In this document: piece by piece, positions 1 through 64,000 of the stretch
Position numbering within the stretch: position 1 is the first letter of the stretch
Layout of the letters: every line of letters begins with the position of its first letter
Assembly (NCBI GenBank): GCA_947504725.1
Contig: CANNHN010000012.1
Span: 1 to 64,000 of the forward strand
Direction of reading: 5' to 3'
Length of the DNA stretch: 64,000 bases
From: Bacteroidota bacterium
GTDB taxonomy: Bacteria; Bacteroidota; Bacteroidia; 2-12-FULL-35-15
The notes under the pieces: generated by a model
What the model was told of the DNA's origin: nothing
The model's database searches: none
Seen by the model: the letters and a program-made list of their open reading frames with translations, nothing else
Position numbers and translations under genes: made by a program

Positions 1-801
1 ACTTGGAGTGGTGGAGTAACAAATGGCGTTTCTTTTGTTCCAGCAGGAACAACAACTTATACTGTAACTGGCACAGCTAGCGGTTGTACGAATACTGCAA
101 CCAGAGTTATTACAGTAAATCCTTTACCAACAGTAACTGCAAATGCAACAAGCACAACTCTTTGTGCAGGACAATCTGTAACATTAACTGGTGGTGGTGC
201 AACATCTTATTCATGGAGTGGGGGCGTAACAAATGGACTTGCTTTTATTCCGACAACAACAGGAACGTATACCGTAACAGGAACGTTAAGTGGATGTACG
301 AATTCTACTTCCACAACCATAAGTGTTAATGCTCCAGTGAATGTTGGTGTATCACAAGTTGGAAATATTTTAACATCTAGCAGTTTAACAGCAACGTATC
401 AATGGGTTGATTGCAATAGTGCATTTGCAATTATACCTGGAGCAATCCTTCAAGATTATTCACCTTTAATTAATGGTAGTTATGCCGTTATAATAAATGA
501 AGCAGGCTGTATTGATACTTCTGCGTGTTATTTAGTACTGACAACTGGAGTGACGCTTATAGATGAAATAAATTTGGAAGTGTATCCAAATCCATCAAAT
601 GGGACTCTTTTTTTTAGTCTAGGAAATAGTGCTTCTGCAAAAATTGAAATTTATAATTCATTAGGACAATTAATTATTTCGAAAGAAGTAACTAACAATC
701 AAAATCAAATAGATCTTTTCAATCAAGAAAACGGGATGTATATGCTGAAAATAACTGTGGGAGAAATGGTGAAGACGAAGGGTATTGTTTTAGCAAATTA
801 G
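1..801 (+). CDS. T9SS type A sorting-domain surface protein (3' end only)
   Basis: The frame is open from the first base, so the 5' end lies outside the window; 266 residues are visible. Two Ig/PKD-like repeats of about 78 residues come first. Each carries WSGGVTNG, a TYTVTG strand and SGCTN, with an LCAGQSVTLTG segment between them. This pattern is typical of long Bacteroidota adhesin-like proteins. The last 80 or so residues match a T9SS type A C-terminal domain: EVYPNPSNG, then KIEIYNSLGQLI, then NGMYMLKI and a short basic tail. Such proteins cross the outer membrane by T9SS and are attached to the surface or released. The repeats suggest adhesion or matrix binding, but no enzyme domain is visible in this part. 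Confidence 0.85.
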   Translation, partial: TWSGGVTNGVSFVPAGTTTYTVTGTASGCTNTATRVITVNPLPTVTANATSTTLCAGQSVTLTGGGATSYSWSGGVTNGLAFIPTTTGTYTVTGTLSGCTNSTSTTISVNAPVNVGVSQVGNILTSSSLTATYQWVDCNSAFAIIPGAILQDYSPLINGSYAVIINEAGCIDTSACYLVLTTGVTLIDEINLEVYPNPSNGTLFFSLGNSASAKIEIYNSLGQLIISKEVTNNQNQIDLFNQENGMYMLKITVGEMVKTKGIVLAN

Positions 802-817
802 AACTAAAGAAAATAAA

Positions 818-851
818 AGCGTCCAGTGTGATACCACAGGACGCTTTTTTT
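818..851. terminator. Bidirectional intrinsic terminator
   Basis: An inverted repeat (AGCGTCC-A-GTG at 818-828, CAC-A-GGACGCT at 835-845) has a six-base loop. It is followed by seven T on the plus strand and preceded by a TTTTATTTT tract when read on the minus strand. It lies between the convergent ends of the T9SS protein and cysN and can serve both. The cysN stop codon falls in the T tract. Confidence 0.85.
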
Positions 852-2124
852 ATATAATCATTCCAGCACCAACGGTTACATTCGTTGCTTCATCAATTAA
901 AATAATACTTCCTGTATTTCTATTCTTGCTGTATTTGTCTATCGCAATCGGAGCTGTTGTTTTTATACTAATGCGGGCAATGTCATTTAAATTAATTGTT
1001 TTATCGTCAGCAATTTGCTCTAATGTATTAACGTTTACTTTGTATTGAATATCTTTTATTACGCAGCGTACATCTTTCGAAGTATGCTTTAAAGCATACT
1101 TCCCATTTAGCTGCAATTGCTTTTCGGCTAACCAACAAATCATCACTTCAAAATCCTGTGTTGTTTCTGCTTGATTATCTGTTTTTACAATCATATCTCC
1201 ACGAGAAATATCAATTTCATTTTCAAGTGTAAGTGTAACGCTCATGGGGGCAAATGCTTCTTCTAAAGAAGTATCAAGTAAATCAATTGATTTTATTTTT
1301 GATGTATGTCCGCTTGGCAAAACAGTTACATCGTCTCCTTTTTTGAAAACACCACCAGCAATTCTACCTGCATATCCTCTATAGTCATGGTGCTCTGAGC
1401 TCATAGGACGAATCACATATTGCACAGGGAAACGGGCATCCGAATGGTTAATGTCGTTTGCAATTTGAATATTTTCCAATAAATACATCAATGTATTACC
1501 TTTGTACCAATCCATGTTTTTAGAAGCATCTACAACATTGTCGCCTTTCAAAGCACTGATTGGTAAAAAATGAACATCGTTAATTTCTAATTTTGTAGCG
1601 AATGCTTGGTAATCATTTTTTATTTTTTCAAATACCTCTTCTTTAAATTCGACCAAATCCATTTTGTTTACACAAACAATTACATGTGGAATTCGCAATA
1701 AAGAAGCGATGTAAGTATGACGCATGGTTTGTTCAATCACACCTTTTCGTGCATCAATTAAAATAATCGCTGCGTTGGCAGTTGAAGCACCAGTAACCAT
1801 ATTGCGGGTGTATTGAATGTGTCCTGGCGTATCAGCAATAATGAATTTACGTTTTGGTGTCGCAAAATATCTGTAAGCAACATCAATGGTAATGCCTTGT
1901 TCGCGTTCTGCACGTAACCCATCTGTAAGTAATGCAAGATTCACGTATTCTTCTCCACGTTTTTCACTTGTTGCTTTAATTGCTTCATACTGATCTTCAA
2001 AAATTGATTTTGAATCGTATAATAATCTTCCAATCAATGTGCTTTTTCCATCATCTACAGAGCCTGCTGTTGTGAAACGTAAAAGATCCATTGTTAAATA
2101 TCCTGCTGTCGAAAAATCTGTCAT
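850..2124 (-). CDS. cysN: Sulfate adenylyltransferase subunit 1 (GTPase)
   Basis: Large subunit of ATP sulfurylase. It couples GTP hydrolysis to formation of adenosine 5'-phosphosulfate (APS) from ATP and sulfate, together with CysD. The GTPase signature is complete: P-loop GSVDDGKST near residue 21, switch II DTPGH, and NKMD for guanine recognition. EF-Tu-like beta-barrel domains follow. Length (424 aa) fits a stand-alone CysN with no fused APS kinase, and a separate cysC is present upstream. The start at 2124 is used, although an internal ATG eleven codons later (MDLLRF) is the usual start of many homologues. It is the last gene of the cysC-cysD-cysN operon on the minus strand. Confidence 0.95.
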   Translation of the reverse strand: MTDFSTAGYLTMDLLRFTTAGSVDDGKSTLIGRLLYDSKSIFEDQYEAIKATSEKRGEEYVNLALLTDGLRAEREQGITIDVAYRYFATPKRKFIIADTPGHIQYTRNMVTGASTANAAIILIDARKGVIEQTMRHTYIASLLRIPHVIVCVNKMDLVEFKEEVFEKIKNDYQAFATKLEINDVHFLPISALKGDNVVDASKNMDWYKGNTLMYLLENIQIANDINHSDARFPVQYVIRPMSSEHHDYRGYAGRIAGGVFKKGDDVTVLPSGHTSKIKSIDLLDTSLEEAFAPMSVTLTLENEIDISRGDMIVKTDNQAETTQDFEVMICWLAEKQLQLNGKYALKHTSKDVRCVIKDIQYKVNVNTLEQIADDKTINLNDIARISIKTTAPIAIDKYSKNRNTGSIILIDEATNVTVGAGMII

Positions 2125-2148
2125 AGTAGTTTGTGTTCTAATAATTTT

Positions 2149-3054
2149 TTAAAAATAGCCTGCTTTTTTTCTGTCTTCCATTGCAGCTTCGGAACGTTTG
2201 TCGTCAATTCGACTTCCTCTTTCTGTTACTCGTGTTGAAGCAACTTCCTCTACGATTTCTTCTAACGTATTTGCTTTTGAAAGCACAGCACCGGTACAAC
2301 TGATGTCACCAATTGTTCTGAAACGCACTTGCATTTTTTCTACTTTCTCTGTTGGTTTTAATGGAATAACATGCGAGTGAGCATAAATAACACCATCGCG
2401 CATAAAGCATTCGCGTTCGTGAGTAAAATAAATACTTGGGATTTCTATTTTCTCCTGCAAAATATATTGCCACACATCCATCTCCGTCCAATTACTGATT
2501 GGGAACACTCTGAAGTGTTCGCCTAAATGTTTTTTTCCGTTGAACAAATTCCAAAGTTCTGGTCGTTGATTTTTAGGATCCCATTGTCCGAAATCATCTC
2601 TGTGAGAAAAGAATCTTTCTTTTGCTCTTGCTTTTTCTTCATCTCTGCGAGCACCACCAACCAATGCATCGAATTTATATTTTTCAATCGTTTCTAAAAG
2701 TGTTACGGTTTGCAAAACATTTCGGCTCGCATTAAATCCTTTTTCTTCTACAGCTCTTCCTTCATCAATACTTTGTTGAACGGAACCAACAATTAATTGA
2801 GCATTGTATTTTTTTGCAAGCTCATCACGGAAAGTAATTGTCTCTTCAAAATTATGACCCGTATCTACATGAACCAAAGGGAACGGAATTTTAGCTGGAG
2901 CAAAAGCTTTGCGTGCAAGATGAAAGCAAACAATAGAATCTTTTCCGCCTGAAAAAAGCAATGCTGGTTTTTCAAACTGAGCAGCTAGTTCGCGCAAAAC
3001 ATAAATGCTTTCGCTTTCTAATTCTTTTAAATGTGTGAGTGAATAGTTCTTCAT
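2149..3054 (-). CDS. cysD: Sulfate adenylyltransferase subunit 2
   Basis: Catalytic subunit of ATP sulfurylase, which adenylates sulfate to APS. The PP-loop ATP-pyrophosphatase motif SGGKDSIV lies near residue 35. GGARRDEEKARAKER and a C-terminal DDKRSEAAMEDRKK stretch are typical of CysD. The 301-residue length matches the family. Its ATG overlaps the cysC stop in an ATGA junction at 3051-3054, which indicates translational coupling. cysN follows after 24 bp. Confidence 0.96.
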   Translation of the reverse strand: MKNYSLTHLKELESESIYVLRELAAQFEKPALLFSGGKDSIVCFHLARKAFAPAKIPFPLVHVDTGHNFEETITFRDELAKKYNAQLIVGSVQQSIDEGRAVEEKGFNASRNVLQTVTLLETIEKYKFDALVGGARRDEEKARAKERFFSHRDDFGQWDPKNQRPELWNLFNGKKHLGEHFRVFPISNWTEMDVWQYILQEKIEIPSIYFTHERECFMRDGVIYAHSHVIPLKPTEKVEKMQVRFRTIGDISCTGAVLSKANTLEEIVEEVASTRVTERGSRIDDKRSEAAMEDRKKAGYF

Positions 3055-3626
3055 AATTTTATTTTATCCAATATCTTTTTTACACTTTCTTCGATGCTTA
3101 AAGCATCAGTCAATACTATTTCTGGATTTACTGGTGCTTCAAACGGAGCATTAATTCCTGTAAAATCCTTTATTTCACCTTTTCTTGCTTTTGCATATAG
3201 GCCTTTTACATCACGCTTTTCACAAATTTCAAGTGGTGTATTTACAAAAACTTCTATAAAATCAGCCTTCCCAATTATGTTTTTTGCAATCGTTCTAATT
3301 TCTTCAGTCGGACTAACAAAACAACAAATAGTAATCACTCCGCTATTGACAAATAATTTGGTGACTTCTGCAATTCTTCTAATGTTTTCTAATCTATCAG
3401 CATCACTGAATCCCAAATTATTATTGATTCCTGTTCTGATATTATCACCATCCAATATCTGTGTAAGCAATCCTTTTTTATGCAATTCTTTTTCCAATGC
3501 GATTGCAATCGTTGTTTTGCCTGACCCACTTAATCCCGTAAACCAAATTGCAATAGCTTTTTGTTTAAGCAGTTGTTCTTTGTCTGCTCTTTGCAAAATT
3601 TTATCTGTTGGAAAAATATTGTTCAT
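3051..3626 (-). CDS. cysC: Adenylylsulfate kinase
   Basis: Phosphorylates APS at the 3' position with ATP to give PAPS. The Walker A motif GLSGSGKTT lies near residue 31, followed by the substrate-binding LDGDNIR and the CCFVSPTEE region. The length of 191 aa is normal for a monofunctional enzyme. It is the first gene of the operon and overlaps cysD by four bases. No PAPS reductase (cysH) or sulfite reductase is in the window, so PAPS could feed assimilation encoded elsewhere or sulfotransfer to polysaccharide. The sequence does not decide between these. Confidence 0.95.
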   Translation of the reverse strand: MNNIFPTDKILQRADKEQLLKQKAIAIWFTGLSGSGKTTIAIALEKELHKKGLLTQILDGDNIRTGINNNLGFSDADRLENIRRIAEVTKLFVNSGVITICCFVSPTEEIRTIAKNIIGKADFIEVFVNTPLEICEKRDVKGLYAKARKGEIKDFTGINAPFEAPVNPEIVLTDALSIEESVKKILDKIKL

Positions 3627-3679
3627 TTGATTTTTTTCAATTATCTAAATATACAAAAACTATTTTTTACTACTATCAG

Positions 3680-3711
3680 CTCCTCCCTTTTGGGGGTGCT
3701 GGGAGGGGTAA
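3680..3711. repeat. Dispersed GGAG palindromic repeat, copy 1
   Basis: CTCCTCCCTTTTGGGGG followed by TGCTGGGAGGGG. This is a variant of the family whose best copies read CTCTCC-TTTGG-AGAGGG followed by TTGGGGTGAGG. It is non-coding here, between cysC and deoC. Confidence 0.7.
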
Positions 3712-3887
3712 CAAAAAAGGTCTAACCTGTTGGAAAGACCTTTGAATTGAGTTCAAATATATGTAAAAGTCCTTCTGTAAATTAAATGCAGCACATCATA
3801 CAACACATTATAGTGTTATTTTTGCTCATTGCTTTATAGAAGTTGCTTGTTTTCATTTCTGAGGCAAATGTATAACCTTTTTTTAAA

Positions 3888-3917
3888 TTGAGAAAAGAAA
3901 TTTTTTGAATATCTTTG
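3888..3917 (+). promoter_or_regulatory. Putative Bacteroidota-type promoter for deoC operon
   Basis: A TTG at 3888-3890 and TATCTTTG (TAnnTTTG type) at 3910-3917 are separated by 19 bases. Transcription from here would leave a leader of about 95 bases that includes the hairpin at 3966-3985. Confidence 0.5.
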
Positions 3918-3965
3918 TTCGAGAGGCTTTGTTTTTGCAATTTGCGAAAATAACTAGCCTCACGA

Positions 3966-3985
3966 ATCCCGCACTATTGCGGGAT
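3966..3985. repeat. TCCCGC/GCGGGA hairpin repeat
   Basis: Perfect 8-bp stem ATCCCGCA / TGCGGGAT with a CTAT loop. Related hairpins with a TCCCG..CGGGA stem occur at 26304-26322 and 31181-31200, which suggests a second family of small dispersed palindromes. The following bases are not T-rich enough for a terminator, and the deoC reading frame begins 33 bases downstream. Confidence 0.6.
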
Positions 3986-4018
3986 CTATTTTCTAGAAAA
4001 TTGTATTAATCAAGCTGA

Positions 4019-4930
4019 ATGAGCACAAAAACTACTATTCCGGATTTCAGAGTGACACCATCTATCGACCAAGTTGGAATTGAGGAGCGTGTAGCGCGAT
4101 TTACCACTAGAAGTATCAAAAAAGAGTCGAAAATGCAAGGCATGAAAATGGTCTTGAGTATGATAGATTTGACAACTTTGGAAGGAAAAGATACAGAAGG
4201 AAAGGTACAGCAAATGTGTTATAAAGCAGCACATTTACATGATGTAATTCCAGGTTTACCAACTGTAGCAGCCGTTTGTGTTTATCCATCTATGGTAAAA
4301 ACGGCTAAGGAAGCTTTAAAAGGAACAGGTGTGAAAGTGGCGTCTGTTTCTACAGCATTTCCAAGCGGACAATCCACACATGAAATCAAAATAGCTGATA
4401 CAAAATTTGCTGTCGACAATGGTGCAGATGAAATCGATATGGTTATTTCTAGAGGTGAATTTTTGAAAGGCAATTACAATTTTGTTTTTGATGAAATAGC
4501 TTCTATTAAAGAAGCTTGTGGAAAGGCAAGATTGAAAGTTATTTTCGAAACAGGAGAACTTTCAACATTGGACAATATTCGAAAAGTAAGTGATATTGCT
4601 ATGTATGCCGGAGCAGACTTTATAAAAACATCCACAGGAAAAATTTCTCCAGCAGCTACTATGCCTGTAACATTGGTAATGTTAGAAGCTATTCGTGATT
4701 ATTATTATGCAACAGGACGAATGGTTGGGATGAAACCTGCCGGTGGCATTTCGACATCTAAATTAGCGTTGCAATATTTAATAATGGTGAATGAAACGTT
4801 AGGTGCTGATTGGTTAAGTAACGAATGGTTCCGTTTCGGGGCTAGTAGTTTAGCTAATGACGTTTTGATGCAGATTGCAAAACAAAACACAGGTGTTTAT
4901 CAAAGTTCAGATTATTTTTCTAAAGATTAA
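4019..4930 (+). CDS. deoC: Deoxyribose-phosphate aldolase
   Basis: Class I aldolase that cleaves 2-deoxyribose 5-phosphate to acetaldehyde and glyceraldehyde 3-phosphate in deoxynucleoside catabolism. The Schiff-base lysine is in GADFIKTSTGK. The second active-site lysine region is KVIFETGEL, and MKPAGGIST lies near the phosphate site. At 303 aa it is longer than the E. coli enzyme and closer in size to the eukaryotic-like group, with an N-terminal extension before LTTLEGKDT. The two aldehyde dehydrogenase genes downstream on the same strand suggest that the acetaldehyde product is oxidised to acetate by its operon partners. Confidence 0.94.
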   Translation: MSTKTTIPDFRVTPSIDQVGIEERVARFTTRSIKKESKMQGMKMVLSMIDLTTLEGKDTEGKVQQMCYKAAHLHDVIPGLPTVAAVCVYPSMVKTAKEALKGTGVKVASVSTAFPSGQSTHEIKIADTKFAVDNGADEIDMVISRGEFLKGNYNFVFDEIASIKEACGKARLKVIFETGELSTLDNIRKVSDIAMYAGADFIKTSTGKISPAATMPVTLVMLEAIRDYYYATGRMVGMKPAGGISTSKLALQYLIMVNETLGADWLSNEWFRFGASSLANDVLMQIAKQNTGVYQSSDYFSKD

Positions 4931-4933
4931 AAT

Positions 4934-4967
4934 CTCACCACAGCCCACTCCTTGAAAAGGAAAGGGA
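4934..4967. repeat. Dispersed GGAG palindromic repeat, degraded copy
   Basis: CTCACCACAGCCCACTCC followed by TTGAAAAGGAAAGGG resembles CTCACCCCAGCCCCTCTCC plus its hairpin partner, with several substitutions. It fills the spacer between deoC and the aldehyde dehydrogenase gene. Confidence 0.5.
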
Positions 4968-4981
4968 ACAAAAAATATAAG

Positions 4982-6445
4982 ATGTCAAAGAAAGAAGTAA
5001 AACTAAAATTTAACGCAGCTTGGGATTTAGCTCCTGCTCCAGAGGATTCAAAACATGTTTCTATTAAGAAACAATATGATTTATTTATCAACGGAGAGTT
5101 TGTAAAACCTAACAGCAAAAAATATTTTGCTACTTACAATCCTGCAACGGATGAAAAAATTTCAGAAGTAGCTGATGCAGATGAAAAAGATGTAGACAAG
5201 GCTGTGAAAGCTGCACGAGCAGCTTTTGGTAAATGGAGTAAGCTTTCTGGAAAAGAAAGAGGAAAATACATTTATCGAATTGCAAGATTGATACAGGAGC
5301 GTGCAAGAGAGTTTGCAGTTATTGAAACGATGGATGGCGGAAAACCAATTCGTGAAAGCAGAGACATTGATGTTCCTTTAGCAGCTAATCACTTTTTTTA
5401 CTATGCTGGTTGGGCTGATAAATTAGAATATGCATTTCCAAATAGAAATCCAAAACCATTAGGTGTAGCTGGACAAATTATCCCTTGGAATTTTCCATTG
5501 TTGATGGCTGCTTGGAAAATAGCTCCGGCATTAGCAGCAGGAAATACAGTTGTATTAAAGCCTGCCGAAACAACTCCTTTAACAGCATTAAAATTGGCTG
5601 AATTGATTCGTGACAGCGGTTTACCAAAAGGCGTAGTAAACATTATTACTGGTGCAGGAAAAACAGGAGCAGCAATTGTAAATCATCCTGATATAAATAA
5701 AATTGCTTTCACCGGTTCTACTAATGTTGGTAAATGGATTCAGAAATCCATTGCAGGAACAGATAAAAAATGCACACTTGAATTGGGTGGAAAAGCGGCC
5801 AACATTATTTTTGAAGATGCACCACTTGATCAAGCTGTAGAAGGAATTATCAACGGAATATTTTTTAATCAAGGACATGTTTGCTGTGCAGGTTCTCGTT
5901 TGTTTGTTCAGGAAAGTGTTGCTGATATTGTGATTCGTAAGCTGAAGGACAGAATGGAAACTTTAAAAGTTGGTGACCCAATGGATAAGAATACAGATAT
6001 TGGAGCAATCAATTCCAAACAACAATTATTAAAAATTCAAGAATACATTGAGATAGGAAAAAATGAAGGAGGAGAAATTTATCAGTCTTCATGTAGTCTT
6101 CCTAAAAAAGGAAATTTTTGTAAGCCAACTATTTTTTTAAATGTATCTCAGTCGCACCGAATTGTACAAGAAGAAATATTCGGACCAGTTTTAGCGATTC
6201 AAACTTTTAGAACCATTGAAGAGGTTATTGAAAAAGCAAATAACATTCCTTATGGATTGTCTGCTGGAGTATGGACCGACAAAGGGTCTAAAATATTTAA
6301 TCTTACTTCAAAATTAAAAGCAGGAGTAGTTTGGGCAAATACTTATAACAAGTTTGATCCAACGTCTCCGTTTGGAGGATATAAAGAAAGTGGATTTGGA
6401 AGAGAAGGTGGATTGCATGGCTTGGGAGCATACTTACAATTTTAA
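4982..6445 (+). CDS. Aldehyde dehydrogenase (NAD(P)+-dependent, full length)
   Basis: Oxidises an aldehyde to a carboxylate. From the context the likely substrate is acetaldehyde released by DeoC. The oxyanion/cofactor motif IPWNFP lies near residue 168, the general base glutamate in LELGGK near 266, the catalytic cysteine in GHVCCAGSR near 300, and EEIFGPVLA in the C-terminal catalytic half. The ATG at 4982 is chosen because an upstream TTG at 4952 would start inside a degraded repeat and adds only a basic stretch. The resulting 487 residues are the usual family length. Only 11 bases separate it from a half-length paralogue. Together they resemble the two-domain ALDH16 architecture. Confidence 0.93.
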   Translation: MSKKEVKLKFNAAWDLAPAPEDSKHVSIKKQYDLFINGEFVKPNSKKYFATYNPATDEKISEVADADEKDVDKAVKAARAAFGKWSKLSGKERGKYIYRIARLIQERAREFAVIETMDGGKPIRESRDIDVPLAANHFFYYAGWADKLEYAFPNRNPKPLGVAGQIIPWNFPLLMAAWKIAPALAAGNTVVLKPAETTPLTALKLAELIRDSGLPKGVVNIITGAGKTGAAIVNHPDINKIAFTGSTNVGKWIQKSIAGTDKKCTLELGGKAANIIFEDAPLDQAVEGIINGIFFNQGHVCCAGSRLFVQESVADIVIRKLKDRMETLKVGDPMDKNTDIGAINSKQQLLKIQEYIEIGKNEGGEIYQSSCSLPKKGNFCKPTIFLNVSQSHRIVQEEIFGPVLAIQTFRTIEEVIEKANNIPYGLSAGVWTDKGSKIFNLTSKLKAGVVWANTYNKFDPTSPFGGYKESGFGREGGLHGLGAYLQF

Positions 6446-6456
6446 TTTTAGAAAAA

Positions 6457-7341
6457 ATGTCAAGAATCGAAATTCAAAAAACATACAAGATTTATATTGG
6501 TGGGCAATTTCCTCGAACAGAATCTGGAAGATATTATCCTTTGAAAAACAAAAAAGGGAATGTGATTGCGAACATTTGTTTGTGTTCTCGCAAAGATTTC
6601 AGAAATGCTGAAGTGGCAGCTCGTGGAGCACAATCAGGTTGGGGAAGCAAAGCAGCTTTTAACCGAGCGCAAATTTTATATCGCATTGCAGAAATGTTGG
6701 AAGGCAGAAAAGAACAATTTATTTCTGAATTAGTATTGCAAGGTTCAACTCTTGCTGCTGCAAAACAAGAAGTAGAAGTATCAATAGATAGAATGGTTTA
6801 TTATTCGGGATGGTGTGATAAATTTCAGGCTATTTACAGCTCCGTAAATCCCGTTGCGTCTTCGCATTTTAATTTTTCGGTTCCAGAACCAACAGGAGTG
6901 GTTGCACTAATTGCAGATGAAAATACTTCTTTATTAGGATTGGTAACAGCCATTGCACCAGTGATTGCAGGAGGAAATGCGTGTGTTGTTTTAGCATCCG
7001 AGAGCAAGCCATTATGCGCTGTTACTTTTGCTGAAGTTTTAAATTCATCCGACCTTCCGGGTGGTGTTGTAAATATTCTTACTGGAACTTCTGCAGAGTT
7101 GCACGAACATTTTTCGAATCATATGGATGTAAATGCGGTGATTTATTATCGTAACAACAAAGCAGAGATTAAAACGATTAAAGAAAATGCTTCTCTGAAT
7201 GTGAAACGCGTTTTTGTTTACAATAAAATAAACATCATGTCAGAAAAAGCAGAAAGTCCGTATTTCATTTTCGATACACAAGAAATAAAAACAACTTGGC
7301 ATCCGATTGAAAACATTGGTACTTCAAAGGCTGGCTACTAA
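6457..7341 (+). CDS. Half-length aldehyde dehydrogenase-like protein without active-site residues
   Basis: A 294-residue protein that aligns with the N-terminal cofactor-binding part of the upstream enzyme: YKIYIGGQFPRTESGRYY, the helix region ending RAQILYRIAEML, EPTGVVALIADE in place of the catalytic IPWNFP segment, and LPGGVVNILTGTSAEL. It ends before the catalytic domain, so both the nucleophilic cysteine and the LELGGK base are missing. The frame is intact, with no sign of a frameshift or downstream remnant before cysQ. I infer a structural or regulatory partner of the preceding dehydrogenase, by analogy with the non-catalytic second domain of ALDH16. A decayed duplicate is the alternative, but the clean frame argues against it. 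Confidence 0.85.
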   Translation: MSRIEIQKTYKIYIGGQFPRTESGRYYPLKNKKGNVIANICLCSRKDFRNAEVAARGAQSGWGSKAAFNRAQILYRIAEMLEGRKEQFISELVLQGSTLAAAKQEVEVSIDRMVYYSGWCDKFQAIYSSVNPVASSHFNFSVPEPTGVVALIADENTSLLGLVTAIAPVIAGGNACVVLASESKPLCAVTFAEVLNSSDLPGGVVNILTGTSAELHEHFSNHMDVNAVIYYRNNKAEIKTIKENASLNVKRVFVYNKINIMSEKAESPYFIFDTQEIKTTWHPIENIGTSKAGY

Positions 7342-7361
7342 GGGAATTTAAATTAAAGATT

Positions 7362-8162
7362 ATGGAATATAAATTGGAAGAGTTGTTGTTTTATGCAATT
7401 CAAGCATCTTTAAAAGCGGGAGAAGAAATTCTTAAAGTATATGAATCCGATTTCGCTATTGAACATAAAGATGATAAATCTCCTTTAACACTTGCCGATA
7501 AAAATGCTCACGATGCTATTTGTGAAATTTTAAAACCATGCAAAATTTCTGTTTTAAGCGAAGAAGGTAAATCAATAGAGTATTCTGAACGCCAGCAATG
7601 GGAATACTTCTGGATGGTTGATCCGTTAGATGGAACCAAAGAATTCATAAAACGAAATGGAGAATTTACAGTAAATATCGCTTTAATTCACAAACAAAAA
7701 TCAATTCTCGGAGTAATTTATGTCCCTGTAACAAAAACACTTTATTTTGCTGCAGAAAATGTTGGTTGTTATAAATTAATAATCAATAATTCTCAGGTTA
7801 CTAGTTTAGAAGAATTAATTAAATCGTCACAAGAATTACCTTTAACAACAACTAATACAAAATTCACAGTTGTAGCTAGTCGTTCTCATTTATCTGAAGA
7901 AACTCAAATGTTTATTGATGGTTTAAGAACTGCTCACAAAGAAGTGGATTTTCTCTCTTCGGGAAGTTCCATTAAGTTATGTTTGGTTGCCGAAGGAAGC
8001 GCAAATGTTTACCCCCGTTTTGCGCCTACAATGGAATGGGACACTGCTGCTGGACAAGCGATTTGTGAAATTGCAGGAAAAAAGGTGTTGGATTATACGA
8101 CCAATCAAAATCTGCTGTATAACAAGCCCAACCTGCTTAACAACTGGTTTATTGTTCAGTAG
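7362..8162 (+). CDS. cysQ: 3'(2'),5'-bisphosphate nucleotidase
   Basis: Mg-dependent phosphatase of the inositol monophosphatase superfamily that recycles PAP (adenosine 3',5'-bisphosphate), the by-product of PAPS use, to AMP. Metal-binding motifs are visible: SEEGKSI near residue 68, DPLDGTKEF near 87, and MEWDTAAGQAI in the C-terminal part. Length is 266 aa, as usual for CysQ. It follows the half-dehydrogenase by 20 bases on the plus strand and so probably rides on the deoC transcript. Functionally it belongs with the cysC-cysD-cysN operon about 4 kb upstream. Confidence 0.92.
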   Translation: MEYKLEELLFYAIQASLKAGEEILKVYESDFAIEHKDDKSPLTLADKNAHDAICEILKPCKISVLSEEGKSIEYSERQQWEYFWMVDPLDGTKEFIKRNGEFTVNIALIHKQKSILGVIYVPVTKTLYFAAENVGCYKLIINNSQVTSLEELIKSSQELPLTTTNTKFTVVASRSHLSEETQMFIDGLRTAHKEVDFLSSGSSIKLCLVAEGSANVYPRFAPTMEWDTAAGQAICEIAGKKVLDYTTNQNLLYNKPNLLNNWFIVQ

Positions 8163-8251
8163 TTTACCTAAAATATCTCCCATTTCACCCCTTTTTAGTC
8201 GATTATTCGGGCAAAAATCCGTATAATTGCACGTAATTTAAAAGATTCAAT

Positions 8252-9340
8252 ATGGGTAAAGTTGCATTAATAACAGGAGTTACAGGACAAGATGGAGCCT
8301 ATTTAGCAGAATTGTTGCTAAGTAAAGGTTACACTGTTCACGGAATCAAGCGTAGAAGCTCAATGTTTAATACTGGTCGTATCGACCATTTGTATAAAGA
8401 CCAACATGAGAAGAAAGTGAACTTTTTTCTTCATTACGGTGATTTAACGGATTCAACCAATCTGATTAGAATCATTCAAGAAACACAACCAGACGAAATT
8501 TATAATTTAGCAGCTCAATCTCATGTGAAGGTATCATTTGATTCACCTGAATATACTGCTAATGCAGATGCAATTGGAACACTGCGTATTCTTGAAGCGA
8601 TTCGTATTTTAAAATTAGAAAAGAAAACACGTTTTTATCAAGCTTCTACATCTGAGATGTATGGCTATGTTCAAGAGATTCCTCAAAAAGAAACAACTCC
8701 TTTTTATCCGCGCTCACCTTATGGTGTTGCAAAGGTTTATGGTTTCTGGATTACAAAAAATTATCGCGAAGCTTATGGAATGTATACTTGTAATGGTATT
8801 TTGTTTAACCATGAAAGTCCGTTACGTGGAGAAACATTTGTTACCCGTAAAATCACACGTGCTGTTGCAAAGATTCATTTGAAAATGCAAGATAAATTAT
8901 ATCTAGGAAACTTGGATGCCGAGCGCGATTGGGGACATGCTAAAGATTATGTTGAAGGAATGTGGATGATGATGCAGCAGAAAGAAGGAGATGATTTTGT
9001 ATTGGCAACAGGAGTAAAAATTACTGTCCGTAAATTTGTTGACTTAGCTTTCGCGGAAGTAGGAGTAAAACTTAGATGGGAAGGCAAAGGAGTCGATGAA
9101 AAAGGATACAATGCTGAAACTGGAGTGCTGGTAGTTGAAGTAGATCCAAAATATTTCCGACCAACAGAAGTAGAATTACTAATTGGAGATGCCTCAAAAG
9201 CAAAAAAAATATTGGGTTGGGAACCAAAATATACACTACAACAATTGGTTAGTGAAATGGTTGCAAGCGATGTTAAACTATTTGAAAGAGATAAATATTT
9301 ATTGGATGGTGGTCACGATGTAATGAATTTCCATGAATAA
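8252..9340 (+). CDS. gmd: GDP-mannose 4,6-dehydratase
   Basis: NAD(P)-dependent extended short-chain dehydrogenase converting GDP-D-mannose to GDP-4-keto-6-deoxymannose. This is the first step to GDP-L-fucose and related deoxysugars. The N-terminus has the Rossmann motif [14 protein letters not shown]. The substrate region [14 protein letters not shown] is characteristic of Gmd. The catalytic STSEMYG and YxxxK (YGVAK) are present. The ATG at 8252 and 362-aa length fit the family. A TATAATTG sequence at 8222-8229 is a weak -7 candidate. The next enzyme in the pathway follows at 9435. Confidence 0.96.
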
Positions 9341-9341
9341 C

Positions 9342-9380
9342 ACCTCACCCCTTTGTCCCCTCTCCAAAAGGAGAAGGGAG
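9342..9380. repeat. Dispersed GGAG palindromic repeat in gmd-fcl spacer
   Basis: ACCTCACCCCTTTGTCCCC followed by TCTCCAAAAGGAGA and AGGGAG. The CTCC-AAAA-GGAG hairpin and the CCTCACCCC flank match the other copies. The copy begins just after the gmd stop codon and nearly fills the spacer before the fucose synthase gene. Confidence 0.75.
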
Positions 9381-9434
9381 TGATATAGGGTAAAGTGTAA
9401 TTTTTTCTTAATTAGTAAAATCAGATTGAGATTA

Positions 9435-10361
9435 ATGAATGTAAAGGATAAAATATATGTTGCAGGACACAAAGGAATGGTTGGTTCTGCAATCATCAGA
9501 CGATTACAAAAAGATGGTTTTACAAATATTGTAACACGCACTTCAGCGGAACTCGACTTAAGAAATCAGCAAGCAGTTGCTGATTTTTTTGCAAATGAAA
9601 AACCCGATTACGTTTTTTTAGCAGCTGCTAAAGTGGGTGGAATTGTTGCAAACAATACTTATCGTGCTGATTTTATTTATGAGAACACGATGATTCAAAG
9701 CAATGTGATTCATCATGCATATTTAAATCAAGTAAAAAAATTAATGTTTTTAGGCTCATCTTGTATCTATCCTAAAATGGCTCCACAGCCTTTAAAAGAA
9801 GATTATTTGCTTACTGGATTATTGGAAGAAACAAACGAGCCTTATGCTATTGCAAAAATTGCAGGAATAAAAATGTGTGATGCATATCGTTCGCAATACG
9901 GTTGTAATTTTATTTCCGTGATGCCAACAAATTTGTACGGACCAAATGATAATTACGATTTAAAGAACTCACACGTTTTGCCAGCATTGATTCGCAAGTT
10001 TCATACAGCAAAAAAAGAAAATACTGCAAGTGTTGAAATTTGGGGAACGGGTTCGCCCATGCGTGAATTTTTACATGCCAACGATTTAGCGGATGCTTGT
10101 TTTTATCTTATGCAAAATTACAACGAAGCTGGATTGGTAAACATTGGAGTTGGCGAAGATATAACAATCAAAGACCTAGCTTTACTCGTTAAAAAAATTG
10201 TTGGTTTCGAAGGAGAATTAAAATTTGATACTTCAAAACCCGATGGAACTCCTCGTAAACTAATGGATGTAAGCAAACTTCATTCCTTTGGTTGGAAACA
10301 CAAAACCAATTTGGAAGAAGGAATTGCTGGCGTCTACGCTGAAGTAAAAGACAAACTATAG
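9435..10361 (+). CDS. fcl: GDP-L-fucose synthase
   Basis: Epimerase/reductase that converts GDP-4-keto-6-deoxymannose to GDP-L-fucose with NADPH. Motifs: [11 protein letters not shown] at the N-terminus (Rossmann), the [12 protein letters not shown] segment with the catalytic serine, cysteine and tyrosine region, [10 protein letters not shown] (YxxxK), and [11 protein letters not shown]. The ATG at 9435 gives 308 aa and the usual start [15 protein letters not shown] three codons earlier is less likely. Directly downstream of gmd, it completes GDP-fucose synthesis for a surface glycan. Confidence 0.95.
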
Positions 10362-10363
10362 CT

Positions 10364-10392
10364 CGTCATTGCGAGCGAAGCGAAGCAATCTC
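10364..10392. repeat. GTCATTGCGAGCGAAGCGAAGC-type dispersed repeat
   Basis: CGTCATTGCGAGCGAAG followed by CGAAGCAATCTC contains the ATTGC..GCAAT palindrome. The same kind of sequence is familiar as an interspersed repeat in unrelated bacterial genomes. One copy is seen here, three bases after the fucose synthase stop codon. Confidence 0.7.
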
Positions 10393-10406
10393 ATTTGACG
10401 TAAACA

Positions 10407-12074
10407 ATGAAAAAGCTACTGTACATATTATTTTTATTCCCAACATTGTTGTGTGCACAGCAGAATTTGCCGTTGAACAGAGAGTGGGGCCTACCCAATA
10501 AAAACAAAATTGAATTTAAAGATACAGCAGCAGTTAAAATTGACTCATCAGAATTTTGTTCAATGATGACGATTGTCACACCAACGTGTTGTCTTAATTC
10601 TCCATTTAAACCCAACATCGTTCCAATAACTTATCAGGAGAAAGTCAAATCAAAATCATTACTCTATCGCAAATTAAAGCTGGAAAGTCTATTTGTAGTT
10701 AAAGATTCCTCTGATAAGTTCCACCTTACCATCGATCCACTCTTCAATTTTGAATTTGGGAAAGACTTAGCAGATACTAGCGGAGAAAAACTTTACAAGA
10801 ACACTCGTGGGTTTATAGTTCGTGGAAGTATTGGAGAAAAATTTGCTTTTGAATCATCGTTTTATGAAAATCAGGCAACCTACGCAAAGTATATCGACAA
10901 CAATATTGATCAGTCAAATGATTTGTTTCCTCAAACAGCAAATTATCAATACGATGTAATTCCTGGGCAAGGTCGTGCTAAAAAATTCAAAAAAAATGGA
11001 TACGATTATGCTATGGCTTCGGGTTATGTTTCTTACTCACCAATAAAAATGTTTAATTTTCAAATCGGACATGGGAAACATTTTGTAGGCGATGGATATC
11101 GTTCATTGTTATTGTCTGATAATGCGTTCAATTATCCGTATGCTCGCATCACCACAACCTATAAGAATATTCAGTACACGAATTTGTATACTTCGTTTAT
11201 GAATTTAACAAATGGTGGTGTCACAACTCCTCCAAACGTAGAGCGCTTGTTTCAGAAAAAAGTTGGAAGTTTTCAATTTTTAAGTGCCAATTTCTTTCAC
11301 CGTTTGCAATTGGGATTGTTTCAAGGGATGATTTGGGAGGCTGCGGATTCTAGCAATCGTCAGCATACCAACTTTCATACGTATAACCCTATTATTGGCG
11401 TCAGCACGGCAACATATGGGTTGCACAATACAAATAATCTGTTGTTGGGTGCCACATTAAAATTGAAAATCACAAAATCAATTTTTGTTTACGGACAGTT
11501 TATGCTGGACGATATGACCAATACTAAGAATCAGATCGCAAATAAATATGGCTATCAAGCAGGATTTAAATATTTCGATTTATTCACAATAAAAAATTTA
11601 CATTTTCAAGCGGAATATAACACCGTTCGACCATACGCTTATGCGGCTAAAAACCCTTACCAAAGCTATACACATTATAATCAAGCCTTGGCTCATCCAC
11701 TAGGAGCAAATTTTTATGAGGCAGTTGGATTTATCAATTACCGTTTCAAAGATTTTTTCATTCAGTTAAAAGGTAATTATGCTGTAAAAGGAAATGATAG
11801 TTTGACTAAAAACTTTGGTGGAAACATTTTTAAAGCCGATAATCAATTTCCAATTTCTCAAACTGTGGAAAATATCCACACCACACAAGGATCAAAAATG
11901 ACTATCAGTACTCAGGATGTTCATATTGGTTATTTGGTAAATCCTTCAACGAATTTTAATATATTATTGGGTTTCACCAATCGTACGGAAACTACAAATA
12001 AAGGGACAATTGCTACACAATTCGTATATTTCGGAATCAGAACATCGCTTGCGAATTTTTATTATGATTTTTAA
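10407..12074 (+). CDS. Wzi-like outer-membrane beta-barrel protein (paralogue 1)
   Basis: A 555-residue exported protein with signal peptide MKKLLYILFLFPTLLCAQ. Its middle and C-terminal parts alternate short aromatic strands and turns, as in outer-membrane barrels, and it ends in a terminal strand (LANFYYDF). The segment YVSYSPIKMFNFQIG, then GKHFVGDGYRSLLLSDN, then YPYARITT resembles the capsule assembly Wzi family. The same segment recurs in the gene at 13175. I infer a role in attaching or exporting the glycan made by this cluster. The family assignment rests on motif resemblance and was not tested by profile search. Confidence 0.65.
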   Translation: MKKLLYILFLFPTLLCAQQNLPLNREWGLPNKNKIEFKDTAAVKIDSSEFCSMMTIVTPTCCLNSPFKPNIVPITYQEKVKSKSLLYRKLKLESLFVVKDSSDKFHLTIDPLFNFEFGKDLADTSGEKLYKNTRGFIVRGSIGEKFAFESSFYENQATYAKYIDNNIDQSNDLFPQTANYQYDVIPGQGRAKKFKKNGYDYAMASGYVSYSPIKMFNFQIGHGKHFVGDGYRSLLLSDNAFNYPYARITTTYKNIQYTNLYTSFMNLTNGGVTTPPNVERLFQKKVGSFQFLSANFFHRLQLGLFQGMIWEAADSSNRQHTNFHTYNPIIGVSTATYGLHNTNNLLLGATLKLKITKSIFVYGQFMLDDMTNTKNQIANKYGYQAGFKYFDLFTIKNLHFQAEYNTVRPYAYAAKNPYQSYTHYNQALAHPLGANFYEAVGFINYRFKDFFIQLKGNYAVKGNDSLTKNFGGNIFKADNQFPISQTVENIHTTQGSKMTISTQDVHIGYLVNPSTNFNILLGFTNRTETTNKGTIATQFVYFGIRTSLANFYYDF

Positions 12075-12084
12075 AAAATAAAAA

Positions 12085-13185
12085 ATGGAATTTTTAATAC
12101 TTGTTTTTATAACCTCATTTTTTGTTGTGCTTTTATCAACGCCATCGTTGATAAAAGTAGCAATATTGAAGCGCTTGTTTGATGCGCCTGGCGATACTCG
12201 CAAACTTCATACACGTATGGTTCCAACCATAGGCGGAATTATTATTTTTGCGGGAACCTTGTTCGCTTATTCATTATGGTTTCCTGAGCAAAGAGATGAT
12301 TTTCCACAATTAGCAAAAAGTATGAGCGACTATAAGTTTATAGTTGCAACATTATTAGTAATGTTTTTTGTTGGAGTTAAAGATGACATTATTGGAACTG
12401 CTCCTGTAAAAAAATTAGTTGCGCATGTGTTAGTTGGAATGGTGTTGGTGTTGATGGCGGATATTCGAATTGTGAGTATGCACGGATTATTTGGAATAGA
12501 TGTTCTGCCTTTGTGGACCAGTGTTTTTTTATCTCTCTTTACATATATAGTTGTTGTTAACGCATTCAATTTAATTGATGGTGTTGACGGTTTGGCGGGC
12601 GGTGTTGGATTTATTGCTTCTTCCGCTTTCGGAGCGTGGTTTGCTTTGGCCGGTGACCCTGCAATGGCTTGCTTAGCTTTTGCTTTATCTGGTTCTTTGT
12701 TTGCATTTTTATTTTTCAATTTTTCTCCGGCAAAAATATTTATGGGCGATTCTGGTTCTTTGACCATCGGATTAATTATATGTATTCTTGCTATTAAAGT
12801 TATTGGATACGATGTTAGTGCAATTGAAAACAAGGCCATACTCAATGTTTCGAAACCAATTTTTGCAATGTCTGTATTGGTATATCCACTAGTTGATACT
12901 TTGCGAATTTTTATTTACCGTGCGGTGAGAGGTGTTTCTCCTTTTTCTGCTGACAGAAATCACATGCATCACCGCTTATTAGATATTGGTTTGAGCCATA
13001 AGGGAACAGTAATTACTATATACATAGTTAATATTTTAGTAATAGGATTAACAGTTGGACTTGCATTGTTGAGCATCAATGCAAATTATACGCTCATGAT
13101 TGTTGCTGCCATTTCTTTAACACTCGCTCAAATTCCTTTTTTTATCAAGAAAAAGAAAAACAGAATTGCAAAGGATGTTGATTAA
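12085..13185 (+). CDS. WecA/TagO-like undecaprenyl-phosphate sugar-1-phosphate transferase
   Basis: Polytopic membrane enzyme of the MraY/WecA (PNPT) family that transfers a HexNAc-1-phosphate from a UDP-sugar to undecaprenyl phosphate, starting a surface polysaccharide. Visible signatures: DAPGDTRKLHT near the N-terminus, FVGVKDDI (aspartate pair), NAFNLIDGVDGLAGG (catalytic region), FMGDSGSL, and the cytoplasmic DRNHMHHRL, the HxHH-type motif of WecA-like members. About ten or eleven hydrophobic segments in 366 residues. It lies between two Wzi-like barrels, with a gap of 10 bases upstream and an 11-base overlap downstream, so the three genes are probably one transcription unit. Confidence 0.9.
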   Translation: MEFLILVFITSFFVVLLSTPSLIKVAILKRLFDAPGDTRKLHTRMVPTIGGIIIFAGTLFAYSLWFPEQRDDFPQLAKSMSDYKFIVATLLVMFFVGVKDDIIGTAPVKKLVAHVLVGMVLVLMADIRIVSMHGLFGIDVLPLWTSVFLSLFTYIVVVNAFNLIDGVDGLAGGVGFIASSAFGAWFALAGDPAMACLAFALSGSLFAFLFFNFSPAKIFMGDSGSLTIGLIICILAIKVIGYDVSAIENKAILNVSKPIFAMSVLVYPLVDTLRIFIYRAVRGVSPFSADRNHMHHRLLDIGLSHKGTVITIYIVNILVIGLTVGLALLSINANYTLMIVAAISLTLAQIPFFIKKKKNRIAKDVD

Positions 13186-14800
13186 ATTTTTTCATAAATA
13201 TTTTTTCATCCTCATTTTTTTGTTGATGAATTCTGTTGTTTTTTCTCAGCAATGGAATTACACACTTAGTCGCGATTTTTTATGGGGAATTGATAATTAC
13301 TACAATAACAAAGACGAAAACTCACACACACTTGTAAAACCATATCGTCTTCAAGAAACAAATCTTATAAAAGATTCTTCTGCTGTTTTTCCTAGACTAT
13401 TAAAAGGAACAAAAGCAGAAGAAAAAGATAAAAAAGCGAAAGGACAAATTGAAATTTATCCCTTATTAACAGCTCAAACTGGCTATGATATGTCATCTGC
13501 CAACTCCCATTTAACGAGCGATTATGCAATAGGTGGAAATTTATTAATGTATTGGAAAGATAAGTTTGCTTTGAACTTTAAAGCAATGGGAGGCAAAGGT
13601 GTTTTTAATTCTCACAACGATTCTTTAATAAGAAATAGCAGAGTAATTCCTGGAATTGGATATGCATATGTTTCTAAAAACGATTCATTAAATCCGCAAT
13701 ATGCGTATCAATATTTTTCAGGTTACGTTTCGTATTCACCAAATAAAATTTTTAATTTTCAATTAGGACAGGATAAACATTTCTGGGGAGACGGTTATCG
13801 TTCACTTTTTTTGTCGGATGTATCAGCACCTTATCCGTATTTAAAAATCACTACAAATGTTTGGAAACTTAGTTACGTAAATTTATTTACTGTGATGAGG
13901 GACGCAACTAACCCATCCGGGTTTAAAAAAGATTGGCTTTACAAATACGCAACTTTCCATCATTTGAGTTGGAACGCAACTAAAAGAATTAATATTGGAT
14001 TGTTCGAATCTATTGTTTGGCAAGGATCTGATAGTAATCGTCACCGTGGATATGATGTCAATTATTTAAATCCAATTATGTTTTTCCGACCAACAGAATA
14101 TTCATTAGGTTCCAGCGACAATGCTTTTGTTGGATTTAATTTCAAAATTAAAACATTTAAAAAACAGCAATTTTATGGACAGCTTTTGTTAGATGAGTTT
14201 TTGTTGAAAGAAGTAAAAGCAGATGTAGAACATGCCATTACTGGCGATACAACTGCCAAGTGGGGTTGGTGGGCAAATAAACAAGCGTATCAAATTGGAT
14301 TCAAGAGTTTTGATTTGTTTAAAATCAAACATTTAAATTTTCAAACAGAGTTTAATTATGTTAGGCCTTTCACATACGCGCATGGAAGTGTGCAACAAAA
14401 TTACGGACATATGAATCAGCCGTTGGCGCATCCGCTTGGCGCTAACTTTATGGAGTCGGCTACATTTCTAAATTATCGACACAAACGATTCTTTTTCGAA
14501 GCAAAATTGATGTATGCTGTGTATGGTGATGATAGTCCAGGTAGCGACTTTGGTAAAAATATTTTTATTTCCTATGTGAATAGAGCGGGCGATTACAATC
14601 ATTATACAACACAAGGATTTCGTACCAATTTAATTACAACTTCTTTGCGCGGAGCGTATATATTAGATACGCGGATGAATTTAAAGATTGAGTTAGGGCT
14701 TGCCAACAGAACGATAGAAACAGCAATAGCGACTAAACAAAGTCCATATGTATTCATCGGTATCAAAACCGATTTGGGGAATATGTATGATGATTATTGA
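13175..14800 (+). CDS. Wzi-like outer-membrane beta-barrel protein (paralogue 2)
   Basis: A 541-residue exported protein that starts inside the 3' end of the transferase gene. The ATG at 13175 gives MLIKFFHKYFFIL and a signal peptide ending near VVFSQ; a TTG at 13166 is an alternative. It is a paralogue of the gene at 10407, sharing GYVSYSPNKIFNFQLG, KHFWGDGYRSLFLSD, LNFQTEFNYVRPFTYAH and AHPLGANFMESATF. The terminal strand is GNMYDDY. The two copies probably make related outer-membrane barrels serving the same glycan. Function is inferred from the Wzi-like segment and the neighbours. Confidence 0.65.
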   Translation: MLIKFFHKYFFILIFLLMNSVVFSQQWNYTLSRDFLWGIDNYYNNKDENSHTLVKPYRLQETNLIKDSSAVFPRLLKGTKAEEKDKKAKGQIEIYPLLTAQTGYDMSSANSHLTSDYAIGGNLLMYWKDKFALNFKAMGGKGVFNSHNDSLIRNSRVIPGIGYAYVSKNDSLNPQYAYQYFSGYVSYSPNKIFNFQLGQDKHFWGDGYRSLFLSDVSAPYPYLKITTNVWKLSYVNLFTVMRDATNPSGFKKDWLYKYATFHHLSWNATKRINIGLFESIVWQGSDSNRHRGYDVNYLNPIMFFRPTEYSLGSSDNAFVGFNFKIKTFKKQQFYGQLLLDEFLLKEVKADVEHAITGDTTAKWGWWANKQAYQIGFKSFDLFKIKHLNFQTEFNYVRPFTYAHGSVQQNYGHMNQPLAHPLGANFMESATFLNYRHKRFFFEAKLMYAVYGDDSPGSDFGKNIFISYVNRAGDYNHYTTQGFRTNLITTSLRGAYILDTRMNLKIELGLANRTIETAIATKQSPYVFIGIKTDLGNMYDDY

Positions 14801-14902
14801 TTTCATCCCCAACAATTAAGAAATCGTCTAAATTCTCACATTTCCCTTTCAAATTCCCCTAATATTTGGTAAAATTGCAGTGCTTTTAAAAAAGCGAGCA
14901 CT

Positions 14903-15802
14903 TTGCAGACCGAAAACATAAATATCATCGAAAAATCAGAGCTTCAGACTAGTAAATTGCGTGATTATGCAACATTTATGAAGTTTCGTTTGGCTTCGTT
15001 AGTTGTTATGTCCGCTGCTATTGCTTTTGCAGCAGCTTCCAAGAATTTTGATTGGGTAAAAATGGGCTGGTTGGTTTTGGGTGGTTTTTTGGTAACGGGC
15101 TCTTCCAATGGTTTCAATCAAATTTTAGAGCGAGATTTAGATAAATTAATGTTACGCACACAAAATCGTCCACTTCCACAAGATAGGATGAGTGTTGCAG
15201 AAGCAATGGTTCTGGCATCTATTACAGGAATAATTGGAGTTGTTATTCTTTGGGTTTTTATGAATCCGTTGAGCGGCATACTTGGTTTGTTAGCACTAGT
15301 GCTATATACAGTAGTTTACACACCTCTAAAAAGAAAAACCCCATTTGCAGTATTTGTTGGTGCTTTCCCGGGAGCAATTCCACCACTATTGGGCTGTGTA
15401 GCTTCAACAGAAGGTTTTGGTTCCGTTCCTTTAATTGGTTGGATTCTATTTGCTGGTCAGTTTATTTGGCAGTTTCCTCACTTTTGGGCAATAGCTTGGG
15501 TGTTGGATGATGACTATAAAAAAGCAGGTTTCAAAATGTTGCCTTCTCCAGGCGGGCGCGATAAAAGCAGTGCTTTTCAAGTGTTGGTTTACACTTTGTT
15601 TTTGTATCCAATTAGTTTGATGCCGGTGATGTTCCACTTTTCAGGTTTTATTTCATCAATTATTATTTCGTTTTGTAGCATTTATTTCTTGTATCAAGCT
15701 TATTGTTTATACAAAGAATGTACAGTGGAGGCCGCACGCAAGTTGATGTTCGGCTCCTTTTTCTATTTACCAGCAATTCAATTAGCAGTACTTTATGGAT
15801 AA
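14903..15802 (+). CDS. ctaB: Protoheme IX farnesyltransferase (heme O synthase)
   Basis: UbiA-family membrane prenyltransferase that converts heme B to heme O for the terminal oxidase. The first aspartate-rich motif is NQILERDLDKLMLRTQNRPLP and the second lies near VLDDDYKKAGFKMLPS. PLKRKTPFAVFVGAFPGAIPPLLG is characteristic. The TTG start at 14903 is taken because the frame is closed by a stop at 14870 and the next ATG (residue 26) would remove only poorly conserved sequence; either start is possible. It is the first gene of the oxidase block and its last 8 bases overlap the next gene. Confidence 0.92.
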   Translation: MQTENINIIEKSELQTSKLRDYATFMKFRLASLVVMSAAIAFAAASKNFDWVKMGWLVLGGFLVTGSSNGFNQILERDLDKLMLRTQNRPLPQDRMSVAEAMVLASITGIIGVVILWVFMNPLSGILGLLALVLYTVVYTPLKRKTPFAVFVGAFPGAIPPLLGCVASTEGFGSVPLIGWILFAGQFIWQFPHFWAIAWVLDDDYKKAGFKMLPSPGGRDKSSAFQVLVYTLFLYPISLMPVMFHFSGFISSIIISFCSIYFLYQAYCLYKECTVEAARKLMFGSFFYLPAIQLAVLYG

Positions 15803-16400
15803 TACTATTTTAATGGAAACTCAACTTAGTCCAGAGCAAGAACAACGTCAAACAAAAGAAAAAGTAGCGATTCCATTGCTTTGGGTGTCTATGGTTGCTA
15901 TGGTAATGCTTTTTGGAGCATGTACCAGTGCTTACATTGTAAGTAGAGGAGCAGGCAAATGGATTCAGTTCGAGTTGCCTCAATTGTTTTATGTTAGCAC
16001 TGCAGTTCTTATAATTAGCAGTGTAACAATCAATTGGACATTGTCTTCGGCTCGTAAAAATGATTATAAGGGGATGAAAATCTCTTCATTAATTACACTT
16101 TTATTAGGATTTGTGTTTGTTATTTGTCAGTTTCAAGCTTGGAGTGTTTTGGTCGAGCAAAAAGTGTTTTTTGCAGGTAGCGACAGCAATGCAGCGGGTT
16201 CTTTCATGTATATTTTAACCGGCTTACATTTAGCCCATTTAGTGTTCGGAATCGGTGCTGTTTTCGTAGTTTGGATTAAATCTAGATTAGGGAGATATAA
16301 CTCTGAAAACCTTTTAGGAATAAGGCTTTGCGCGATTTTTTGGCACTTTTTAGATGCTCTGTGGATATTTTTGTTTTTATTTTTGTTATTTGTGCGTTGA
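15795..16400 (+). CDS. Cytochrome c oxidase subunit III family protein (first copy)
   Basis: A 201-residue membrane protein with five hydrophobic segments. It has the subunit III pattern of an early LLWVSMVAMVMLFGACTSAYIV helix, a central QFQAW, then TGLHLAHLVFG and a final FWHFLDALWIFLF. Subunit III stabilises the catalytic subunit I and is not itself redox active. The start ATG lies inside the end of ctaB (overlap 15795-15802, ATGGATAA), so translation is probably coupled; an in-frame ATG at 15813 is an alternative. A second, different subunit III gene follows, an arrangement common in Bacteroidota caa3-type clusters. Confidence 0.88.
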   Translation: MDNTILMETQLSPEQEQRQTKEKVAIPLLWVSMVAMVMLFGACTSAYIVSRGAGKWIQFELPQLFYVSTAVLIISSVTINWTLSSARKNDYKGMKISSLITLLLGFVFVICQFQAWSVLVEQKVFFAGSDSNAAGSFMYILTGLHLAHLVFGIGAVFVVWIKSRLGRYNSENLLGIRLCAIFWHFLDALWIFLFLFLLFVR

Positions 16401-16485
16401 AAATTAAAGGAATATTTTGCATATTAGCACCCGAAATAAGTTTTAAACCTCTCTTGCTTTTGCAAGAATTATAATTAGTTATATT

Positions 16486-17214
16486 ATGTCAAGTCACGCA
16501 GTAACAGAAACAGATTCAAGCTCAGATTGGAGTGGAGGGAAATCCCCATTTGGTGTTAGTTACGGAAAAATGTTTATGTGGTTTTTCCTTGTATCGGATG
16601 CTTTAACATTCTCGGGTTTATTATGTGCATATGGTTTTATGCGCCACAAACACCCAGAAGTATGGCCGAATCCAGGCGATGTGTTTACACATTTCCCTGG
16701 TTATGATGGACATATTCCTTTGGCTTATGTAGGTTTAATGACTTTGATTTTGATTATGTCTTCCGTTACAATGGTATTAGCTGTGGAAGCAGGACATCGT
16801 AACGATAAAAAGAAAGTAACATTTTGGCTGTTTTTAACAATCATTGGAGGAGCGATGTTCGTAGGTTCTCAAGCGTGGGAGTGGTATCACTTCATCGTTG
16901 GAACGGATCATGGTGCTGTTCGCAACTTTGTAAATAATGATGGTGTTTGGGTCACAGAAACATTTTATGGTGCCAACATGAAGGTAAATGAATACGGATT
17001 ACCAGTGTTTGCCAATTTCTTTTTCTTTATTACTGGATTCCACGGATTCCACGTATTTAGTGGAGTTATCATAAATATTGTGATTTTCATTAACGTTTTA
17101 GCTGGAACATACGAAAAACGTGGTCACTATGAAATGATTGAAAAAACTGGATTGTACTGGCACTTTGTGGATTTAGTTTGGGTATTCGTATTTACCTTCT
17201 TCTATTTACTATAA
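16486..17214 (+). CDS. Cytochrome c oxidase subunit III family protein (second copy)
   Basis: A 242-residue membrane protein. After a hydrophilic N-terminus come MFMWFFLVSDALTFSGLLC, then MTLILIMSSVTMVLAVEAG, FVGSQAWEWYHFI, FFITGFHGFHVFSG and the terminal GLYWHFVDLVWVFVFTFFYLL. The conserved FHGFHV and WHFVD are subunit III hallmarks. The loop after residue 140 (NNDGVWVTETFYGANM) is longer than in the first copy. It lies 85 bases after the first subunit III gene and 61 bases before the subunit IV gene. Confidence 0.9.
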   Translation: MSSHAVTETDSSSDWSGGKSPFGVSYGKMFMWFFLVSDALTFSGLLCAYGFMRHKHPEVWPNPGDVFTHFPGYDGHIPLAYVGLMTLILIMSSVTMVLAVEAGHRNDKKKVTFWLFLTIIGGAMFVGSQAWEWYHFIVGTDHGAVRNFVNNDGVWVTETFYGANMKVNEYGLPVFANFFFFITGFHGFHVFSGVIINIVIFINVLAGTYEKRGHYEMIEKTGLYWHFVDLVWVFVFTFFYLL

Positions 17215-17221
17215 AAAAGTA

Positions 17222-17270
17222 TTAGGTATCAAGTATCAGGAAAAATTTAAAATTTAGAATTTAAAATTAT
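17222..17270. repeat. AT-rich low-complexity spacer repeat
   Basis: GGTATCAAGTATCAGG is followed by AATTTAAAATTTAGAATTT, a tandem-like AATTTA/GAATTT run in the spacer between the second subunit III gene and the subunit IV gene. The related string GTTCAAAGTTCAAAGTTTAA lies inside tsaB at 37059-37092. Confidence 0.5.
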
Positions 17271-17275
17271 ATAGT

Positions 17276-17797
17276 ATGTCAGAGTTTCACGATGATTACC
17301 CACAATATGAGTTCATGGCTCATCACAGCGAAGAAGAAGGAAAAATAAAGCGTAAAAAACTTTGGAACGTTTTCTGGATTATGCTTGGTGTTACAATTGT
17401 TGAACTTATCATTGGATTTCAAGCTTCTGCTTGGGGTTTGTTAAATGACGATAGAACGTCAGGTATATTTCTAAAGGTTCTTTTTATTGGATTAACAATT
17501 GGTAAAGCGTTTTTTATCGTATTTAAATTCATGCACTTAGGTGATGAGAAAAAAGTAATGAAATGGACTATTCTTGCTCCATACACAATTTTTATCTTGT
17601 ATTTGATTTGGCTTTGTGTTACTGAAGCGAACTATGCAAAGGTGAACAAACATCCAATGGATATGGTTATTGTGAATCAAAAAATAGAATTGAATGAAGC
17701 TGCAAAACACGGACACGATCATGCTGCCCCTGCAGGACACGATGCAAAAGATGCTTCTCATGAAGAAACAGCTAAACCAGCTGAAGGTCATCACTAG
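17276..17797 (+). CDS. Cytochrome c oxidase subunit IV (caa3-type)
   Basis: A 173-residue small oxidase subunit. Three membrane helices lie near residues 33-55, 65-90 (IFLKVLFIGLTIGKAFFIV) and 98-118 (ILAPYTIFILYLIWLCVTE). FKFMHLGDEKK and GKAFFIV are typical of the prokaryotic subunit IV family. The tail is rich in histidine, alanine and glutamate (HGHDHAAPAGHD, then EGHH) and could bind metal, possibly copper; that is inference. It is the last subunit gene before the terminator at 17833. Confidence 0.85.
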   Translation: MSEFHDDYPQYEFMAHHSEEEGKIKRKKLWNVFWIMLGVTIVELIIGFQASAWGLLNDDRTSGIFLKVLFIGLTIGKAFFIVFKFMHLGDEKKVMKWTILAPYTIFILYLIWLCVTEANYAKVNKHPMDMVIVNQKIELNEAAKHGHDHAAPAGHDAKDASHEETAKPAEGHH

Positions 17798-17832
17798 CCA
17801 TTTGATTACACTAACCGATTCTTAATAATATA

Positions 17833-17864
17833 ATGGTCTCACAAAAGTTTGTGAGACCATTTTT
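17833..17864 (+). terminator. Terminator of the oxidase subunit operon
   Basis: A 13-bp perfect inverted repeat, ATGGTCTCACAAA (17833-17845) and TTTGTGAGACCAT (17848-17860), is followed by a T-run. Some inner pairs must open to form a loop. Its right arm supplies the TTTG used as the -33 element of the next promoter. Confidence 0.85.
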
Positions 17865-17877
17865 GTTTGTACTTTTG
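17848..17877 (+). promoter_or_regulatory. Promoter of the SCO gene, overlapping the terminator
   Basis: TTTG (17848-17851) and TACTTTTG (17870-17877) are separated by 18 bases and match the Bacteroidota TTTG / TAnnTTTG promoter. Transcription would start at or within a few bases of the SCO ATG at 17882, so the mRNA would have almost no leader. Confidence 0.65.
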
Positions 17878-17881
17878 TGGC

Positions 17882-18607
17882 ATGAATTCGAATGCTCAAA
17901 AACCTTTTTATAAAGACAAGAAAAAATTATTAATTCTGGTTTTTCTCCTTTCATTCCCTTCGTTATTATATGTTTTTCTTTCTGTAGGTAAAACTAATTT
18001 TATTCACTTACAATATTATGGTGAAAAGGAAATTGCAGCAAATGGAAAGGATACTGTTTATCATACGATTGCTCCATTCAGCTTTGTAAATCAAGACGGA
18101 AAAATCATTACAGATAAGGATTATGAAGGCAAAATTTATGTTGCAGATTATTTTTTTACGACTTGCAAAACCATTTGTCCGAAAATGACCACTGAGCTTA
18201 TTCGAGTTCAAAATAAATTTGCTTATACAAACGGATTAGTGCAAATTTTATCTCATACAGTAGATCCTGAAAACGATTCTGTAAATGTTTTAAAGGCCTA
18301 TTCTGAAATGGTACATGCTGATACGAAAAATTGGAATTTTGTTACAGGAGATAAAAAAGCATTGTACGATATGGCTCGCAACAGTTATTTGTTAAATGCA
18401 ACAGAAGGAGATGGTGGCCCAGATGATTTTGTGCACAGTGAACTTTTTATTTTAGTAGATAAAGAAAAGCACATAAGAGGCATATATGATGGTACTGACA
18501 TTAAATCGGTAACAAATTTAATGGAAGACATTAAAGTGTTAATGGCAGAATATATGATTCACGTTAAACGAGATGTAATTGTAAGTGGTAAACCTGAAAA
18601 AAAATAA
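17882..18607 (+). CDS. SCO1/SenC-type copper chaperone
   Basis: Membrane-anchored thioredoxin-fold protein that delivers copper to the CuA site of cytochrome oxidase. One N-terminal membrane helix (LLILVFLLSFPSLLYVFLSV) anchors it outside the cytoplasmic membrane. The copper ligands are the two cysteines of CKTIC, about residue 95, and the histidine of DDFVHSELF. SHTVDPENDS is the usual SCO strand and loop. The ATG at 17882 is chosen because the longer frame begins with a TTG inside the promoter. DUF420 follows after 6 bases. Confidence 0.92.
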   Translation: MNSNAQKPFYKDKKKLLILVFLLSFPSLLYVFLSVGKTNFIHLQYYGEKEIAANGKDTVYHTIAPFSFVNQDGKIITDKDYEGKIYVADYFFTTCKTICPKMTTELIRVQNKFAYTNGLVQILSHTVDPENDSVNVLKAYSEMVHADTKNWNFVTGDKKALYDMARNSYLLNATEGDGGPDDFVHSELFILVDKEKHIRGIYDGTDIKSVTNLMEDIKVLMAEYMIHVKRDVIVSGKPEKK

Positions 18608-18613
18608 GACAAC

Positions 18614-19165
18614 ATGAGTGATAAAACCGTATTTAGAATTGTAATGGTAGTCTCCATTTTTGTTTTTATTGCAGTAGTTATACTAAATAAAAAAATTCTT
18701 CCTGTACCAGAAATTATTCCTGATTTTGTTTACAAGCTTCCAAAGTTAAACGCTATGATTAATGGCACATGCACTTTGCTTTTGCTTTTGTCATTGTACA
18801 TGATAAAACAAAAAAACATTGCAGTACACAGGAAGTTGAACATTTTAGCGTTTATATTGTCGTCACTCTTTTTGGTTTCATACATCACTTACCATTGGAT
18901 GGCACAAGAAACAACATATCCTGTTGATGCCCCTGCACGTTCTGTTTATTTTATGATATTGATCAGCCACATTATATTAGCTGCGTTAGTATTACCACTA
19001 ATTCTGTTGTCTTTTTATTACGGATTAAAAAGTCAGAGCGAAGGTGGAGTAGAATACATTAAAAAGCATAGAAAGTTAACCAGATGGAGTTATCCTATTT
19101 GGTTGTATGTAACCATTACAGGAGTTGTGGTTTACGTTATGATTTCCCCTTATTATACACACTAA
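18614..19165 (+). CDS. DUF420 family membrane protein (oxidase-associated)
   Basis: A 183-residue protein with four or five membrane helices. The first is IVMVVSIFVFIAVVIL, then the NGTCTLLLLLSLYMIKQK helix, the conserved VHRKLNILAFILSSLF, YFMILISHIILAALVLPLILLSF and a C-terminal helix after HRKLTRWSYPIWLYV. The histidine spacing (VHRK, ISHI, KHRK) is that of DUF420, which is widespread next to SCO and caa3 oxidase genes and may aid oxidase assembly or metal loading. Its biochemical function is not established. Confidence 0.88.
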   Translation: MSDKTVFRIVMVVSIFVFIAVVILNKKILPVPEIIPDFVYKLPKLNAMINGTCTLLLLLSLYMIKQKNIAVHRKLNILAFILSSLFLVSYITYHWMAQETTYPVDAPARSVYFMILISHIILAALVLPLILLSFYYGLKSQSEGGVEYIKKHRKLTRWSYPIWLYVTITGVVVYVMISPYYTH

Positions 19166-19170
19166 ATTTG
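19163..19170 (+). promoter_or_regulatory. Possible -7 box before the small membrane protein
   Basis: TAAATTTG fits TAnnTTTG. Its first three bases are the stop codon of the DUF420 gene. No clear TTTG lies at the usual upstream distance, so this is tentative. Confidence 0.35.
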
Positions 19171-19186
19171 TACCTTTATTAAAGAA

Positions 19187-19468
19187 ATGAAATTCAAAAA
19201 AATAATTGCATTCAGTGTTTTGTTTGTATTGTTGGTTGTCAGCAATACAAATTCATTCGCTCAATGTGCTATGTGTAAGGCGTCAGCGGAAAGTGATTTG
19301 AACAATGGTGGTTCAATAGGTAAAGAATTAAATACGGGAATATTATACTTAATGACGTTGCCATATTTAATTATCATGATTGGAGGATATTTTTTCTTCA
19401 AAAAACAAATTGATGCAAAAATCATTGCTTGGAAAAACAAACACTTTCCTAGAAAGCAAGCAGAATAA
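19187..19468 (+). CDS. Small exported membrane protein of the oxidase locus
   Basis: A 93-residue protein with signal peptide (IIAFSVLFVLLVVSNTNSFAQ), a short extracytoplasmic CAMCKASAESD segment with a CxxC pair, one membrane helix (ILYLMTLPYLIIMIGGYFFF) and a basic tail. Its position after SCO and DUF420 and the exposed CxxC suggest a role in oxidase assembly or thiol/metal handling. This is inference; I know no characterised homologue. Confidence 0.75.
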   Translation: MKFKKIIAFSVLFVLLVVSNTNSFAQCAMCKASAESDLNNGGSIGKELNTGILYLMTLPYLIIMIGGYFFFKKQIDAKIIAWKNKHFPRKQAE

Positions 19469-19476
19469 ATTCAAAT

Positions 19477-21429
19477 TTATACACGAATTCCTATAACGCA
19501 CACATCATCCACTTGTTCCAAATTCGATTTCCATTTTACAAATGCTGAATCCAATTCTTGCATTTGATTTTCCATAGGAAGCTTAGCGTTATGCAAAAGA
19601 ATATCTTTCAAAGGTTTGTACTTGAATTTTTTTCCTTTATCTCCACCAAACTGATCTGCAAAACCATCTGTTAACATGAAAATAGCATCTCCTTGTTGAA
19701 GTAGAATGTTGTGAGTTGAAAAAAGAATAGGATTTTCTGACTTGCCAATGGGTTGCTTGTTTGCTTTTATCTCTTTCATTTCGCCATTGCTGGTATACCA
19801 AAGCGGACTGTTTGCACCAGCCCATTTAATTTCTCGTGTAGTTTTATTTATGCAGGCAAGTGAAATATCCATTCCGTCTTTCACATCTGTATCACTTTTC
19901 GAAAATGTTTCTAAAACTAATTCTCTCGCTTTGTCCAATATTTTCCCAGGCTCCGTGTTTCCAAATTCAAATACCGAGCGGTTAAGAGCATTACTACAAA
20001 CGACACTAACCATCGCTCCAGGAACACCATGGCCAGTACAATCCGCAGCAGCTATAAGAATAGTGTTGTTGACGACTTCCATCCAATAAAAATCACCTGC
20101 AACAATATCTTTTGGTTTATAAAAGATAAATGAATCTGGTAAATGTTGCTTCACAAAATGCTGAGGAGGAAGAATGGCTTCTTGCAACCTTTTTGCGTAT
20201 GTAATTGAGTCTAAAATTTCTTTTTGTTTTTCTTCAACCAAATCCTTTTGCAATTCTATAATTTCTTTTTGTTTTTTAGTTAAGCGCAAACGATTGAAAA
20301 CAAATGCCGAAAAAATTAATACGAGTAGTAATCCTAAACCAACCGAATAGCTAATGATTTTTTGCTTCTGCTCCTGTTCAGCCGAAACAGCTAATTCTTT
20401 TTCTTGTTCTTTCTCATCTAACGCCTTTTGTTTATCGTAGTTGTATTGCATTTCCTGTTGCATTACAGCCTGTTGACCTTCTTCATTTTTTATACTGTCG
20501 CGCATTTCAATATACAATTCATGCATTGCCAATGCATCGGTTGTTTTATTTTGTGCTTTGTAAACCATGTATAAATGATAACTCGATTCTCTTATGGAAG
20601 TTACAAAACCACCCTTTTGACCAATTGCTAAAGATTTTTCAAGTATCTCGATTCCTTTTGCCGCTTGATTCAATCTACTATAAGATAATCCGATGATGAT
20701 CATCGACTGAGCCATTGCATTTTGATCATCTGCAGCGGTGTGAATTGCCAATGCTCTTGTATCATAATCTAATGCTTTTTCATCTTGATATAAATCAGAA
20801 TAAATAACAGCTAAGGAGTGAAGTGCATTTGCCTTTGATTCTTCATCTTTCACTTCTTCTGCCAATTGTAAACAGCGTGTTTGTGACTCAATGGCTTTGT
20901 CCATTTGTCCTAAATTCTTGTAAACATTTCCTAAATTACCTAAGGCGAAAGCAATGGATTTTTTTCTTTTCATCTTCTCGGCAATCTCCAAACTTCTTAA
21001 ATAATATTCCATTGCTTTCTTATTGTTGCCTTGCTCATAATAAATTACACCAATATTGTTTATACTGGTTGTCATGTCTTTTAAATTTTGGGTTTCTTCA
21101 GCAATTTTTAAAGCTTTTGTGAAATAGTCGATTCCTTTGATATTGTCGCCCTGAATAGAGCAAGCTGTGCCTTGAACTTGCAATGCAAACACTTGATAAT
21201 GTTTTTCATTTTTGAGTTCAGCGAAGTCTTGCATTTCTTTAGCTAATATTATAGCCGTATCTGGATTGGAGTATAAATAACCTTGCAAACAAATTCGTTG
21301 CATTGCTTGTAAACGAATCGTGTCAGGCCGATTTCCATCCGCCCAAACCGTCCATAAACTGTCAAGATTTATTTGGGCAACTCCTTGTAAAGTGCAGATT
21401 AGTGATAGTATTGATAAGATTTTTTTCAT
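19477..21429 (-). CDS. TPR-repeat, membrane-anchored SpoIIE/PP2C-type serine phosphatase
   Basis: A 650-residue signalling protein. Signal peptide MKKILSILSLICTLQGVAQ; six or so tetratricopeptide repeats (about residues 45-310, for example DMTTSINNIGVIYYEQGNN and AFALGNLGNVYKNLGQMDKA). A glutamate/lysine-rich coiled-coil precedes one membrane helix (VGLGLLLVLIFSAFVF). A second coiled-coil follows, then a C-terminal SpoIIE phosphatase domain with GDFYW and DCTGHGVPGAM metal-binding motifs. The periplasmic TPR part would sense and the cytoplasmic domain would dephosphorylate a target such as an anti-sigma antagonist. No partner kinase or antagonist gene is nearby. The ATG at 21429 is preferred to an upstream one at 21489 because it begins the signal peptide. 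It converges with the oxidase block, 8 bases away. Confidence 0.85.
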   Translation of the reverse strand: MKKILSILSLICTLQGVAQINLDSLWTVWADGNRPDTIRLQAMQRICLQGYLYSNPDTAIILAKEMQDFAELKNEKHYQVFALQVQGTACSIQGDNIKGIDYFTKALKIAEETQNLKDMTTSINNIGVIYYEQGNNKKAMEYYLRSLEIAEKMKRKKSIAFALGNLGNVYKNLGQMDKAIESQTRCLQLAEEVKDEESKANALHSLAVIYSDLYQDEKALDYDTRALAIHTAADDQNAMAQSMIIIGLSYSRLNQAAKGIEILEKSLAIGQKGGFVTSIRESSYHLYMVYKAQNKTTDALAMHELYIEMRDSIKNEEGQQAVMQQEMQYNYDKQKALDEKEQEKELAVSAEQEQKQKIISYSVGLGLLLVLIFSAFVFNRLRLTKKQKEIIELQKDLVEEKQKEILDSITYAKRLQEAILPPQHFVKQHLPDSFIFYKPKDIVAGDFYWMEVVNNTILIAAADCTGHGVPGAMVSVVCSNALNRSVFEFGNTEPGKILDKARELVLETFSKSDTDVKDGMDISLACINKTTREIKWAGANSPLWYTSNGEMKEIKANKQPIGKSENPILFSTHNILLQQGDAIFMLTDGFADQFGGDKGKKFKYKPLKDILLHNAKLPMENQMQELDSAFVKWKSNLEQVDDVCVIGIRV

Positions 21430-21608
21430 ATAGCGAATATAGAAAAAAAACAGTTTCTTTTCATTTTTATCGACATTAAAGGTGGGCAAACCGCGGGATT
21501 TACTTTTAAAAGAAAGCTTGTCTATTCCTGAAAACCTATTTCGTTTTTTAAAATTTAATACCTTATATTTACCACCTATTAACCCTCAACATATTAAACT
21601 TTATAAAA

Positions 21609-22511
21609 ATGGGAATTAATTCAATATTAAAAGTCGCGTCAAAAGTTGGTTTCATTATGTCGTTTGTCCTATTAGCAAGCTGTAGTGGAGATTCTGGAAG
21701 CGATGCAGTTACAAACGATTCTATACCTGTAGTTGATTCTATACCTAAAATAACTTCTGCGAATGCTTTTTATTCAATTCCTTCACCTATACAGTTGGGT
21801 CAAATGTTACAGAGAGCTGGAGCTGGATACGATAAAAGTGTCCTGAATCCAACGGATAATTTAACTTTATACGTATCACAAAAAAGTAAAGCTTTAAATT
21901 TAGGTGTTTATAGCGCTGATTTAAGTTACTCTGCCGTCTTTAATCAGTCGCAGGAAGTAATGTCTTTTTTAACAAGTTCTAAAAAACTAGCCGAAGAATT
22001 GGGTATCGCTACTAGCTTCTCTTCTTTAATGATGGAACGCATGAAAAAAAACGCAGGCAACCGCGATTCATTACTCTACATTATTTCAGAATTATTCCTA
22101 AGTTCAAACGAAGCTTTAAAAGAAAACGATCAATCACAAATTTCAGTTTTAGTATTGGCAGGTGGATTTGTTGAAGGAATGTATATCGGAACTCAAGTAG
22201 CTAAGACTGTGAAGAACAACAAAGCCATTTATGCTAGAATTGGTGAATTTAGAGGGTCATTAAACAACTTAATTATGTTGGTGAGTACAGTAAACGGGTC
22301 AGATGCATACGATGTGTTGGCTGATTTGAAAAAAATTAAGGCTGTATATGATGAAAGTGCAGTAGTAGAAGAGAGGCCTGTGACAGCAGTTGATACAACT
22401 AAAAAAATCATGACTATTGGGGGTAAATCAAACTACAAATTGTCTGACGATCAAATAGAAAAAATCACTGAAATAGTTGCAACTATTAGAGCTAAAATTA
22501 TTAAACCATAA
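21609..22511 (+). CDS. Predicted lipoprotein of unknown function
   Basis: A 300-residue protein with a lipobox (VLLASCSGDSG; cysteine near residue 25) after a hydrophobic N-terminus. The mature part is mainly alpha-helical by eye, with segments such as QEVMSFLTSSKKLAEELGI and ISVLVLAGGFVEGMYIGTQV. I recognise no domain. It is followed after 13 bases by a small exported protein on the same strand, so the two probably act together in the envelope. Confidence 0.75.
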   Translation: MGINSILKVASKVGFIMSFVLLASCSGDSGSDAVTNDSIPVVDSIPKITSANAFYSIPSPIQLGQMLQRAGAGYDKSVLNPTDNLTLYVSQKSKALNLGVYSADLSYSAVFNQSQEVMSFLTSSKKLAEELGIATSFSSLMMERMKKNAGNRDSLLYIISELFLSSNEALKENDQSQISVLVLAGGFVEGMYIGTQVAKTVKNNKAIYARIGEFRGSLNNLIMLVSTVNGSDAYDVLADLKKIKAVYDESAVVEERPVTAVDTTKKIMTIGGKSNYKLSDDQIEKITEIVATIRAKIIKP

Positions 22512-22524
22512 CTCACTATTAAGA

Positions 22525-22944
22525 ATGAAAAATATTTTAAGAATACTTTCTATCGTATTAATTTTTAATACAGCAAGTTTTGGACAGTGTAATGGTTTTG
22601 CAAAAAAAAGTTTTTCAAAACTTAAACCATATTTAAATACACAACAAGTATTTGGTACCGTTTTATTAAATGGTGATAAAACACAAGTATCCTCTACATT
22701 TTATTTCGGAGATGAATACCGTTTGCTAATTAGTGCGGATGATAAACTTGGAAAAATCCAGTTAAATGTAAAAGATGCAAATGGCTTGGTAGTCTATTCA
22801 ACAAAAGCATATGGTTCAATCATGTGGGATTTTAATGTAGAATCTACACAAGATCTAACGTTGGAAGTAGTAACCCCAGAAGCTGCGGCCGGACAAACTA
22901 CAGATAACAGCGGTTGTGTTGCTATCATTGTTGGATTTAAATAA
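22525..22944 (+). CDS. Small exported protein of unknown function
   Basis: A 139-residue protein. Signal peptide MKNILRILSIVLIFNTASFGQ; the rest looks beta-rich (STFYFGDEYRLLISADD, IQLNVKDANGLVVYST, QDLTLEVVTPEA) and ends NSGCVAIIVGFK, perhaps a single beta-sandwich. Two cysteines (near the mature N-terminus and the C-terminus) could form a disulfide. The ATG at 22525 is used because it starts the signal peptide. Probably co-transcribed with the lipoprotein gene before it; an intrinsic terminator follows. Confidence 0.75.
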   Translation: MKNILRILSIVLIFNTASFGQCNGFAKKSFSKLKPYLNTQQVFGTVLLNGDKTQVSSTFYFGDEYRLLISADDKLGKIQLNVKDANGLVVYSTKAYGSIMWDFNVESTQDLTLEVVTPEAAAGQTTDNSGCVAIIVGFK

Positions 22945-22986
22945 ACCCTTACGCACAGCAAACATTCGTAGGACAATAATTCAAGG

Positions 22987-23013
22987 CCCTTTCTTTTCAT
23001 AGAGAGGGTTTTT
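22987..23013 (+). terminator. Intrinsic terminator after the lipoprotein/secreted pair
   Basis: Stem CCCTTTCT (22987-22994) and AGAGAGGG (23001-23008), with one G-T pair and a TTTCAT loop, followed by TTTTTATTTTT. Confidence 0.8.
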
Positions 23014-23034
23014 ATTTTTGTTAGAAAACGATTT

Positions 23035-23910
23035 TCACATTTTTTCAAACGTGAACGATAACATCAATTCATTTCTGAACTGGAATTTGTAGGGTGGATA
23101 TGGCATATACCTTATTCTACTGTCAATAATAAAATCTAGGTATTTGAAAATTTTAACGATTACCCTGTTCCGAAAATCTAAATCAAATTTTGAGCGGTTT
23201 ATCGCATTTGCAAAGCAACGGGAATAGTTTTCCCAACGTACTTTTGAGCCTATGTTTTTTCGAATATACGTTTGTATTCCTATCCCATATTCAGAAGTGA
23301 TGAGTGTCTTGTTATAAATAATATCGTTTTGCTGTTTGCTAGGTTCGAATTCTAATATGGGAATGGTAGAAGTTCTTAAAGTAACAAAGGTTAGATTTAT
23401 TCTACTCGTTTTCCAAAAACGCATAGTGGTTCCATAGCCAAGATCAATATTCATAGGATTCCCAAATCCTCCCGACCATCTTTTTGTGTAGTTGCCATTG
23501 TCATCATAGTGATTTTCATAGGAAGATAAGAATTGCGAATTGAAGTAAAAAGTAAAAATATTAGTAAATGTTTTAGTAGTGTTTTTTACAAATTCAGTGC
23601 TAAAATCCAGATAGTCGGTGTTTTTATACCATATGCTATCAACAAATTTCATATATCCGAGTTCTCCATTAAAACGGACATGAGTTTCCCATAAATTGCC
23701 AATGCTATCGTAATTTATATTCGATCGTGCTAAAAATGAATAGTTGTTATTGCCATTGTATTTCCAGTTTTTATAATTTACATAGGATGCAGAAAAATTA
23801 TTGGAATAGGTTATGGTGTTTGGCATTCGGAAATGCTTTTTAGTTGAATCTGGTGTGCCGAAAAGCGTTAGATTGAATAGTGCAAAATTGAGACAGAATC
23901 CCTTTTTCAT
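23035..23910 (-). CDS. Putative outer-membrane beta-barrel protein (DUF3078-like)
   Basis: A 291-residue exported protein made mostly of amphipathic aromatic strands: YSNNFSASYVNYKNWKYNG, YSFLARSNINYDSIGNLWE, then LDFSTEFVKNTTKTF and INLTFVTLRTSTIPILEF. It ends in a phenylalanine-rich strand (NELMLSFTFEKM). The layout, with a WETHVRFNGELGYMKF strand and a request for steady alternation of strands and turns, resembles DUF3078-type Bacteroidota barrels, but I cannot run a profile. The ATG at 23910 starts MKKGFCLNFALFN; a further ATG lies upstream at 23931. Adjacent minus-strand lipoprotein genes may share its transcript. Confidence 0.55.
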   Translation of the reverse strand: MKKGFCLNFALFNLTLFGTPDSTKKHFRMPNTITYSNNFSASYVNYKNWKYNGNNNYSFLARSNINYDSIGNLWETHVRFNGELGYMKFVDSIWYKNTDYLDFSTEFVKNTTKTFTNIFTFYFNSQFLSSYENHYDDNGNYTKRWSGGFGNPMNIDLGYGTTMRFWKTSRINLTFVTLRTSTIPILEFEPSKQQNDIIYNKTLITSEYGIGIQTYIRKNIGSKVRWENYSRCFANAINRSKFDLDFRNRVIVKIFKYLDFIIDSRIRYMPYPPYKFQFRNELMLSFTFEKM

Positions 23911-23936
23911 GTTTTTAAAACCTAAAACCATAAAAC

Positions 23937-24554
23937 CTAAAACAGATTTACTCTAAACTTTGGTAGCGACTTTTTTTTAAGTCCCCATGACTTAATATAA
24001 TCAATATTAACATAAATGTATTTTACTTTACAGTCAATTTTATATTCATTAATTATTTTATTCCATGGAATGATATGTGTTTTGTTTACTCCATCAAAAT
24101 ATTTAGCAAAATTTAAAAATACAACGTAGTCAAATGTAGTTATATCTAAATTGCTAATACAGTTATTCGGATCATCTAAGCAAGAAATTAAACTATCATA
24201 GTTAATTAATCGCTTGCTCATTATCTCATTGGCATTCATTCTGCAAACATTTTGAAGAGTGTAATCAACAGATGCATTGCAAGCTATTCCATCGGCTTTA
24301 TAGGGAAGGTGTTTCTTTGCACTATTAAATATCAATATCTCAGGGCTTCCAACAAAAAAATTATTTATTTGCATCAGACTTGTAGAATCTTTAGCAAATG
24401 CAATTAATGCAGTGTCAATTGTTAATGTTTTGGAGTACTCAGTAATTGATTCAAGTGTTTCTATTTTAGGATCTTTTATTCCGCCCCATTTTTTCATTAA
24501 AAAACTACAAGAGGTTAAAGAAAAAAGAATTATAACTAATATTATTTGTTTCAT
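23937..24554 (-). CDS. Predicted lipoprotein, paralogue A
   Basis: A 205-residue lipoprotein with lipobox SLTSCSF (cysteine near residue 16). It shares a pattern with the gene at 24642: DPKIETLESITEYSK versus NPKVENKEQIEYYLK at the N-terminus, a GSPEILIFN versus GIPEIRFYD strand, a DSLISCLDDP versus DSLISFLDP helix, and a final YIKSWGLKKK versus YMDFWELNKK. The two are diverged duplicates of one family that I cannot name. Extracellular or periplasmic location is expected from the lipid anchor. Confidence 0.7.
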   Translation of the reverse strand: MKQIILVIILFSLTSCSFLMKKWGGIKDPKIETLESITEYSKTLTIDTALIAFAKDSTSLMQINNFFVGSPEILIFNSAKKHLPYKADGIACNASVDYTLQNVCRMNANEIMSKRLINYDSLISCLDDPNNCISNLDITTFDYVVFLNFAKYFDGVNKTHIIPWNKIINEYKIDCKVKYIYVNIDYIKSWGLKKKSLPKFRVNLF

Positions 24555-24641
24555 AAGTATATATTATTTTAAAAGGTAAAAAAGTCTGAATGTTTAAAGT
24601 GTTAGTGTTTTCAATTTTATTTTTATGGCCAACATGCATTA

Positions 24642-25274
24642 TTATTTCTTGTCTTTTACCTTAGTCTTTCTTGAATATACTTTGGCTATATCTTTTTTAT
24701 TTAGCTCCCAGAAATCCATATAGTCTGTAGTTACTTTTATAGTTTTTATTTTTAAATCGCTTTTTTGTTTCAAACTACTTTCCCAATCTGTCATTTTTTT
24801 ACTATTTACTTGACCAGTCCACTTTGCCCAATACATTATAAGATAGTAATCATATTGTTTAAATTGGTTATTATTAATCTCTTTACCATCTAGCGTTTTT
24901 AATTCTTTTATATAGTCGTTAATTTTATTAGAGGAATCTATTTTTACAATGTTTTTTGGATCTAAAAAACTAATTAAGCTATCGTTTTGTGTGTTACATT
25001 TTTTGTTATCGCGATATAACATTAAATAACCGTTTTTGTCATAAAAGCGAATTTCGGGAATTCCAATCGTTCCATTATTGAAATTATTTAATGCGGAAGT
25101 GTCCTTTAATGCGTAGCAGTTTTCGGCAATGAGCTTGTTTTTTTTTAAATAATATTCTATCTGTTCCTTGTTTTCAACTTTTGGGTTTCTAACTCCGAAG
25201 TGATATAGCATTATTTTTGTGCACCCAGAAAGCAGTATCATAGGTAAGACAATTAAGGAAAGTTTGGTTTTCAT
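24642..25274 (-). CDS. Predicted lipoprotein, paralogue B
   Basis: A 210-residue lipoprotein with lipobox ILLSGCTK (cysteine near residue 18) and a lysine-rich tail (SRKTKVKDKK). It is related to the gene at 23937 over its whole length (see shared motifs there). The segment FKQYDYYLIMYWAKWTGQV corresponds to TFDYVVFLNFAKYFDGV in the paralogue, a buried strand that recalls a thioredoxin-like core; that reading is speculative. The ATG at 25274 is chosen since the upstream extension adds no signal character and overlaps a hairpin. Confidence 0.7.
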   Translation of the reverse strand: MKTKLSLIVLPMILLSGCTKIMLYHFGVRNPKVENKEQIEYYLKKNKLIAENCYALKDTSALNNFNNGTIGIPEIRFYDKNGYLMLYRDNKKCNTQNDSLISFLDPKNIVKIDSSNKINDYIKELKTLDGKEINNNQFKQYDYYLIMYWAKWTGQVNSKKMTDWESSLKQKSDLKIKTIKVTTDYMDFWELNKKDIAKVYSRKTKVKDKK

Positions 25275-25287
25275 TTTAGTATTTGTT

Positions 25288-25322
25288 AAAGAGATACTAC
25301 AATTCAATGTAGTATCTCTTTT
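25288..25322. terminator. Hairpin between two minus-strand exported-protein genes
   Basis: A 14-bp perfect stem AAAGAGATACTACA / TGTAGTATCTCTTT with a six-base loop. Read on the minus strand it lies just after the stop of the 130-residue gene but is followed by only a short T tract (CTCTTTAAC), so termination may be partial. It could also be a processing or stability hairpin. Confidence 0.6.
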
Positions 25323-25330
25323 TGATTATA

Positions 25331-25723
25331 TTATTTTTGAAAAATAATTTTGTATTGACTGCGTGTTTCAACGATTTGATATTTACCAGTTTTAATAGTG
25401 AATTGGTCTACACCAAGTTTGCTGCAAACCTCAGAACTTAAACTGTAAGCAACTGGTACTTCAAAAACACCATTTATGAATTGAGATTCATACACGCTAG
25501 TAGAATTTGAGCTTTTCATAATTACTAGTTCAAGATTACCTGAATTGTCATTAATGTTTGCACTGATGCTTTTCATTGTTCCACCGACAGTGATTTTACA
25601 AAGTCCTCTCCCTGTGCAATCTGGGCCACGTCCAAACTCAATTGATAATGTAATAATCGGTCCAGCAAACGTCTCTGCGGTTGTTGCTAATAAAATAAAT
25701 GCGGCAATAATTAATTTTTTCAT
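25331..25723 (-). CDS. Small exported protein of unknown function
   Basis: A 130-residue protein with signal peptide MKKLIIAAFILLATTAETFA. The mature part has GRGPDCTGRGLCKITVGG near its start, with two cysteines likely paired, a beta-rich middle and a C-terminal QTIKTG-like strand region ending YKIIFQK. I recognise no domain. It is the first gene of the minus-strand run of envelope proteins at 23-25.7 kb. Confidence 0.7.
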   Translation of the reverse strand: MKKLIIAAFILLATTAETFAGPIITLSIEFGRGPDCTGRGLCKITVGGTMKSISANINDNSGNLELVIMKSSNSTSVYESQFINGVFEVPVAYSLSSEVCSKLGVDQFTIKTGKYQIVETRSQYKIIFQK

Positions 25724-26129
25724 ACTTTTTTTAAGGATTTAATTGTTTTTAATAAAAATTGATTAATTTCATCCTTGCATTGAAGCTGCAAGGTTTTCTC
25801 TGCTCAACGGCTCTTCAGAAGAGTGGTCGGCAATTAATGTTTAAATACTTTTTTTGTTTACCTCCTTTCATTATTAAGTTAGTGTCAAGCCAACTTGTTA
25901 AAATGAAGAGCCGTTATTTAGCTCAAAAATTTTCCTAATCTATTTTCTGATTCGATTAAGCGGTGGCAAATATTGGTTGAAATAAAAAATCCACGAATTG
26001 CATTTTTTCCAAAACTAAGGTTTCGAACAGCGGATATTTTTTCTAATCATCTGAACTCTAGTTAGAAAAGGTGTTTCTAGTTGTTGTCCCGAAAAGAAAC
26101 GTAATAGTTTTGAACACTAATATGGTGTT

Positions 26130-26164
26130 AACTAAGTACTTAATTGACCAAACTAAGTACTTAA
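26130..26164. promoter_or_regulatory. Tandem TAAGTACTTA palindromes (possible operator)
   Basis: The 14-mer AACTAAGTACTTAA occurs at 26130 and 26151. Each contains the perfect 10-bp palindrome TAAGTACTTA. The centres are 21 bp apart, two helical turns, as expected of sites for a dimeric regulator. They lie about 100 bp upstream of the likely riboswitch promoter. Confidence 0.45.
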
Positions 26165-26258
26165 AATTTGCATTTGAATGTATTTTTATTTACAGAAAAT
26201 CATTTTTTTATTACCAAACCCCGCTCCAATTCACCGTTTCACCAATCCTTTTTTTTCT

Positions 26259-26266
26259 TATATTTG
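26259..26266 (+). promoter_or_regulatory. -7 box of the riboswitch transcript
   Basis: TATATTTG fits TAnnTTTG and is the best promoter element ahead of the SAM aptamer. No clear TTTG is seen at the -33 position. Confidence 0.45.
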
Positions 26267-26303
26267 TATCAGTTCTTTAACATTCTCCTCTTTATAGGGG
26301 AGA

Positions 26304-26365
26304 TCCCGAGGCAAACTCGGGACTTTAAAATCACAGATTTTATGAAAAATAAAATCAGGATTTTA
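26304..26365 (+). other. Three consecutive leader hairpins before the SAM aptamer
   Basis: TCCCGAG/CTCGGGA (26304-26310, 26316-26322) is followed by two near-identical stems TAAAATC/GATTTTA (26326-26342 and 26350-26365). CTCCTC/GGGGAG at 26285-26302 precedes them. Because the two TAAAATC/GATTTTA stems share arms, alternative pairing between them is possible. Confidence 0.5.
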
Positions 26366-26368
26366 ATA

Positions 26369-26472
26369 GCTTATCAAGAAAGGCGGAGGGACAGACCCTT
26401 AGATGCCTTAGCAACCTTCCGAAAGGAAACGGTGCTAATTCCTGTCTTGCTTTATTGCAAGAACAGATAAGT
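26369..26472 (+). ncRNA. SAM-I (S-box) riboswitch aptamer
   Basis: The P1 stem is GCTTATC (26369-26375) with GATAAGT (26466-26472). The core follows the SAM-I consensus: AAGAAAGGCGGAGGGAC, then GACCC, GATGCC, GCAACC, CCGAAAGG, and GGTGCTAATTCC before the P4 hairpin CTTGCTTTATTGCAAG. S-adenosylmethionine binding would stabilise P1 and favour the terminator 39 bases downstream, shutting down the methyltransferase and metH genes. This agrees with control of methionine synthesis. Confidence 0.93.
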
Positions 26473-26510
26473 CAGAGTATATTTTTGAAATGTATAAAAC
26501 AAAATAATAT

Positions 26511-26547
26511 AACTCCTCTGACTGTAAAAAGTGAGAGGAGTTTTTTT
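26511..26547 (+). terminator. Riboswitch-controlled intrinsic terminator
   Basis: Stem AACTCCTCT (26511-26519) and AGAGGAGTT (26534-26542) with seven T (26541-26547). The heptamer GTCAGAG at 26471-26477, at the 3' edge of P1, is the exact complement of CTCTGAC at 26516-26522 in the terminator's left arm. This gives a plausible antiterminator when SAM is scarce. Confidence 0.85.
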
Positions 26548-26584
26548 ATAACTCAAAGGTCATATAGAAGTAGTAAATATTGTA

Positions 26585-27394
26585 ATGAGCAATAATGATA
26601 ATAAGGAAACGACTCCCTTCCTTTTGGGAAGGGCCGGGGATGGGTCACTAGATCGTTTTTCAAACCGTGTAGACAACTACATAAAATTTCGTCCGGATTA
26701 TCCGAGTGAGATACTTGCGTTTTTAAAACAAAAAGGGTTTTTGAAAAAAAATACAGTGGTTGCAGACATCGGCTCCGGCACCGGCATTTCAGCTGAGTTG
26801 TTTTTGAAAGATGGAAATATTGTTTTTGGAGTAGAGCCCAACAAAGAAATGCGTGAAGCAGGAGAAAGATTGTTGTCTGGCTACAAAAACTTTAAAAGCA
26901 TAAATGCAACAGCTGAGAATACAAGTTTAGAAAATAGTAGTGTGGATTTGATTATTGCCGGACAAGCATTTCATTGGTTTGACAAAGTAAAATGTAAAGA
27001 AGAATTTAAACGGATTCTAAAACCAGATGGAGTAGTGGTTTTGATGTGGAATGATAGAAGAATTGATAGCACACAGTTTTTAGAGGCGTATGAAGATTTT
27101 ATTAAAATGTTTGCAACCGATTATTTACAAGTAAACCATAAGAACATAGATGAAAAAATATTTAACAACTTTTTTGAAGGCGATTACCAAATGGAATCAT
27201 TTCTAAATTATCAATATTTTGATTTAGAAGGATTGAAAGGAAGAATCCTTTCATCATCTTACATGCCTACAGAAGGACATAAAGATTTTGATTTTATGAT
27301 GAGTGTATTAAAAAAGATTTTTACGCGCTTTCAGGAAGATGGGAAAGTGACAATTGAATACGATACAAAATTATATTACGGACAACTAACATAA
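26585..27394 (+). CDS. Class I SAM-dependent methyltransferase
   Basis: A 269-residue methyltransferase of the type-11-like group. The SAM-binding motif VADIGSGTGIS lies near residue 58, followed by VFGVEPNKEM (acidic residue for the ribose), ATAENTSLENSSVDLIIAGQ and AFHWF. Substrate unknown. Residues 10-21 (PFLLGRAGDGSL) are encoded by a copy of the dispersed palindromic repeat (26612-26646), so the N-terminus is not ancestral. A later start at RFSNRVDNYIKFRPDYP would be the conserved beginning. It lies between the SAM riboswitch and metH, so it is expected to be made when SAM is low, which is odd for an enzyme that consumes SAM. Confidence 0.85.
   Translation: MSNNDNKETTPFLLGRAGDGSLDRFSNRVDNYIKFRPDYPSEILAFLKQKGFLKKNTVVADIGSGTGISAELFLKDGNIVFGVEPNKEMREAGERLLSGYKNFKSINATAENTSLENSSVDLIIAGQAFHWFDKVKCKEEFKRILKPDGVVVLMWNDRRIDSTQFLEAYEDFIKMFATDYLQVNHKNIDEKIFNNFFEGDYQMESFLNYQYFDLEGLKGRILSSSYMPTEGHKDFDFMMSVLKKIFTRFQEDGKVTIEYDTKLYYGQLT
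26612..26646. repeat. GGAG palindromic repeat inside the methyltransferase gene
   Basis: ACTCCCTTCCTTTTGGGAAG followed by GGCCGGGGATGGGTC: the CCCTTCC-TTTT-GGAAGGG stem with its G-rich flank. It is read in frame as PFLLGRAGDGSL. Confidence 0.75.
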
Positions 27395-27410
27395 AATAAA
27401 CTCGAATCTT

Positions 27411-27450
27411 TCACCCCTCTCCAAAATGGAGAGGGGCTGGGGGAGAGGTC
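27411..27450. repeat. GGAG palindromic repeat immediately upstream of metH
   Basis: TCACCCCTCTCCAAAATGG followed by AGAGGGGCTGGGGGAGAGGTC. The stem CCCCTCTCC / GGAGAGGGG is nearly perfect. It ends 6 bases before the metH ATG, so its GGGGGAGAGG tail occupies the ribosome-binding position. Confidence 0.85.
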
Positions 27451-27456
27451 GGAATT

Positions 27457-30400
27457 ATGATTGACATTAAAAAAGAATTAGAAAAAAGAATCCTAGTAAT
27501 CGATGGTGCAATGGGCACCATGATTCAACAGTACAAACTGGAAGAAAAAGATTTCAGAAGCAAACGCTTTGCAGATTTTCATAAAGATTTGAAAGGCAAT
27601 AACGATTTGTTGTCCATTACGCAACCACAAATCATTAAAGCCATTCACAAAGAATATCTAAAAGCGGGTGCGGATATTATTGAAACCAATACTTTCAGTG
27701 CAACTACTATTGCAATGGCTGATTACGATATGCAAGAACTTGCGTATGAGTTAAATTATGAATCAGCGAAAATTGCAAAAGAAGCCGTTGCTGAATTCCA
27801 AAAAGAATCGGGAGATACAACCCCAAGATTCGTAGCAGGTGCTTTTGGTCCGACTAACCGTACACTTTCTTTATCACCGAATGTAAACGACCCAGGGTTT
27901 CGTGCTACTACTTTTGATGAATTGGTTATTGCTTATTCTGAACAAGCACGTGGATTAATTGAAGGTGGTGCTGATTTATTATTGGTAGAAACTATTTTTG
28001 ATACATTGAATGCAAAAGCAGCTTTGTTTGCGATTCAAAATGTTTGCAAAGAAAAAAATATAAAAATGCCAGTGATGGTTTCGGGAACAATTACCGATGC
28101 AAGTGGTAGAACTTTATCCGGACAAACTACCGAAGCATTTTTAAATTCCATTTCACATGTTGATTTATTAAGTGTTGGTTTGAATTGCGCCTTGGGTGCA
28201 AAAGACATGCGACCGTATTTGGAAGAACTTTCGGACAAAGCTCCGTTTTATGTTAGTGCGTATCCGAATGCGGGATTACCTAATCAGTTTGGTGAATATG
28301 ATCAGGATGCTCATGAAATGGGACATCAGATTGAAGATTTTTTACGTGCAGGATTTTTAAACATTGTTGGAGGTTGTTGCGGAACAACTCCATCTCATAT
28401 CAAACGCATTGCTGAACTTGCGAAATTATCCAAGCCAAGGAAAAAACCAGTTGCCGATACGTTGATGCATTTAAGTGGATTGGAGCCATTGACCCTTCGT
28501 CCGGAAAGTAATTTCCTGAATGTGGGTGAACGTACAAACGTTACAGGTTCAAAAAAATTCTTACGATTGATCAATGAAGGAAATTACGAAGAGGCATTGT
28601 CTATAGCTAAAGACCAAGTAGATGGTGGAGCACAAGTGATTGATGTGAACATGGATGAAGGGATGTTGGATTCTGAAGCAGCCATGACCAAGTTTTTAAA
28701 TTTAATTGCATCAGAACCGGATATTTCAAAAGTGCCAATCATGATCGACTCTTCAAAATGGTCGGTTATTGAAGCGGGATTAAAATGTGTACAAGGAAAA
28801 GCAATTGTGAATTCTATTTCTTTAAAAGAAGGTGAAGAAAAATTTATTGAACAAGCAAATAAAATTAAACAATACGGAGCTGCTGTAATTGTTATGGCGT
28901 TTGATGAACTAGGACAAGCAGATACATTGCAACGCAGAATTGATATTTGTAAACGTGCGTATGATGTATTAGTTGAGAAAGTTCATTTCCATCCGCAAGA
29001 CATTATTTTCGATCCGAATATTTTTCCTGTCGCAACTGGAATGGAGGAGCACCGCTTGAATGCACTCGATTTTTTTAATGCAACAAAATGGATCAAGGAA
29101 AATTTACCACATGCAAAAGTAAGCGGTGGAGTGAGTAACGTTTCCTTCTCCTTCCGTGGAAACGACCATGTGCGCGAAGCCATTCACAGTTCGTTTTTAT
29201 ATCATGCTGTGAAAAACGGGATGGATATGGGAATTGTAAATCCTGCACAATTACAGGTGTATGATGATATTGAAAAAACATTATTGGAACTTGTAGAAGA
29301 TGTTTTATTAAACAGACGAGATGATGCTACGGAGAGATTAGTAGAACATGCCGAATCCTTAAAAGGAATAACCAGAGAAAAAACAGAAAAGGATGAAGCG
29401 TGGAGAAAAGGAACAGTAGAAGAACGCCTGAGTTATGCCTTAGTAAAAGGATTGGTAGAACACATTGATGTGGATACAGAAGAAGCAAGATTAAAACTCG
29501 GCCGACCATTACATGTGATTGAAGGTCCGTTAATGGATGGAATGAATGTAGTGGGTGATTTATTTGGTAGTGGAAAAATGTTTTTACCGCAAGTAGTTAA
29601 GAGTGCTCGCGTAATGAAAAAAGCGGTTGCGTATTTAGAGCCGTATTTACAAGCAGAAAAAGAAGCAAATCGTTTAGCAGGAATAGTGGGTGATGGAAGA
29701 TCAAATGCAGGAAAAATATTGATGGCAACCGTAAAAGGGGATGTGCACGATATTGGAAAAAACATTGTGGGAGTTGTTTTGGCGTGTAACAATTATGAAA
29801 TCATCGATTTGGGTGTGATGGTTTCTGCCGATAAAATTTTAGAAGAAGCAAAGAAACACGAAGTAGATATTATTGGATTGAGTGGATTAATCACTCCATC
29901 CTTAGATGAAATGGTTCACGTTGCAAAAGAGATGGAACGCTTAGGTTTTACTATGCCTTTGATGATTGGTGGTGCAACAACTTCTAAAGTTCATACGGCT
30001 GTAAAGATTGCGCAAAATTATTCGGGACCGGTTATTCACGTGAACGATGCAAGTAAGTCGGTTCCTGTTGCGAGCAGTTTAATTTCGGATGAATTGCGTG
30101 ATGCATTTATGGTGGAGATTACCAAAGATTACGATCGTGTACGCGAACAAAATAAAAATGCTCAATCACAAAATAAATTTATTTCTATTGCTGAAGCACG
30201 TGAAAATAAATTTCCAATCGATTGGACAAAACAAGAAATTGTTAAACCATCTTTTATAGGAAACAAAGTTTTTACGGATTATTCTATTGCTGAAATAGCC
30301 GAGTACATCGACTGGACGCCATTCTTCATCTCCTGGGAAATGAAAGGTTCGTACCCGAAAATTTTGAAAGACCCAACACGTGGAGAAGAAGCTCGTAAAT

Positions 30401-31140
30401 TATTTGACGATGCACAAACCATGTTGAAAAAGATCATTGATGAAAAATGGTTGCAGGCAAATGCAGTAATTGGAATTTATCCTGCAAAAGCGGTTGGTGA
30501 TGATATTGAAGTATATGAAAACGAAAACGGAAAATTAAAAACAACATTCCACACCTTACGTCAACAAACCAAAAAACCAGCAGGACAATACAATGTCGCG
30601 TTGTCTGATTTTGTAAACCCGAACGGAAACGATTATATCGGTTCTTTTGCCTTGACTACAGGAGTAGGAATAGACGAACACGTAGCACGTTTTGAAAAAG
30701 ACCACGATGATTATTCTGCTATCATGTTAAAAGCATTGGCTGATCGTTTGGCTGAAGCCTTTGCCGAATTGATGCATAAAAAAGTTCGTAAAGAATTCTG
30801 GGGTTATGCAAAAGAAGAAAATTTGCAAAACGAAGACTTGATTAAAGAAGAATATGCAGGAATTCGTCCAGCCCCTGGTTATCCAGCACAACCTGATCAT
30901 ACAGAAAAACCAACCATTTGGAAATTATTGGATGTGGAGAAAACTACAGGAATGATTTTGACTGAAAGTATGGCAATGGTTCCAACTGCTGCGGTAAGCG
31001 GATTGTATTTCGCCAATCCAAATTCGCATTATTTTGGAATCGGAAAAATTAAGCAAGACCAGGTGGAAGAGTATGCTATCCGTAAAGGAATGAGTTTGGA
31101 TAAAGCTGAACGTTGGTTAGGTCCGAATTTGGCGTATTAA
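27457..31140 (+). CDS. metH: Cobalamin-dependent methionine synthase
   Basis: Transfers the methyl group of 5-methyltetrahydrofolate to homocysteine through methylcobalamin. All four modules are present in 1227 residues. First the homocysteine-binding barrel, with zinc cysteines in GLNCALG (near 242) and GGCCGTT (near 304). Then the pterin-binding domain ([14 protein letters not shown] near 350 onward). Then the cobalamin cap and Rossmann module, with DVHDIGKN carrying the axial histidine near 763. Last the reactivation domain, with [12 protein letters not shown] near 1137. The gene needs B12. It lies downstream of a SAM-I riboswitch with a methyltransferase gene in between, so transcription should rise when SAM falls. 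Confidence 0.98.
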
Positions 31141-31175
31141 ACGATATTTTTTATAGTTAGAATCAATATCTGAAC

Positions 31176-31203
31176 CGTCATCCCGTGCCACGACACGGGA
31201 TCT
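31176..31203. repeat. TCCCGTG/CACGGGA hairpin repeat after metH
   Basis: GTCATCCCGTGCCACGACAC followed by GGGATCT: a 7-bp stem TCCCGTG (31181-31187) / CACGGGA (31194-31200). It matches the small CATCCCG..CGGGAT palindromes at 3966 and 26304. No T-run follows, so it is not a good terminator. Confidence 0.65.
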
Positions 31204-31233
31204 CCTTCTCGAGGAAACGAATCTTTTTCTCAA

Positions 31234-31264
31234 TTGGTAACGCGATACTTTTTTTGTAAATTTG
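31234..31264 (+). promoter_or_regulatory. Promoter of the WG-repeat gene (probably leaderless)
   Basis: TTG at 31234-31236 and TAAATTTG at 31257-31264, 20 bases apart. The ATG begins at 31269, only four bases after the -7 box, so the transcript should start at or next to the start codon. Confidence 0.55.
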
Positions 31265-31268
31265 TATC

Positions 31269-31703
31269 ATGAATCGTAAGTATTTACTATTAATCTTTGT
31301 TTTTATTTTGTCGGCAACAAGTATGGTCGCACAAAAAGGAAAATCAAAACCGAAAGCAAAATCTTCGGGGTACGATTTTCAAGGTCCTTATTATGAAGGT
31401 TTGGCTAGAGTGAAGACTAAACTAAAGTGGGGATTTATTGATTCTACTGGAAATGTAGTTGTTCCTCTTAAATACAATGAAGTAACTAATTTTGATGGCG
31501 GTGTTGCAAAAGTAAGAGTCGGAACAAAATGGGGATTGATTGATAATAAAGGTACAGTTCTTCGTAAACCAACTTTTCAGTCTATTGGGGAATTTGTCAA
31601 TGGAGTAGCAAAAGTATTGCTTGAAGGCGAAGAATATTATATGAATACGGAAGGTATGCGTTGTGATAAAAATGGGAAGCATGTTGTGCAAGGAGATTAT
31701 TAA
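31269..31703 (+). CDS. Exported WG-repeat protein
   Basis: A 144-residue protein with signal peptide MNRKYLLLIFVFILSATSMVAQ, a short lysine-rich linker, and WG beta-hairpin repeats: LKWGFIDSTGNVVVPLKYNE, then TKWGLIDNKGTVLRKPTFQS, and a partial third repeat with YYMNTEG. WG repeats are common in Bacteroidota and other bacteria and are thought to mediate binding; no enzyme activity is implied. Three bases separate it from the helicase gene, so they form one transcript, though a functional link is not obvious. Confidence 0.85.
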   Translation: MNRKYLLLIFVFILSATSMVAQKGKSKPKAKSSGYDFQGPYYEGLARVKTKLKWGFIDSTGNVVVPLKYNEVTNFDGGVAKVRVGTKWGLIDNKGTVLRKPTFQSIGEFVNGVAKVLLEGEEYYMNTEGMRCDKNGKHVVQGDY

Positions 31704-31706
31704 TCG

Positions 31707-33665
31707 ATGGAGCCTACTATTGACAGATTACAACAATTACGAAAACTCCTAAAAATTGAGCGCGATGAAGATTTTGCGCAATACAAACAACATTTTTCTC
31801 GTAACAACATCAATCACCGAAAACAAAACGGTGTTACCTGGTACCCCATCGTAATTACGAATACTGAGATTGGCCTAGGTGAATACATTGCCATTGATAT
31901 TGAACGTACCACCAATCACAACGAACCGCATCAATTTTCTGGCGGGAAAGTAGCTTCTCTATTTTCGAATAATACAAGTGAAGATGGAACAATCAATGGA
32001 ACCATAAAAGTTTTAGGTCCGAATAAACTACGCTTATCACTTAATATGGATGAACTTCCCGATTGGTGTGATGATGGAAAACTCGGGATCAATTTATTGT
32101 TTGATGAAACAAGCTATAAAGAAATGGATATTGCTTTGGAAAAAGTAATTTCTGCTTCTCATAATCGCTTAGCGCATTTGCGTGATGTGATGTATGAAAT
32201 AAAACCACCCGTTTTTGAGAAGGTGGATGAGTCGCTTCACATTACTGGATTAAATCAATCACAGAATTCAGCAGTACAAAAAATTCTATCTGCAAAAGAT
32301 ATTGCGATCATTCATGGGCCGCCCGGAACAGGAAAAACAACAACATTGGTTCAGGCTATCAGGCAAACATTGTTTACAGAAAAACAGGTATTGGTATGTA
32401 GTCCGAGTAATACAGCGGTAGATTTACTCACTGAAAAATTACATCGTGAAGGAATAACTGTTTTGCGTTTAGGAAATCCTGCTCGTATTTCAGAAGAAGT
32501 TTTGATGAACACTTTGGATGCAAAAGTAGCTGCTCACGAATCATATAAAGATTTAAAAAGTTATCGTAAAACAGCGGAAGAATATTTCCGCATGGCTGGA
32601 AAATACAAACGCACATTTGGGAAAGAAGAGCGTGAGCAACGACAATTATTTTATCAGGAAGCGAGAAAAATTTTGCACGAAGCAAGAATTCTTGAAGACT
32701 ATATTATCAGCGAACAATTTGATAAAGCACAAGTGATTGCTTGTACGCCTGTGGTTTCATCTGGCAGAATGATGCGTGATAAACAATTCTCGACAGTCTT
32801 TATAGATGAAGCAGCACAAGCCTTAGAGCCGATGTGTTGGATTCCTATTTCTAGAAGTAATCGTGTAGTTTTTGCTGGAGATCATTTTCAGTTGCCACCA
32901 ACAGTTAAATCAAAGGAAGCAGAAAAATTAGGCTTGAAAGAAACGTTGTTTGAACGTGCTGTAAAAATAGAAAATGTGTCAGTGATGTTGAACACACAAT
33001 ACAGGATGCATGAACACATCATGAATTTTTCGAACAAGAAATTTTATGAAGGAAATTTGAAAGCAGATATTTCTGTAAAAGAAACGCTGTTAGATACACA
33101 GGATCTTTTATTGAATACCGCACTTGATTTTATAGATACTGCTGGTTGCGGTTACAATGAAATCATTAATCCTGAAAGTCTAAGTATTGCGAACCCTGAA
33201 GAAGCACAGTTACTTATCAAACATTTAAAAATGGTGCTCACCCAACATGCATTATCTGCGAGAGCCGAACTGAATGAGGTTATTCCATCTCACGGCTCAT
33301 TGAAGCGCTTGAGTATCGGAATTATTTCTCCTTACAAAGAGCAAGTACAATACATTACGGCACAAATTGCTGCTGATGAGGAATTAGAAAAATATAAGTC
33401 GGCCATTGCCGTAAAAACTGTAGACGGATTTCAAGGTCAGGAACGCGACATTATTTACATCAGTATGGTAAGAAGTAACGACCAAAGAGAGATTGGATTT
33501 TTGAGCGATACCCGAAGAATGAACGTTGCCCTTACCCGAGCGAAGAAAAAACTGGTGGTAATTGGCGACAGTGCCACCATCGGAAATCACCCTTTTTATA
33601 AGGATTTTTTGGATTATGCCGAGTCGATTGGAGCCTATAAATCGGCTTGGGAGTTCATATCCTAG
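31707..33665 (+). CDS. Superfamily 1 DNA/RNA helicase (IGHMBP2/DNA2-NAM7 type)
   Basis: A 652-residue helicase of the UPF1-like group. An N-terminal beta-barrel-like region (about 1-170) precedes the ATPase core. Motif Q region is LNQSQNSAVQ, motif I GPPGTGKTTT (near 207), motif II DEAAQALEP, motif III GDHFQLPPT, motif IV LNTQYRMHEHI, motif V KTVDGFQGQERD and motif VI RRMNVALTRAKKKL. The family unwinds DNA or RNA 5' to 3'. The precise role of the bacterial members is unclear. All catalytic motifs are intact. Confidence 0.93.
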   Translation: MEPTIDRLQQLRKLLKIERDEDFAQYKQHFSRNNINHRKQNGVTWYPIVITNTEIGLGEYIAIDIERTTNHNEPHQFSGGKVASLFSNNTSEDGTINGTIKVLGPNKLRLSLNMDELPDWCDDGKLGINLLFDETSYKEMDIALEKVISASHNRLAHLRDVMYEIKPPVFEKVDESLHITGLNQSQNSAVQKILSAKDIAIIHGPPGTGKTTTLVQAIRQTLFTEKQVLVCSPSNTAVDLLTEKLHREGITVLRLGNPARISEEVLMNTLDAKVAAHESYKDLKSYRKTAEEYFRMAGKYKRTFGKEEREQRQLFYQEARKILHEARILEDYIISEQFDKAQVIACTPVVSSGRMMRDKQFSTVFIDEAAQALEPMCWIPISRSNRVVFAGDHFQLPPTVKSKEAEKLGLKETLFERAVKIENVSVMLNTQYRMHEHIMNFSNKKFYEGNLKADISVKETLLDTQDLLLNTALDFIDTAGCGYNEIINPESLSIANPEEAQLLIKHLKMVLTQHALSARAELNEVIPSHGSLKRLSIGIISPYKEQVQYITAQIAADEELEKYKSAIAVKTVDGFQGQERDIIYISMVRSNDQREIGFLSDTRRMNVALTRAKKKLVVIGDSATIGNHPFYKDFLDYAESIGAYKSAWEFIS

Positions 33666-33735
33666 GTGGTTTTAGCCAATTTTCGCCCTCTTTCCATATT
33701 TTCCGATTTATATCCCCCAAATCAAATTCTATTTT

Positions 33736-33743
33736 TAAATTTG
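33736..33743 (+). promoter_or_regulatory. -7 box before the TolC-family gene
   Basis: TAAATTTG fits TAnnTTTG. It lies 17 bases before the ATG at 33761, which supports that start over the much longer upstream frame. Confidence 0.45.
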
Positions 33744-33760
33744 TACCTCATTCACCGGCT

Positions 33761-35215
33761 ATGACAATGAAGGGAAAAGCACTTTTTTTAAGTTTTGTTT
33801 GTACACTGTTTTTTGCATCGTTTATAAGTGCACAAACTCCTGGTGCAACAAATCAAACGATGACGTTGGAGCAGTGTATTGAATATGCATTGAAAAATAA
33901 TATTCAGATTAAACAAACTGAGCTCAATGCAGAGTTGTCGCACATTACTCTTACGCAGAGTAAAGCGAATCTTTTACCTTCTTTAAATGCAAACGCTTCT
34001 CACTCTTATAACATCGGTAGAACAATAGATAGGTTTACAAATCAGTTTGCCGATGCACAAGTGCTTTCTCAAAACTTTGGTGTTAGTACCGATGTGAATT
34101 TGTTTAACGGTTTTCAAAACATTAACAGCATTCAACAAAATAAATTCGCTTACTTGGCTGGGAAATACGACATCGACAAAATGAAAAATGATGTGTCACT
34201 AAACATTGCAACAGCATACTTGCAAGTATTGTACAGCATGGAAGCAGTTGACAATGCAAAAAATCAAATGGGGATAACTGCTGCACAAGTTGATCGTACA
34301 AAAATATTGGTAGATGCAGGTTCAGTTGCACGAGGAACATTGTTGGATATGCAATCGCAATTAGCATCAGAAGAATTGAATGTAACAAATGCTCAAAATC
34401 AATTGGACATTTCCTATTTGAATTTGGCTCAGCTTCTAAACATGGCTTCTGCTGAAGGGTTGTCAATTGTAAAGCCTGAATTAAATGTGGGTGGTGATGC
34501 TTTGTTAACTGCAACACCTTCACAAATTTATAATTCAGCGGTAAGTAATTTGCCCGAAATAAAAAGTGCCGAGTACAATGTGAAGAGTGCAGAAAAATCA
34601 GTAGATGTTGCCTGGGGTGGATTGAGTCCGCGCTTAACATTCAGTGCTTCCTACGGAACGGGTTATTCTGGTGCAAGTCAACGGTTCTCTGCTTTGCCTA
34701 CATTTCAAGGATATAGTCCGAATGGTGATATCACTTCTTCTGGTGATACCGTTTTTTCACCAGCATTTTCTTCTGGAACATTTGAAAAAACACCCTTTAC
34801 GGATCAATACAAAGACAACGTGAATAAATCGTTTGGATTCTTTTTAACAGTTCCAATTTTTAATCGTTGGCAAACAAAAACAGCCATCGACAGAGCAAGA
34901 ATTCAAAAGTTGAATGCGGATTTGACTGTGGAATCCACGAAGTTGACAATTCAAAAAAATGTTCAACAAGCTTATTCAGATGCAAGTGCAGGGCTGAAAA
35001 AATACACTGCTTCATTAAAAGCAATTGAGGCAATGCAAGAATCGTTTAAATATACGGAGCAGAAATTCAATGTTGGAATGTTGAACACAAACGATTATAA
35101 TGATGCAAAAAATAAATTAATAAAAGCACAAAGCGATTTGTTGCAAGCAAAATACGAATACGTTTTCAAAACAAAAGTGCTTGATTTTTATCAAGGGAAA
35201 CCGCTAAAATTCTAA
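33761..35215 (+). CDS. TolC-family outer-membrane efflux protein
   Basis: A 484-residue outer-membrane channel. Signal peptide MTMKGKALFLSFVCTLFFASFISAQ; then the usual MTLEQCIEYALKNN opening, long alpha-helical hairpins, and the duplicated OEP pattern (first repeat through LNLAQLLNM; second after FLTVPIFNRWQTKTAIDRAR). The C-terminal part has FNVGMLNTNDYNDAKNKL. The reading frame extends back to 33647, but that part overlaps the helicase stop and the promoter box at 33736, so the ATG at 33761 is chosen (33767 is also possible). The adaptor gene at 35373 completes two of the three parts of an export system. Confidence 0.92.
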   Translation: MTMKGKALFLSFVCTLFFASFISAQTPGATNQTMTLEQCIEYALKNNIQIKQTELNAELSHITLTQSKANLLPSLNANASHSYNIGRTIDRFTNQFADAQVLSQNFGVSTDVNLFNGFQNINSIQQNKFAYLAGKYDIDKMKNDVSLNIATAYLQVLYSMEAVDNAKNQMGITAAQVDRTKILVDAGSVARGTLLDMQSQLASEELNVTNAQNQLDISYLNLAQLLNMASAEGLSIVKPELNVGGDALLTATPSQIYNSAVSNLPEIKSAEYNVKSAEKSVDVAWGGLSPRLTFSASYGTGYSGASQRFSALPTFQGYSPNGDITSSGDTVFSPAFSSGTFEKTPFTDQYKDNVNKSFGFFLTVPIFNRWQTKTAIDRARIQKLNADLTVESTKLTIQKNVQQAYSDASAGLKKYTASLKAIEAMQESFKYTEQKFNVGMLNTNDYNDAKNKLIKAQSDLLQAKYEYVFKTKVLDFYQGKPLKF

Positions 35216-35220
35216 TATTC

Positions 35221-35358
35221 ACCACAGATTACACAGATTTTCACAGAAAAAAAATTTGTAATAATTTGTTAGTTTGTGGTTAGGTAAAAATAAAATGTAG
35301 CAGATTAAATGCATAATACAGAAAAAAATAATCTGTGTAAATCTGTGTAATCTGTGGT
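35221..35358. repeat. 138-bp element with 26-bp terminal inverted repeats
   Basis: The left arm begins ACCACAGATTACACAGATTT (35221-35246) and the right arm (35333-35358) is its reverse complement with one mismatch in 26. The interior is AT-rich and has no reading frame. It fills the spacer between the TolC-family and adaptor genes. The arms look like the interspersed AATCTGTGTAATCTGTGGT sequences found in many genomes; as RNA the element would fold into one long hairpin. Confidence 0.8.
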
Positions 35359-35372
35359 AAAAAGTAGTCATT

Positions 35373-36746
35373 ATGAAAAAGATAATTTGGATTATTGTTG
35401 CAGGATTAGTTTTCTTAATATCAATTTTGATGTTAAAAAATTGTTCGGGCGATAAATCAGTAAAGGTAGCAGTAGAAAAGGCTACCAAGCGTAATATTAT
35501 GGAATCGGTTTCTGCGAACGGAAAAATTCAGCCAGAAGTAGAAGTGAAAATCAGTTCCGATGTTTCAGGTGAAATTGTGGAGCTTTTTGTGAAAGAAGGA
35601 GATCAAGTAAAAAAAGGAGATTTGCTTTGCAGAATCAATCCATTGATTTATGAATCCAATTCAAGCAGAATGGTTGCTACTTTAAACGGAGCAAAAGCAA
35701 ATTTATCCAATTCAAAAGCAAGATTAGAACAAATAAAAGCAGCATTTGTAAATTCAGAAGCGTCTTTTAACAGAAACAAAAAATTATTTGATCAAGGCGC
35801 TATTTCTCAATCGGATTTTGATGCTGCAAAGGCGGCTTATGAAGGCGCAAAGGCGGATGTGAAAGGTGCAGGAGACAATGTGGATGCTTCGGAATACAAT
35901 GTAAAAAGTACAGAAGCTTCTTTGAAGGAAGCGAATGATAATTTGGCGAAGACAAATATTTATTCTCCTGTAAACGGAACTGTTTCTAAATTAAACAAAG
36001 AAAAAGGAGAACGTGTAGTTGGAACTGCTCAAATGGAAGGAACGGAAATTATGCGTTTGGCAAATCTTAACGAAATGGAAGTAAGTGTTGAAGTAAACGA
36101 AAACGATATTGTGCGTGTTCACAATGGTGATACTTCCGCAATTGAAGTGGATGCATATTTAGGAAGAAAATTCAAAGGTGTTGTTACAGAAATTGCAAAC
36201 TCTGCAAACACAACAGGAGTAACTGCTGAACAAGTAACCAACTTTGTGGTGAAAATCAGAATCCTACAAGAATCGTATATGGATTTGTTGACTGCAAATA
36301 ATAATGTTGCTCCTTTTCGTCCAGGAATGAGTGCAACTGTTGATGTGCAAACTAAGAAAGTGAACAATGTAATTGCAGTTCCGATTCAATCGGTTACAAC
36401 AAGAAATGACAGTACGGAGTACAATTTACAAAACAAAGTAACGGGTGGCGATAAAGGAGGAGATGATGATGAAATTGTTGTGAAGAGTGATAAAAAACAA
36501 AACAATGATGCGTTGATAAAAATTGAAGAATGTGTTTTTGTTTACAATGCCGCAGAAGGGAAAGTAAAGAAGCTAGCTGTAAAAACAGGAATTCAGGATA
36601 ACAACTATATCGAAATTATTTCTGGCATTAAAGAAGGAGATGAAGTCATTTCTGCTCCGTACAGTGCTATTGCTAAAGAATTAAAGGATGGTGACAAAGT
36701 AAACAAAGTGGATAAATCCGAATTGTTTGCTGTAACTAAAAAATAA
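35373..36746 (+). CDS. Periplasmic adaptor (membrane fusion) protein of an efflux system
   Basis: A 457-residue HlyD/MacA-like protein. One N-terminal membrane helix (IIWIIVAGLVFLISILML). A biotinyl-lipoyl-like domain is split by a helical hairpin: KISSDVSGEIVELFVKEGD and, after the hairpin, TNIYSPVNGTVSKLNKEKGE. Then a beta-barrel domain with PGMSATVDVQTK. Lysine- and aspartate-rich insertions (KGGDDDEIVVKSDKKQ) sit in the C-terminal domain. It links an inner-membrane transporter to the TolC-like channel upstream. No ABC or RND transporter gene follows; tsaB comes next after one base, so the pump itself is encoded elsewhere. Confidence 0.92.
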   Translation: MKKIIWIIVAGLVFLISILMLKNCSGDKSVKVAVEKATKRNIMESVSANGKIQPEVEVKISSDVSGEIVELFVKEGDQVKKGDLLCRINPLIYESNSSRMVATLNGAKANLSNSKARLEQIKAAFVNSEASFNRNKKLFDQGAISQSDFDAAKAAYEGAKADVKGAGDNVDASEYNVKSTEASLKEANDNLAKTNIYSPVNGTVSKLNKEKGERVVGTAQMEGTEIMRLANLNEMEVSVEVNENDIVRVHNGDTSAIEVDAYLGRKFKGVVTEIANSANTTGVTAEQVTNFVVKIRILQESYMDLLTANNNVAPFRPGMSATVDVQTKKVNNVIAVPIQSVTTRNDSTEYNLQNKVTGGDKGGDDDEIVVKSDKKQNNDALIKIEECVFVYNAAEGKVKKLAVKTGIQDNNYIEIISGIKEGDEVISAPYSAIAKELKDGDKVNKVDKSELFAVTKK

Positions 36747-36747
36747 A

Positions 36748-37446
36748 ATGGCCCTCATCTTAAATATAGAAACAGCAACTACTGTTTGCAGTGTTTCTCT
36801 TGCAAAAGATGGAAAATTACTTTCCTTAAAAGAACAAAACGGAGATTATTCTCACGCTGAGAATCTTACCTTATTTATTGAAGATGTTTGCAAACAAGCA
36901 AATATCAAACTTTCCCAAATTGATGCGGTTGCAGTAAGTAAAGGTCCAGGTTCCTACACGGGATTACGCATTGGCGTGAGTACTGCGAAAGGATTGTGTT
37001 TTTCTTTGGATAAGCCTTTGATTTCGATTAGCACTTTGCTTTCTATTACACAATCCATAGTTCAAAGTTCAAAGTTTAAAATTGAAAATTCTGATTTGTT
37101 TTGCCCAATGTTGGATGCTAGACGAATGGAAGTTTACTGTGCAATGTATGATTTTCAAGGAAATGTTGTTAAAGAAACTGCCGCAGAAATAATTGATGAG
37201 AATTCTTTTGCAGACATTCTTAAAACGAAAAAAATTGTTTTTTTCGGAGACGGATCTGAAAAATGCAAAGAAACATTTTCTAAAACTTCAAATGCAGTTT
37301 TTTTAGACGATGTTGTTCCTTCAGCAAAAGATATGGTTGCGCTTTCTGAAAATGCTTTCAATAGCAATCACTTTGAAGACGTAGCTTATTTTGAACCGTA
37401 TTACTTGAAAGACTTTGTAGCAGGAAAAAAAAAGGGGGAAGCTTAA
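36748..37446 (+). CDS. tsaB: tRNA threonylcarbamoyladenosine biosynthesis protein TsaB
   Basis: Partner of TsaD in forming t6A at position 37 of ANN-decoding tRNAs. The ASKHA-fold signatures are visible: MALILNIETATTVCSVSLAK, the conserved HAENLTLFIEDV, and SKGPGSYTGLRIGVSTAKGL near residue 65. LDARRMEVYCAMYD is also typical. The stretch SIVQSSKFKIENS before the conserved CPMLDARRMEV is encoded by a low-complexity repeat (37059-37092). Length 232 aa. It overlaps the convergent minus-strand gene by four bases at 37443-37446. Confidence 0.94.
   Translation: MALILNIETATTVCSVSLAKDGKLLSLKEQNGDYSHAENLTLFIEDVCKQANIKLSQIDAVAVSKGPGSYTGLRIGVSTAKGLCFSLDKPLISISTLLSITQSIVQSSKFKIENSDLFCPMLDARRMEVYCAMYDFQGNVVKETAAEIIDENSFADILKTKKIVFFGDGSEKCKETFSKTSNAVFLDDVVPSAKDMVALSENAFNSNHFEDVAYFEPYYLKDFVAGKKKGEA
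37059..37092. repeat. TTCAAAG low-complexity repeat within tsaB
   Basis: TAGTTCAAAGTTCAAAGTTT followed by AAAATTGAAAATTCT, read in frame as a QSSKFKIEN loop. Strings of this type are common as intergenic low-complexity repeats in Bacteroidota, and a related run is at 17222-17270. Confidence 0.5.
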
Positions 37447-38423
37447 TAAAAACTATACCCGAACTTCACAATTCCAATTGAATTATTTTTGTGGTCTCTG
37501 TTAATTTTCGATTTCAACAAGTTATTGGTTTCATCATATAAATAACTCATTTCAAATAAAAGAGCATCATTTTTAAATTTCTTTTCCTCCATCACAACTC
37601 CATTGCCATCATATTTGAATACCATATATTCTTTTATGTCACCACTTTCATTGCTAGTATAAGTTCTTTCTAGTAAATTCCCGTTTGTGTCAAATTGGTA
37701 AACATTTTCTTGGCGCATCCAACTTACAATAAACTCGTAATTCTCTGATAGCTTATTCCCTTTTTCATCATAATTAATAATAGCTTTTTTATATTCTCTC
37801 CCTTCATCATTCATGCATTTTTTCTTTACTTGCGTTGGTGTCATTTGCACATATTCAAATGTTTCACTTGATAAAATATTTTGTACTCCCAACTTAAATT
37901 CGTTTTTGTTTTCACTTACATTCGTTTCTCGGAAATGCATTTCTTTTACAATTAATCCTTTTTCATTGTATTCATAATAGTAGGAATTGTAATACGCACC
38001 CATTTTTACTCTTTTTGAAATGATTCTGTTCTGTGGATTGTAAAAAATATCAGCAAAAATAGTGTCGTTGTAATATTTTGTAACTGTTTTTGTAGAGGCT
38101 GCTTGAATGACTTTCCCTTTTTTTCTTATTTCAGGAATATCAATTACCTCGTTCTCAGCAAAATTTAAAATAGTATAATAATAACGAATGATTCTACCAA
38201 GACTATCAAATACGTAACCTTGGCTTGCTCCTTTATCAATAATTATTTCACCATCGGGTTTATCAACAATTACCACATCAATTTTTTTAATCTTGTTTTT
38301 CTTGATAGTTTTTGAGTTAAACGACATGGGACCAATACCAATCTCAACAGGATTGTTGCTAATCAACTGGGCAAAGGAGCCAATACTATAAATAAAAAGA
38401 AATAGAGTAGTTAAAAATTTCAT
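37443..38423 (-). CDS. Exported protein with RHS/YD-like hairpin repeats
   Basis: A 326-residue protein with signal peptide MKFLTTLFLFIYSIGSFAQ. It is built of repeated beta-hairpins of the form Y-x-(D/N)-x-x-G-(R/N/L): FDSLGRIIRYYY, YNEKGLIVKEM, NYDEKGNKLSENY, FDTNGNLLERTY and YDGNGVVMEEK. These resemble YD/RHS-type repeats, but it has no RHS core end or toxin. Such small YD-repeat proteins are common and uncharacterised in Bacteroidota. Its 3' end overlaps tsaB by four bases, so transcription of the two converges. Confidence 0.75.
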   Translation of the reverse strand: MKFLTTLFLFIYSIGSFAQLISNNPVEIGIGPMSFNSKTIKKNKIKKIDVVIVDKPDGEIIIDKGASQGYVFDSLGRIIRYYYTILNFAENEVIDIPEIRKKGKVIQAASTKTVTKYYNDTIFADIFYNPQNRIISKRVKMGAYYNSYYYEYNEKGLIVKEMHFRETNVSENKNEFKLGVQNILSSETFEYVQMTPTQVKKKCMNDEGREYKKAIINYDEKGNKLSENYEFIVSWMRQENVYQFDTNGNLLERTYTSNESGDIKEYMVFKYDGNGVVMEEKKFKNDALLFEMSYLYDETNNLLKSKINRDHKNNSIGIVKFGYSFY

Positions 38424-38476
38424 CCAATCAGGAATTATTGCTTTTTCAAAGCAGTAATAAGTTCGTATTAAAATAA

Positions 38477-40573
38477 TTATTTTGTCTCATCTCCCTCTCC
38501 TTTGGAGAGGGTTGGGGTGAGGTATTTTATGGCTTCTTCAATTTCTTTTACCGGAGCTAAACACGTTTTATTTTTACAAACATAGATGAGTGTTTCATCT
38601 TTTTTGTACCTGTTTAACAATAAAGGCAAAGAGCTTTCAGAAGTACTTCCTGCAAATATCTTATTTGGATAGTAATGTTTATTGAGGTTCTTCCTTTTTT
38701 CATCAACAGATTTACCAACAATTGCCAGTTCATGAAAAGGAGTGCTGAAATAAAGCAGTAAAATGGCCCAATTGCTATATCCTGCGCCATAATTCTCAAT
38801 TTCATCTAGTACGTTATTTAGCATTTTTCGACTCATTTGAATGTATTCTTCTATGCCAAAATGGTGCCCTAGCAGAAATAGTGATTTGGCAATACTGGAG
38901 TTGGAAGCTGGAATCACATTATCGGAAAGTTCCATTTTGCGACTAATTAATGCTTTGTCGGTATCCGATGTAAAATAAAACATCCCAGATTTTTCATCTT
39001 GAAAATGATCAATTACGTACTTCATTAAATTATTTGCTTTGTGCAGATAATTTTCCTCCAAAGAGATTTCATAACAGGAAACTAATGCTTCAATCATAAA
39101 TGCGTAGTCTTCCAGAAATCCGTTTATGGAGTTACCCCTTCTCTCTTGTTGAAGAAGGGTTGGGGGTGAAATTTGAGATGCTAAATGCAACAACCTGTTT
39201 CCATCAAGGAGACAATTCTCTAATATATAATTTAGATTACTTAATGCTATGTCTTTAAAATGTGTTTCATCAAAAACAATATAAGCGTCAGCGTAAGCTT
39301 TTATCATCAATGCATTCCAGGAAGTAATAATCTTATCATCTAATCCAGGTTTTGTGCGTTTTTCTCTTAGTGTAAGTAATTGTTTTTTGCAATCCCGTAT
39401 CACTTTTTGTAATTCGATTATACTAATATTGTTTCTCTTTGCTACTGTTTCGTCTTCATCATGTCGAAGTAAAATATAATTATTGTGTTCCCAAAAGCCA
39501 CGTTGATTCACATTGTAATAATCGGCAAACAAATTAAAATTTTCTTTTAATAGTTCTTGCAATTCTTCTTTTGTCCAGACATAATATTTCCCTTCTACTC
39601 CCTCTGAATCTGCATCTAATGCTGAATAAAATCCACCTTTAGGAGAAGTCAATTCCCGCTCAATAAATTCCAATGTTTCAAAAACTGTTTGTTTGTACAA
39701 GGGATTTTTTGTTTTCTGATAAGCTTCACAATACAAGGTCACCAATTGTGAATTATCGTAAAGCATTTTTTCGAAATGAGGAACTTTCCATATATGATCT
39801 ACAGAGTAACGAGCAAATCCTCCTCCGATTTGGTCATAAATTCCACCGAAAGCCATTTTCTTTAAAGTGAGCTCAATGTGTTGCAACAATTCAATATTGT
39901 TGGTATGATGCGCATAGCGCAATAGAAATTGATAATTGTTAGGAAGTGGAAATTTTGGTGCTTTGTTCGGACCGCCATCTGTATTATCAAATCGGGGAAT
40001 CCAGTTGTTTATGCTTTTTTGTATTGTTTCAAAAGTAAATTCTTTTTCAATCGGATTTATTTTCACTAATTCGGCTAGTTTAACTCCTTCGGTAAGTTGC
40101 TTCGCATATTCAAGAACTTTTTCCGTTTCCTGTTTATATGCATCTGCCAAATTCAATAGAATATTAATCCAGCTGGATTTCGGGAAATAAGTTCCTCCAT
40201 AAATTGGTCGTCCATCAGGTAATGCAAAACAATTCAGTGGCCAGCCCCCCTGTCCTGTCATCAACTGCACAGCCATCATGTAAACCTGATCGATATCTGG
40301 TCGCTCTTCTCTATCAACTTTAATGCATATAAAATGATCGTTCATCAATTTTGCAACATTTTCATCTTCAAAACTCTCGTGTTCCATCACATGGCACCAG
40401 TGACAAGCAGAATAACCCACACTTATCAATATTAATTTGTTTTCTGATCTTGCTTTCTCCAGCACTTCTTCATTCCATGCATACCAATTCACCGGATTGT
40501 GAGCGTGTTGCAACAAATACGGACTAGTTTCATGAATTAAGGCGTTCGTATGTTTTTTCGAAAATTCTTTCAT
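38477..40573 (-). CDS. YyaL/SPATA20-like protein (thioredoxin-like plus six-hairpin domain)
   Basis: A 698-residue DUF255 family member. The N-terminal thioredoxin-like domain has [14 protein letters not shown] with a CxxC pair near residues 56-59, [15 protein letters not shown] and [10 protein letters not shown]. The C-terminal two thirds form an alpha/alpha-toroid related to N-acylglucosamine 2-epimerases ([51 protein letters not shown]). The function is not settled; a redox or sugar-related role is inferred from the folds. Two repeat copies are translated: [12 protein letters not shown] just before the conserved GFLEDYAF, and the final [14 protein letters not shown], which replaces the normal C-terminus. 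Confidence 0.92.
38491..38522. repeat. GGAG palindromic repeat forming the C-terminus of the YyaL-like protein
   Basis: CTCCCTCTCCTTTGGAGAGG followed by GTTGGGGTGAGG, the best-preserved copy together with that in gpmI. Read on the minus strand it encodes [10 protein letters not shown], and the stop codon lies 14 bases beyond it. Confidence 0.9.
39134..39170. repeat. GGAG-type palindromic repeat inside the YyaL-like gene
   Basis: ACCCCTTCTCTCTTGTTGAA followed by GAAGGGTTGGGGGTGAA: CCCTTCT/GAAGGG hairpin and TTGGGGGTGA flank. Read on the minus strand it encodes [12 protein letters not shown]. Confidence 0.75.
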
Positions 40574-40648
40574 TTCATAAAATTACGAAGGATAATGTCA
40601 ATTATATAAAAAAAGTTTATTGAGACCATTTTAAGAATTTTCTTCCGC

Positions 40649-40685
40649 TTCCCTTCTCCATTTGGAAAAGGTGTCCGAAGGACAG
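40649..40685. repeat. GGAG palindromic repeat at the start of the peptidase gene
   Basis: TTCCCTTCTCCATTTGGAAA followed by AGGTGTCCGAAGGACAG: a TTCTCCATTTGGAAA hairpin with a second small GTCC/GGAC stem. It contains the TTG at 40662 that opens the long reading frame of the next gene. Confidence 0.65.
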
Positions 40686-42059
40686 ATCAGATTCATCCTT
40701 CATTCTATAAAAATACATTCTATAATTTTTATTTGTCAACTATTATTTTTAATTTCAATTGTGCTTAATAATCTTTTAAAACAAAAAAACCCCTATTTCA
40801 GAAATCTTACTCCTGATGCTCAGGAAATATTTGTCGATCGTCTGTTTAAATTTATGGAAGACAAAAAGTTTATCGGCAGAGAAGGGTTGGTGATTACAGA
40901 TGAAATTAAGGTCCTAATATCTGCAGCTGCTATTCAGTTAACGTTTGGATTGAAAGATTATATGATTTCTCATCTGCATGCAATAAATATTTTTCCTCGC
41001 ATTTTTTTTTCAAAATATTTAAATGTTAATCTAAAAGGGTTGAACACTCAAAGCGGTGTTTTGTCAATTTCGTGGAATGATTTTAAAGAAGGGTATGCAA
41101 TTGAGGATGACAAACTGAACCTTGGATTACATGAATTGGCTCATGCTCTTTATATTGATTTAGATGAAGATGGAAATTATGACGAGCATTTTTCTGCGTA
41201 TTTTGAAAAATGGGAGGATGTTGCGATGAAGGATTATTTAGATTTGAAAGAAAAAAAAGTGTCTTTTTTGAGAAATTATGGTGGAACAAATATGCATGAA
41301 TTTTTTGCTGTTTGTGTTGAACATTTTTTTGAAGCACCTAGAGAGTTTAAAATTAAACTCCCTCATTTGTATAATTATTTAATGCTGATGTTAAATCAAG
41401 ATCCTGATAATGTAAAGGGAGATTATAAAGTTCGGATCTATGCCGAAAAAGCTTTACCTGTTTTGACATCAAACTCAGAAGAAAGTGAGCGAAAGCTGAA
41501 TCAACAAATAATAAATAGTTCTCATATTGAAGAGCGTTTTTCATTGTTTCAAACAACTATTCAACGCAACGGTATTTACATAGCAATGATTAGTACTTTT
41601 TTGGGTTTATTTGCTGGGATCCCTTTACTCATTTGGTTTTGGTCTACAACAGTTATAAGCATTGGAGGAATATTTATCATGCTTTTTATTTGTGGCGCAT
41701 TAGGTTTAATTCAATGGAAATATGTAAGAGTTTATTTGGATATGGAGTATCATCAATTTTCGATGTACGCTTTTTCTGGTTTTGGTATGTGTTTGATTAA
41801 TTTTCTTTTTTGTTTAAATACTTTTATTCCAATAAAGCACGATGTAATTACTTATGAAATATTGGGTTTTGAAAACGGGAATCAAGGGGTTGAAATTCTT
41901 TTAAAGGGAGAAGGTAATAGTGCTTCTTTCGAACGAAATGTAATGAATTACATATACGAAAATTTCAAAAAATTTGAAGATGCAGAAAAGGTGACAGTTA
42001 CTAAAAGTACAGGTTTGTTGGGCTTAGATAGAATTGAGAAGTGCGAATTGATTAATTAA
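40662..42059 (+). CDS. M90 (MtfA-like) zinc peptidase with C-terminal membrane domain
   Basis: A protein of up to 465 residues. The zinc motif HELAH is at about residue 157 in LGLHELAHALYIDLDEDG, and EFFAVCVEHFFEAP supplies the third ligand region, both as in MtfA. An N-terminal hydrophobic helix (SIIFICQLLFLISIVL) anchors it. After the peptidase come two to four membrane helices (about 305-395: MISTFLGLFAGIPLLIWFW, IFIMLFICGALGLI) and a soluble tail of about 70 residues. That C-terminal part is absent from E. coli MtfA and unrecognised. The start is uncertain: there is no ATG before residue 65, the TTG at 40662 lies in a dispersed repeat, and a GTG at 40761 would remove the first helix. Confidence 0.8.
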   Translation: MEKVSEGQIRFILHSIKIHSIIFICQLLFLISIVLNNLLKQKNPYFRNLTPDAQEIFVDRLFKFMEDKKFIGREGLVITDEIKVLISAAAIQLTFGLKDYMISHLHAINIFPRIFFSKYLNVNLKGLNTQSGVLSISWNDFKEGYAIEDDKLNLGLHELAHALYIDLDEDGNYDEHFSAYFEKWEDVAMKDYLDLKEKKVSFLRNYGGTNMHEFFAVCVEHFFEAPREFKIKLPHLYNYLMLMLNQDPDNVKGDYKVRIYAEKALPVLTSNSEESERKLNQQIINSSHIEERFSLFQTTIQRNGIYIAMISTFLGLFAGIPLLIWFWSTTVISIGGIFIMLFICGALGLIQWKYVRVYLDMEYHQFSMYAFSGFGMCLINFLFCLNTFIPIKHDVITYEILGFENGNQGVEILLKGEGNSASFERNVMNYIYENFKKFEDAEKVTVTKSTGLLGLDRIEKCELIN

Positions 42060-42519
42060 AGCTTCCCAAATTTAACGGTACACTTTTAACCATGTCCACA
42101 GGATATTTTTTTTTCACAAACATCTTTCCTACGTTTAAATTTCCTTTAAGTCCTACTTTAATACTCTTGCTCATTGCAATAGATAATAGATTTGGCAATT
42201 CGCCAATGTTCAGATTTGAAAAATTTGATTTTACATTGAACGTATAATTTTGTTCGCAATTTGCTTTTATTTTTACGTTTTTTGTAAGGGACGCCTTGCC
42301 AATATTCATGTTGCTAAACGTAGCATCTAAATCCGATTTATAGATAGTGAATGCAACCTTGTTTGGGTTTTTAATTTTTGCAGTCACATCAATATCCAAT
42401 CCCTGTTGTGAAAGTTTATTTACTTTCATGTTTTCAATACCCATAAATGTTACATCTTGAAAGTCGCCACAGGATGTAAGTATAATTACTGAAAGAAGTA
42501 GATAAATATATTTTTTCAT
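42052..42519 (-). CDS. LEA type 2 family lipoprotein
   Basis: A 155-residue lipoprotein with signal MKKYIYLLLSVIILTSCGD. The mature domain has the LEA14/WHy pattern: a VTFMGIENMKVNKLSQQGL strand pair, TAKIKNPNKVAFTIYKSDLD and VKIKANCEQNYTFNVKSNFS. The ATG at 42519 is preferred to one nine codons upstream because it starts the signal peptide directly. Such proteins are proposed to bind or stabilise partners under stress; no specific role is known. The 3' end overlaps the convergent peptidase gene by eight bases. Confidence 0.85.
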   Translation of the reverse strand: MKKYIYLLLSVIILTSCGDFQDVTFMGIENMKVNKLSQQGLDIDVTAKIKNPNKVAFTIYKSDLDATFSNMNIGKASLTKNVKIKANCEQNYTFNVKSNFSNLNIGELPNLLSIAMSKSIKVGLKGNLNVGKMFVKKKYPVDMVKSVPLNLGSFN

Positions 42520-42570
42520 TTTCGTGGAACGAGATATCGTTGTCAATTTTAAAGTAGATTTTGAAATCGA

Positions 42571-43947
42571 TTACTTACTCAAATCAGCAAAGTTTTTAAA
42601 GAAATAGGGAATGGTTTCAATTCCTTTTAAATAATTGAATACCCCATAATGTTCGTTAGGCGAATGGATAGCATCTGAATCCAAGCCAAATCCCATCAAT
42701 ACGGAATCTAATCCCAATTCAGATTTAAACATTGCTACAATTGGAATACTTCCTCCGCTGCGAACAGGAACTGGTTTTTTTCCAAAGGTTGTTTCCATAG
42801 CCATGCTTGCGGCTTTGTATGCAACAGATGTGCTTGGTGTTACAACTGGTTCTCCACCGTGATGTGGTGTTACTTTTACTTTTACCGATTTCGGTGCTAT
42901 ACTTGTAAAATAGTCTGAAAAAATCTTCATTATTTTATCGCTGTTTTGGTGAGGAACTAAACGCATCGAAATTTTTGCATATGCCTTTGATGCGATAACT
43001 GTTTTTGCTCCTTCTCCTTGGTAGCCACCCCAAATACCATTTACATCTAATGTTGGACGAATTGAATTTCTTTCGTTGGTTGTGTAACCATCTTCTCCGT
43101 GAATATCAGAAAGATCCAATGCTTTTTTATATGCATCTAAACTGAATGGGGCTTTTGCCATTTCTGCTCTTTCTTCTGCAGTTAATATTTCAACATCGTC
43201 ATAAAATCCTGGAATGGTAATGTGATTTTTATCGTCCTTCATTTTTGCAATCATCTCACATAAAATATTAATTGGGTTTGCTACAGCACCACCATATAAT
43301 CCTGAATGCAAATCTCTATTTGGTCCAGTTACTTCAACCTCCACATAGCTCAATCCGCGCAATCCAACCGTGATTGAAGGAATATCATTTGCAATAATTC
43401 CGGTGTCAGAAATAACAATAACATCTGCTTTTAATTTTTCTTTATTTTGTTTTACAAATGTTCCTAAGTTGCTTGAACCAACTTCTTCTTCACCTTCAAT
43501 CATAAATTTTACATTGCAAGGGAGTGAATTAGTTTGCATCATCAATTCAAACGCTTTCACATGCATATACATTTGTCCTTTATCATCACAAGCTCCACGA
43601 GCATAAATTTTTCCATCTTTAATAACTGGCTCAAACGGTCCGGATGTCCATAATTCAATAGGATCTGCAGGTTGAACATCGTAATGACCATAAACCAGAA
43701 CAGTTGGTAATTTTGAATCTATTATTTTTTCTCCATATACAATTGGGTAGCCAGCCGTTTCGCATATTTCTACTTTCTCAGCGCCAGCTGCAATTAATTT
43801 ATCTTTAATAACAGCTGCTGTTTTTATAACATCGTCTTTATATTTTGGATCTGCACTAACAGAAGGAATACGTAATAATTCAAAAAGTTCGTCTAAAAAA
43901 CGTTGCTTATTTGTTTCGATATAAGAGTTAATGTTTGGATTTGTCAT
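42571..43947 (-). CDS. M20 family dipeptidase
   Basis: A 458-residue zinc-dependent cytosolic peptidase of the CNDP/PepV-like group. Metal ligands are in VLVYGHYDVQPADP (near residue 80) and ARGACDDKGQMYMH (near 115). The catalytic/metal region is IEGEEEVGSSNLG (near 150), and HSPNEHYGVFNY is near the C-terminus. A lid domain lies between LRGLSYVEVEVTGPNRDLHSG and the end. It hydrolyses dipeptides or related amide substrates. Probably co-transcribed with the LEA2 lipoprotein gene downstream (51 bases). Confidence 0.92.
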   Translation of the reverse strand: MTNPNINSYIETNKQRFLDELFELLRIPSVSADPKYKDDVIKTAAVIKDKLIAAGAEKVEICETAGYPIVYGEKIIDSKLPTVLVYGHYDVQPADPIELWTSGPFEPVIKDGKIYARGACDDKGQMYMHVKAFELMMQTNSLPCNVKFMIEGEEEVGSSNLGTFVKQNKEKLKADVIVISDTGIIANDIPSITVGLRGLSYVEVEVTGPNRDLHSGLYGGAVANPINILCEMIAKMKDDKNHITIPGFYDDVEILTAEERAEMAKAPFSLDAYKKALDLSDIHGEDGYTTNERNSIRPTLDVNGIWGGYQGEGAKTVIASKAYAKISMRLVPHQNSDKIMKIFSDYFTSIAPKSVKVKVTPHHGGEPVVTPSTSVAYKAASMAMETTFGKKPVPVRSGGSIPIVAMFKSELGLDSVLMGFGLDSDAIHSPNEHYGVFNYLKGIETIPYFFKNFADLSK

Positions 43948-44448
43948 AGTATTTATAATTTTTTAGATTTTTTATTTTTTATTTCCGACATCTTTCTTCC
44001 GATATCCGACTTTTTCTGAGTCACAAATTTGCAATTATTATCGATACGAGCATTTTTTTATTAAAAAATTAAGATTCTAATTTTATCATTGTGAAAGCTA
44101 AGTCAAAAAGGAGGACTAGGTTTTCTGAATGGGCTATGAATAGTGTAATTTTAACCAAAATGAACTCTCAAATTTGCCACATTCTTAGCAATATTAACCT
44201 TCAATGTGTAATAATCACAAAAATGGCATTTTTTTAAGGCTCTAGAATGTGCTAAATTGGCAACAAATTATAGTTTTCTACTGCAACTATTAGCTCGAAA
44301 TACGCATCTAATAGTATGTTGAAGAAAGGGAGAACAAGATTTTTGCAGTCTTTTTTTTCGATGAATGCGTAAAAACAGATGTTTAATATAACTATTTGAA
44401 CGATTTTTTGATATATTTGTTTGATTATCAGACTACAATAAAAACGAT
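43948..44448. other. AT-rich intergenic region with promoter for the T9SS type B genes
   Basis: No gene seen in 501 bases; the strands diverge here. A TATATTTG -7 box at 44412-44419 lies 29 bases before the ATG at 44449. A TTTG at 44395-44398 is closer than usual. The rest is AT-rich without strong hairpins or repeats that I can see. Confidence 0.55.
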
Positions 44449-46614
44449 ATGAATTTTTCTTTTTTTACAAAAAACATTCTCTTTACATTCCTTGCTGCTT
44501 CTTTTTTTCATGGCCTCGCGAACGCACAGTTAACCGTAAACACAGCTGTTTCCCCTACTTTTATGGTTCAAAACGTTCTTATGGCTGGTAGCGGTTTAAC
44601 AGCATCTGGTATTTCTTATACGGGGAGCCCAAATGCGCGTGGTTCATTTAATGGTGTAGCTTCCAATATTGGTTTTAACTCAGGTATACTTTTAACAACT
44701 GGAAATTTGACGAATGCAGTTGGACCAAACAATATGTCAGGTGCTTCAATTGGTAATTTATTGGCCGGTGACCCCGATCTCAATATGATAATGGCGCCTG
44801 CACTTAGTTTTGACGCTACAATTTTAGAGTTCGATTTTGTTGCCACTTCTGATACAATTAAATTTAATTATGTTTTTGGTTCAGAAGAATATATGGAATT
44901 TGTTTTTCCTGGAGGAACGATTAATGACGGATTTGGTTTTTTTATAAGCGGACCAGGAATTGCCGGGCCATTTTCTTCAGGAGCTATAAATATTGCTTTA
45001 GTTCCTGGAACATCGCTACCTGTTACAATGCAAAATCTTAATCTTACTACCAACGCAGCTTATTACTTTGATAATGGAAATGGATTTGGAACAGGTACTG
45101 CTCCCGATGGAGTGACAGTTCAATATGATGGATTTACAGTTCCTCTTCAAGCTGTGGCAGCTGTTCAATGTGGGCAAACATATCACATAAAGATCGCTGT
45201 TGCAGATGGTGGAGATGATATTCTGGATTCAGGTGTGTTTATTGAAGAAGGAAGTTTTGTAAGCACTGGAAATGTTTTGATGTCTTCTTCAACAAGTTTT
45301 GGTGGAGTATTAACTGGCAACGATACAACTATTTATGAAGGTTGCGGTTTTGCATCTATTCTGTTTGATAGAGGTATAAACAATTTAGCTGTAGCGGATA
45401 CATTTTATTTTTCTATTTCAGGTTCGGCTACAAATGGTGCCGATTATACTTCTATTGTTGATAGTGTTTATTTTGGTGTTGGACAAGATTCATCGTATGT
45501 GACTATTAATTCTATTGCGGATTTGTTAATTGAAGGAACCGAAACCGTAACATTAACAGTGTATGCAAGCACTCCTTGTGGCAATGATACCGCAACAATT
45601 ACATTGTTAATTATTGATTCTCCACCTATCGCAATCAACTTAAATAATGATACAATCTTGTCTTGCCCTTTTTTAAATTTACCATTAACCGCTATTGCAA
45701 CAGGTGGTGTAGCCATTGGTAATTATACTTATTCCTGGACAAACACAACTAGTACTACCAATGGCGCAATTGTAAACCCATTGGTTACTACAACGTATAT
45801 TGTTACCGTTACAGATAGTTGTGGAAATACTGCAACAGATAACATAACTGTAACTGTAAATCCATATACACCTTTGCAACTTACTTTAAGCAACGATACT
45901 ACAATTTGTGGAGGCAACAGTGTGTTGTTGGATGCAAATCCTTCTCTTGGTTTACCAGATTATATTTATAGTTGGTTGCCAAGTATTACAATTATAGATT
46001 CTGCAACTGTTGCTCCTTCAACATCTACGAGTTATATTGTAGTTGTAACGGATGAATGCGGATTAACAATTTCGGATACTGTGAATGTTACTGTTTATCC
46101 AATTAATGCAGATTTTGGATTTAGTTTTATTACAAACCAAAGTGCACAATTTAACAATGGTTCTACAGGAGCTGTTTCTTATTTCTGGAATTTTGGTGAT
46201 GGGTCACCTGATTTTACTTCTACTGAAATGAATCCAATTCACAATTACATCAATGATGGAACATATACGGTGATGTTGATTAGTACTAATGTTGAAGGTT
46301 GTTCGGATACTACTTATCAAACAATCATTGTTCTTCCTGATTTTTATTTTTATTTCCCGAATGCTTTTACTCCAAATGCAAATGGCAACAACGATTTGTT
46401 TATGGGATATGGTGTTGGAATAAAAAAATACAGCATGAAAATTTATGACCGTTGGGGAGAAAAACTTTTTGAGACAGACAATTTGTATACTGGATGGGAT
46501 GGAACATTCAAAGGAAAAAAAGTAAAGCAAGATGTTTATGCTGTAATATTTGATTTAGAAGGATATCATGATGAAGTCAAAAGATATATTGGAAGTGTAA
46601 CAGTTGTTCGTTAA
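44449..46614 (+). CDS. Choice-of-anchor L surface protein with T9SS type B sorting domain (first of three)
   Basis: A 721-residue secreted protein. Signal peptide ends near HGLANAQ. The choice-of-anchor L domain occupies about residues 25-280 (SGISYTGSPNARGSFNG, LEFDFVATSDTIKFNYVFGS, DGGDDILDSGVFIEEGS). Next come a Calx-beta-like segment (ISGSATNGADYTSI, IEGTETVTLTV), two Ig-like repeats with TTYIVTVTDSCG and TSYIVVVTDECG, and a PKD domain (FWNFGDGSPDFTS). The C-terminus is a T9SS type B domain: YFPNAFTPNANGNND, KIYDRWGEKLFE, YTGWDGTFKG. It should be displayed on the cell surface. Two similar proteins follow at 17 and 34 bases. Confidence 0.9.
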   Translation: MNFSFFTKNILFTFLAASFFHGLANAQLTVNTAVSPTFMVQNVLMAGSGLTASGISYTGSPNARGSFNGVASNIGFNSGILLTTGNLTNAVGPNNMSGASIGNLLAGDPDLNMIMAPALSFDATILEFDFVATSDTIKFNYVFGSEEYMEFVFPGGTINDGFGFFISGPGIAGPFSSGAINIALVPGTSLPVTMQNLNLTTNAAYYFDNGNGFGTGTAPDGVTVQYDGFTVPLQAVAAVQCGQTYHIKIAVADGGDDILDSGVFIEEGSFVSTGNVLMSSSTSFGGVLTGNDTTIYEGCGFASILFDRGINNLAVADTFYFSISGSATNGADYTSIVDSVYFGVGQDSSYVTINSIADLLIEGTETVTLTVYASTPCGNDTATITLLIIDSPPIAINLNNDTILSCPFLNLPLTAIATGGVAIGNYTYSWTNTTSTTNGAIVNPLVTTTYIVTVTDSCGNTATDNITVTVNPYTPLQLTLSNDTTICGGNSVLLDANPSLGLPDYIYSWLPSITIIDSATVAPSTSTSYIVVVTDECGLTISDTVNVTVYPINADFGFSFITNQSAQFNNGSTGAVSYFWNFGDGSPDFTSTEMNPIHNYINDGTYTVMLISTNVEGCSDTTYQTIIVLPDFYFYFPNAFTPNANGNNDLFMGYGVGIKKYSMKIYDRWGEKLFETDNLYTGWDGTFKGKKVKQDVYAVIFDLEGYHDEVKRYIGSVTVVR

Positions 46615-46631
46615 AAATAAAAAATAAAAAA

Positions 46632-48629
46632 ATGAAATCACTCATTCAAAAAATTGCGTTAAGCACAATTGCTTTTTTTACAATTAATACTACAACAGCA
46701 CAATTAACAGTTGCGGGAGCAACGCCAGCGCAAATGGTCGATACACTTCTTGGAACAGGAGTAACTGCAAGTGGTATTGTTTATACTGGAGCTGCAGCTT
46801 GTAGAGGTACATTTGGTGGTTTATCAAATATTGGTTTTTCTTCTGGCGTACTTTTAACGTGTGGTAATTTGGTAAATGCGATTGGACCTAACAACACGTC
46901 TGGAGCGTCAGTTGGAAATGGATTGCCCGGAGATCCAGATTTGAATATCATTATGGCTCCGACTTTGAGTTTTGATGCTACAATTTTAGAATTCGATTTT
47001 ATTCCTACTTCTGATACTGTAAAGTTTAATTATGTTTTTGCATCAGAAGAATACATGGAATTTGTAAGTACATTTCCTGGTGGAATCAATGATGCTTTTG
47101 GATTTTTTATTAGCGGACCTGGAATCGCTGGCCCTTTTAGTGGTGGTGCAGAAAACATTGCTATCATTCCCGGAACAAGCTTACCAGTTACTATGTTCAA
47201 TTTGAATTTATTTACAAACGCTGCATATTATTTTGATAATGGTGATGGTTTTGGAACAGGTACTGCGCCTGACGGAGCGACTATTGAATACGATGGATTC
47301 ACAGTTCCTTTAACTGCCATTTCACCTGTTCAATGTGGCGAAACGTATCATATTAAACTTGCTATCGGTGATGGTGGTGATGATATTTTAGATTCAGGTG
47401 TGTTTTTAGAAGAAGGTAGTTTTTCCAGTCAAGGTGTTACAATCATTCCTGAAATTAGTTATGGTGGAACAAACGATTCAACTTTATATGAAGGTTGTGG
47501 ATTAGCATGTATCTATTTTGTGAGAACATCTAATTTAGCAAATGCGGATACAATAAATTTAACAATTGGGGGGTCTGCAGTAAATGGAATTGATTACAAT
47601 ACAGGTGTTGTTGGAGTTCCTTTGCCGAATCAATTAATTTTTGCCGCTGGCCAGGATTCCATTTCATATTGTATCAATGCGGTTTCTGATGGTGTATTGG
47701 AAGGGTTAGATACCATTCAACTTTCAATTATTTTAGCTGGAGCTTGTGGTGGAACTACAACATATGCAACCGTTTATTTAAATGAATATACTCCACTAAC
47801 TTTAAGTATGAGCGATACAACGTTCTGTAATTTGGGTGGAACATTTACAATGATTCCTATTGTCACTGGAGGAGTTGAGCCATATACATATTCTTGGAGT
47901 GGAGGATTGCCTTCAACATCTACGAATACAGTTACAGCTTCTACAACAACAACATATACCGTTGTTGTAAACGATGCGTGTAATGGAACTATTGATCCAA
48001 CTCCATCTGTAACAGATTCATCTACTATTACAGTTGCAACATTTGCTCCAATGGTAGTGAATGCTGGACCTGATATGATTGTTTGTCCTGGTGATGTTTT
48101 ACCAATCTTGTCTACGATAACTGGAGGTGGGTCACCATATACTTATAGCTGGTCAGTAATTGCTGGAACCGATCCATTGAGTTCTACAAATACAGCAAAC
48201 ACAAGTGTAGTTGTGACCTCTAATGGTATTTATCAAATCACAATTACTGATGTTTGCGGAAACGTTCAAACCGATCAGATATTAATTGCTGTTGAAACGT
48301 CTTGTGTTTTAAATATTCCAAATGTTATAACTCCAGATGGAACTGGCCCAGCTGTGAATGAATTTTTCTTCGTAGAAAATCTTGAAAAATATCCAGGAAG
48401 TTCTTTAGCAATTTATAATCGTTGGGGAAATAAAGTATTTGAAAGCTCAGACTACCAAAACAATTGGAATGGTTCGAAATCAGTTGATGGAGTTTATTAT
48501 TATGTTTTAACAGTTCCAGTTTCCGGAACTGTTAACGCGAACGCGAAAGAAAGTCCATCCTTTAAATCAACCAAATCAGAAGATAACAAAGTGTTTGCAG
48601 GATATTTTCATATTTCCCGTATGAAATAA
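46632..48629 (+). CDS. Choice-of-anchor L surface protein with T9SS type B-like end (second of three)
   Basis: A 665-residue secreted paralogue of the preceding gene. The choice-of-anchor L domain is highly similar (SGIVYTGAAACRGTFGG, LEFDFIPTSDTVKFNYVFAS, DGGDDILDSGVFLEEGS). A Calx-beta-like segment (IGGSAVNGIDYNTG, VLEGLDTIQLSI) and two Ig-like repeats follow. The C-terminal sorting region (IPNVITPDGTGPAVNEFFF, then SLAIYNRWGNKVFES) is a type B variant with a lysine/serine-rich insert before the last strand. Duplication of the neighbouring gene, with later divergence of the stalk, is the simplest origin. Confidence 0.88.
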   Translation: MKSLIQKIALSTIAFFTINTTTAQLTVAGATPAQMVDTLLGTGVTASGIVYTGAAACRGTFGGLSNIGFSSGVLLTCGNLVNAIGPNNTSGASVGNGLPGDPDLNIIMAPTLSFDATILEFDFIPTSDTVKFNYVFASEEYMEFVSTFPGGINDAFGFFISGPGIAGPFSGGAENIAIIPGTSLPVTMFNLNLFTNAAYYFDNGDGFGTGTAPDGATIEYDGFTVPLTAISPVQCGETYHIKLAIGDGGDDILDSGVFLEEGSFSSQGVTIIPEISYGGTNDSTLYEGCGLACIYFVRTSNLANADTINLTIGGSAVNGIDYNTGVVGVPLPNQLIFAAGQDSISYCINAVSDGVLEGLDTIQLSIILAGACGGTTTYATVYLNEYTPLTLSMSDTTFCNLGGTFTMIPIVTGGVEPYTYSWSGGLPSTSTNTVTASTTTTYTVVVNDACNGTIDPTPSVTDSSTITVATFAPMVVNAGPDMIVCPGDVLPILSTITGGGSPYTYSWSVIAGTDPLSSTNTANTSVVVTSNGIYQITITDVCGNVQTDQILIAVETSCVLNIPNVITPDGTGPAVNEFFFVENLEKYPGSSLAIYNRWGNKVFESSDYQNNWNGSKSVDGVYYYVLTVPVSGTVNANAKESPSFKSTKSEDNKVFAGYFHISRMK

Positions 48630-48663
48630 AAAGAACTAATTTTTATTTAGGTGAGTTTTAAAA

Positions 48664-50835
48664 ATGAAATTAAAACAATTTTTGATTCTATGTTTCTTAA
48701 TGATTTTATCATTAAAAAATTTTGCTACCCATATTGTGGGGGGCGAAATTTATTATGATAATCTAGGTGGAAATAATTATCGAATCACCTTAAAAGTTTA
48801 CCGCGATTGTTTTAATGGAGTTCCTCCGCTTGATAATCCAGGTTGTGTCTTTATTTTTAACAGCGCAGGAACTTTTATCGATAGCATAGAAATGCAGCTT
48901 CCTCCAACTATTATTTTACCAACTACTATTAATAATCCTTGTTTTACACCACCAACAAATATTTGTGTTGAAGAAGGTATATATCAATCGATAATTAATT
49001 TGCCTCCTATTCCAGGGGGGTACAATCTTACTTATCAACGTTGTTGCAGAAATGGAACTATTTTAAATTTGATACTTCCTGGTGATGTTGGTTCAACGTA
49101 CATGGCACATATTCCAGATAATTCAATTGCTCCTGGAAATAGTAGTCCACGATTTACAAATTTCCCTCCGATTTTTTTATGTGCAGGCATTCCTTTGTTT
49201 TTTGATCATTCTGCAACCGATCCAGATGGAGATTCATTGTATTACGAATTGTGTGATCCTTATACAGGTTTAGATCCAACTTGTCCTTCGCTAGGTGCTG
49301 CAGGTGCTGCAGCTGGTTGTCCAGGAATTGGTTCTCCACCACCTTTTGCATTTGTTCCTTGGCAAGCCCCATACAATGCTACTTATCCATTAAGCTCATC
49401 TCCTGCACTAGCTGTAAATTCAGTAACAGGATTAATGACTGGAACTCCAAATATGTTAGGTCAATGGGTAGTAGGCGTTTGTGTAAGTGAGTATCGTAAT
49501 GGTGTTTTGATTGATGTTAATAAAAGAGATTTTCAATTTAATGTTGTTACCTGTCCTGGTTTACCAGTTGCATCTATTCCGTTGCAAACAACTTTTTGTT
49601 TTGGTTACAATGTAAATTTTACTCAAGCAAGTGTGAATGCATTTACATACCATTGGGATTTTGGAGATCCTACTACGACATTGGATACATCAAATGTTAT
49701 TAACCCATCTTGGACGTATGCCGATTCTGGAACGTATCAAGTGATGTTGATTATTAATCCAGGAACCATGTGTGCTGATACGCAAACAAATGTGTTTTAT
49801 ATTTATCCGTTGCTAGATCCTGTTTTTTCTCCTCCACCAGGCGAATGTATTTATGAAAACAGTTTTGATTTTACTGGAGGAGGTGCTTATGTGGGCAATG
49901 GAACTTTTGCGTGGAATTTTGGTTCGAATGCTACACCGTCAACTAGCAATGGTCTTAATCAAACAAATATTATTTACAATTCAGTAGGAACATTTCCAGT
50001 AACGTTTACAATAAGCGAAAATGGTTGTACAGAAACGTATACTGCAAATGTTGAAGTGTTTCCAAAACCAATAGCAGATTACACTTTGGCTTCGCCAATT
50101 GCTTGTGACTTACAACCAGTAAGTTTTGTTAACAACTCTACTATTCTTCCATTAACTTATTCATGGACATTTGGAGATGGAGGAACATCAAACGTTATGA
50201 ATCCAAGTTATTTGTATCCTGGAATAGGAACATACAATACGAGCTTAATAGTATCAACGCCTTTTGGATGCAAAGATACGTTTGCATTGCCATCACCTGT
50301 TTCAGTTTTGACCTCGCCTACTGCAGGTATAAATGCTACGCCAACTGATACATCTATTTTTTATCCGGATGTAACGGTGTTTGATTTGAGTTTCGGTGCA
50401 ACTGATTGTGATATATATTGGGGTGATGGAGCATCAAGTACAAATTGTGATACGATGCATTCGTATGCTGCACCGGGAACATACACGATTATGCAAGTTG
50501 TTACCAATGCAAATGGCTGCAGGGATACTGCATTTATAGAAGTTGTCATTCGTCCCGAATTTTTGTTTTGGATTCCAAACGCATTTACACCGAACGGAAA
50601 CGGATTGAATGATGTATTCAAACCCAAATTAATTGGCGTACACGATTATTCATTTTTAATTTTTGATCGTTGGGGTGAAAAAATATTTGAAACAAACAAT
50701 GAAGAAGTTGGTTGGAATGGTTACTTCAAAGGCAGATTATGCACCAACGATGTCTTTGTGTATAAAATAAATTTCCGTGATGATGTAGATAATTTAGATT
50801 ATCAATATATAGGCAGAGTAACTTTGGTGAGGTAA
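48664..50835 (+). CDS. PKD-domain surface protein with T9SS type B sorting domain (third of three)
   Basis: A 723-residue secreted protein. Signal peptide ends near KNFA, followed by THIVGGEIYYDNLGGNNYRI and VYRDCFNGVPPLDNPG, a domain found at the start of many T9SS type B proteins. Residues 165-290 hold a DPDGDSLYYEL segment and a proline-rich run. Then three PKD-type domains (HWDFGDPTTT, FAWNFGSNATPS, YSWTFGDGGTSN). The type B end has WIPNAFTPNGNGLNDVF, LIFDRWGEKIFETN and VGWNGYFKGR. Cysteines are frequent, as expected outside the cell. It is co-directional with the two preceding genes and probably part of the same operon. Confidence 0.9.
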   Translation: MKLKQFLILCFLMILSLKNFATHIVGGEIYYDNLGGNNYRITLKVYRDCFNGVPPLDNPGCVFIFNSAGTFIDSIEMQLPPTIILPTTINNPCFTPPTNICVEEGIYQSIINLPPIPGGYNLTYQRCCRNGTILNLILPGDVGSTYMAHIPDNSIAPGNSSPRFTNFPPIFLCAGIPLFFDHSATDPDGDSLYYELCDPYTGLDPTCPSLGAAGAAAGCPGIGSPPPFAFVPWQAPYNATYPLSSSPALAVNSVTGLMTGTPNMLGQWVVGVCVSEYRNGVLIDVNKRDFQFNVVTCPGLPVASIPLQTTFCFGYNVNFTQASVNAFTYHWDFGDPTTTLDTSNVINPSWTYADSGTYQVMLIINPGTMCADTQTNVFYIYPLLDPVFSPPPGECIYENSFDFTGGGAYVGNGTFAWNFGSNATPSTSNGLNQTNIIYNSVGTFPVTFTISENGCTETYTANVEVFPKPIADYTLASPIACDLQPVSFVNNSTILPLTYSWTFGDGGTSNVMNPSYLYPGIGTYNTSLIVSTPFGCKDTFALPSPVSVLTSPTAGINATPTDTSIFYPDVTVFDLSFGATDCDIYWGDGASSTNCDTMHSYAAPGTYTIMQVVTNANGCRDTAFIEVVIRPEFLFWIPNAFTPNGNGLNDVFKPKLIGVHDYSFLIFDRWGEKIFETNNEEVGWNGYFKGRLCTNDVFVYKINFRDDVDNLDYQYIGRVTLVR

Positions 50836-50852
50836 AAATACTTCGTTAAAAA

Positions 50853-52406
50853 TTAAATTAGCACATTCCCATCCATTTCCTTTGGAATTTCAATATTCAT
50901 CATTTTTAAAATAGTAGGTGCTAAGTCTGCTAATTTCCCTTCTTTCACATTTTTATAATCACTATCAATTAAAATACAGGGAACAGGATTAGTGGTGTGT
51001 GCAGTATTGGGTGACCCATCTGGATTAATCATATAGTCAGAGTTACCGTGATCGGCAATTATAATAAATGAATAACCGTTTTCTATTCCTGCTTCTACAA
51101 TTCGTTTTGTACACGCATCAACTGTTTCAACTGCTTTCACAACAGCTTTGTAATCGCCTGTATGACCTACCATGTCTGCATTTGCGTAATTCAAACAAAT
51201 GAAATCAACTTCTCCTTTTTTAATTTCTGGTAATATTGCATCCGTTAATTCTACTGCACTCATCTCTGGTTGTAAATCGTAAGTTGCTACTTTGGGTGAT
51301 GGTGCCATGATTCTTTTTTCTCCAACAAATTCTTTTTCTCTACCACCTGAAAAGAAAAAAGTAACGTGGGGGTATTTTTCAGTTTCGGCAATTCTAATTT
51401 GTTTTTTACCAGCTTTTTCCAACACTTCGCCTAACGTATTCACCAAATTATCTTTGTCGTAAAGGATATGTACATTTTTAAATGTCGCATCATAATTGGT
51501 CATCGTAACATAATAGAGTGGAAGAGTCATCATTCCCTGCTCCGGCATGTTCTTTTGAGTCAGTACGTGTGTAATCTCTCTGCAGCGGTCTGTGCGAAAA
51601 TTAAAACAAATCACCACATCGTTTTCTTTGATATTCCCAATCGCATTTCCAGATGCATCTGTAATAACAATCGGTTTAATAAATTCATCTGTTACATTCT
51701 CGGCATACGATGATTCGATTGCCTTAAGAATATTTTGTGTTTTGGTTCCTTCTCCTTTTACCAATAAATCATAAGCCAATTTTACTCGTTCCCAACGTTT
51801 GTCTCTGTCCATAGCATAGTATCTTCCAATTATTGATGCTATTCTCGCGGAGCTAACTCCATCTCCTTTGGAGAGGGTTGGGGTGAGGTCTGAATTTTTT
51901 AAGTGTTTTTCTAAATTAGTTATATATCCTAATCCGCTTTTGGGATCTGTATCTCTCCCGTCTGTAAAGGCATGAATATATACATCTGTTAACCCTTTTG
52001 TTTTTGCTAGATCACACAAATGATGTAAGTGTTCTTGAGATGAGTGAACTCCTCCTTCGGAAACCAATCCTATTAAATGTATTGCTTTGTTATTTTCTTT
52101 TGCGTAATCAAAAGCTTTTACCAATTCTGCATTGGTATCGATTGTTTTTTCGCGTACCGCTTTATTAATGAGTGCAAAGTCTTGGTACACGATCCGTCCA
52201 GCACCAATGTTCAAATGTCCTACTTCAGAGTTGCCCATTTGTCCATCTGGTAAACCAACGTGTTCACCCGATGTGCGCAACGTACTGTGTGGATATTTTA
52301 CATATAAGCTATCTACAAACGGGGTGTTTGCATTTGCTATGGCATCCGATTTTGATCCGTCACCAATTCCCCAACCATCTAATATTATTAATGCTACTTT
52401 TTTCAT
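50853..52406 (-). CDS. gpmI: 2,3-bisphosphoglycerate-independent phosphoglycerate mutase
   Basis: Mn-dependent glycolytic enzyme interconverting 3- and 2-phosphoglycerate by way of a phosphoserine. Signatures: [12 protein letters not shown] at the N-terminus, the catalytic serine in [17 protein letters not shown] (near residue 62), [43 protein letters not shown] and [11 protein letters not shown]. The length of 517 includes about 13 residues ([14 protein letters not shown]) between EKHLKN and [16 protein letters not shown] that come from a dispersed palindromic repeat. All catalytic motifs remain intact. It converges with the surface-protein operon. Confidence 0.97.
51857..51890. repeat. GGAG palindromic repeat inside gpmI
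   Basis: CTCCATCTCCTTTGGAGAGG followed by GTTGGGGTGAGGTC, nearly identical to the copy at 38491. Read on the minus strand it encodes [10 protein letters not shown] in a surface loop position. Confidence 0.92.
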
Positions 52407-52607
52407 TATGCAACGTATGACTAATTTTTACGAAAAATACGAATTACAAATTTTTTGTACTGATAACGAATAAAACGAAAATGCTAAACCGCTTTCGGTT
52501 CACGAGTTCATTAATTTATTTTTTAAAATTTTACGAGCTAATCTCTGTGTTAAATGTTTTAAATAAAATCAGTGATTATCCGATTTTTCTGCGTCATCCG
52601 CGTTCCA

Positions 52608-53585
52608 TCAACTAAATGTCACTTCAAACACACTGCCTTTAGGAGCATTATCTTTTACTACAATTACTCCATTATGTTCTTCTACTAAATACTTTGTTAT
52701 AAATAATCCCAAGCCTGTTCCTTTTGTTTTTCTCACTTCCTCATTTCCTACACGATAGAATTTTTGAAAGATGTTGTTTTTCTCTTCATTGGAAATGCCC
52801 ACTCCTTGATCAGCAACACTTAGGACAATTTTATCATTTAACTTTTTAAGTGAAAGGGTTATTGTTGTATCAGCCTGTGAATATTTTACAGCATTCTCTA
52901 CTAAATTCAGAATAATTGAAGGGAATGTTGTTCTGTCAATGTTCATAAAAATTTCAGATTCAATATTTAATACAATGCGTTGTTTGTAGTTAAACGACTG
53001 AATCGTTTGGTTCATTCCTTCTTTTATGTACTCCGATAAGTTGTATCGTTCTTTGTGCAAAGAAAAGATGCTGTTTTCAATTTTAGAAGCAAATAAAATA
53101 TTCTCAACTAAATTGTTCAATCGTTCTGTATCACTGATGGCATTGGCAATAATTTCTTTTTGTTTTTCTCTGTCCAATTCATGTTTCTGAAGCGTTTGTA
53201 ATTGCAGTTTGGTAGAGGCAATAGGAGATTTTAATTCGTGGGTAACCGACATTAAAAAGTTTTTTTGTTGTTGAGCAAGGGCCGTTTCTTTTTTTAAAGT
53301 TTTTCGGATTTGATATCCTCCGAGTAGTAATAAAAAAATGAAAACAGCACCCTCACTGGAAATCATCACCCAGCGTTTGTGTAGTTTTTCATTCAGTTCG
53401 TTTCCTTTTTGAATGACTTCTTCCAGCGTTTCCCCTTTTAAAAGATTAATCTCCGTTTTTAAACGAATGCTTTCTGTATTTAGTTGAAACATGGAGTAGG
53501 TCCACCACGAAAATTGCAGAAATACATAAACCAACAAGATGTAAAACCAAAACAGTGCTTTTGATTTTTTAGGGGACGAATTCAT
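52608..53585 (-). CDS. Sensor histidine kinase (orphan)
   Basis: A 325-residue membrane kinase. Two membrane helices (about 11-33, FWFYILLVYVFLQFSWWTY, and 74-93, GAVFIFLLLLGG) flank a short periplasmic helix of about 40 residues, too small for a typical sensor domain. No HAMP domain is visible. The H-box is MSVTHELKSPIAS with the phosphoacceptor histidine near 117. The ATPase part has NLVENAVKYS, DQGVGISNEEKNN and KGTGLGLFITKYLVEEH. No response regulator gene adjoins it. The next gene on the strand is gpmI, 201 bases downstream. Confidence 0.92.
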   Translation of the reverse strand: MNSSPKKSKALFWFYILLVYVFLQFSWWTYSMFQLNTESIRLKTEINLLKGETLEEVIQKGNELNEKLHKRWVMISSEGAVFIFLLLLGGYQIRKTLKKETALAQQQKNFLMSVTHELKSPIASTKLQLQTLQKHELDREKQKEIIANAISDTERLNNLVENILFASKIENSIFSLHKERYNLSEYIKEGMNQTIQSFNYKQRIVLNIESEIFMNIDRTTFPSIILNLVENAVKYSQADTTITLSLKKLNDKIVLSVADQGVGISNEEKNNIFQKFYRVGNEEVRKTKGTGLGLFITKYLVEEHNGVIVVKDNAPKGSVFEVTFS

Positions 53586-54040
53586 ACTGTAAAGGTAAGA
53601 AAAAGCTCAATACTTATAAACAAGGGCTTTCTGGTTAGAATTGCTGCAATCTAAATGGTTTTGCTTGTTTTTCAAAAATGTGTATTTTTTGATAATAATA
53701 GAAATTATGCTCTTGTATAAACTAAAAGATTTCAAAAAAATCCTTCTGAGAATAAAAAACAATTTTTTAAAGTTGTTTAACAATTAAAAAATGTAATAAA
53801 TTTTAATAAATTAACATATCAATTTCTTTATTCTGTAGTGCTTTTTAAGCATTTATCTTCAACTTTTTTTATTTTGATGTTAAGGATTCTGTTCAATAAT
53901 AGATTGTAAAGTTGATTTGAATTTTACTCAATCATAATATATTTTTTATTTGTTATTAATTTCAATGATTCATTTTTGCATCGTATTAAAACAATTTAAT
54001 CGCAACTAATTTATTAGAAATTCATAATCATCTAAAAAAT
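53586..54040. other. AT-rich divergent intergenic region
   Basis: No gene is supported in these 455 bases. The region is very AT-rich and separates the minus-strand kinase from the plus-strand secreted-protein cluster, so it should hold promoters for both. I found no convincing TAnnTTTG box close to 54041 and no strong hairpin. Confidence 0.5.
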
Positions 54041-55120
54041 ATGAAAAAAGTTACTTTATTTTTAGGCTTCCTATTTCTTGCTACTTATAATCAGGCTCAA
54101 AATGGTTTAGAGAGCATCATAGTAGAAAAATATTATATCACAGATGCGAATGATGCTACTGCAGATTTAACGGATGGTGTTTTGCCTGTTGGTTCAACAA
54201 CATACAGAATTTATGTTGATATGCTTCCTGGGTATAAATTTCAAGCAGCTTTTGGCGTACCAACACATGAATTAAAAATTGCTACAACTACGCTTTTTTT
54301 TAATAACGAAGATCGAGGTGCAACAACACCTACATACACAAAAACACATGCAAAAGGAAACACTGTAATGTTGGATTCTTGGTTGTCTGTTGGTGCTGCT
54401 TGTGTTGGTAATTTTGGAGTTCTTAAAACTGAAGATGATGGTCTACTTACGGTTGTAAATAATGATGGACTTTTACAAAATACAAATCCTCTAGCGGGTA
54501 TTCCTTTAACGACCGAAGATGGTCTTATGCTTGGTTCACCTCAAGCGGTTACAGCTGTTGGTATAACAACTGAAATAGCAATGTTTGATAATCAAAATGA
54601 TGGAACAAATGGTCCTGTTTTTTCTACATTTAATGGATCTTGGGCTTCACTTAGTGGATCTCAAGGATTAGACGCTGCTTTAAACCATGTTTTAATTGCG
54701 CAAATTACAACGAATGGTATTTTTTCTTTTGAATTGAATATTCAAATTGGAACGCCTTCTGGTGGTGTTGAACAATATGTAGCTTTAAGTCCTACTGGAG
54801 CCGAAATTCAAATACCAAGCCTTATCTATCCCGATTTAACAACAAGCGGAAATGATTTGACACAAGCGAATGCCTTTGTAAATATTTATCCTAATCCTGC
54901 TAAAGATTTATTATGGATAGACATTTCGAATTCAAAAAGCATCAGTAACAATTATTCAATTTATGATGCCAAAGGAAGCTTGTTGGCTCAAAAAAAATTA
55001 GGAGAAATTTCAGGTAGGTTTAACGATAGTATTGATATTTCTGAATATCCACAAGGATTGTATTTTGTTGTGGTAACATTGGATGGTATGGTTACGTCTA
55101 AAAAAATAGTTAAAAATTAA
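54041..55120 (+). CDS. VEKYY-family secreted protein with T9SS type A sorting domain (copy 1)
   Basis: A 359-residue protein. Signal peptide MKKVTLFLGFLFLATYNQAQ; then a domain of about 240 residues shared with the genes at 58242 and 62462: IIVEKYYITDANDATAD, LPVGSTTYRIYVDMLPGYKF, a TTLFFNNEDRG segment, NTVMLDSWLSVGAA, GVLKTEDDG, NPLAGIPLTTEDG, and a final VLIAQITTNGIFSFELNIQI. I do not recognise this domain and call it VEKYY. The end is a classic type A sorting domain (VNIYPNPAKDLLWIDIS, GLYFVVVTLDG). A TonB receptor gene follows after 27 bases. Confidence 0.85.
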   Translation: MKKVTLFLGFLFLATYNQAQNGLESIIVEKYYITDANDATADLTDGVLPVGSTTYRIYVDMLPGYKFQAAFGVPTHELKIATTTLFFNNEDRGATTPTYTKTHAKGNTVMLDSWLSVGAACVGNFGVLKTEDDGLLTVVNNDGLLQNTNPLAGIPLTTEDGLMLGSPQAVTAVGITTEIAMFDNQNDGTNGPVFSTFNGSWASLSGSQGLDAALNHVLIAQITTNGIFSFELNIQIGTPSGGVEQYVALSPTGAEIQIPSLIYPDLTTSGNDLTQANAFVNIYPNPAKDLLWIDISNSKSISNNYSIYDAKGSLLAQKKLGEISGRFNDSIDISEYPQGLYFVVVTLDGMVTSKKIVKN

Positions 55121-55147
55121 TTTCGCTCTCTTTTTTGTAGCATTTAA

Positions 55148-58100
55148 ATGAAAAAAGCAGTTTTAGTATTCTTAGTAAATTTCATTTTATGTTCTTTTTC
55201 CTACTCCCAAGGAACAATTAGAGGAATGGTTACCGATGAAAATGGTGAAACACTTATTGGTGTTACCATTGTTCTTAAGACAGATATGTCGAAGGGAACC
55301 ACGACCGATTTAGATGGAAATTTTTCGTTTAAAATAACAGCAACTACACCGCAGGTGTTAGTCGTTTCGTATATTAGTTTTCAGACAGTAGAGGAATTAG
55401 TAAATCCTTTAAATGAGGAAGTTCTGATAAAAAACTTTGTACTTCCTTCAGCAGCAAAATCTCTAATTGAAGTTGAAGTTGTTTCCAAGCAAATAAAGGC
55501 GAAGGAATACTACATGGAAAACATAAAAAAGAAATCGGCAACGACAATCGATTATGTCTCTTCAGAAACGATGAAAAAAACGGGGGACAATAATGTCACT
55601 GCTGCAATAGCTCGTGTATCTGGGGTTTCAACTAATGGTAGTTTTATTACTGTACGAGGAATAGGAGATCGATATGTAAAAACTACTATTAATGGTGCAC
55701 AAATCCCTACGCTTGATCCCTTTACAAATAATATTAAGTTAGATTTATTTCCAGCAAGTTTGGTAGACAATATTGTTATAACAAAAACTGCAAGTCCTGA
55801 CTTGCCAGGTGACTGGACAGCAGCTTATATTTCTGTGGATACTAAAGATTACCCAGAAGAAATGGCAGTAAATATTGAAACTACAATTGGATACAATAAT
55901 CAAACGAGTTTCAAAAATGTTTTAGCGAATCAAACAAGTACAACAGATTGGTTAGGCTATGATAAAAATTTTCGTGATCGTGATCATAATTCTTTTGTAA
56001 ACGTTAATGTGCAGCCAACCCAATATCAAGAACTTGCAGCTATAGGGTTAGCAGATTTTTATAAAGCAATGGGTGTTACGCAAAGTTGGGCCGAAGGCAC
56101 AAGTGCAGGAGAAACGTATTTCAAATTAGGCTTGGTAGAATTAGGCCTTTTGTCGCCTGCGTTGTTTAATGATCCAATTGCCGTGACTAACGCTAAGAAT
56201 GCGTACTTGAATGGACCGTATAAAGATGATGCTTATCGAATAATAAATGCAAATGCTGCCAGTTCAGGAAAATCTTTTCCCAACAATTGGAACACGTTTT
56301 CAAAAAGAGCTCCTTTAAATTTTTCTCAGAGTTTTAGTGTTGGAAACCAAGGGAAATTGTTTAATCGCACAATTGGATTTATTGCTGGGTTTCGTTATGG
56401 AAGCTCTATACAATATGATCCGAATTCAATTTCTCAAAGAACTATTTTATCTGATTTAGATAGCGATGGAAATCCTTTAACGGATCAACGTATTAATCAG
56501 CAATTCGTAAAATATACAAATGGGTGGAGCGCATTAATTAATGTGGCATACAAATACAGTTTAAATCACAGTATATCGCTTTTGTTTATGCCAAATTTTA
56601 CTGGAATAAATAATATTAGAGATGGTGTAGATGTGAATGAAAACTTTATTTATTATTATACATTCACTAAAAGTCAATTTTATGAACAGCGTAAACAAAT
56701 GGTGTATCAGCTTAAGTCCGAACATTATTTTCCTAAACCCAGATTGAAAGTTGATCTACATTCTTCATATAGTAGAGGGAAAAGTAGTGCTCCAGATTTT
56801 AAAAATTTGGAATATTATGCTGATAGAAATTTAGCATATCAATTTGATAAAACATTGGGCTCGGTAAGGCGCGATTACAGATATTTGTCTGAAAATATTT
56901 TTGATTCTAAGTTGTTCGCTGAATTCCCAATAAACGAAAAATCAGGTTTGGCAAGAAAAATAAAATTTGGCGGAGCCTTTCAAAATATTAATAAGAAGTT
57001 TGATCAATTTGATTATTTTTTAAAACTAAACAATGGTGCATCCTACGAAATTCCTAACAATGATTTAGATCAATATTTTTCGATCGACAAATTTGATATC
57101 CAAACCAACTCCTTAAATGGGAATCATCAAAGTATTGATTTGTTTTACGAACGGTTCGATGGTCCATCAAATCATACAATCGGGCATAGCAATATTGCGG
57201 CTGCTTTTATTTTACTCGACTACGCTCTTTTTCCAGCTTTGCGTGTTTCCGGAGGTGTTCGAGCTGAAAAGACTGAAATATTTACAGATGTTTTTAAGTA
57301 CGATTCTTTGGGTTATAAAAAGAATGATCCAAGAAGAAGGCCTCCGGGAGAGTCATTTGTGGTTAACCCGGGTTCTATTAGTAGAATTAATTATTTACCA
57401 AGTATCAATATTATTTATAAACTAAGAAATAATGAATTAGCTCCTATAAATTTAAGATTGAACTACAGCAAAACGATCGCTCGTCCAAGTATTAGGGAGT
57501 ATTCCGAAACAATTGTAAGAGACTATGAATTAAATGCGGATGTTTTTGGAAATGCAGATTTAAAGATGGTAGAAATAAATAATTATGATTTGCGTTTGGA
57601 GTCATTCTTTAAATCAAGTGAAAGTGTGTCGATAAGTTTTTTTTATAAAGATTTTAAGAATCATATCGAACAAGTAAATTCTAATATTGGGTTTACTTGG
57701 ACAAATGCTGAAAAATCTAGAGTGCTGGGAATTGAGTTAGAAGGGAAAAAGAAGATCACTAAACGGTTAGAATTTAGAGCAAATGTTTCGTTTGTTGATT
57801 CTCGCTCAGAGATTATAGAAAAGCAACTGAGCGTTTCTAATGGAATTAGAACGTGGTATCCAACAGACACTGTAACACGAAAAATGTTTGGTCAAGCTCC
57901 TTTTGTGATAAATGGAATTCTTAGTTATTCACTCGATAGTATAGGATTAGTAACAACGCTTAGTTATAATGTTCAAGGTGCAAGACTTGTGTTGACATCA
58001 ACAGATGGTGCTCCTGATGTGTATGAGATGCCGCGTCATTTGTTAGATTTTAAAGTTTCTAAAAAAATTGGAAAGCATTTTAATGTTAGTCTTACAGTTA

Positions 58101-58219
58101 GAGATATTCTAAATTCTCCAATTAAAAGATCATATAAATACGATGAAGGGTACTTGTTGGATTTTGACAGTTACCGTTATGGCACAAATTTTATTTTAGG
58201 AATTTCATATAAATTATAA
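55148..58219 (+). CDS. TonB-dependent receptor with CarboxypepD_reg-like domain
   Basis: A 1023-residue outer-membrane receptor. Signal peptide ends near CSFSYSQ. Residues about 22-105 are a carboxypeptidase-regulatory-like domain (GTIRGMVTDENGETLIGVTI, TTTDLDGNFSF). The plug has TGDNNVTAAIARVSGVSTN, RGIGDRYVKTTINGAQIPT and KTASPDLPGDWTAAYISVDT. A 22-strand-type barrel follows, with its last strand ending NFILGISYKL. Ligand unknown. No SusD-like partner adjoins it; instead it sits between two VEKYY secreted proteins with 27- and 22-base spacers, so they are very likely one transcript and may share a ligand or assembly role. Confidence 0.93.
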   Translation: MKKAVLVFLVNFILCSFSYSQGTIRGMVTDENGETLIGVTIVLKTDMSKGTTTDLDGNFSFKITATTPQVLVVSYISFQTVEELVNPLNEEVLIKNFVLPSAAKSLIEVEVVSKQIKAKEYYMENIKKKSATTIDYVSSETMKKTGDNNVTAAIARVSGVSTNGSFITVRGIGDRYVKTTINGAQIPTLDPFTNNIKLDLFPASLVDNIVITKTASPDLPGDWTAAYISVDTKDYPEEMAVNIETTIGYNNQTSFKNVLANQTSTTDWLGYDKNFRDRDHNSFVNVNVQPTQYQELAAIGLADFYKAMGVTQSWAEGTSAGETYFKLGLVELGLLSPALFNDPIAVTNAKNAYLNGPYKDDAYRIINANAASSGKSFPNNWNTFSKRAPLNFSQSFSVGNQGKLFNRTIGFIAGFRYGSSIQYDPNSISQRTILSDLDSDGNPLTDQRINQQFVKYTNGWSALINVAYKYSLNHSISLLFMPNFTGINNIRDGVDVNENFIYYYTFTKSQFYEQRKQMVYQLKSEHYFPKPRLKVDLHSSYSRGKSSAPDFKNLEYYADRNLAYQFDKTLGSVRRDYRYLSENIFDSKLFAEFPINEKSGLARKIKFGGAFQNINKKFDQFDYFLKLNNGASYEIPNNDLDQYFSIDKFDIQTNSLNGNHQSIDLFYERFDGPSNHTIGHSNIAAAFILLDYALFPALRVSGGVRAEKTEIFTDVFKYDSLGYKKNDPRRRPPGESFVVNPGSISRINYLPSINIIYKLRNNELAPINLRLNYSKTIARPSIREYSETIVRDYELNADVFGNADLKMVEINNYDLRLESFFKSSESVSISFFYKDFKNHIEQVNSNIGFTWTNAEKSRVLGIELEGKKKITKRLEFRANVSFVDSRSEIIEKQLSVSNGIRTWYPTDTVTRKMFGQAPFVINGILSYSLDSIGLVTTLSYNVQGARLVLTSTDGAPDVYEMPRHLLDFKVSKKIGKHFNVSLTVRDILNSPIKRSYKYDEGYLLDFDSYRYGTNFILGISYKL

Positions 58220-58241
58220 AAAAGTTAAATTGTTTTTACCA

Positions 58242-59576
58242 ATGAAATTAACTTATTTGACAGTAATATTGTTTTTCTTTATTTCTTTTTCGCTACATGC
58301 GCAAATTGAAAAGGTGATTGTGGAAAAATACTACATTTCAGATTCTATAGATGAAACAGATACAACCGGTAGCGTGCTTCCTGCTGGTTCAAAAACATAC
58401 AGAATATATATAGATTTAATGCCGGGTTCGAAAATTAAAAAAATTTATGGTGATGTCAATCATGCTTTAAAAATTTCAAGTACTGCTACTTTTTTTAATA
58501 ATTCGGTTGACGGACAAAGTTTTGCAAAAGATTTTAGCAAAAACAGATATTTAGAAAATACTGTTGCGTTGGATACTTGGCTTACTTTAGGGCAGACAAC
58601 AAAAGTTGCAGCAAAAACACATTTTGGAATTTTAAAAGATCAGGATGCGGATGGCTCTTTTATTGGAGGCGCAAACAATGATGGAGGAAGTGCGGTCATT
58701 TCTACAGGATTAATGATTAATACTGATCCGCTTGCCGGAATTCCGTTAACTTCTGCAGATGGTATGGATACAATGATGGTCGTTCCAACATCCTGGGCAA
58801 ATTATGGAATTGTTGATTTGATTTCAGGAATTGACTCTACTATTTTTGGTTCAGTTGTTATTGACTCGCAATTTGTTAGTTACGATGCAGGGCTTCAATG
58901 TTCAGGCGCTGCTGGTGTAATTCCAGATAGTAATCAAGTATTGGTTGCTCAACTTACAACAACAGGAGATATTTCTTTTGAATTAAATTTGGAAGTAGAA
59001 CAATTTGATGGAGTCAATACTACTATTGTAAAATATGTAGCGAATGATAGTGTACTCTTGTCGGATGAATTAATTAGTCCGTTTTTAACTTACCCTCCTT
59101 TATGCGGTTGTTTAGACCCTAATTATTTAGAATATAGCAGCAGTTATTCCTGTGCTAATAATAGTTTGTGCAATACACTTATAGTCTTTGGTTGTATGGA
59201 TACCTTAGCTTGCAATTATAATTCTTCTGCAAATTTTAATTTGCAAACAGTGTGCTGTTATATAGGATATTGTAATGATTTAGATATTACCGTTGTTTGT
59301 CCTTCTTTGCCGGTTGAAGAATCTTATAATGATATCACTTTTGAGATTTATCCCAATCCAACGCAAAGTATACTTGCGTTGGATGTTTCTTCTAAAATCA
59401 AAAGCGATACCAAGTATGCTATTTATGATTTGTATGGTAGACAGATAAAAACAGGGGAGGTGCCAACGGATGCTCTATATCTTATAGATGTAACGGATTT
59501 AGCTAATGGATTATATCTTATTCGTGTATCGGTTGACGATATTTTTTCAGGAAAATCTTTTATAAAAACGAATTAA
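58242..59576 (+). CDS. VEKYY-family secreted protein with cysteine-rich insert and T9SS type A domain (copy 2)
   Basis: A 444-residue protein, signal MKLTYLTVILFFFISFSLHAQ (the ATG at 58242 is preferred to the TTG at 58230). The VEKYY domain is present (VIVEKYYISDSIDETD, LPAGSKTYRIYIDLMPG, NNDGGSAVISTG, DPLAGIPLTSADGMD, VLVAQLTTTGDISFELNLEV). About residues 285-350 form a cysteine-rich region with the GCMDTLACNYNSSA type repeat seen in other Bacteroidota surface proteins. A type A sorting domain ends it (FEIYPNPTQSILALDVS, GLYLIRVSVDD). Part of the same transcript as the TonB receptor before it. Confidence 0.85.
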   Translation: MKLTYLTVILFFFISFSLHAQIEKVIVEKYYISDSIDETDTTGSVLPAGSKTYRIYIDLMPGSKIKKIYGDVNHALKISSTATFFNNSVDGQSFAKDFSKNRYLENTVALDTWLTLGQTTKVAAKTHFGILKDQDADGSFIGGANNDGGSAVISTGLMINTDPLAGIPLTSADGMDTMMVVPTSWANYGIVDLISGIDSTIFGSVVIDSQFVSYDAGLQCSGAAGVIPDSNQVLVAQLTTTGDISFELNLEVEQFDGVNTTIVKYVANDSVLLSDELISPFLTYPPLCGCLDPNYLEYSSSYSCANNSLCNTLIVFGCMDTLACNYNSSANFNLQTVCCYIGYCNDLDITVVCPSLPVEESYNDITFEIYPNPTQSILALDVSSKIKSDTKYAIYDLYGRQIKTGEVPTDALYLIDVTDLANGLYLIRVSVDDIFSGKSFIKTN

Positions 59577-59588
59577 TGCTATTTGATC

Positions 59589-60356
59589 ATGCAAACAAAA
59601 ATAAAATATGTATTGAATACAATGATAGATAAGTTGATGAAATTGCCACATTCATTAATGGTATTTATTTTTATTCTAACTTTTTTGACTTGTTGTAAGA
59701 AAAAAGAGGAAGCCGTTCCCAGTAAGGAAACAGGCACGCTAACAGATGTCGATAACAATACTTACAAAACAATAAAAATTGGCAATCAATGGTGGATGGC
59801 GGAAAATTTAAAGGTGACAAAATTTAGAAATGGTGTATCAATCGCACAAAATCAAAATGCCGGGGATTGGCAAAGTGTTGTTTCATCATCATATTGTATT
59901 TACGATAATAACACTGCCGCTCCAGGATTGTTATATAATTTTTTTGTAGTAGTGGATACAAATATTGTTGCTCCAATTGGTTGGCATGTCCCTTCTGATG
60001 AAGAGTGGAAAATTCTTGAAAGAAACATAGGGATGAGCTCTACAGATGCAGATAAATTAAGTTGGAGAGGAAATACTGAAGGGGAAAAATTAAAAATTGA
60101 AGCGCCACAAGGTTGGACAACTTATGATGATGTTTGGTCAACAAATGAAAGTGGATTTTCTGCACTTGCGGGAAGTTGCAGACTTTTTAACGGAACGTGG
60201 GGTAGTCCAGGTTTGTTTGCAACTGGTTTTTGGTGGTCCTCTACTTCAGCTGGTAATGATGCGTGGTATCGATATTTAGATTATATAAAAACAAATGTGT
60301 TCAGATTTTATGGGTCTAAAAAATATGGATTTAGTATTCGCTGCGTGAAAGACTAA
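59589..60356 (+). CDS. FISUMP-domain lipoprotein
   Basis: A 255-residue protein whose hydrophobic N-terminus leads to a lipobox-like LTFLTCCKKKEE, so it is probably lipid-anchored. The rest is the Fibrobacter succinogenes major paralogous (FISUMP) domain: VDNNTYKTIKIGNQWWMAENL, GLLYNFFVV, APIGWHVPSDEEWKILE, ALAGSCRLFNGTW, GFWWSSTSAGNDAWYR and FSIRCVKD. The domain is common on Bacteroidota and Fibrobacter cell surfaces; its function is not defined. Start ATG at 59589; later in-frame ATGs are possible. It follows VEKYY copy 2 by 12 bases. Confidence 0.88.
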   Translation: MQTKIKYVLNTMIDKLMKLPHSLMVFIFILTFLTCCKKKEEAVPSKETGTLTDVDNNTYKTIKIGNQWWMAENLKVTKFRNGVSIAQNQNAGDWQSVVSSSYCIYDNNTAAPGLLYNFFVVVDTNIVAPIGWHVPSDEEWKILERNIGMSSTDADKLSWRGNTEGEKLKIEAPQGWTTYDDVWSTNESGFSALAGSCRLFNGTWGSPGLFATGFWWSSTSAGNDAWYRYLDYIKTNVFRFYGSKKYGFSIRCVKD

Positions 60357-60805
60357 TTTAGTTGAATTTCTTTTCTTCTTCTGTTTAATATTCTTGAAAT
60401 AATTTCTTCTTTCAATTCTTTTCATCGTTTATCTCTGTGAGATGGGATATTCTATTTTGTATTTTCTTCAAAAAAATTCTTAGTAAATATATTTTCATAG
60501 TTTGTTAACATTTCAAATATTCTTTAGTTGCTAATATAATTAGGTGTTTCAAGTATTGTGCGTTTCTTTTATACCCGTTTGTGAATTTTTATTTAACGTA
60601 TAGGTAAATATTTATTTTGAAAATTTGATGTTCGTGTTAAATGTATTTCTCATTTATAGATTATCAATAACCTAAAAGTTAAATACATATAATAATTTGA
60701 TAAGTATAGATTTCTCAATAGCTAAATTAAACAAACAATATTTGCAGCGTGAATTTAATCAATCATTTCTCAATTAACTTAAAACAAAAAAACAAAAAAC
60801 AAAAA
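60357..60805. other. AT-rich intergenic region
   Basis: 449 bases with no supported gene. It separates the TonB/VEKYY/FISUMP transcript from the beta-helix/VEKYY pair and should contain a promoter. The last 35 bases are an A-rich leader (runs of CAAAAAA) typical of ribosome entry in this phylum. No strong terminator or repeat is visible. Confidence 0.5.
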
Positions 60806-62395
60806 ATGAAAACAAAAAAAACATTTTCAAAATTAGTTGCTACAGCGGCAGTTGCTGTTGCTTCTATTGCACCAAGTTTCGCTCAGTCGAACTTAGGTGA
60901 ATCTTGTGGTTGCCCTGCCGTGGCATCAAGACCAACCGTTTTGATGTCAACATTAACAAATGTTGCAACAGGTGAATTACTTGCTTCAAGTACTATCTTA
61001 ACTTGTGATAAAACTTGGATCTTGGATGATAAAGTTTATGTAGGCGATGGAAAATCGTTAACAATTAATCCCGGAACAGTTATTAAAGGAAGATTTGTAG
61101 CTTCTGGTGTAAATGCAAATGCACTAATTGTTGCTAAAGGCGGAAAAGTTTTCGCTAATGGAACAGAATCATGTCAAATTGTTTTTACGGCTGAAGCAGA
61201 TGCAATGGATGGAACTTATGGAATTCTTAACAAAGGACAATGGGGTGGTGTTGTAATGTTAGGAAAAGCAACTAATAACTTAACTACTGCTAATACGCTT
61301 TGTACTGGTGTAAATGGTGTTGGTTTCATTGAAGGATATCTTAGTAGTGAGCCATTAAACCAATTTGGTATGCCAGTTGGATCAAATGATGATAATGATA
61401 ATTCTGGTGTAATGACGTATGTTTCAATTCGTCACGCTGGAGCTATTGTTGGTGTAGCAAACGAATTAAATGGTCTTACTTTAGGTTCTGTTGGTAGAGG
61501 TACTACATTACACCACATAGAAATCGTTTCTAACTTAGATGATGGAATCGAATTTTTTGGTGGAACAGTTGATTTAAAATATGCATCTGTATTGTTTAAT
61601 GATGATGATGGATTTGATTGGGATTTAGGATGGTCAGGAAGAGGTCAATTCTGGGCTGTTGTTAAAACAGATCAAGGTACAGCAGCAGGTGGAGATAATG
61701 GTTTTGAAAGCGATGGAGATGATCAAAAAATTAATGCAGCTCTTCAATCAAACCCACAAGTTTACAATGCTACTTTTATTGGATCTAACAACATCAACGG
61801 AAATCTTACTCAAAAGGGTGTTGGAATTATGGCGAAAGAACAAACTTTAGGAACAATCCGTAGCTCTGTTTTGGCTAACTATAAAATTGGTGCAGATTTT
61901 AAAAATGATGGAACTCGTCCAGGTAACGATGCATACGACAACTGGATTGCAGGTACATTAAAAGTTGAGTGTAATACATTTATTGGTAACACAACTATGT
62001 TACAAGTAAATGGAGTAACTGCTGTTGTTGGTGGTTCAGACGAAACTAAGTTTTTTACTGATGGAAATATATCTTCAGCATCAGTAGCTGGATTTGATTT
62101 TCTTCATACAATGAACACCTCAACTAATGTTGTTTCGGACACTTATGATGCAAGTCCAAATCCCGCTTTAGCATCTTCTTGTACTCCACCGTCTGATGGA
62201 TTCTTTACATCAACAAATTACCGTGGTGCTTTTGAAGCAGGTAAAAAATCTTGGTTATCTAACTGGTCTATCAATGCGTTGTATGATACTGAAAATGGAT
62301 TAGTTCCTTGTCCTACAGATATCAATGGTGATGGAAGCACTAACAACATTGACTTCTTACAATTATTAGGTCAATTCAACCAATCTTGCGATTAA
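60806..62395 (+). CDS. Secreted beta-helix-like protein with C-terminal dockerin-like motif
   Basis: A 529-residue exported protein; signal MKTKKTFSKLVATAAVAVAS to PSFAQ. The frame extends upstream, but the ATG at 60806 follows the A-rich leader and opens the signal peptide. After a cysteine-bearing GESCGCPAVAS, the body resembles a right-handed parallel beta-helix: KVYVGDGKSLTINPGTVIKG, CQIVFTAEADAMDG, GQWGGVVMLGKATNN, YVSIRHAGAIVG, HHIEIVSNLDDGIEFFGG. The C-terminus CPTDINGDGSTNNIDFLQLL has a single calcium-loop dockerin-like motif, and no T9SS domain follows. The sorting route is therefore unclear. It is followed after 66 bases by VEKYY copy 3. Confidence 0.82.
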   Translation: MKTKKTFSKLVATAAVAVASIAPSFAQSNLGESCGCPAVASRPTVLMSTLTNVATGELLASSTILTCDKTWILDDKVYVGDGKSLTINPGTVIKGRFVASGVNANALIVAKGGKVFANGTESCQIVFTAEADAMDGTYGILNKGQWGGVVMLGKATNNLTTANTLCTGVNGVGFIEGYLSSEPLNQFGMPVGSNDDNDNSGVMTYVSIRHAGAIVGVANELNGLTLGSVGRGTTLHHIEIVSNLDDGIEFFGGTVDLKYASVLFNDDDGFDWDLGWSGRGQFWAVVKTDQGTAAGGDNGFESDGDDQKINAALQSNPQVYNATFIGSNNINGNLTQKGVGIMAKEQTLGTIRSSVLANYKIGADFKNDGTRPGNDAYDNWIAGTLKVECNTFIGNTTMLQVNGVTAVVGGSDETKFFTDGNISSASVAGFDFLHTMNTSTNVVSDTYDASPNPALASSCTPPSDGFFTSTNYRGAFEAGKKSWLSNWSINALYDTENGLVPCPTDINGDGSTNNIDFLQLLGQFNQSCD

Positions 62396-62461
62396 TTTTA
62401 AAATATCTACTCTCAATTAACTAAAAAATATAAATATACAAATCACAAAAAAAATTCAAAA

Positions 62462-64000
62462 ATGAAAACTAAAAAAATCTTGTTAGGCTTTGGTCTTGCC
62501 CTACTTGGTACTTTCGCCCACGCACAAGGGTTAGAAAATGTCATCGTAGAAAAGTACTACGTCTCCAACGCAGCTGATGCTGCTGGAACGATTGGAACTC
62601 TACCAGTGGGTTCTGTGACGTATCGAATTTATGCTGACATGTTGCCAGGCTATAAATTTCAAGCACTTTATGGAGTTGCTACTCACACGCTACAAATTAC
62701 TTCTTCAACTACTTTTTTCAATAACGAAGACAGAGGAGCTACTACATCAAATGCAATTCCTTCTGCACAGTTGAAAAACAATTCGGTTGCATTAGACTCT
62801 TGGTTTTCTACAGGAGCTGCTGCACCAGGACAAATGGGTGTTCTTAAAACAGAAGACAATGGTCTTGCTAATCTTTTGCCAATTATCTCTAATCCAATGC
62901 TTAAAAACGTTGATCCAACTGCTGGTATTGCAGTAGGTGTTCAAGATGGTATTATCACTGGAACTCCAGAAGCGGTTTCATTTGTTGGACTTACAACAGA
63001 ACTTGATGTATTTGATGCATTAAGTCAAGTAGGTGGTTCATTTGTTACAACAAATGGTTCTATTGCTTCATTGAGTGGATCTGTTGGTCCTACTGGTACT
63101 AACAGAGTATTAATTGGACAATTTACTACTGATGGTGTTTTTGGATTTGAATTAAATATTCAAATTGGTACTCCAACTTTTGGAGTGCAAAACTACGTTG
63201 CTAGAAATCCTGTTGGTGCAGAACTTTCTATACCAAGTTTAATTTTGGCTCCAAATTTACCTCCAACTGTTTCTATTACATCTCCTATTACAGGTGTAAA
63301 CGTAATCACTGGATCTTCTGTTACTTTTAATGCTTCTGCATCTGATTCTGACGGAACAGTTTCCCAAGTTGAATTTTTTGATGGTGTTACTTCTATCGGT
63401 GTAGATAACACTTCTCCTTATTCAATTAGCTGGGTAAGTACAACTGGTACTCATAATATTACAGCTAAAGCAACTGATAATATTGGTGCTATCGGAACAT
63501 CTGCAATTGTAGTTGTAAATGCTGCATTAAATCAAGCGCCTATAGTTTCTGTTTCTGCTCCTCCAACTGCTTCAGTTGGTAGCTCAGTAAACATCACTTC
63601 TGTGGCATCTGATATAGATGGAACCGTTTCTCAAGTTGAATTTTTTGTTGACGGAGTTTCAATTGGAATAGATAATACTAGTCCATACAGTATGAACTGG
63701 ACAGCTGTTGTTGGAGTTCATTCTATCAGAGCTACAGCAACGGATAACTTATTAGCAACTACAAACTCTTCTACTATTTCAATTTCTGTTGCTGCTAACA
63801 TTCCTCCAACTGCAAGTATTACTTCTCCATTGAGCAGTGCTACATTTACTGCACCTCAGGTTGTGACAATTGATGCTTCTGCAACTGACCCTGATGGAAC
63901 GGTTACTCAAGTTGAATTTTTTGTGAATGCGGTTTCAATTGGAACTGATTTAACTTCACCTTATTCAATCAATTGGACAAGTGTTATTGGTACTGCAAGT
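62462..64000 (+). CDS. VEKYY-family secreted protein with Ig-like repeats (copy 3, 5' part)
   Basis: An uninterrupted frame runs from the ATG at 62462 to the window end (513 codons visible, no stop). Signal MKTKKILLGFGLALLGTFAHAQ. The VEKYY domain closely follows copy 1: VIVEKYYVSNAADAAGT, LPVGSVTYRIYADMLPGYKF, TTFFNNEDRG, NNSVALDSWFSTGAA, GVLKTEDNG, then VLIGQFTTDGVFGFELNIQI. From about residue 263 come at least three Ig-like repeats of about 90 residues (PPTVSITSP, SASDSDGTVSQVEFFDG, NTSPYSISW, TAKATDNIGA), of the Big_7 type. A T9SS domain may lie beyond the window. Confidence 0.88.
   Translation, partial: MKTKKILLGFGLALLGTFAHAQGLENVIVEKYYVSNAADAAGTIGTLPVGSVTYRIYADMLPGYKFQALYGVATHTLQITSSTTFFNNEDRGATTSNAIPSAQLKNNSVALDSWFSTGAAAPGQMGVLKTEDNGLANLLPIISNPMLKNVDPTAGIAVGVQDGIITGTPEAVSFVGLTTELDVFDALSQVGGSFVTTNGSIASLSGSVGPTGTNRVLIGQFTTDGVFGFELNIQIGTPTFGVQNYVARNPVGAELSIPSLILAPNLPPTVSITSPITGVNVITGSSVTFNASASDSDGTVSQVEFFDGVTSIGVDNTSPYSISWVSTTGTHNITAKATDNIGAIGTSAIVVVNAALNQAPIVSVSAPPTASVGSSVNITSVASDIDGTVSQVEFFVDGVSIGIDNTSPYSMNWTAVVGVHSIRATATDNLLATTNSSTISISVAANIPPTASITSPLSSATFTAPQVVTIDASATDPDGTVTQVEFFVNAVSIGTDLTSPYSINWTSVIGTAS

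Follow-up and report, generated by a model that had tools for sequence, protein, structure and literature searches.

A gene cluster in which a TonB-dependent receptor and a beta-helix protein are interleaved with exported proteins sharing a hitherto unclassified domain, here termed VEKYY, probably constitutes a system for scavenging under phosphate starvation to which type IX-secreted proteins have been added. By analogy with described loci we class it as a variant of the ElpS/PUS kind of system that carries a new domain family, absent from the libraries searched and tied to the receptor/beta-helix pair. The described relatives of this pair are major phosphate-starvation exoproteins without known mechanism, and FI makes up 18.7% of the F. 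johnsoniae exoproteome (PMC8115612).

Organization of the cluster

The cluster is located at the end of the window, i.e. the whole stretch of 64,000 nucleotides that was analysed (positions 1 to 64,000 of contig CANNHN010000012.1), and continues beyond it on the contig (Table 1). All six genes lie on the + strand where the initial annotation had placed them, and its description of three VEKYY paralogues (V1, V2 and V3) interleaved with a receptor (TBDR), a FISUMP lipoprotein and a beta-helix protein (BH) agrees with the gene order and with domain identities of 34-55%. The short spacers of 12-27 bases said to join the first four genes measure 27 nt (V1-TBDR), 22 nt (TBDR-V2, ATG start) and 12 nt (V2-FISUMP, first ATG). 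BH starts 2.6 kb downstream of TBDR on the same strand, with V2 and FISUMP in between. In several relatives the downstream PKD/T9SS and PorP/SprF genes are part of the same arrangement.

Table 1. Genes of the cluster and downstream genes, numbered along the contig.
Feature	Position	Strand	Description
V1	54041..55120	+	Signal peptide, VEKYY domain, T9SS type A sorting tail (Por_Secre_tail 2e-14)
TBDR (TonB-dependent receptor)	55148..58219	+	CarbopepD_reg_2, Plug and barrel; PF13715 5.5e-15, PF07715 8e-12
V2	58242..59576	+	VEKYY domain, cysteine-rich segment, T9SS type A sorting tail (Por_Secre_tail 9e-11)
FISUMP (Fib_succ_major)	59589..60356	+	Predicted lipoprotein; PF09603 9e-40
BH	60806..62395	+	Predicted beta-helix protein; half-dockerin motif at end, no T9SS tail
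V3	62462..64000, on to 65860	+	VEKYY, three Big_7, cohesin-like region, dockerin, T9SS type A tail
PKD protein	66117-67367		Sorting tail; downstream of window
Nine-PKD protein	67611-70577		CHU_C tail; downstream of window
PorP/SprF protein	70592-71614		Downstream of window
PstS-like protein	71990-72898		Downstream of window

Two more type B (CHU_C) surface proteins, one with PKD domains, are encoded in tandem at 46632-50835 of the window and are set apart from the cluster by two opposite-strand genes.

The VEKYY domain and its carriers

Judged by their sequences, the VEKYY domains of V1, V2 and V3 are true paralogues: V1 and V3 share 55% identity (1e-85), V1 and V2 40% (3e-45), and V2 and V3 34% (4e-35). 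Searches of Pfam, NCBIfam and PHROG returned no family and the PDB no sequence match; an alignment of 93 sequences was also run as a profile against the PDB, and member by member against Pfam. The prospect that the domain would turn out to be a known family with an assigned role, by which the initial annotation was to be refuted, did not materialize in these libraries. Structure prediction of the domain alone, proposed at the same time, was carried out from the alignment and yielded a model (pLDDT 94.7, pTM 0.93) that confidently predicts an Ig/cohesin-like beta-sandwich with a long insertion. Foldseek gave nothing below E 0.13 and no clear PDB match for this model. The VIA-align hits lay at Z 4 to 5 (best Z 5.2) and included Als adhesins, cohesins and complement domains; they may reflect only the common beta-sandwich arrangement. 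In the alignment, residues E11, R38, D94, G143, Q203, T205, G208 and N215 of the modelled domain are invariant.

The VEKYY heads had been assigned a plain, a cysteine-rich and an Ig-repeat tail. That the tails differ was borne out, but the "plain" end of V1 is a T9SS type A sorting domain (PF18962), and V2 ends in one as well. The Ig repeats of V3 were recovered as Big_7 domains (2e-42); V3, which runs past the window, additionally carries a dockerin (Dockerin_1 1.5e-6, over the cut-off), a cohesin-like module and a sorting tail (Por_Secre_tail 1.4e-16). By profile, its C-terminal half gave a weak match to cohesin (5.3e-4) and one to dockerin (0.012). Sorting tails were found on V1, V2 and V3 and on neither BH nor FISUMP. 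With a C-terminal PF18962 domain, the three VEKYY proteins are predicted cargo of type IX secretion. The initial annotation had missed this export route, as well as the genes located past the window and the connection with phosphate starvation.

Conservation and distribution

A search for VEKYY, using one genome per species, revealed 43 loci, nearly all from metagenome-assembled genomes and, where they come from one genus, not independent. The usual order is a short VEKYY gene, a VEKYY gene with sorting tail, TBDR, a cysteine-rich VEKYY gene, FISUMP, BH and a large VEKYY gene with Big_7; the window copy is without the short first gene. An outer-membrane barrel is sometimes encoded between FISUMP and BH, and several loci additionally have PKD/CHU_C and PorP/SprF genes after the large VEKYY gene. 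The second ground for refutation named by the initial annotation, a receptor never adjacent to VEKYY in other genomes, was not borne out either: VEKYY lies directly upstream of the receptor in 29/30 testable cases and downstream in 26/28; VEKYY followed BH in 31/31 cases. Across the 43 loci the VEKYY heads bear different tails. The proposal of a system for surface assembly or uptake whose secreted parts can be exchanged, which fits the T9SS tails, the conserved order and the varied tails, is partly supported.

VEKYY is rare and patchy in its distribution. Carriers comprise 8 of the 25 genomes of the genus, source genome included, one further genome among 16 other relatives, and 3 of 395 Bacteroidota genomes (source genome included, artefact removed). 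A weak match in G426 was discarded, as it fell in a frame antisense to a different gene.

Individual loci show further elaborations. L146 and L147 (G085:C43) bring seven VEKYY domains into one cluster, where a single protein of 2358 residues has more than one of them. At L026:570-7556, FISUMP and BH are separated by the gene for an fn3 protein of 2329 residues that bears a T9SS tail and has a relative in L028. At L033:7979-9811 a protein O-mannosyltransferase-like gene (PMT_2 with TPR) lies within the VEKYY cluster, which suggests glycosylation of the exported proteins.

We considered whether the locus instead encodes a surface structure for support or adhesion, such as an adhesin, a sheath or a biofilm scaffold, in which VEKYY, Big_7, PKD and cohesin/dockerin modules would form a fibre and the receptor would be a sensor or minor partner. 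The Big_7, PKD, CHU_C and PorP/SprF parts are in keeping with such an assembly, as are the weak resemblance of VEKYY to adhesin and cohesin sandwiches, the multiplication of VEKYY genes, e.g. in G085, and the O-mannosyltransferase-like gene of L033. We nevertheless regard it as unlikely, given that a receptor is flanked by VEKYY genes at almost all loci and that the core pair and the regulators described below point to phosphate.

The receptor/beta-helix pair

In a tree in which several outside rows stand on long branches, the VEKYY-linked TBDRs form one clade that is joined to beta-helix-linked TBDRs and lies apart from seven other TBDRs of the genome. The TBDR-BH core is widespread: BH relatives occur in 105/148 Bacteroidota genomes, and a profile search for TBDRs of the family yielded 65, of which 57 have a BH gene on the same strand at a distance of ≤2.5 kb. 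The lipoprotein-signal cysteine of the FISUMP protein does not vary among 20 homologues.

BH is predicted to be a beta-helix protein on the basis of its AF2 model (pLDDT 81.7), for which the Foldseek list was made up of beta-helix proteins, none of them matching at E ≤ 0.001. The dockerin-like end noted by the initial annotation was recovered as a half-dockerin motif of one repeat only (Dockerin_1 E 0.045, below the cut-off); the motif is kept in homologues, with a profile match to dockerin at E 0.007. The dockerin and cohesin-like module of V3 together with this motif recall cellulosomes. The cluster differs from these by the lack of cellulases and of a scaffoldin array, by the single-repeat dockerin of BH and by the weak cohesin match, and membership was not accepted.

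SusCD loci resemble the cluster in that their TonB receptor bears a CarbopepD_reg_2 extension and is accompanied by partner proteins at the surface. The cluster is unlike them in that its partners are T9SS-exported, no SusD family was found among the genes scanned in the cluster and its neighbours, as the initial annotation had also stated, and no CAZyme family among the cluster genes scanned; for the latter two reasons a SusCD reading was dropped. A carbohydrate uptake locus dispensing with SusD, with BH as polysaccharide lyase or binding protein and the receptor importing oligosaccharides, would accommodate the resemblance of the BH model to lyases and tailspikes and the weak TIGR01782 match of the receptor (4.4e-52, below the model's own cut-off). 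We judge it quite improbable in view of the missing CAZyme and SusD families, the absence of a Foldseek match of BH at the above threshold, and the Pho linkage.

Linkage to phosphate starvation

The source genome encodes a second TBDR-BH pair (L138), flanked on one side by a PhoR-like kinase and a PhoB-like regulator, and on the other by a calcineurin-like phosphoesterase (PF12850) and a glycosyltransferase (plcP-agt-like). PlcP is listed as PF12850 (PMC8115612), and together with a glycosyltransferase it brings about lipid remodelling when phosphorus is deficient (PMC4796936). By analogy, the pair and its surroundings match the phosphate-induced PUSIV locus of Flavobacterium johnsoniae, which comprises PhoR, PhoB, a TBDT and the beta-helix lipoprotein FII, the latter two being induced under Pi depletion (PMC8115612). 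Where genomes of the genus lack VEKYY, the pair likewise adjoins a PhoB, 78-92% identical to that of the source genome, and in G085 the closest non-VEKYY pair is situated directly behind a plcP-like gene.

The same genes accompany VEKYY clusters themselves. A PhoB-like gene (43-81% identity) lies within about 4 kb of the clusters in L022, L027, G004, G005, G011, G020 and G024, and plcP-agt lies within 5 kb in L018, L039 and G014; ten genomes thus have PhoB-like regulators or plcP-agt beside a VEKYY cluster. Because the genus members checked encode only two or three regulators as similar to PhoB, this proximity is unlikely to be due to chance, bearing in mind that loci of one genus are not independent. 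At the window copy, no PhoB or plcP gene occurs on the stretch read, only the PstS-like gene downstream, and the cluster contains no phosphatase or phosphodiesterase. A histidine kinase gene at 52608-53585 was rejected as a cluster regulator: it is on the opposite strand, its product is 31% identical to the PhoR-like kinase, and it is absent from the 43 other loci. At L021:7494-8165 a PhoB-like regulator with a seemingly degenerate receiver domain is encoded beside the cluster, with a strong PHO-like box upstream of its own gene.

Uptake of a metal, siderophore or vitamin, with the VEKYY proteins as surface capture proteins, would be in line with the general role of TonB receptors and with the cysteine-rich segment of V2. 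The Pho linkage and the lack of iron or vitamin genes in the neighbourhoods that were examined make it very improbable.

A candidate PHO box

The hexamer TTAACA repeated at an 11-bp period is enriched upstream of ten non-VEKYY TBDRs (z 8.8), and at 22 bp too. The 11-bp period is that of E. coli PhoB boxes. Newly retrieved upstream regions carry the repeat two or three times, some 90-115 bases ahead of the start. Scored with a matrix built from non-VEKYY sites, VEKYY operon starts exceeded unrelated genes (p 0.002), and many VEKYY operons have a PHO-like box of this period in front of them. Of 181 genes scored, those ranking highest include first genes of VEKYY clusters, PhoB-like genes and one plcP-like gene. 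The box core had first been spotted by eye in VEKYY upstreams; in a held-out subset, period 11 gave z 3.3, but z values of 2.3-2.6 were reached at periods 14 and 22 as well, and unrelated genes reached z 2.7 at period 11. We propose the repeat as a candidate Bacteroidota PHO box. The window operon lacks such a box, the region upstream of V1 scoring -3.3; it was perhaps lost with the first gene. Pho control may nonetheless extend to the window copy.

A model for the cluster

Under the preferred interpretation as an elaborated phosphate-starvation system, the core would be the TonB-dependent receptor and an extracellular beta-helix protein of the ElpS/FII kind, to which VEKYY proteins, exported and surface-anchored by the type IX secretion system, would have been added in the source lineage. 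The VEKYY heads and BH would bind or process a phosphorus-containing ligand, such as an organophosphate or phosphorylated glycan, and hand it to the receptor, taking the place that SusD has in Sus systems. V3 may hold BH through cohesin/dockerin contacts, and the PKD proteins with their PorP/SprF partner may anchor the assembly. More speculatively, the VEKYY proteins, the dockerin-tagged BH and the PKD/PorP pair would constitute one T9SS-secreted, cohesin/dockerin-held phosphorus-harvesting complex feeding a single TonB receptor, with VEKYY as a new class of phosphorus-ligand binding domain; in this full form we consider the proposal less likely than not.

The system had been put forward as a candidate undescribed one. 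This is only partly right: the VEKYY domain matches no family in the libraries searched, but the TBDR/beta-helix core resembles described phosphate-starvation systems (PMC8115612, PMC2996285). A literature search on FISUMP with T9SS and TBDR, and on TBDR with beta-helix and type IX, found nothing. PUSIV (Fjoh_0543-0546) and PUSIII (Fjoh_3851-3859) share with the cluster a PF07715/PF13715 receptor beside a beta-helix (IPR011050) or related lipoprotein, and PUSIII also has T9SS-domain proteins within the locus (PMC8115612). No VEKYY, FISUMP, Big_7 or dockerin parts are reported for either, and PUSIV has phoBR beside it, unlike the window copy. Of the hallmarks of the ElpS/FII type, the window copy has the PF13715 and PF07715 receptor and a nearby beta-helix partner on the same strand, whereas Pho linkage or a PHO box is found in its relatives.

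Homologues beyond Bacteroidota

Plasmids of Indioceanicola and Sphingomonas encode BH homologues, after which come a TonB receptor and genes of the T2SS. These alphaproteobacterial homologues match the arrangement reported for Caulobacter crescentus, in which ElpS (cc0170), the TonB receptor cc0171 and the T2SS are found together (PMC2996285), gene order being the sole basis for a putative kinship of BH with ElpS or with FI, FII and FIII. Produced during phosphate starvation, extracellular ElpS increases phosphatase activity outside the cells when overexpressed, apparently without being a phosphatase itself (PMC2996285). It thus resembles the cluster in pairing an extracellular protein of phosphate starvation with a TonB receptor, and differs in its T2SS-dependent release, as opposed to the T9SS tails in the window, and in having no VEKYY parts. 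In Alteromonas the order is phoB, phoR, PstS-like, oxygenase, BH and TBDR, followed by ExbB, ExbD and TonB genes. One theme across phyla is suggested, with the beta-helix partner using the T2SS in Proteobacteria and the T9SS in Bacteroidota. The Alteromonas genes (L189) form one run on plasmid pBGP9 of Alteromonas macleodii.
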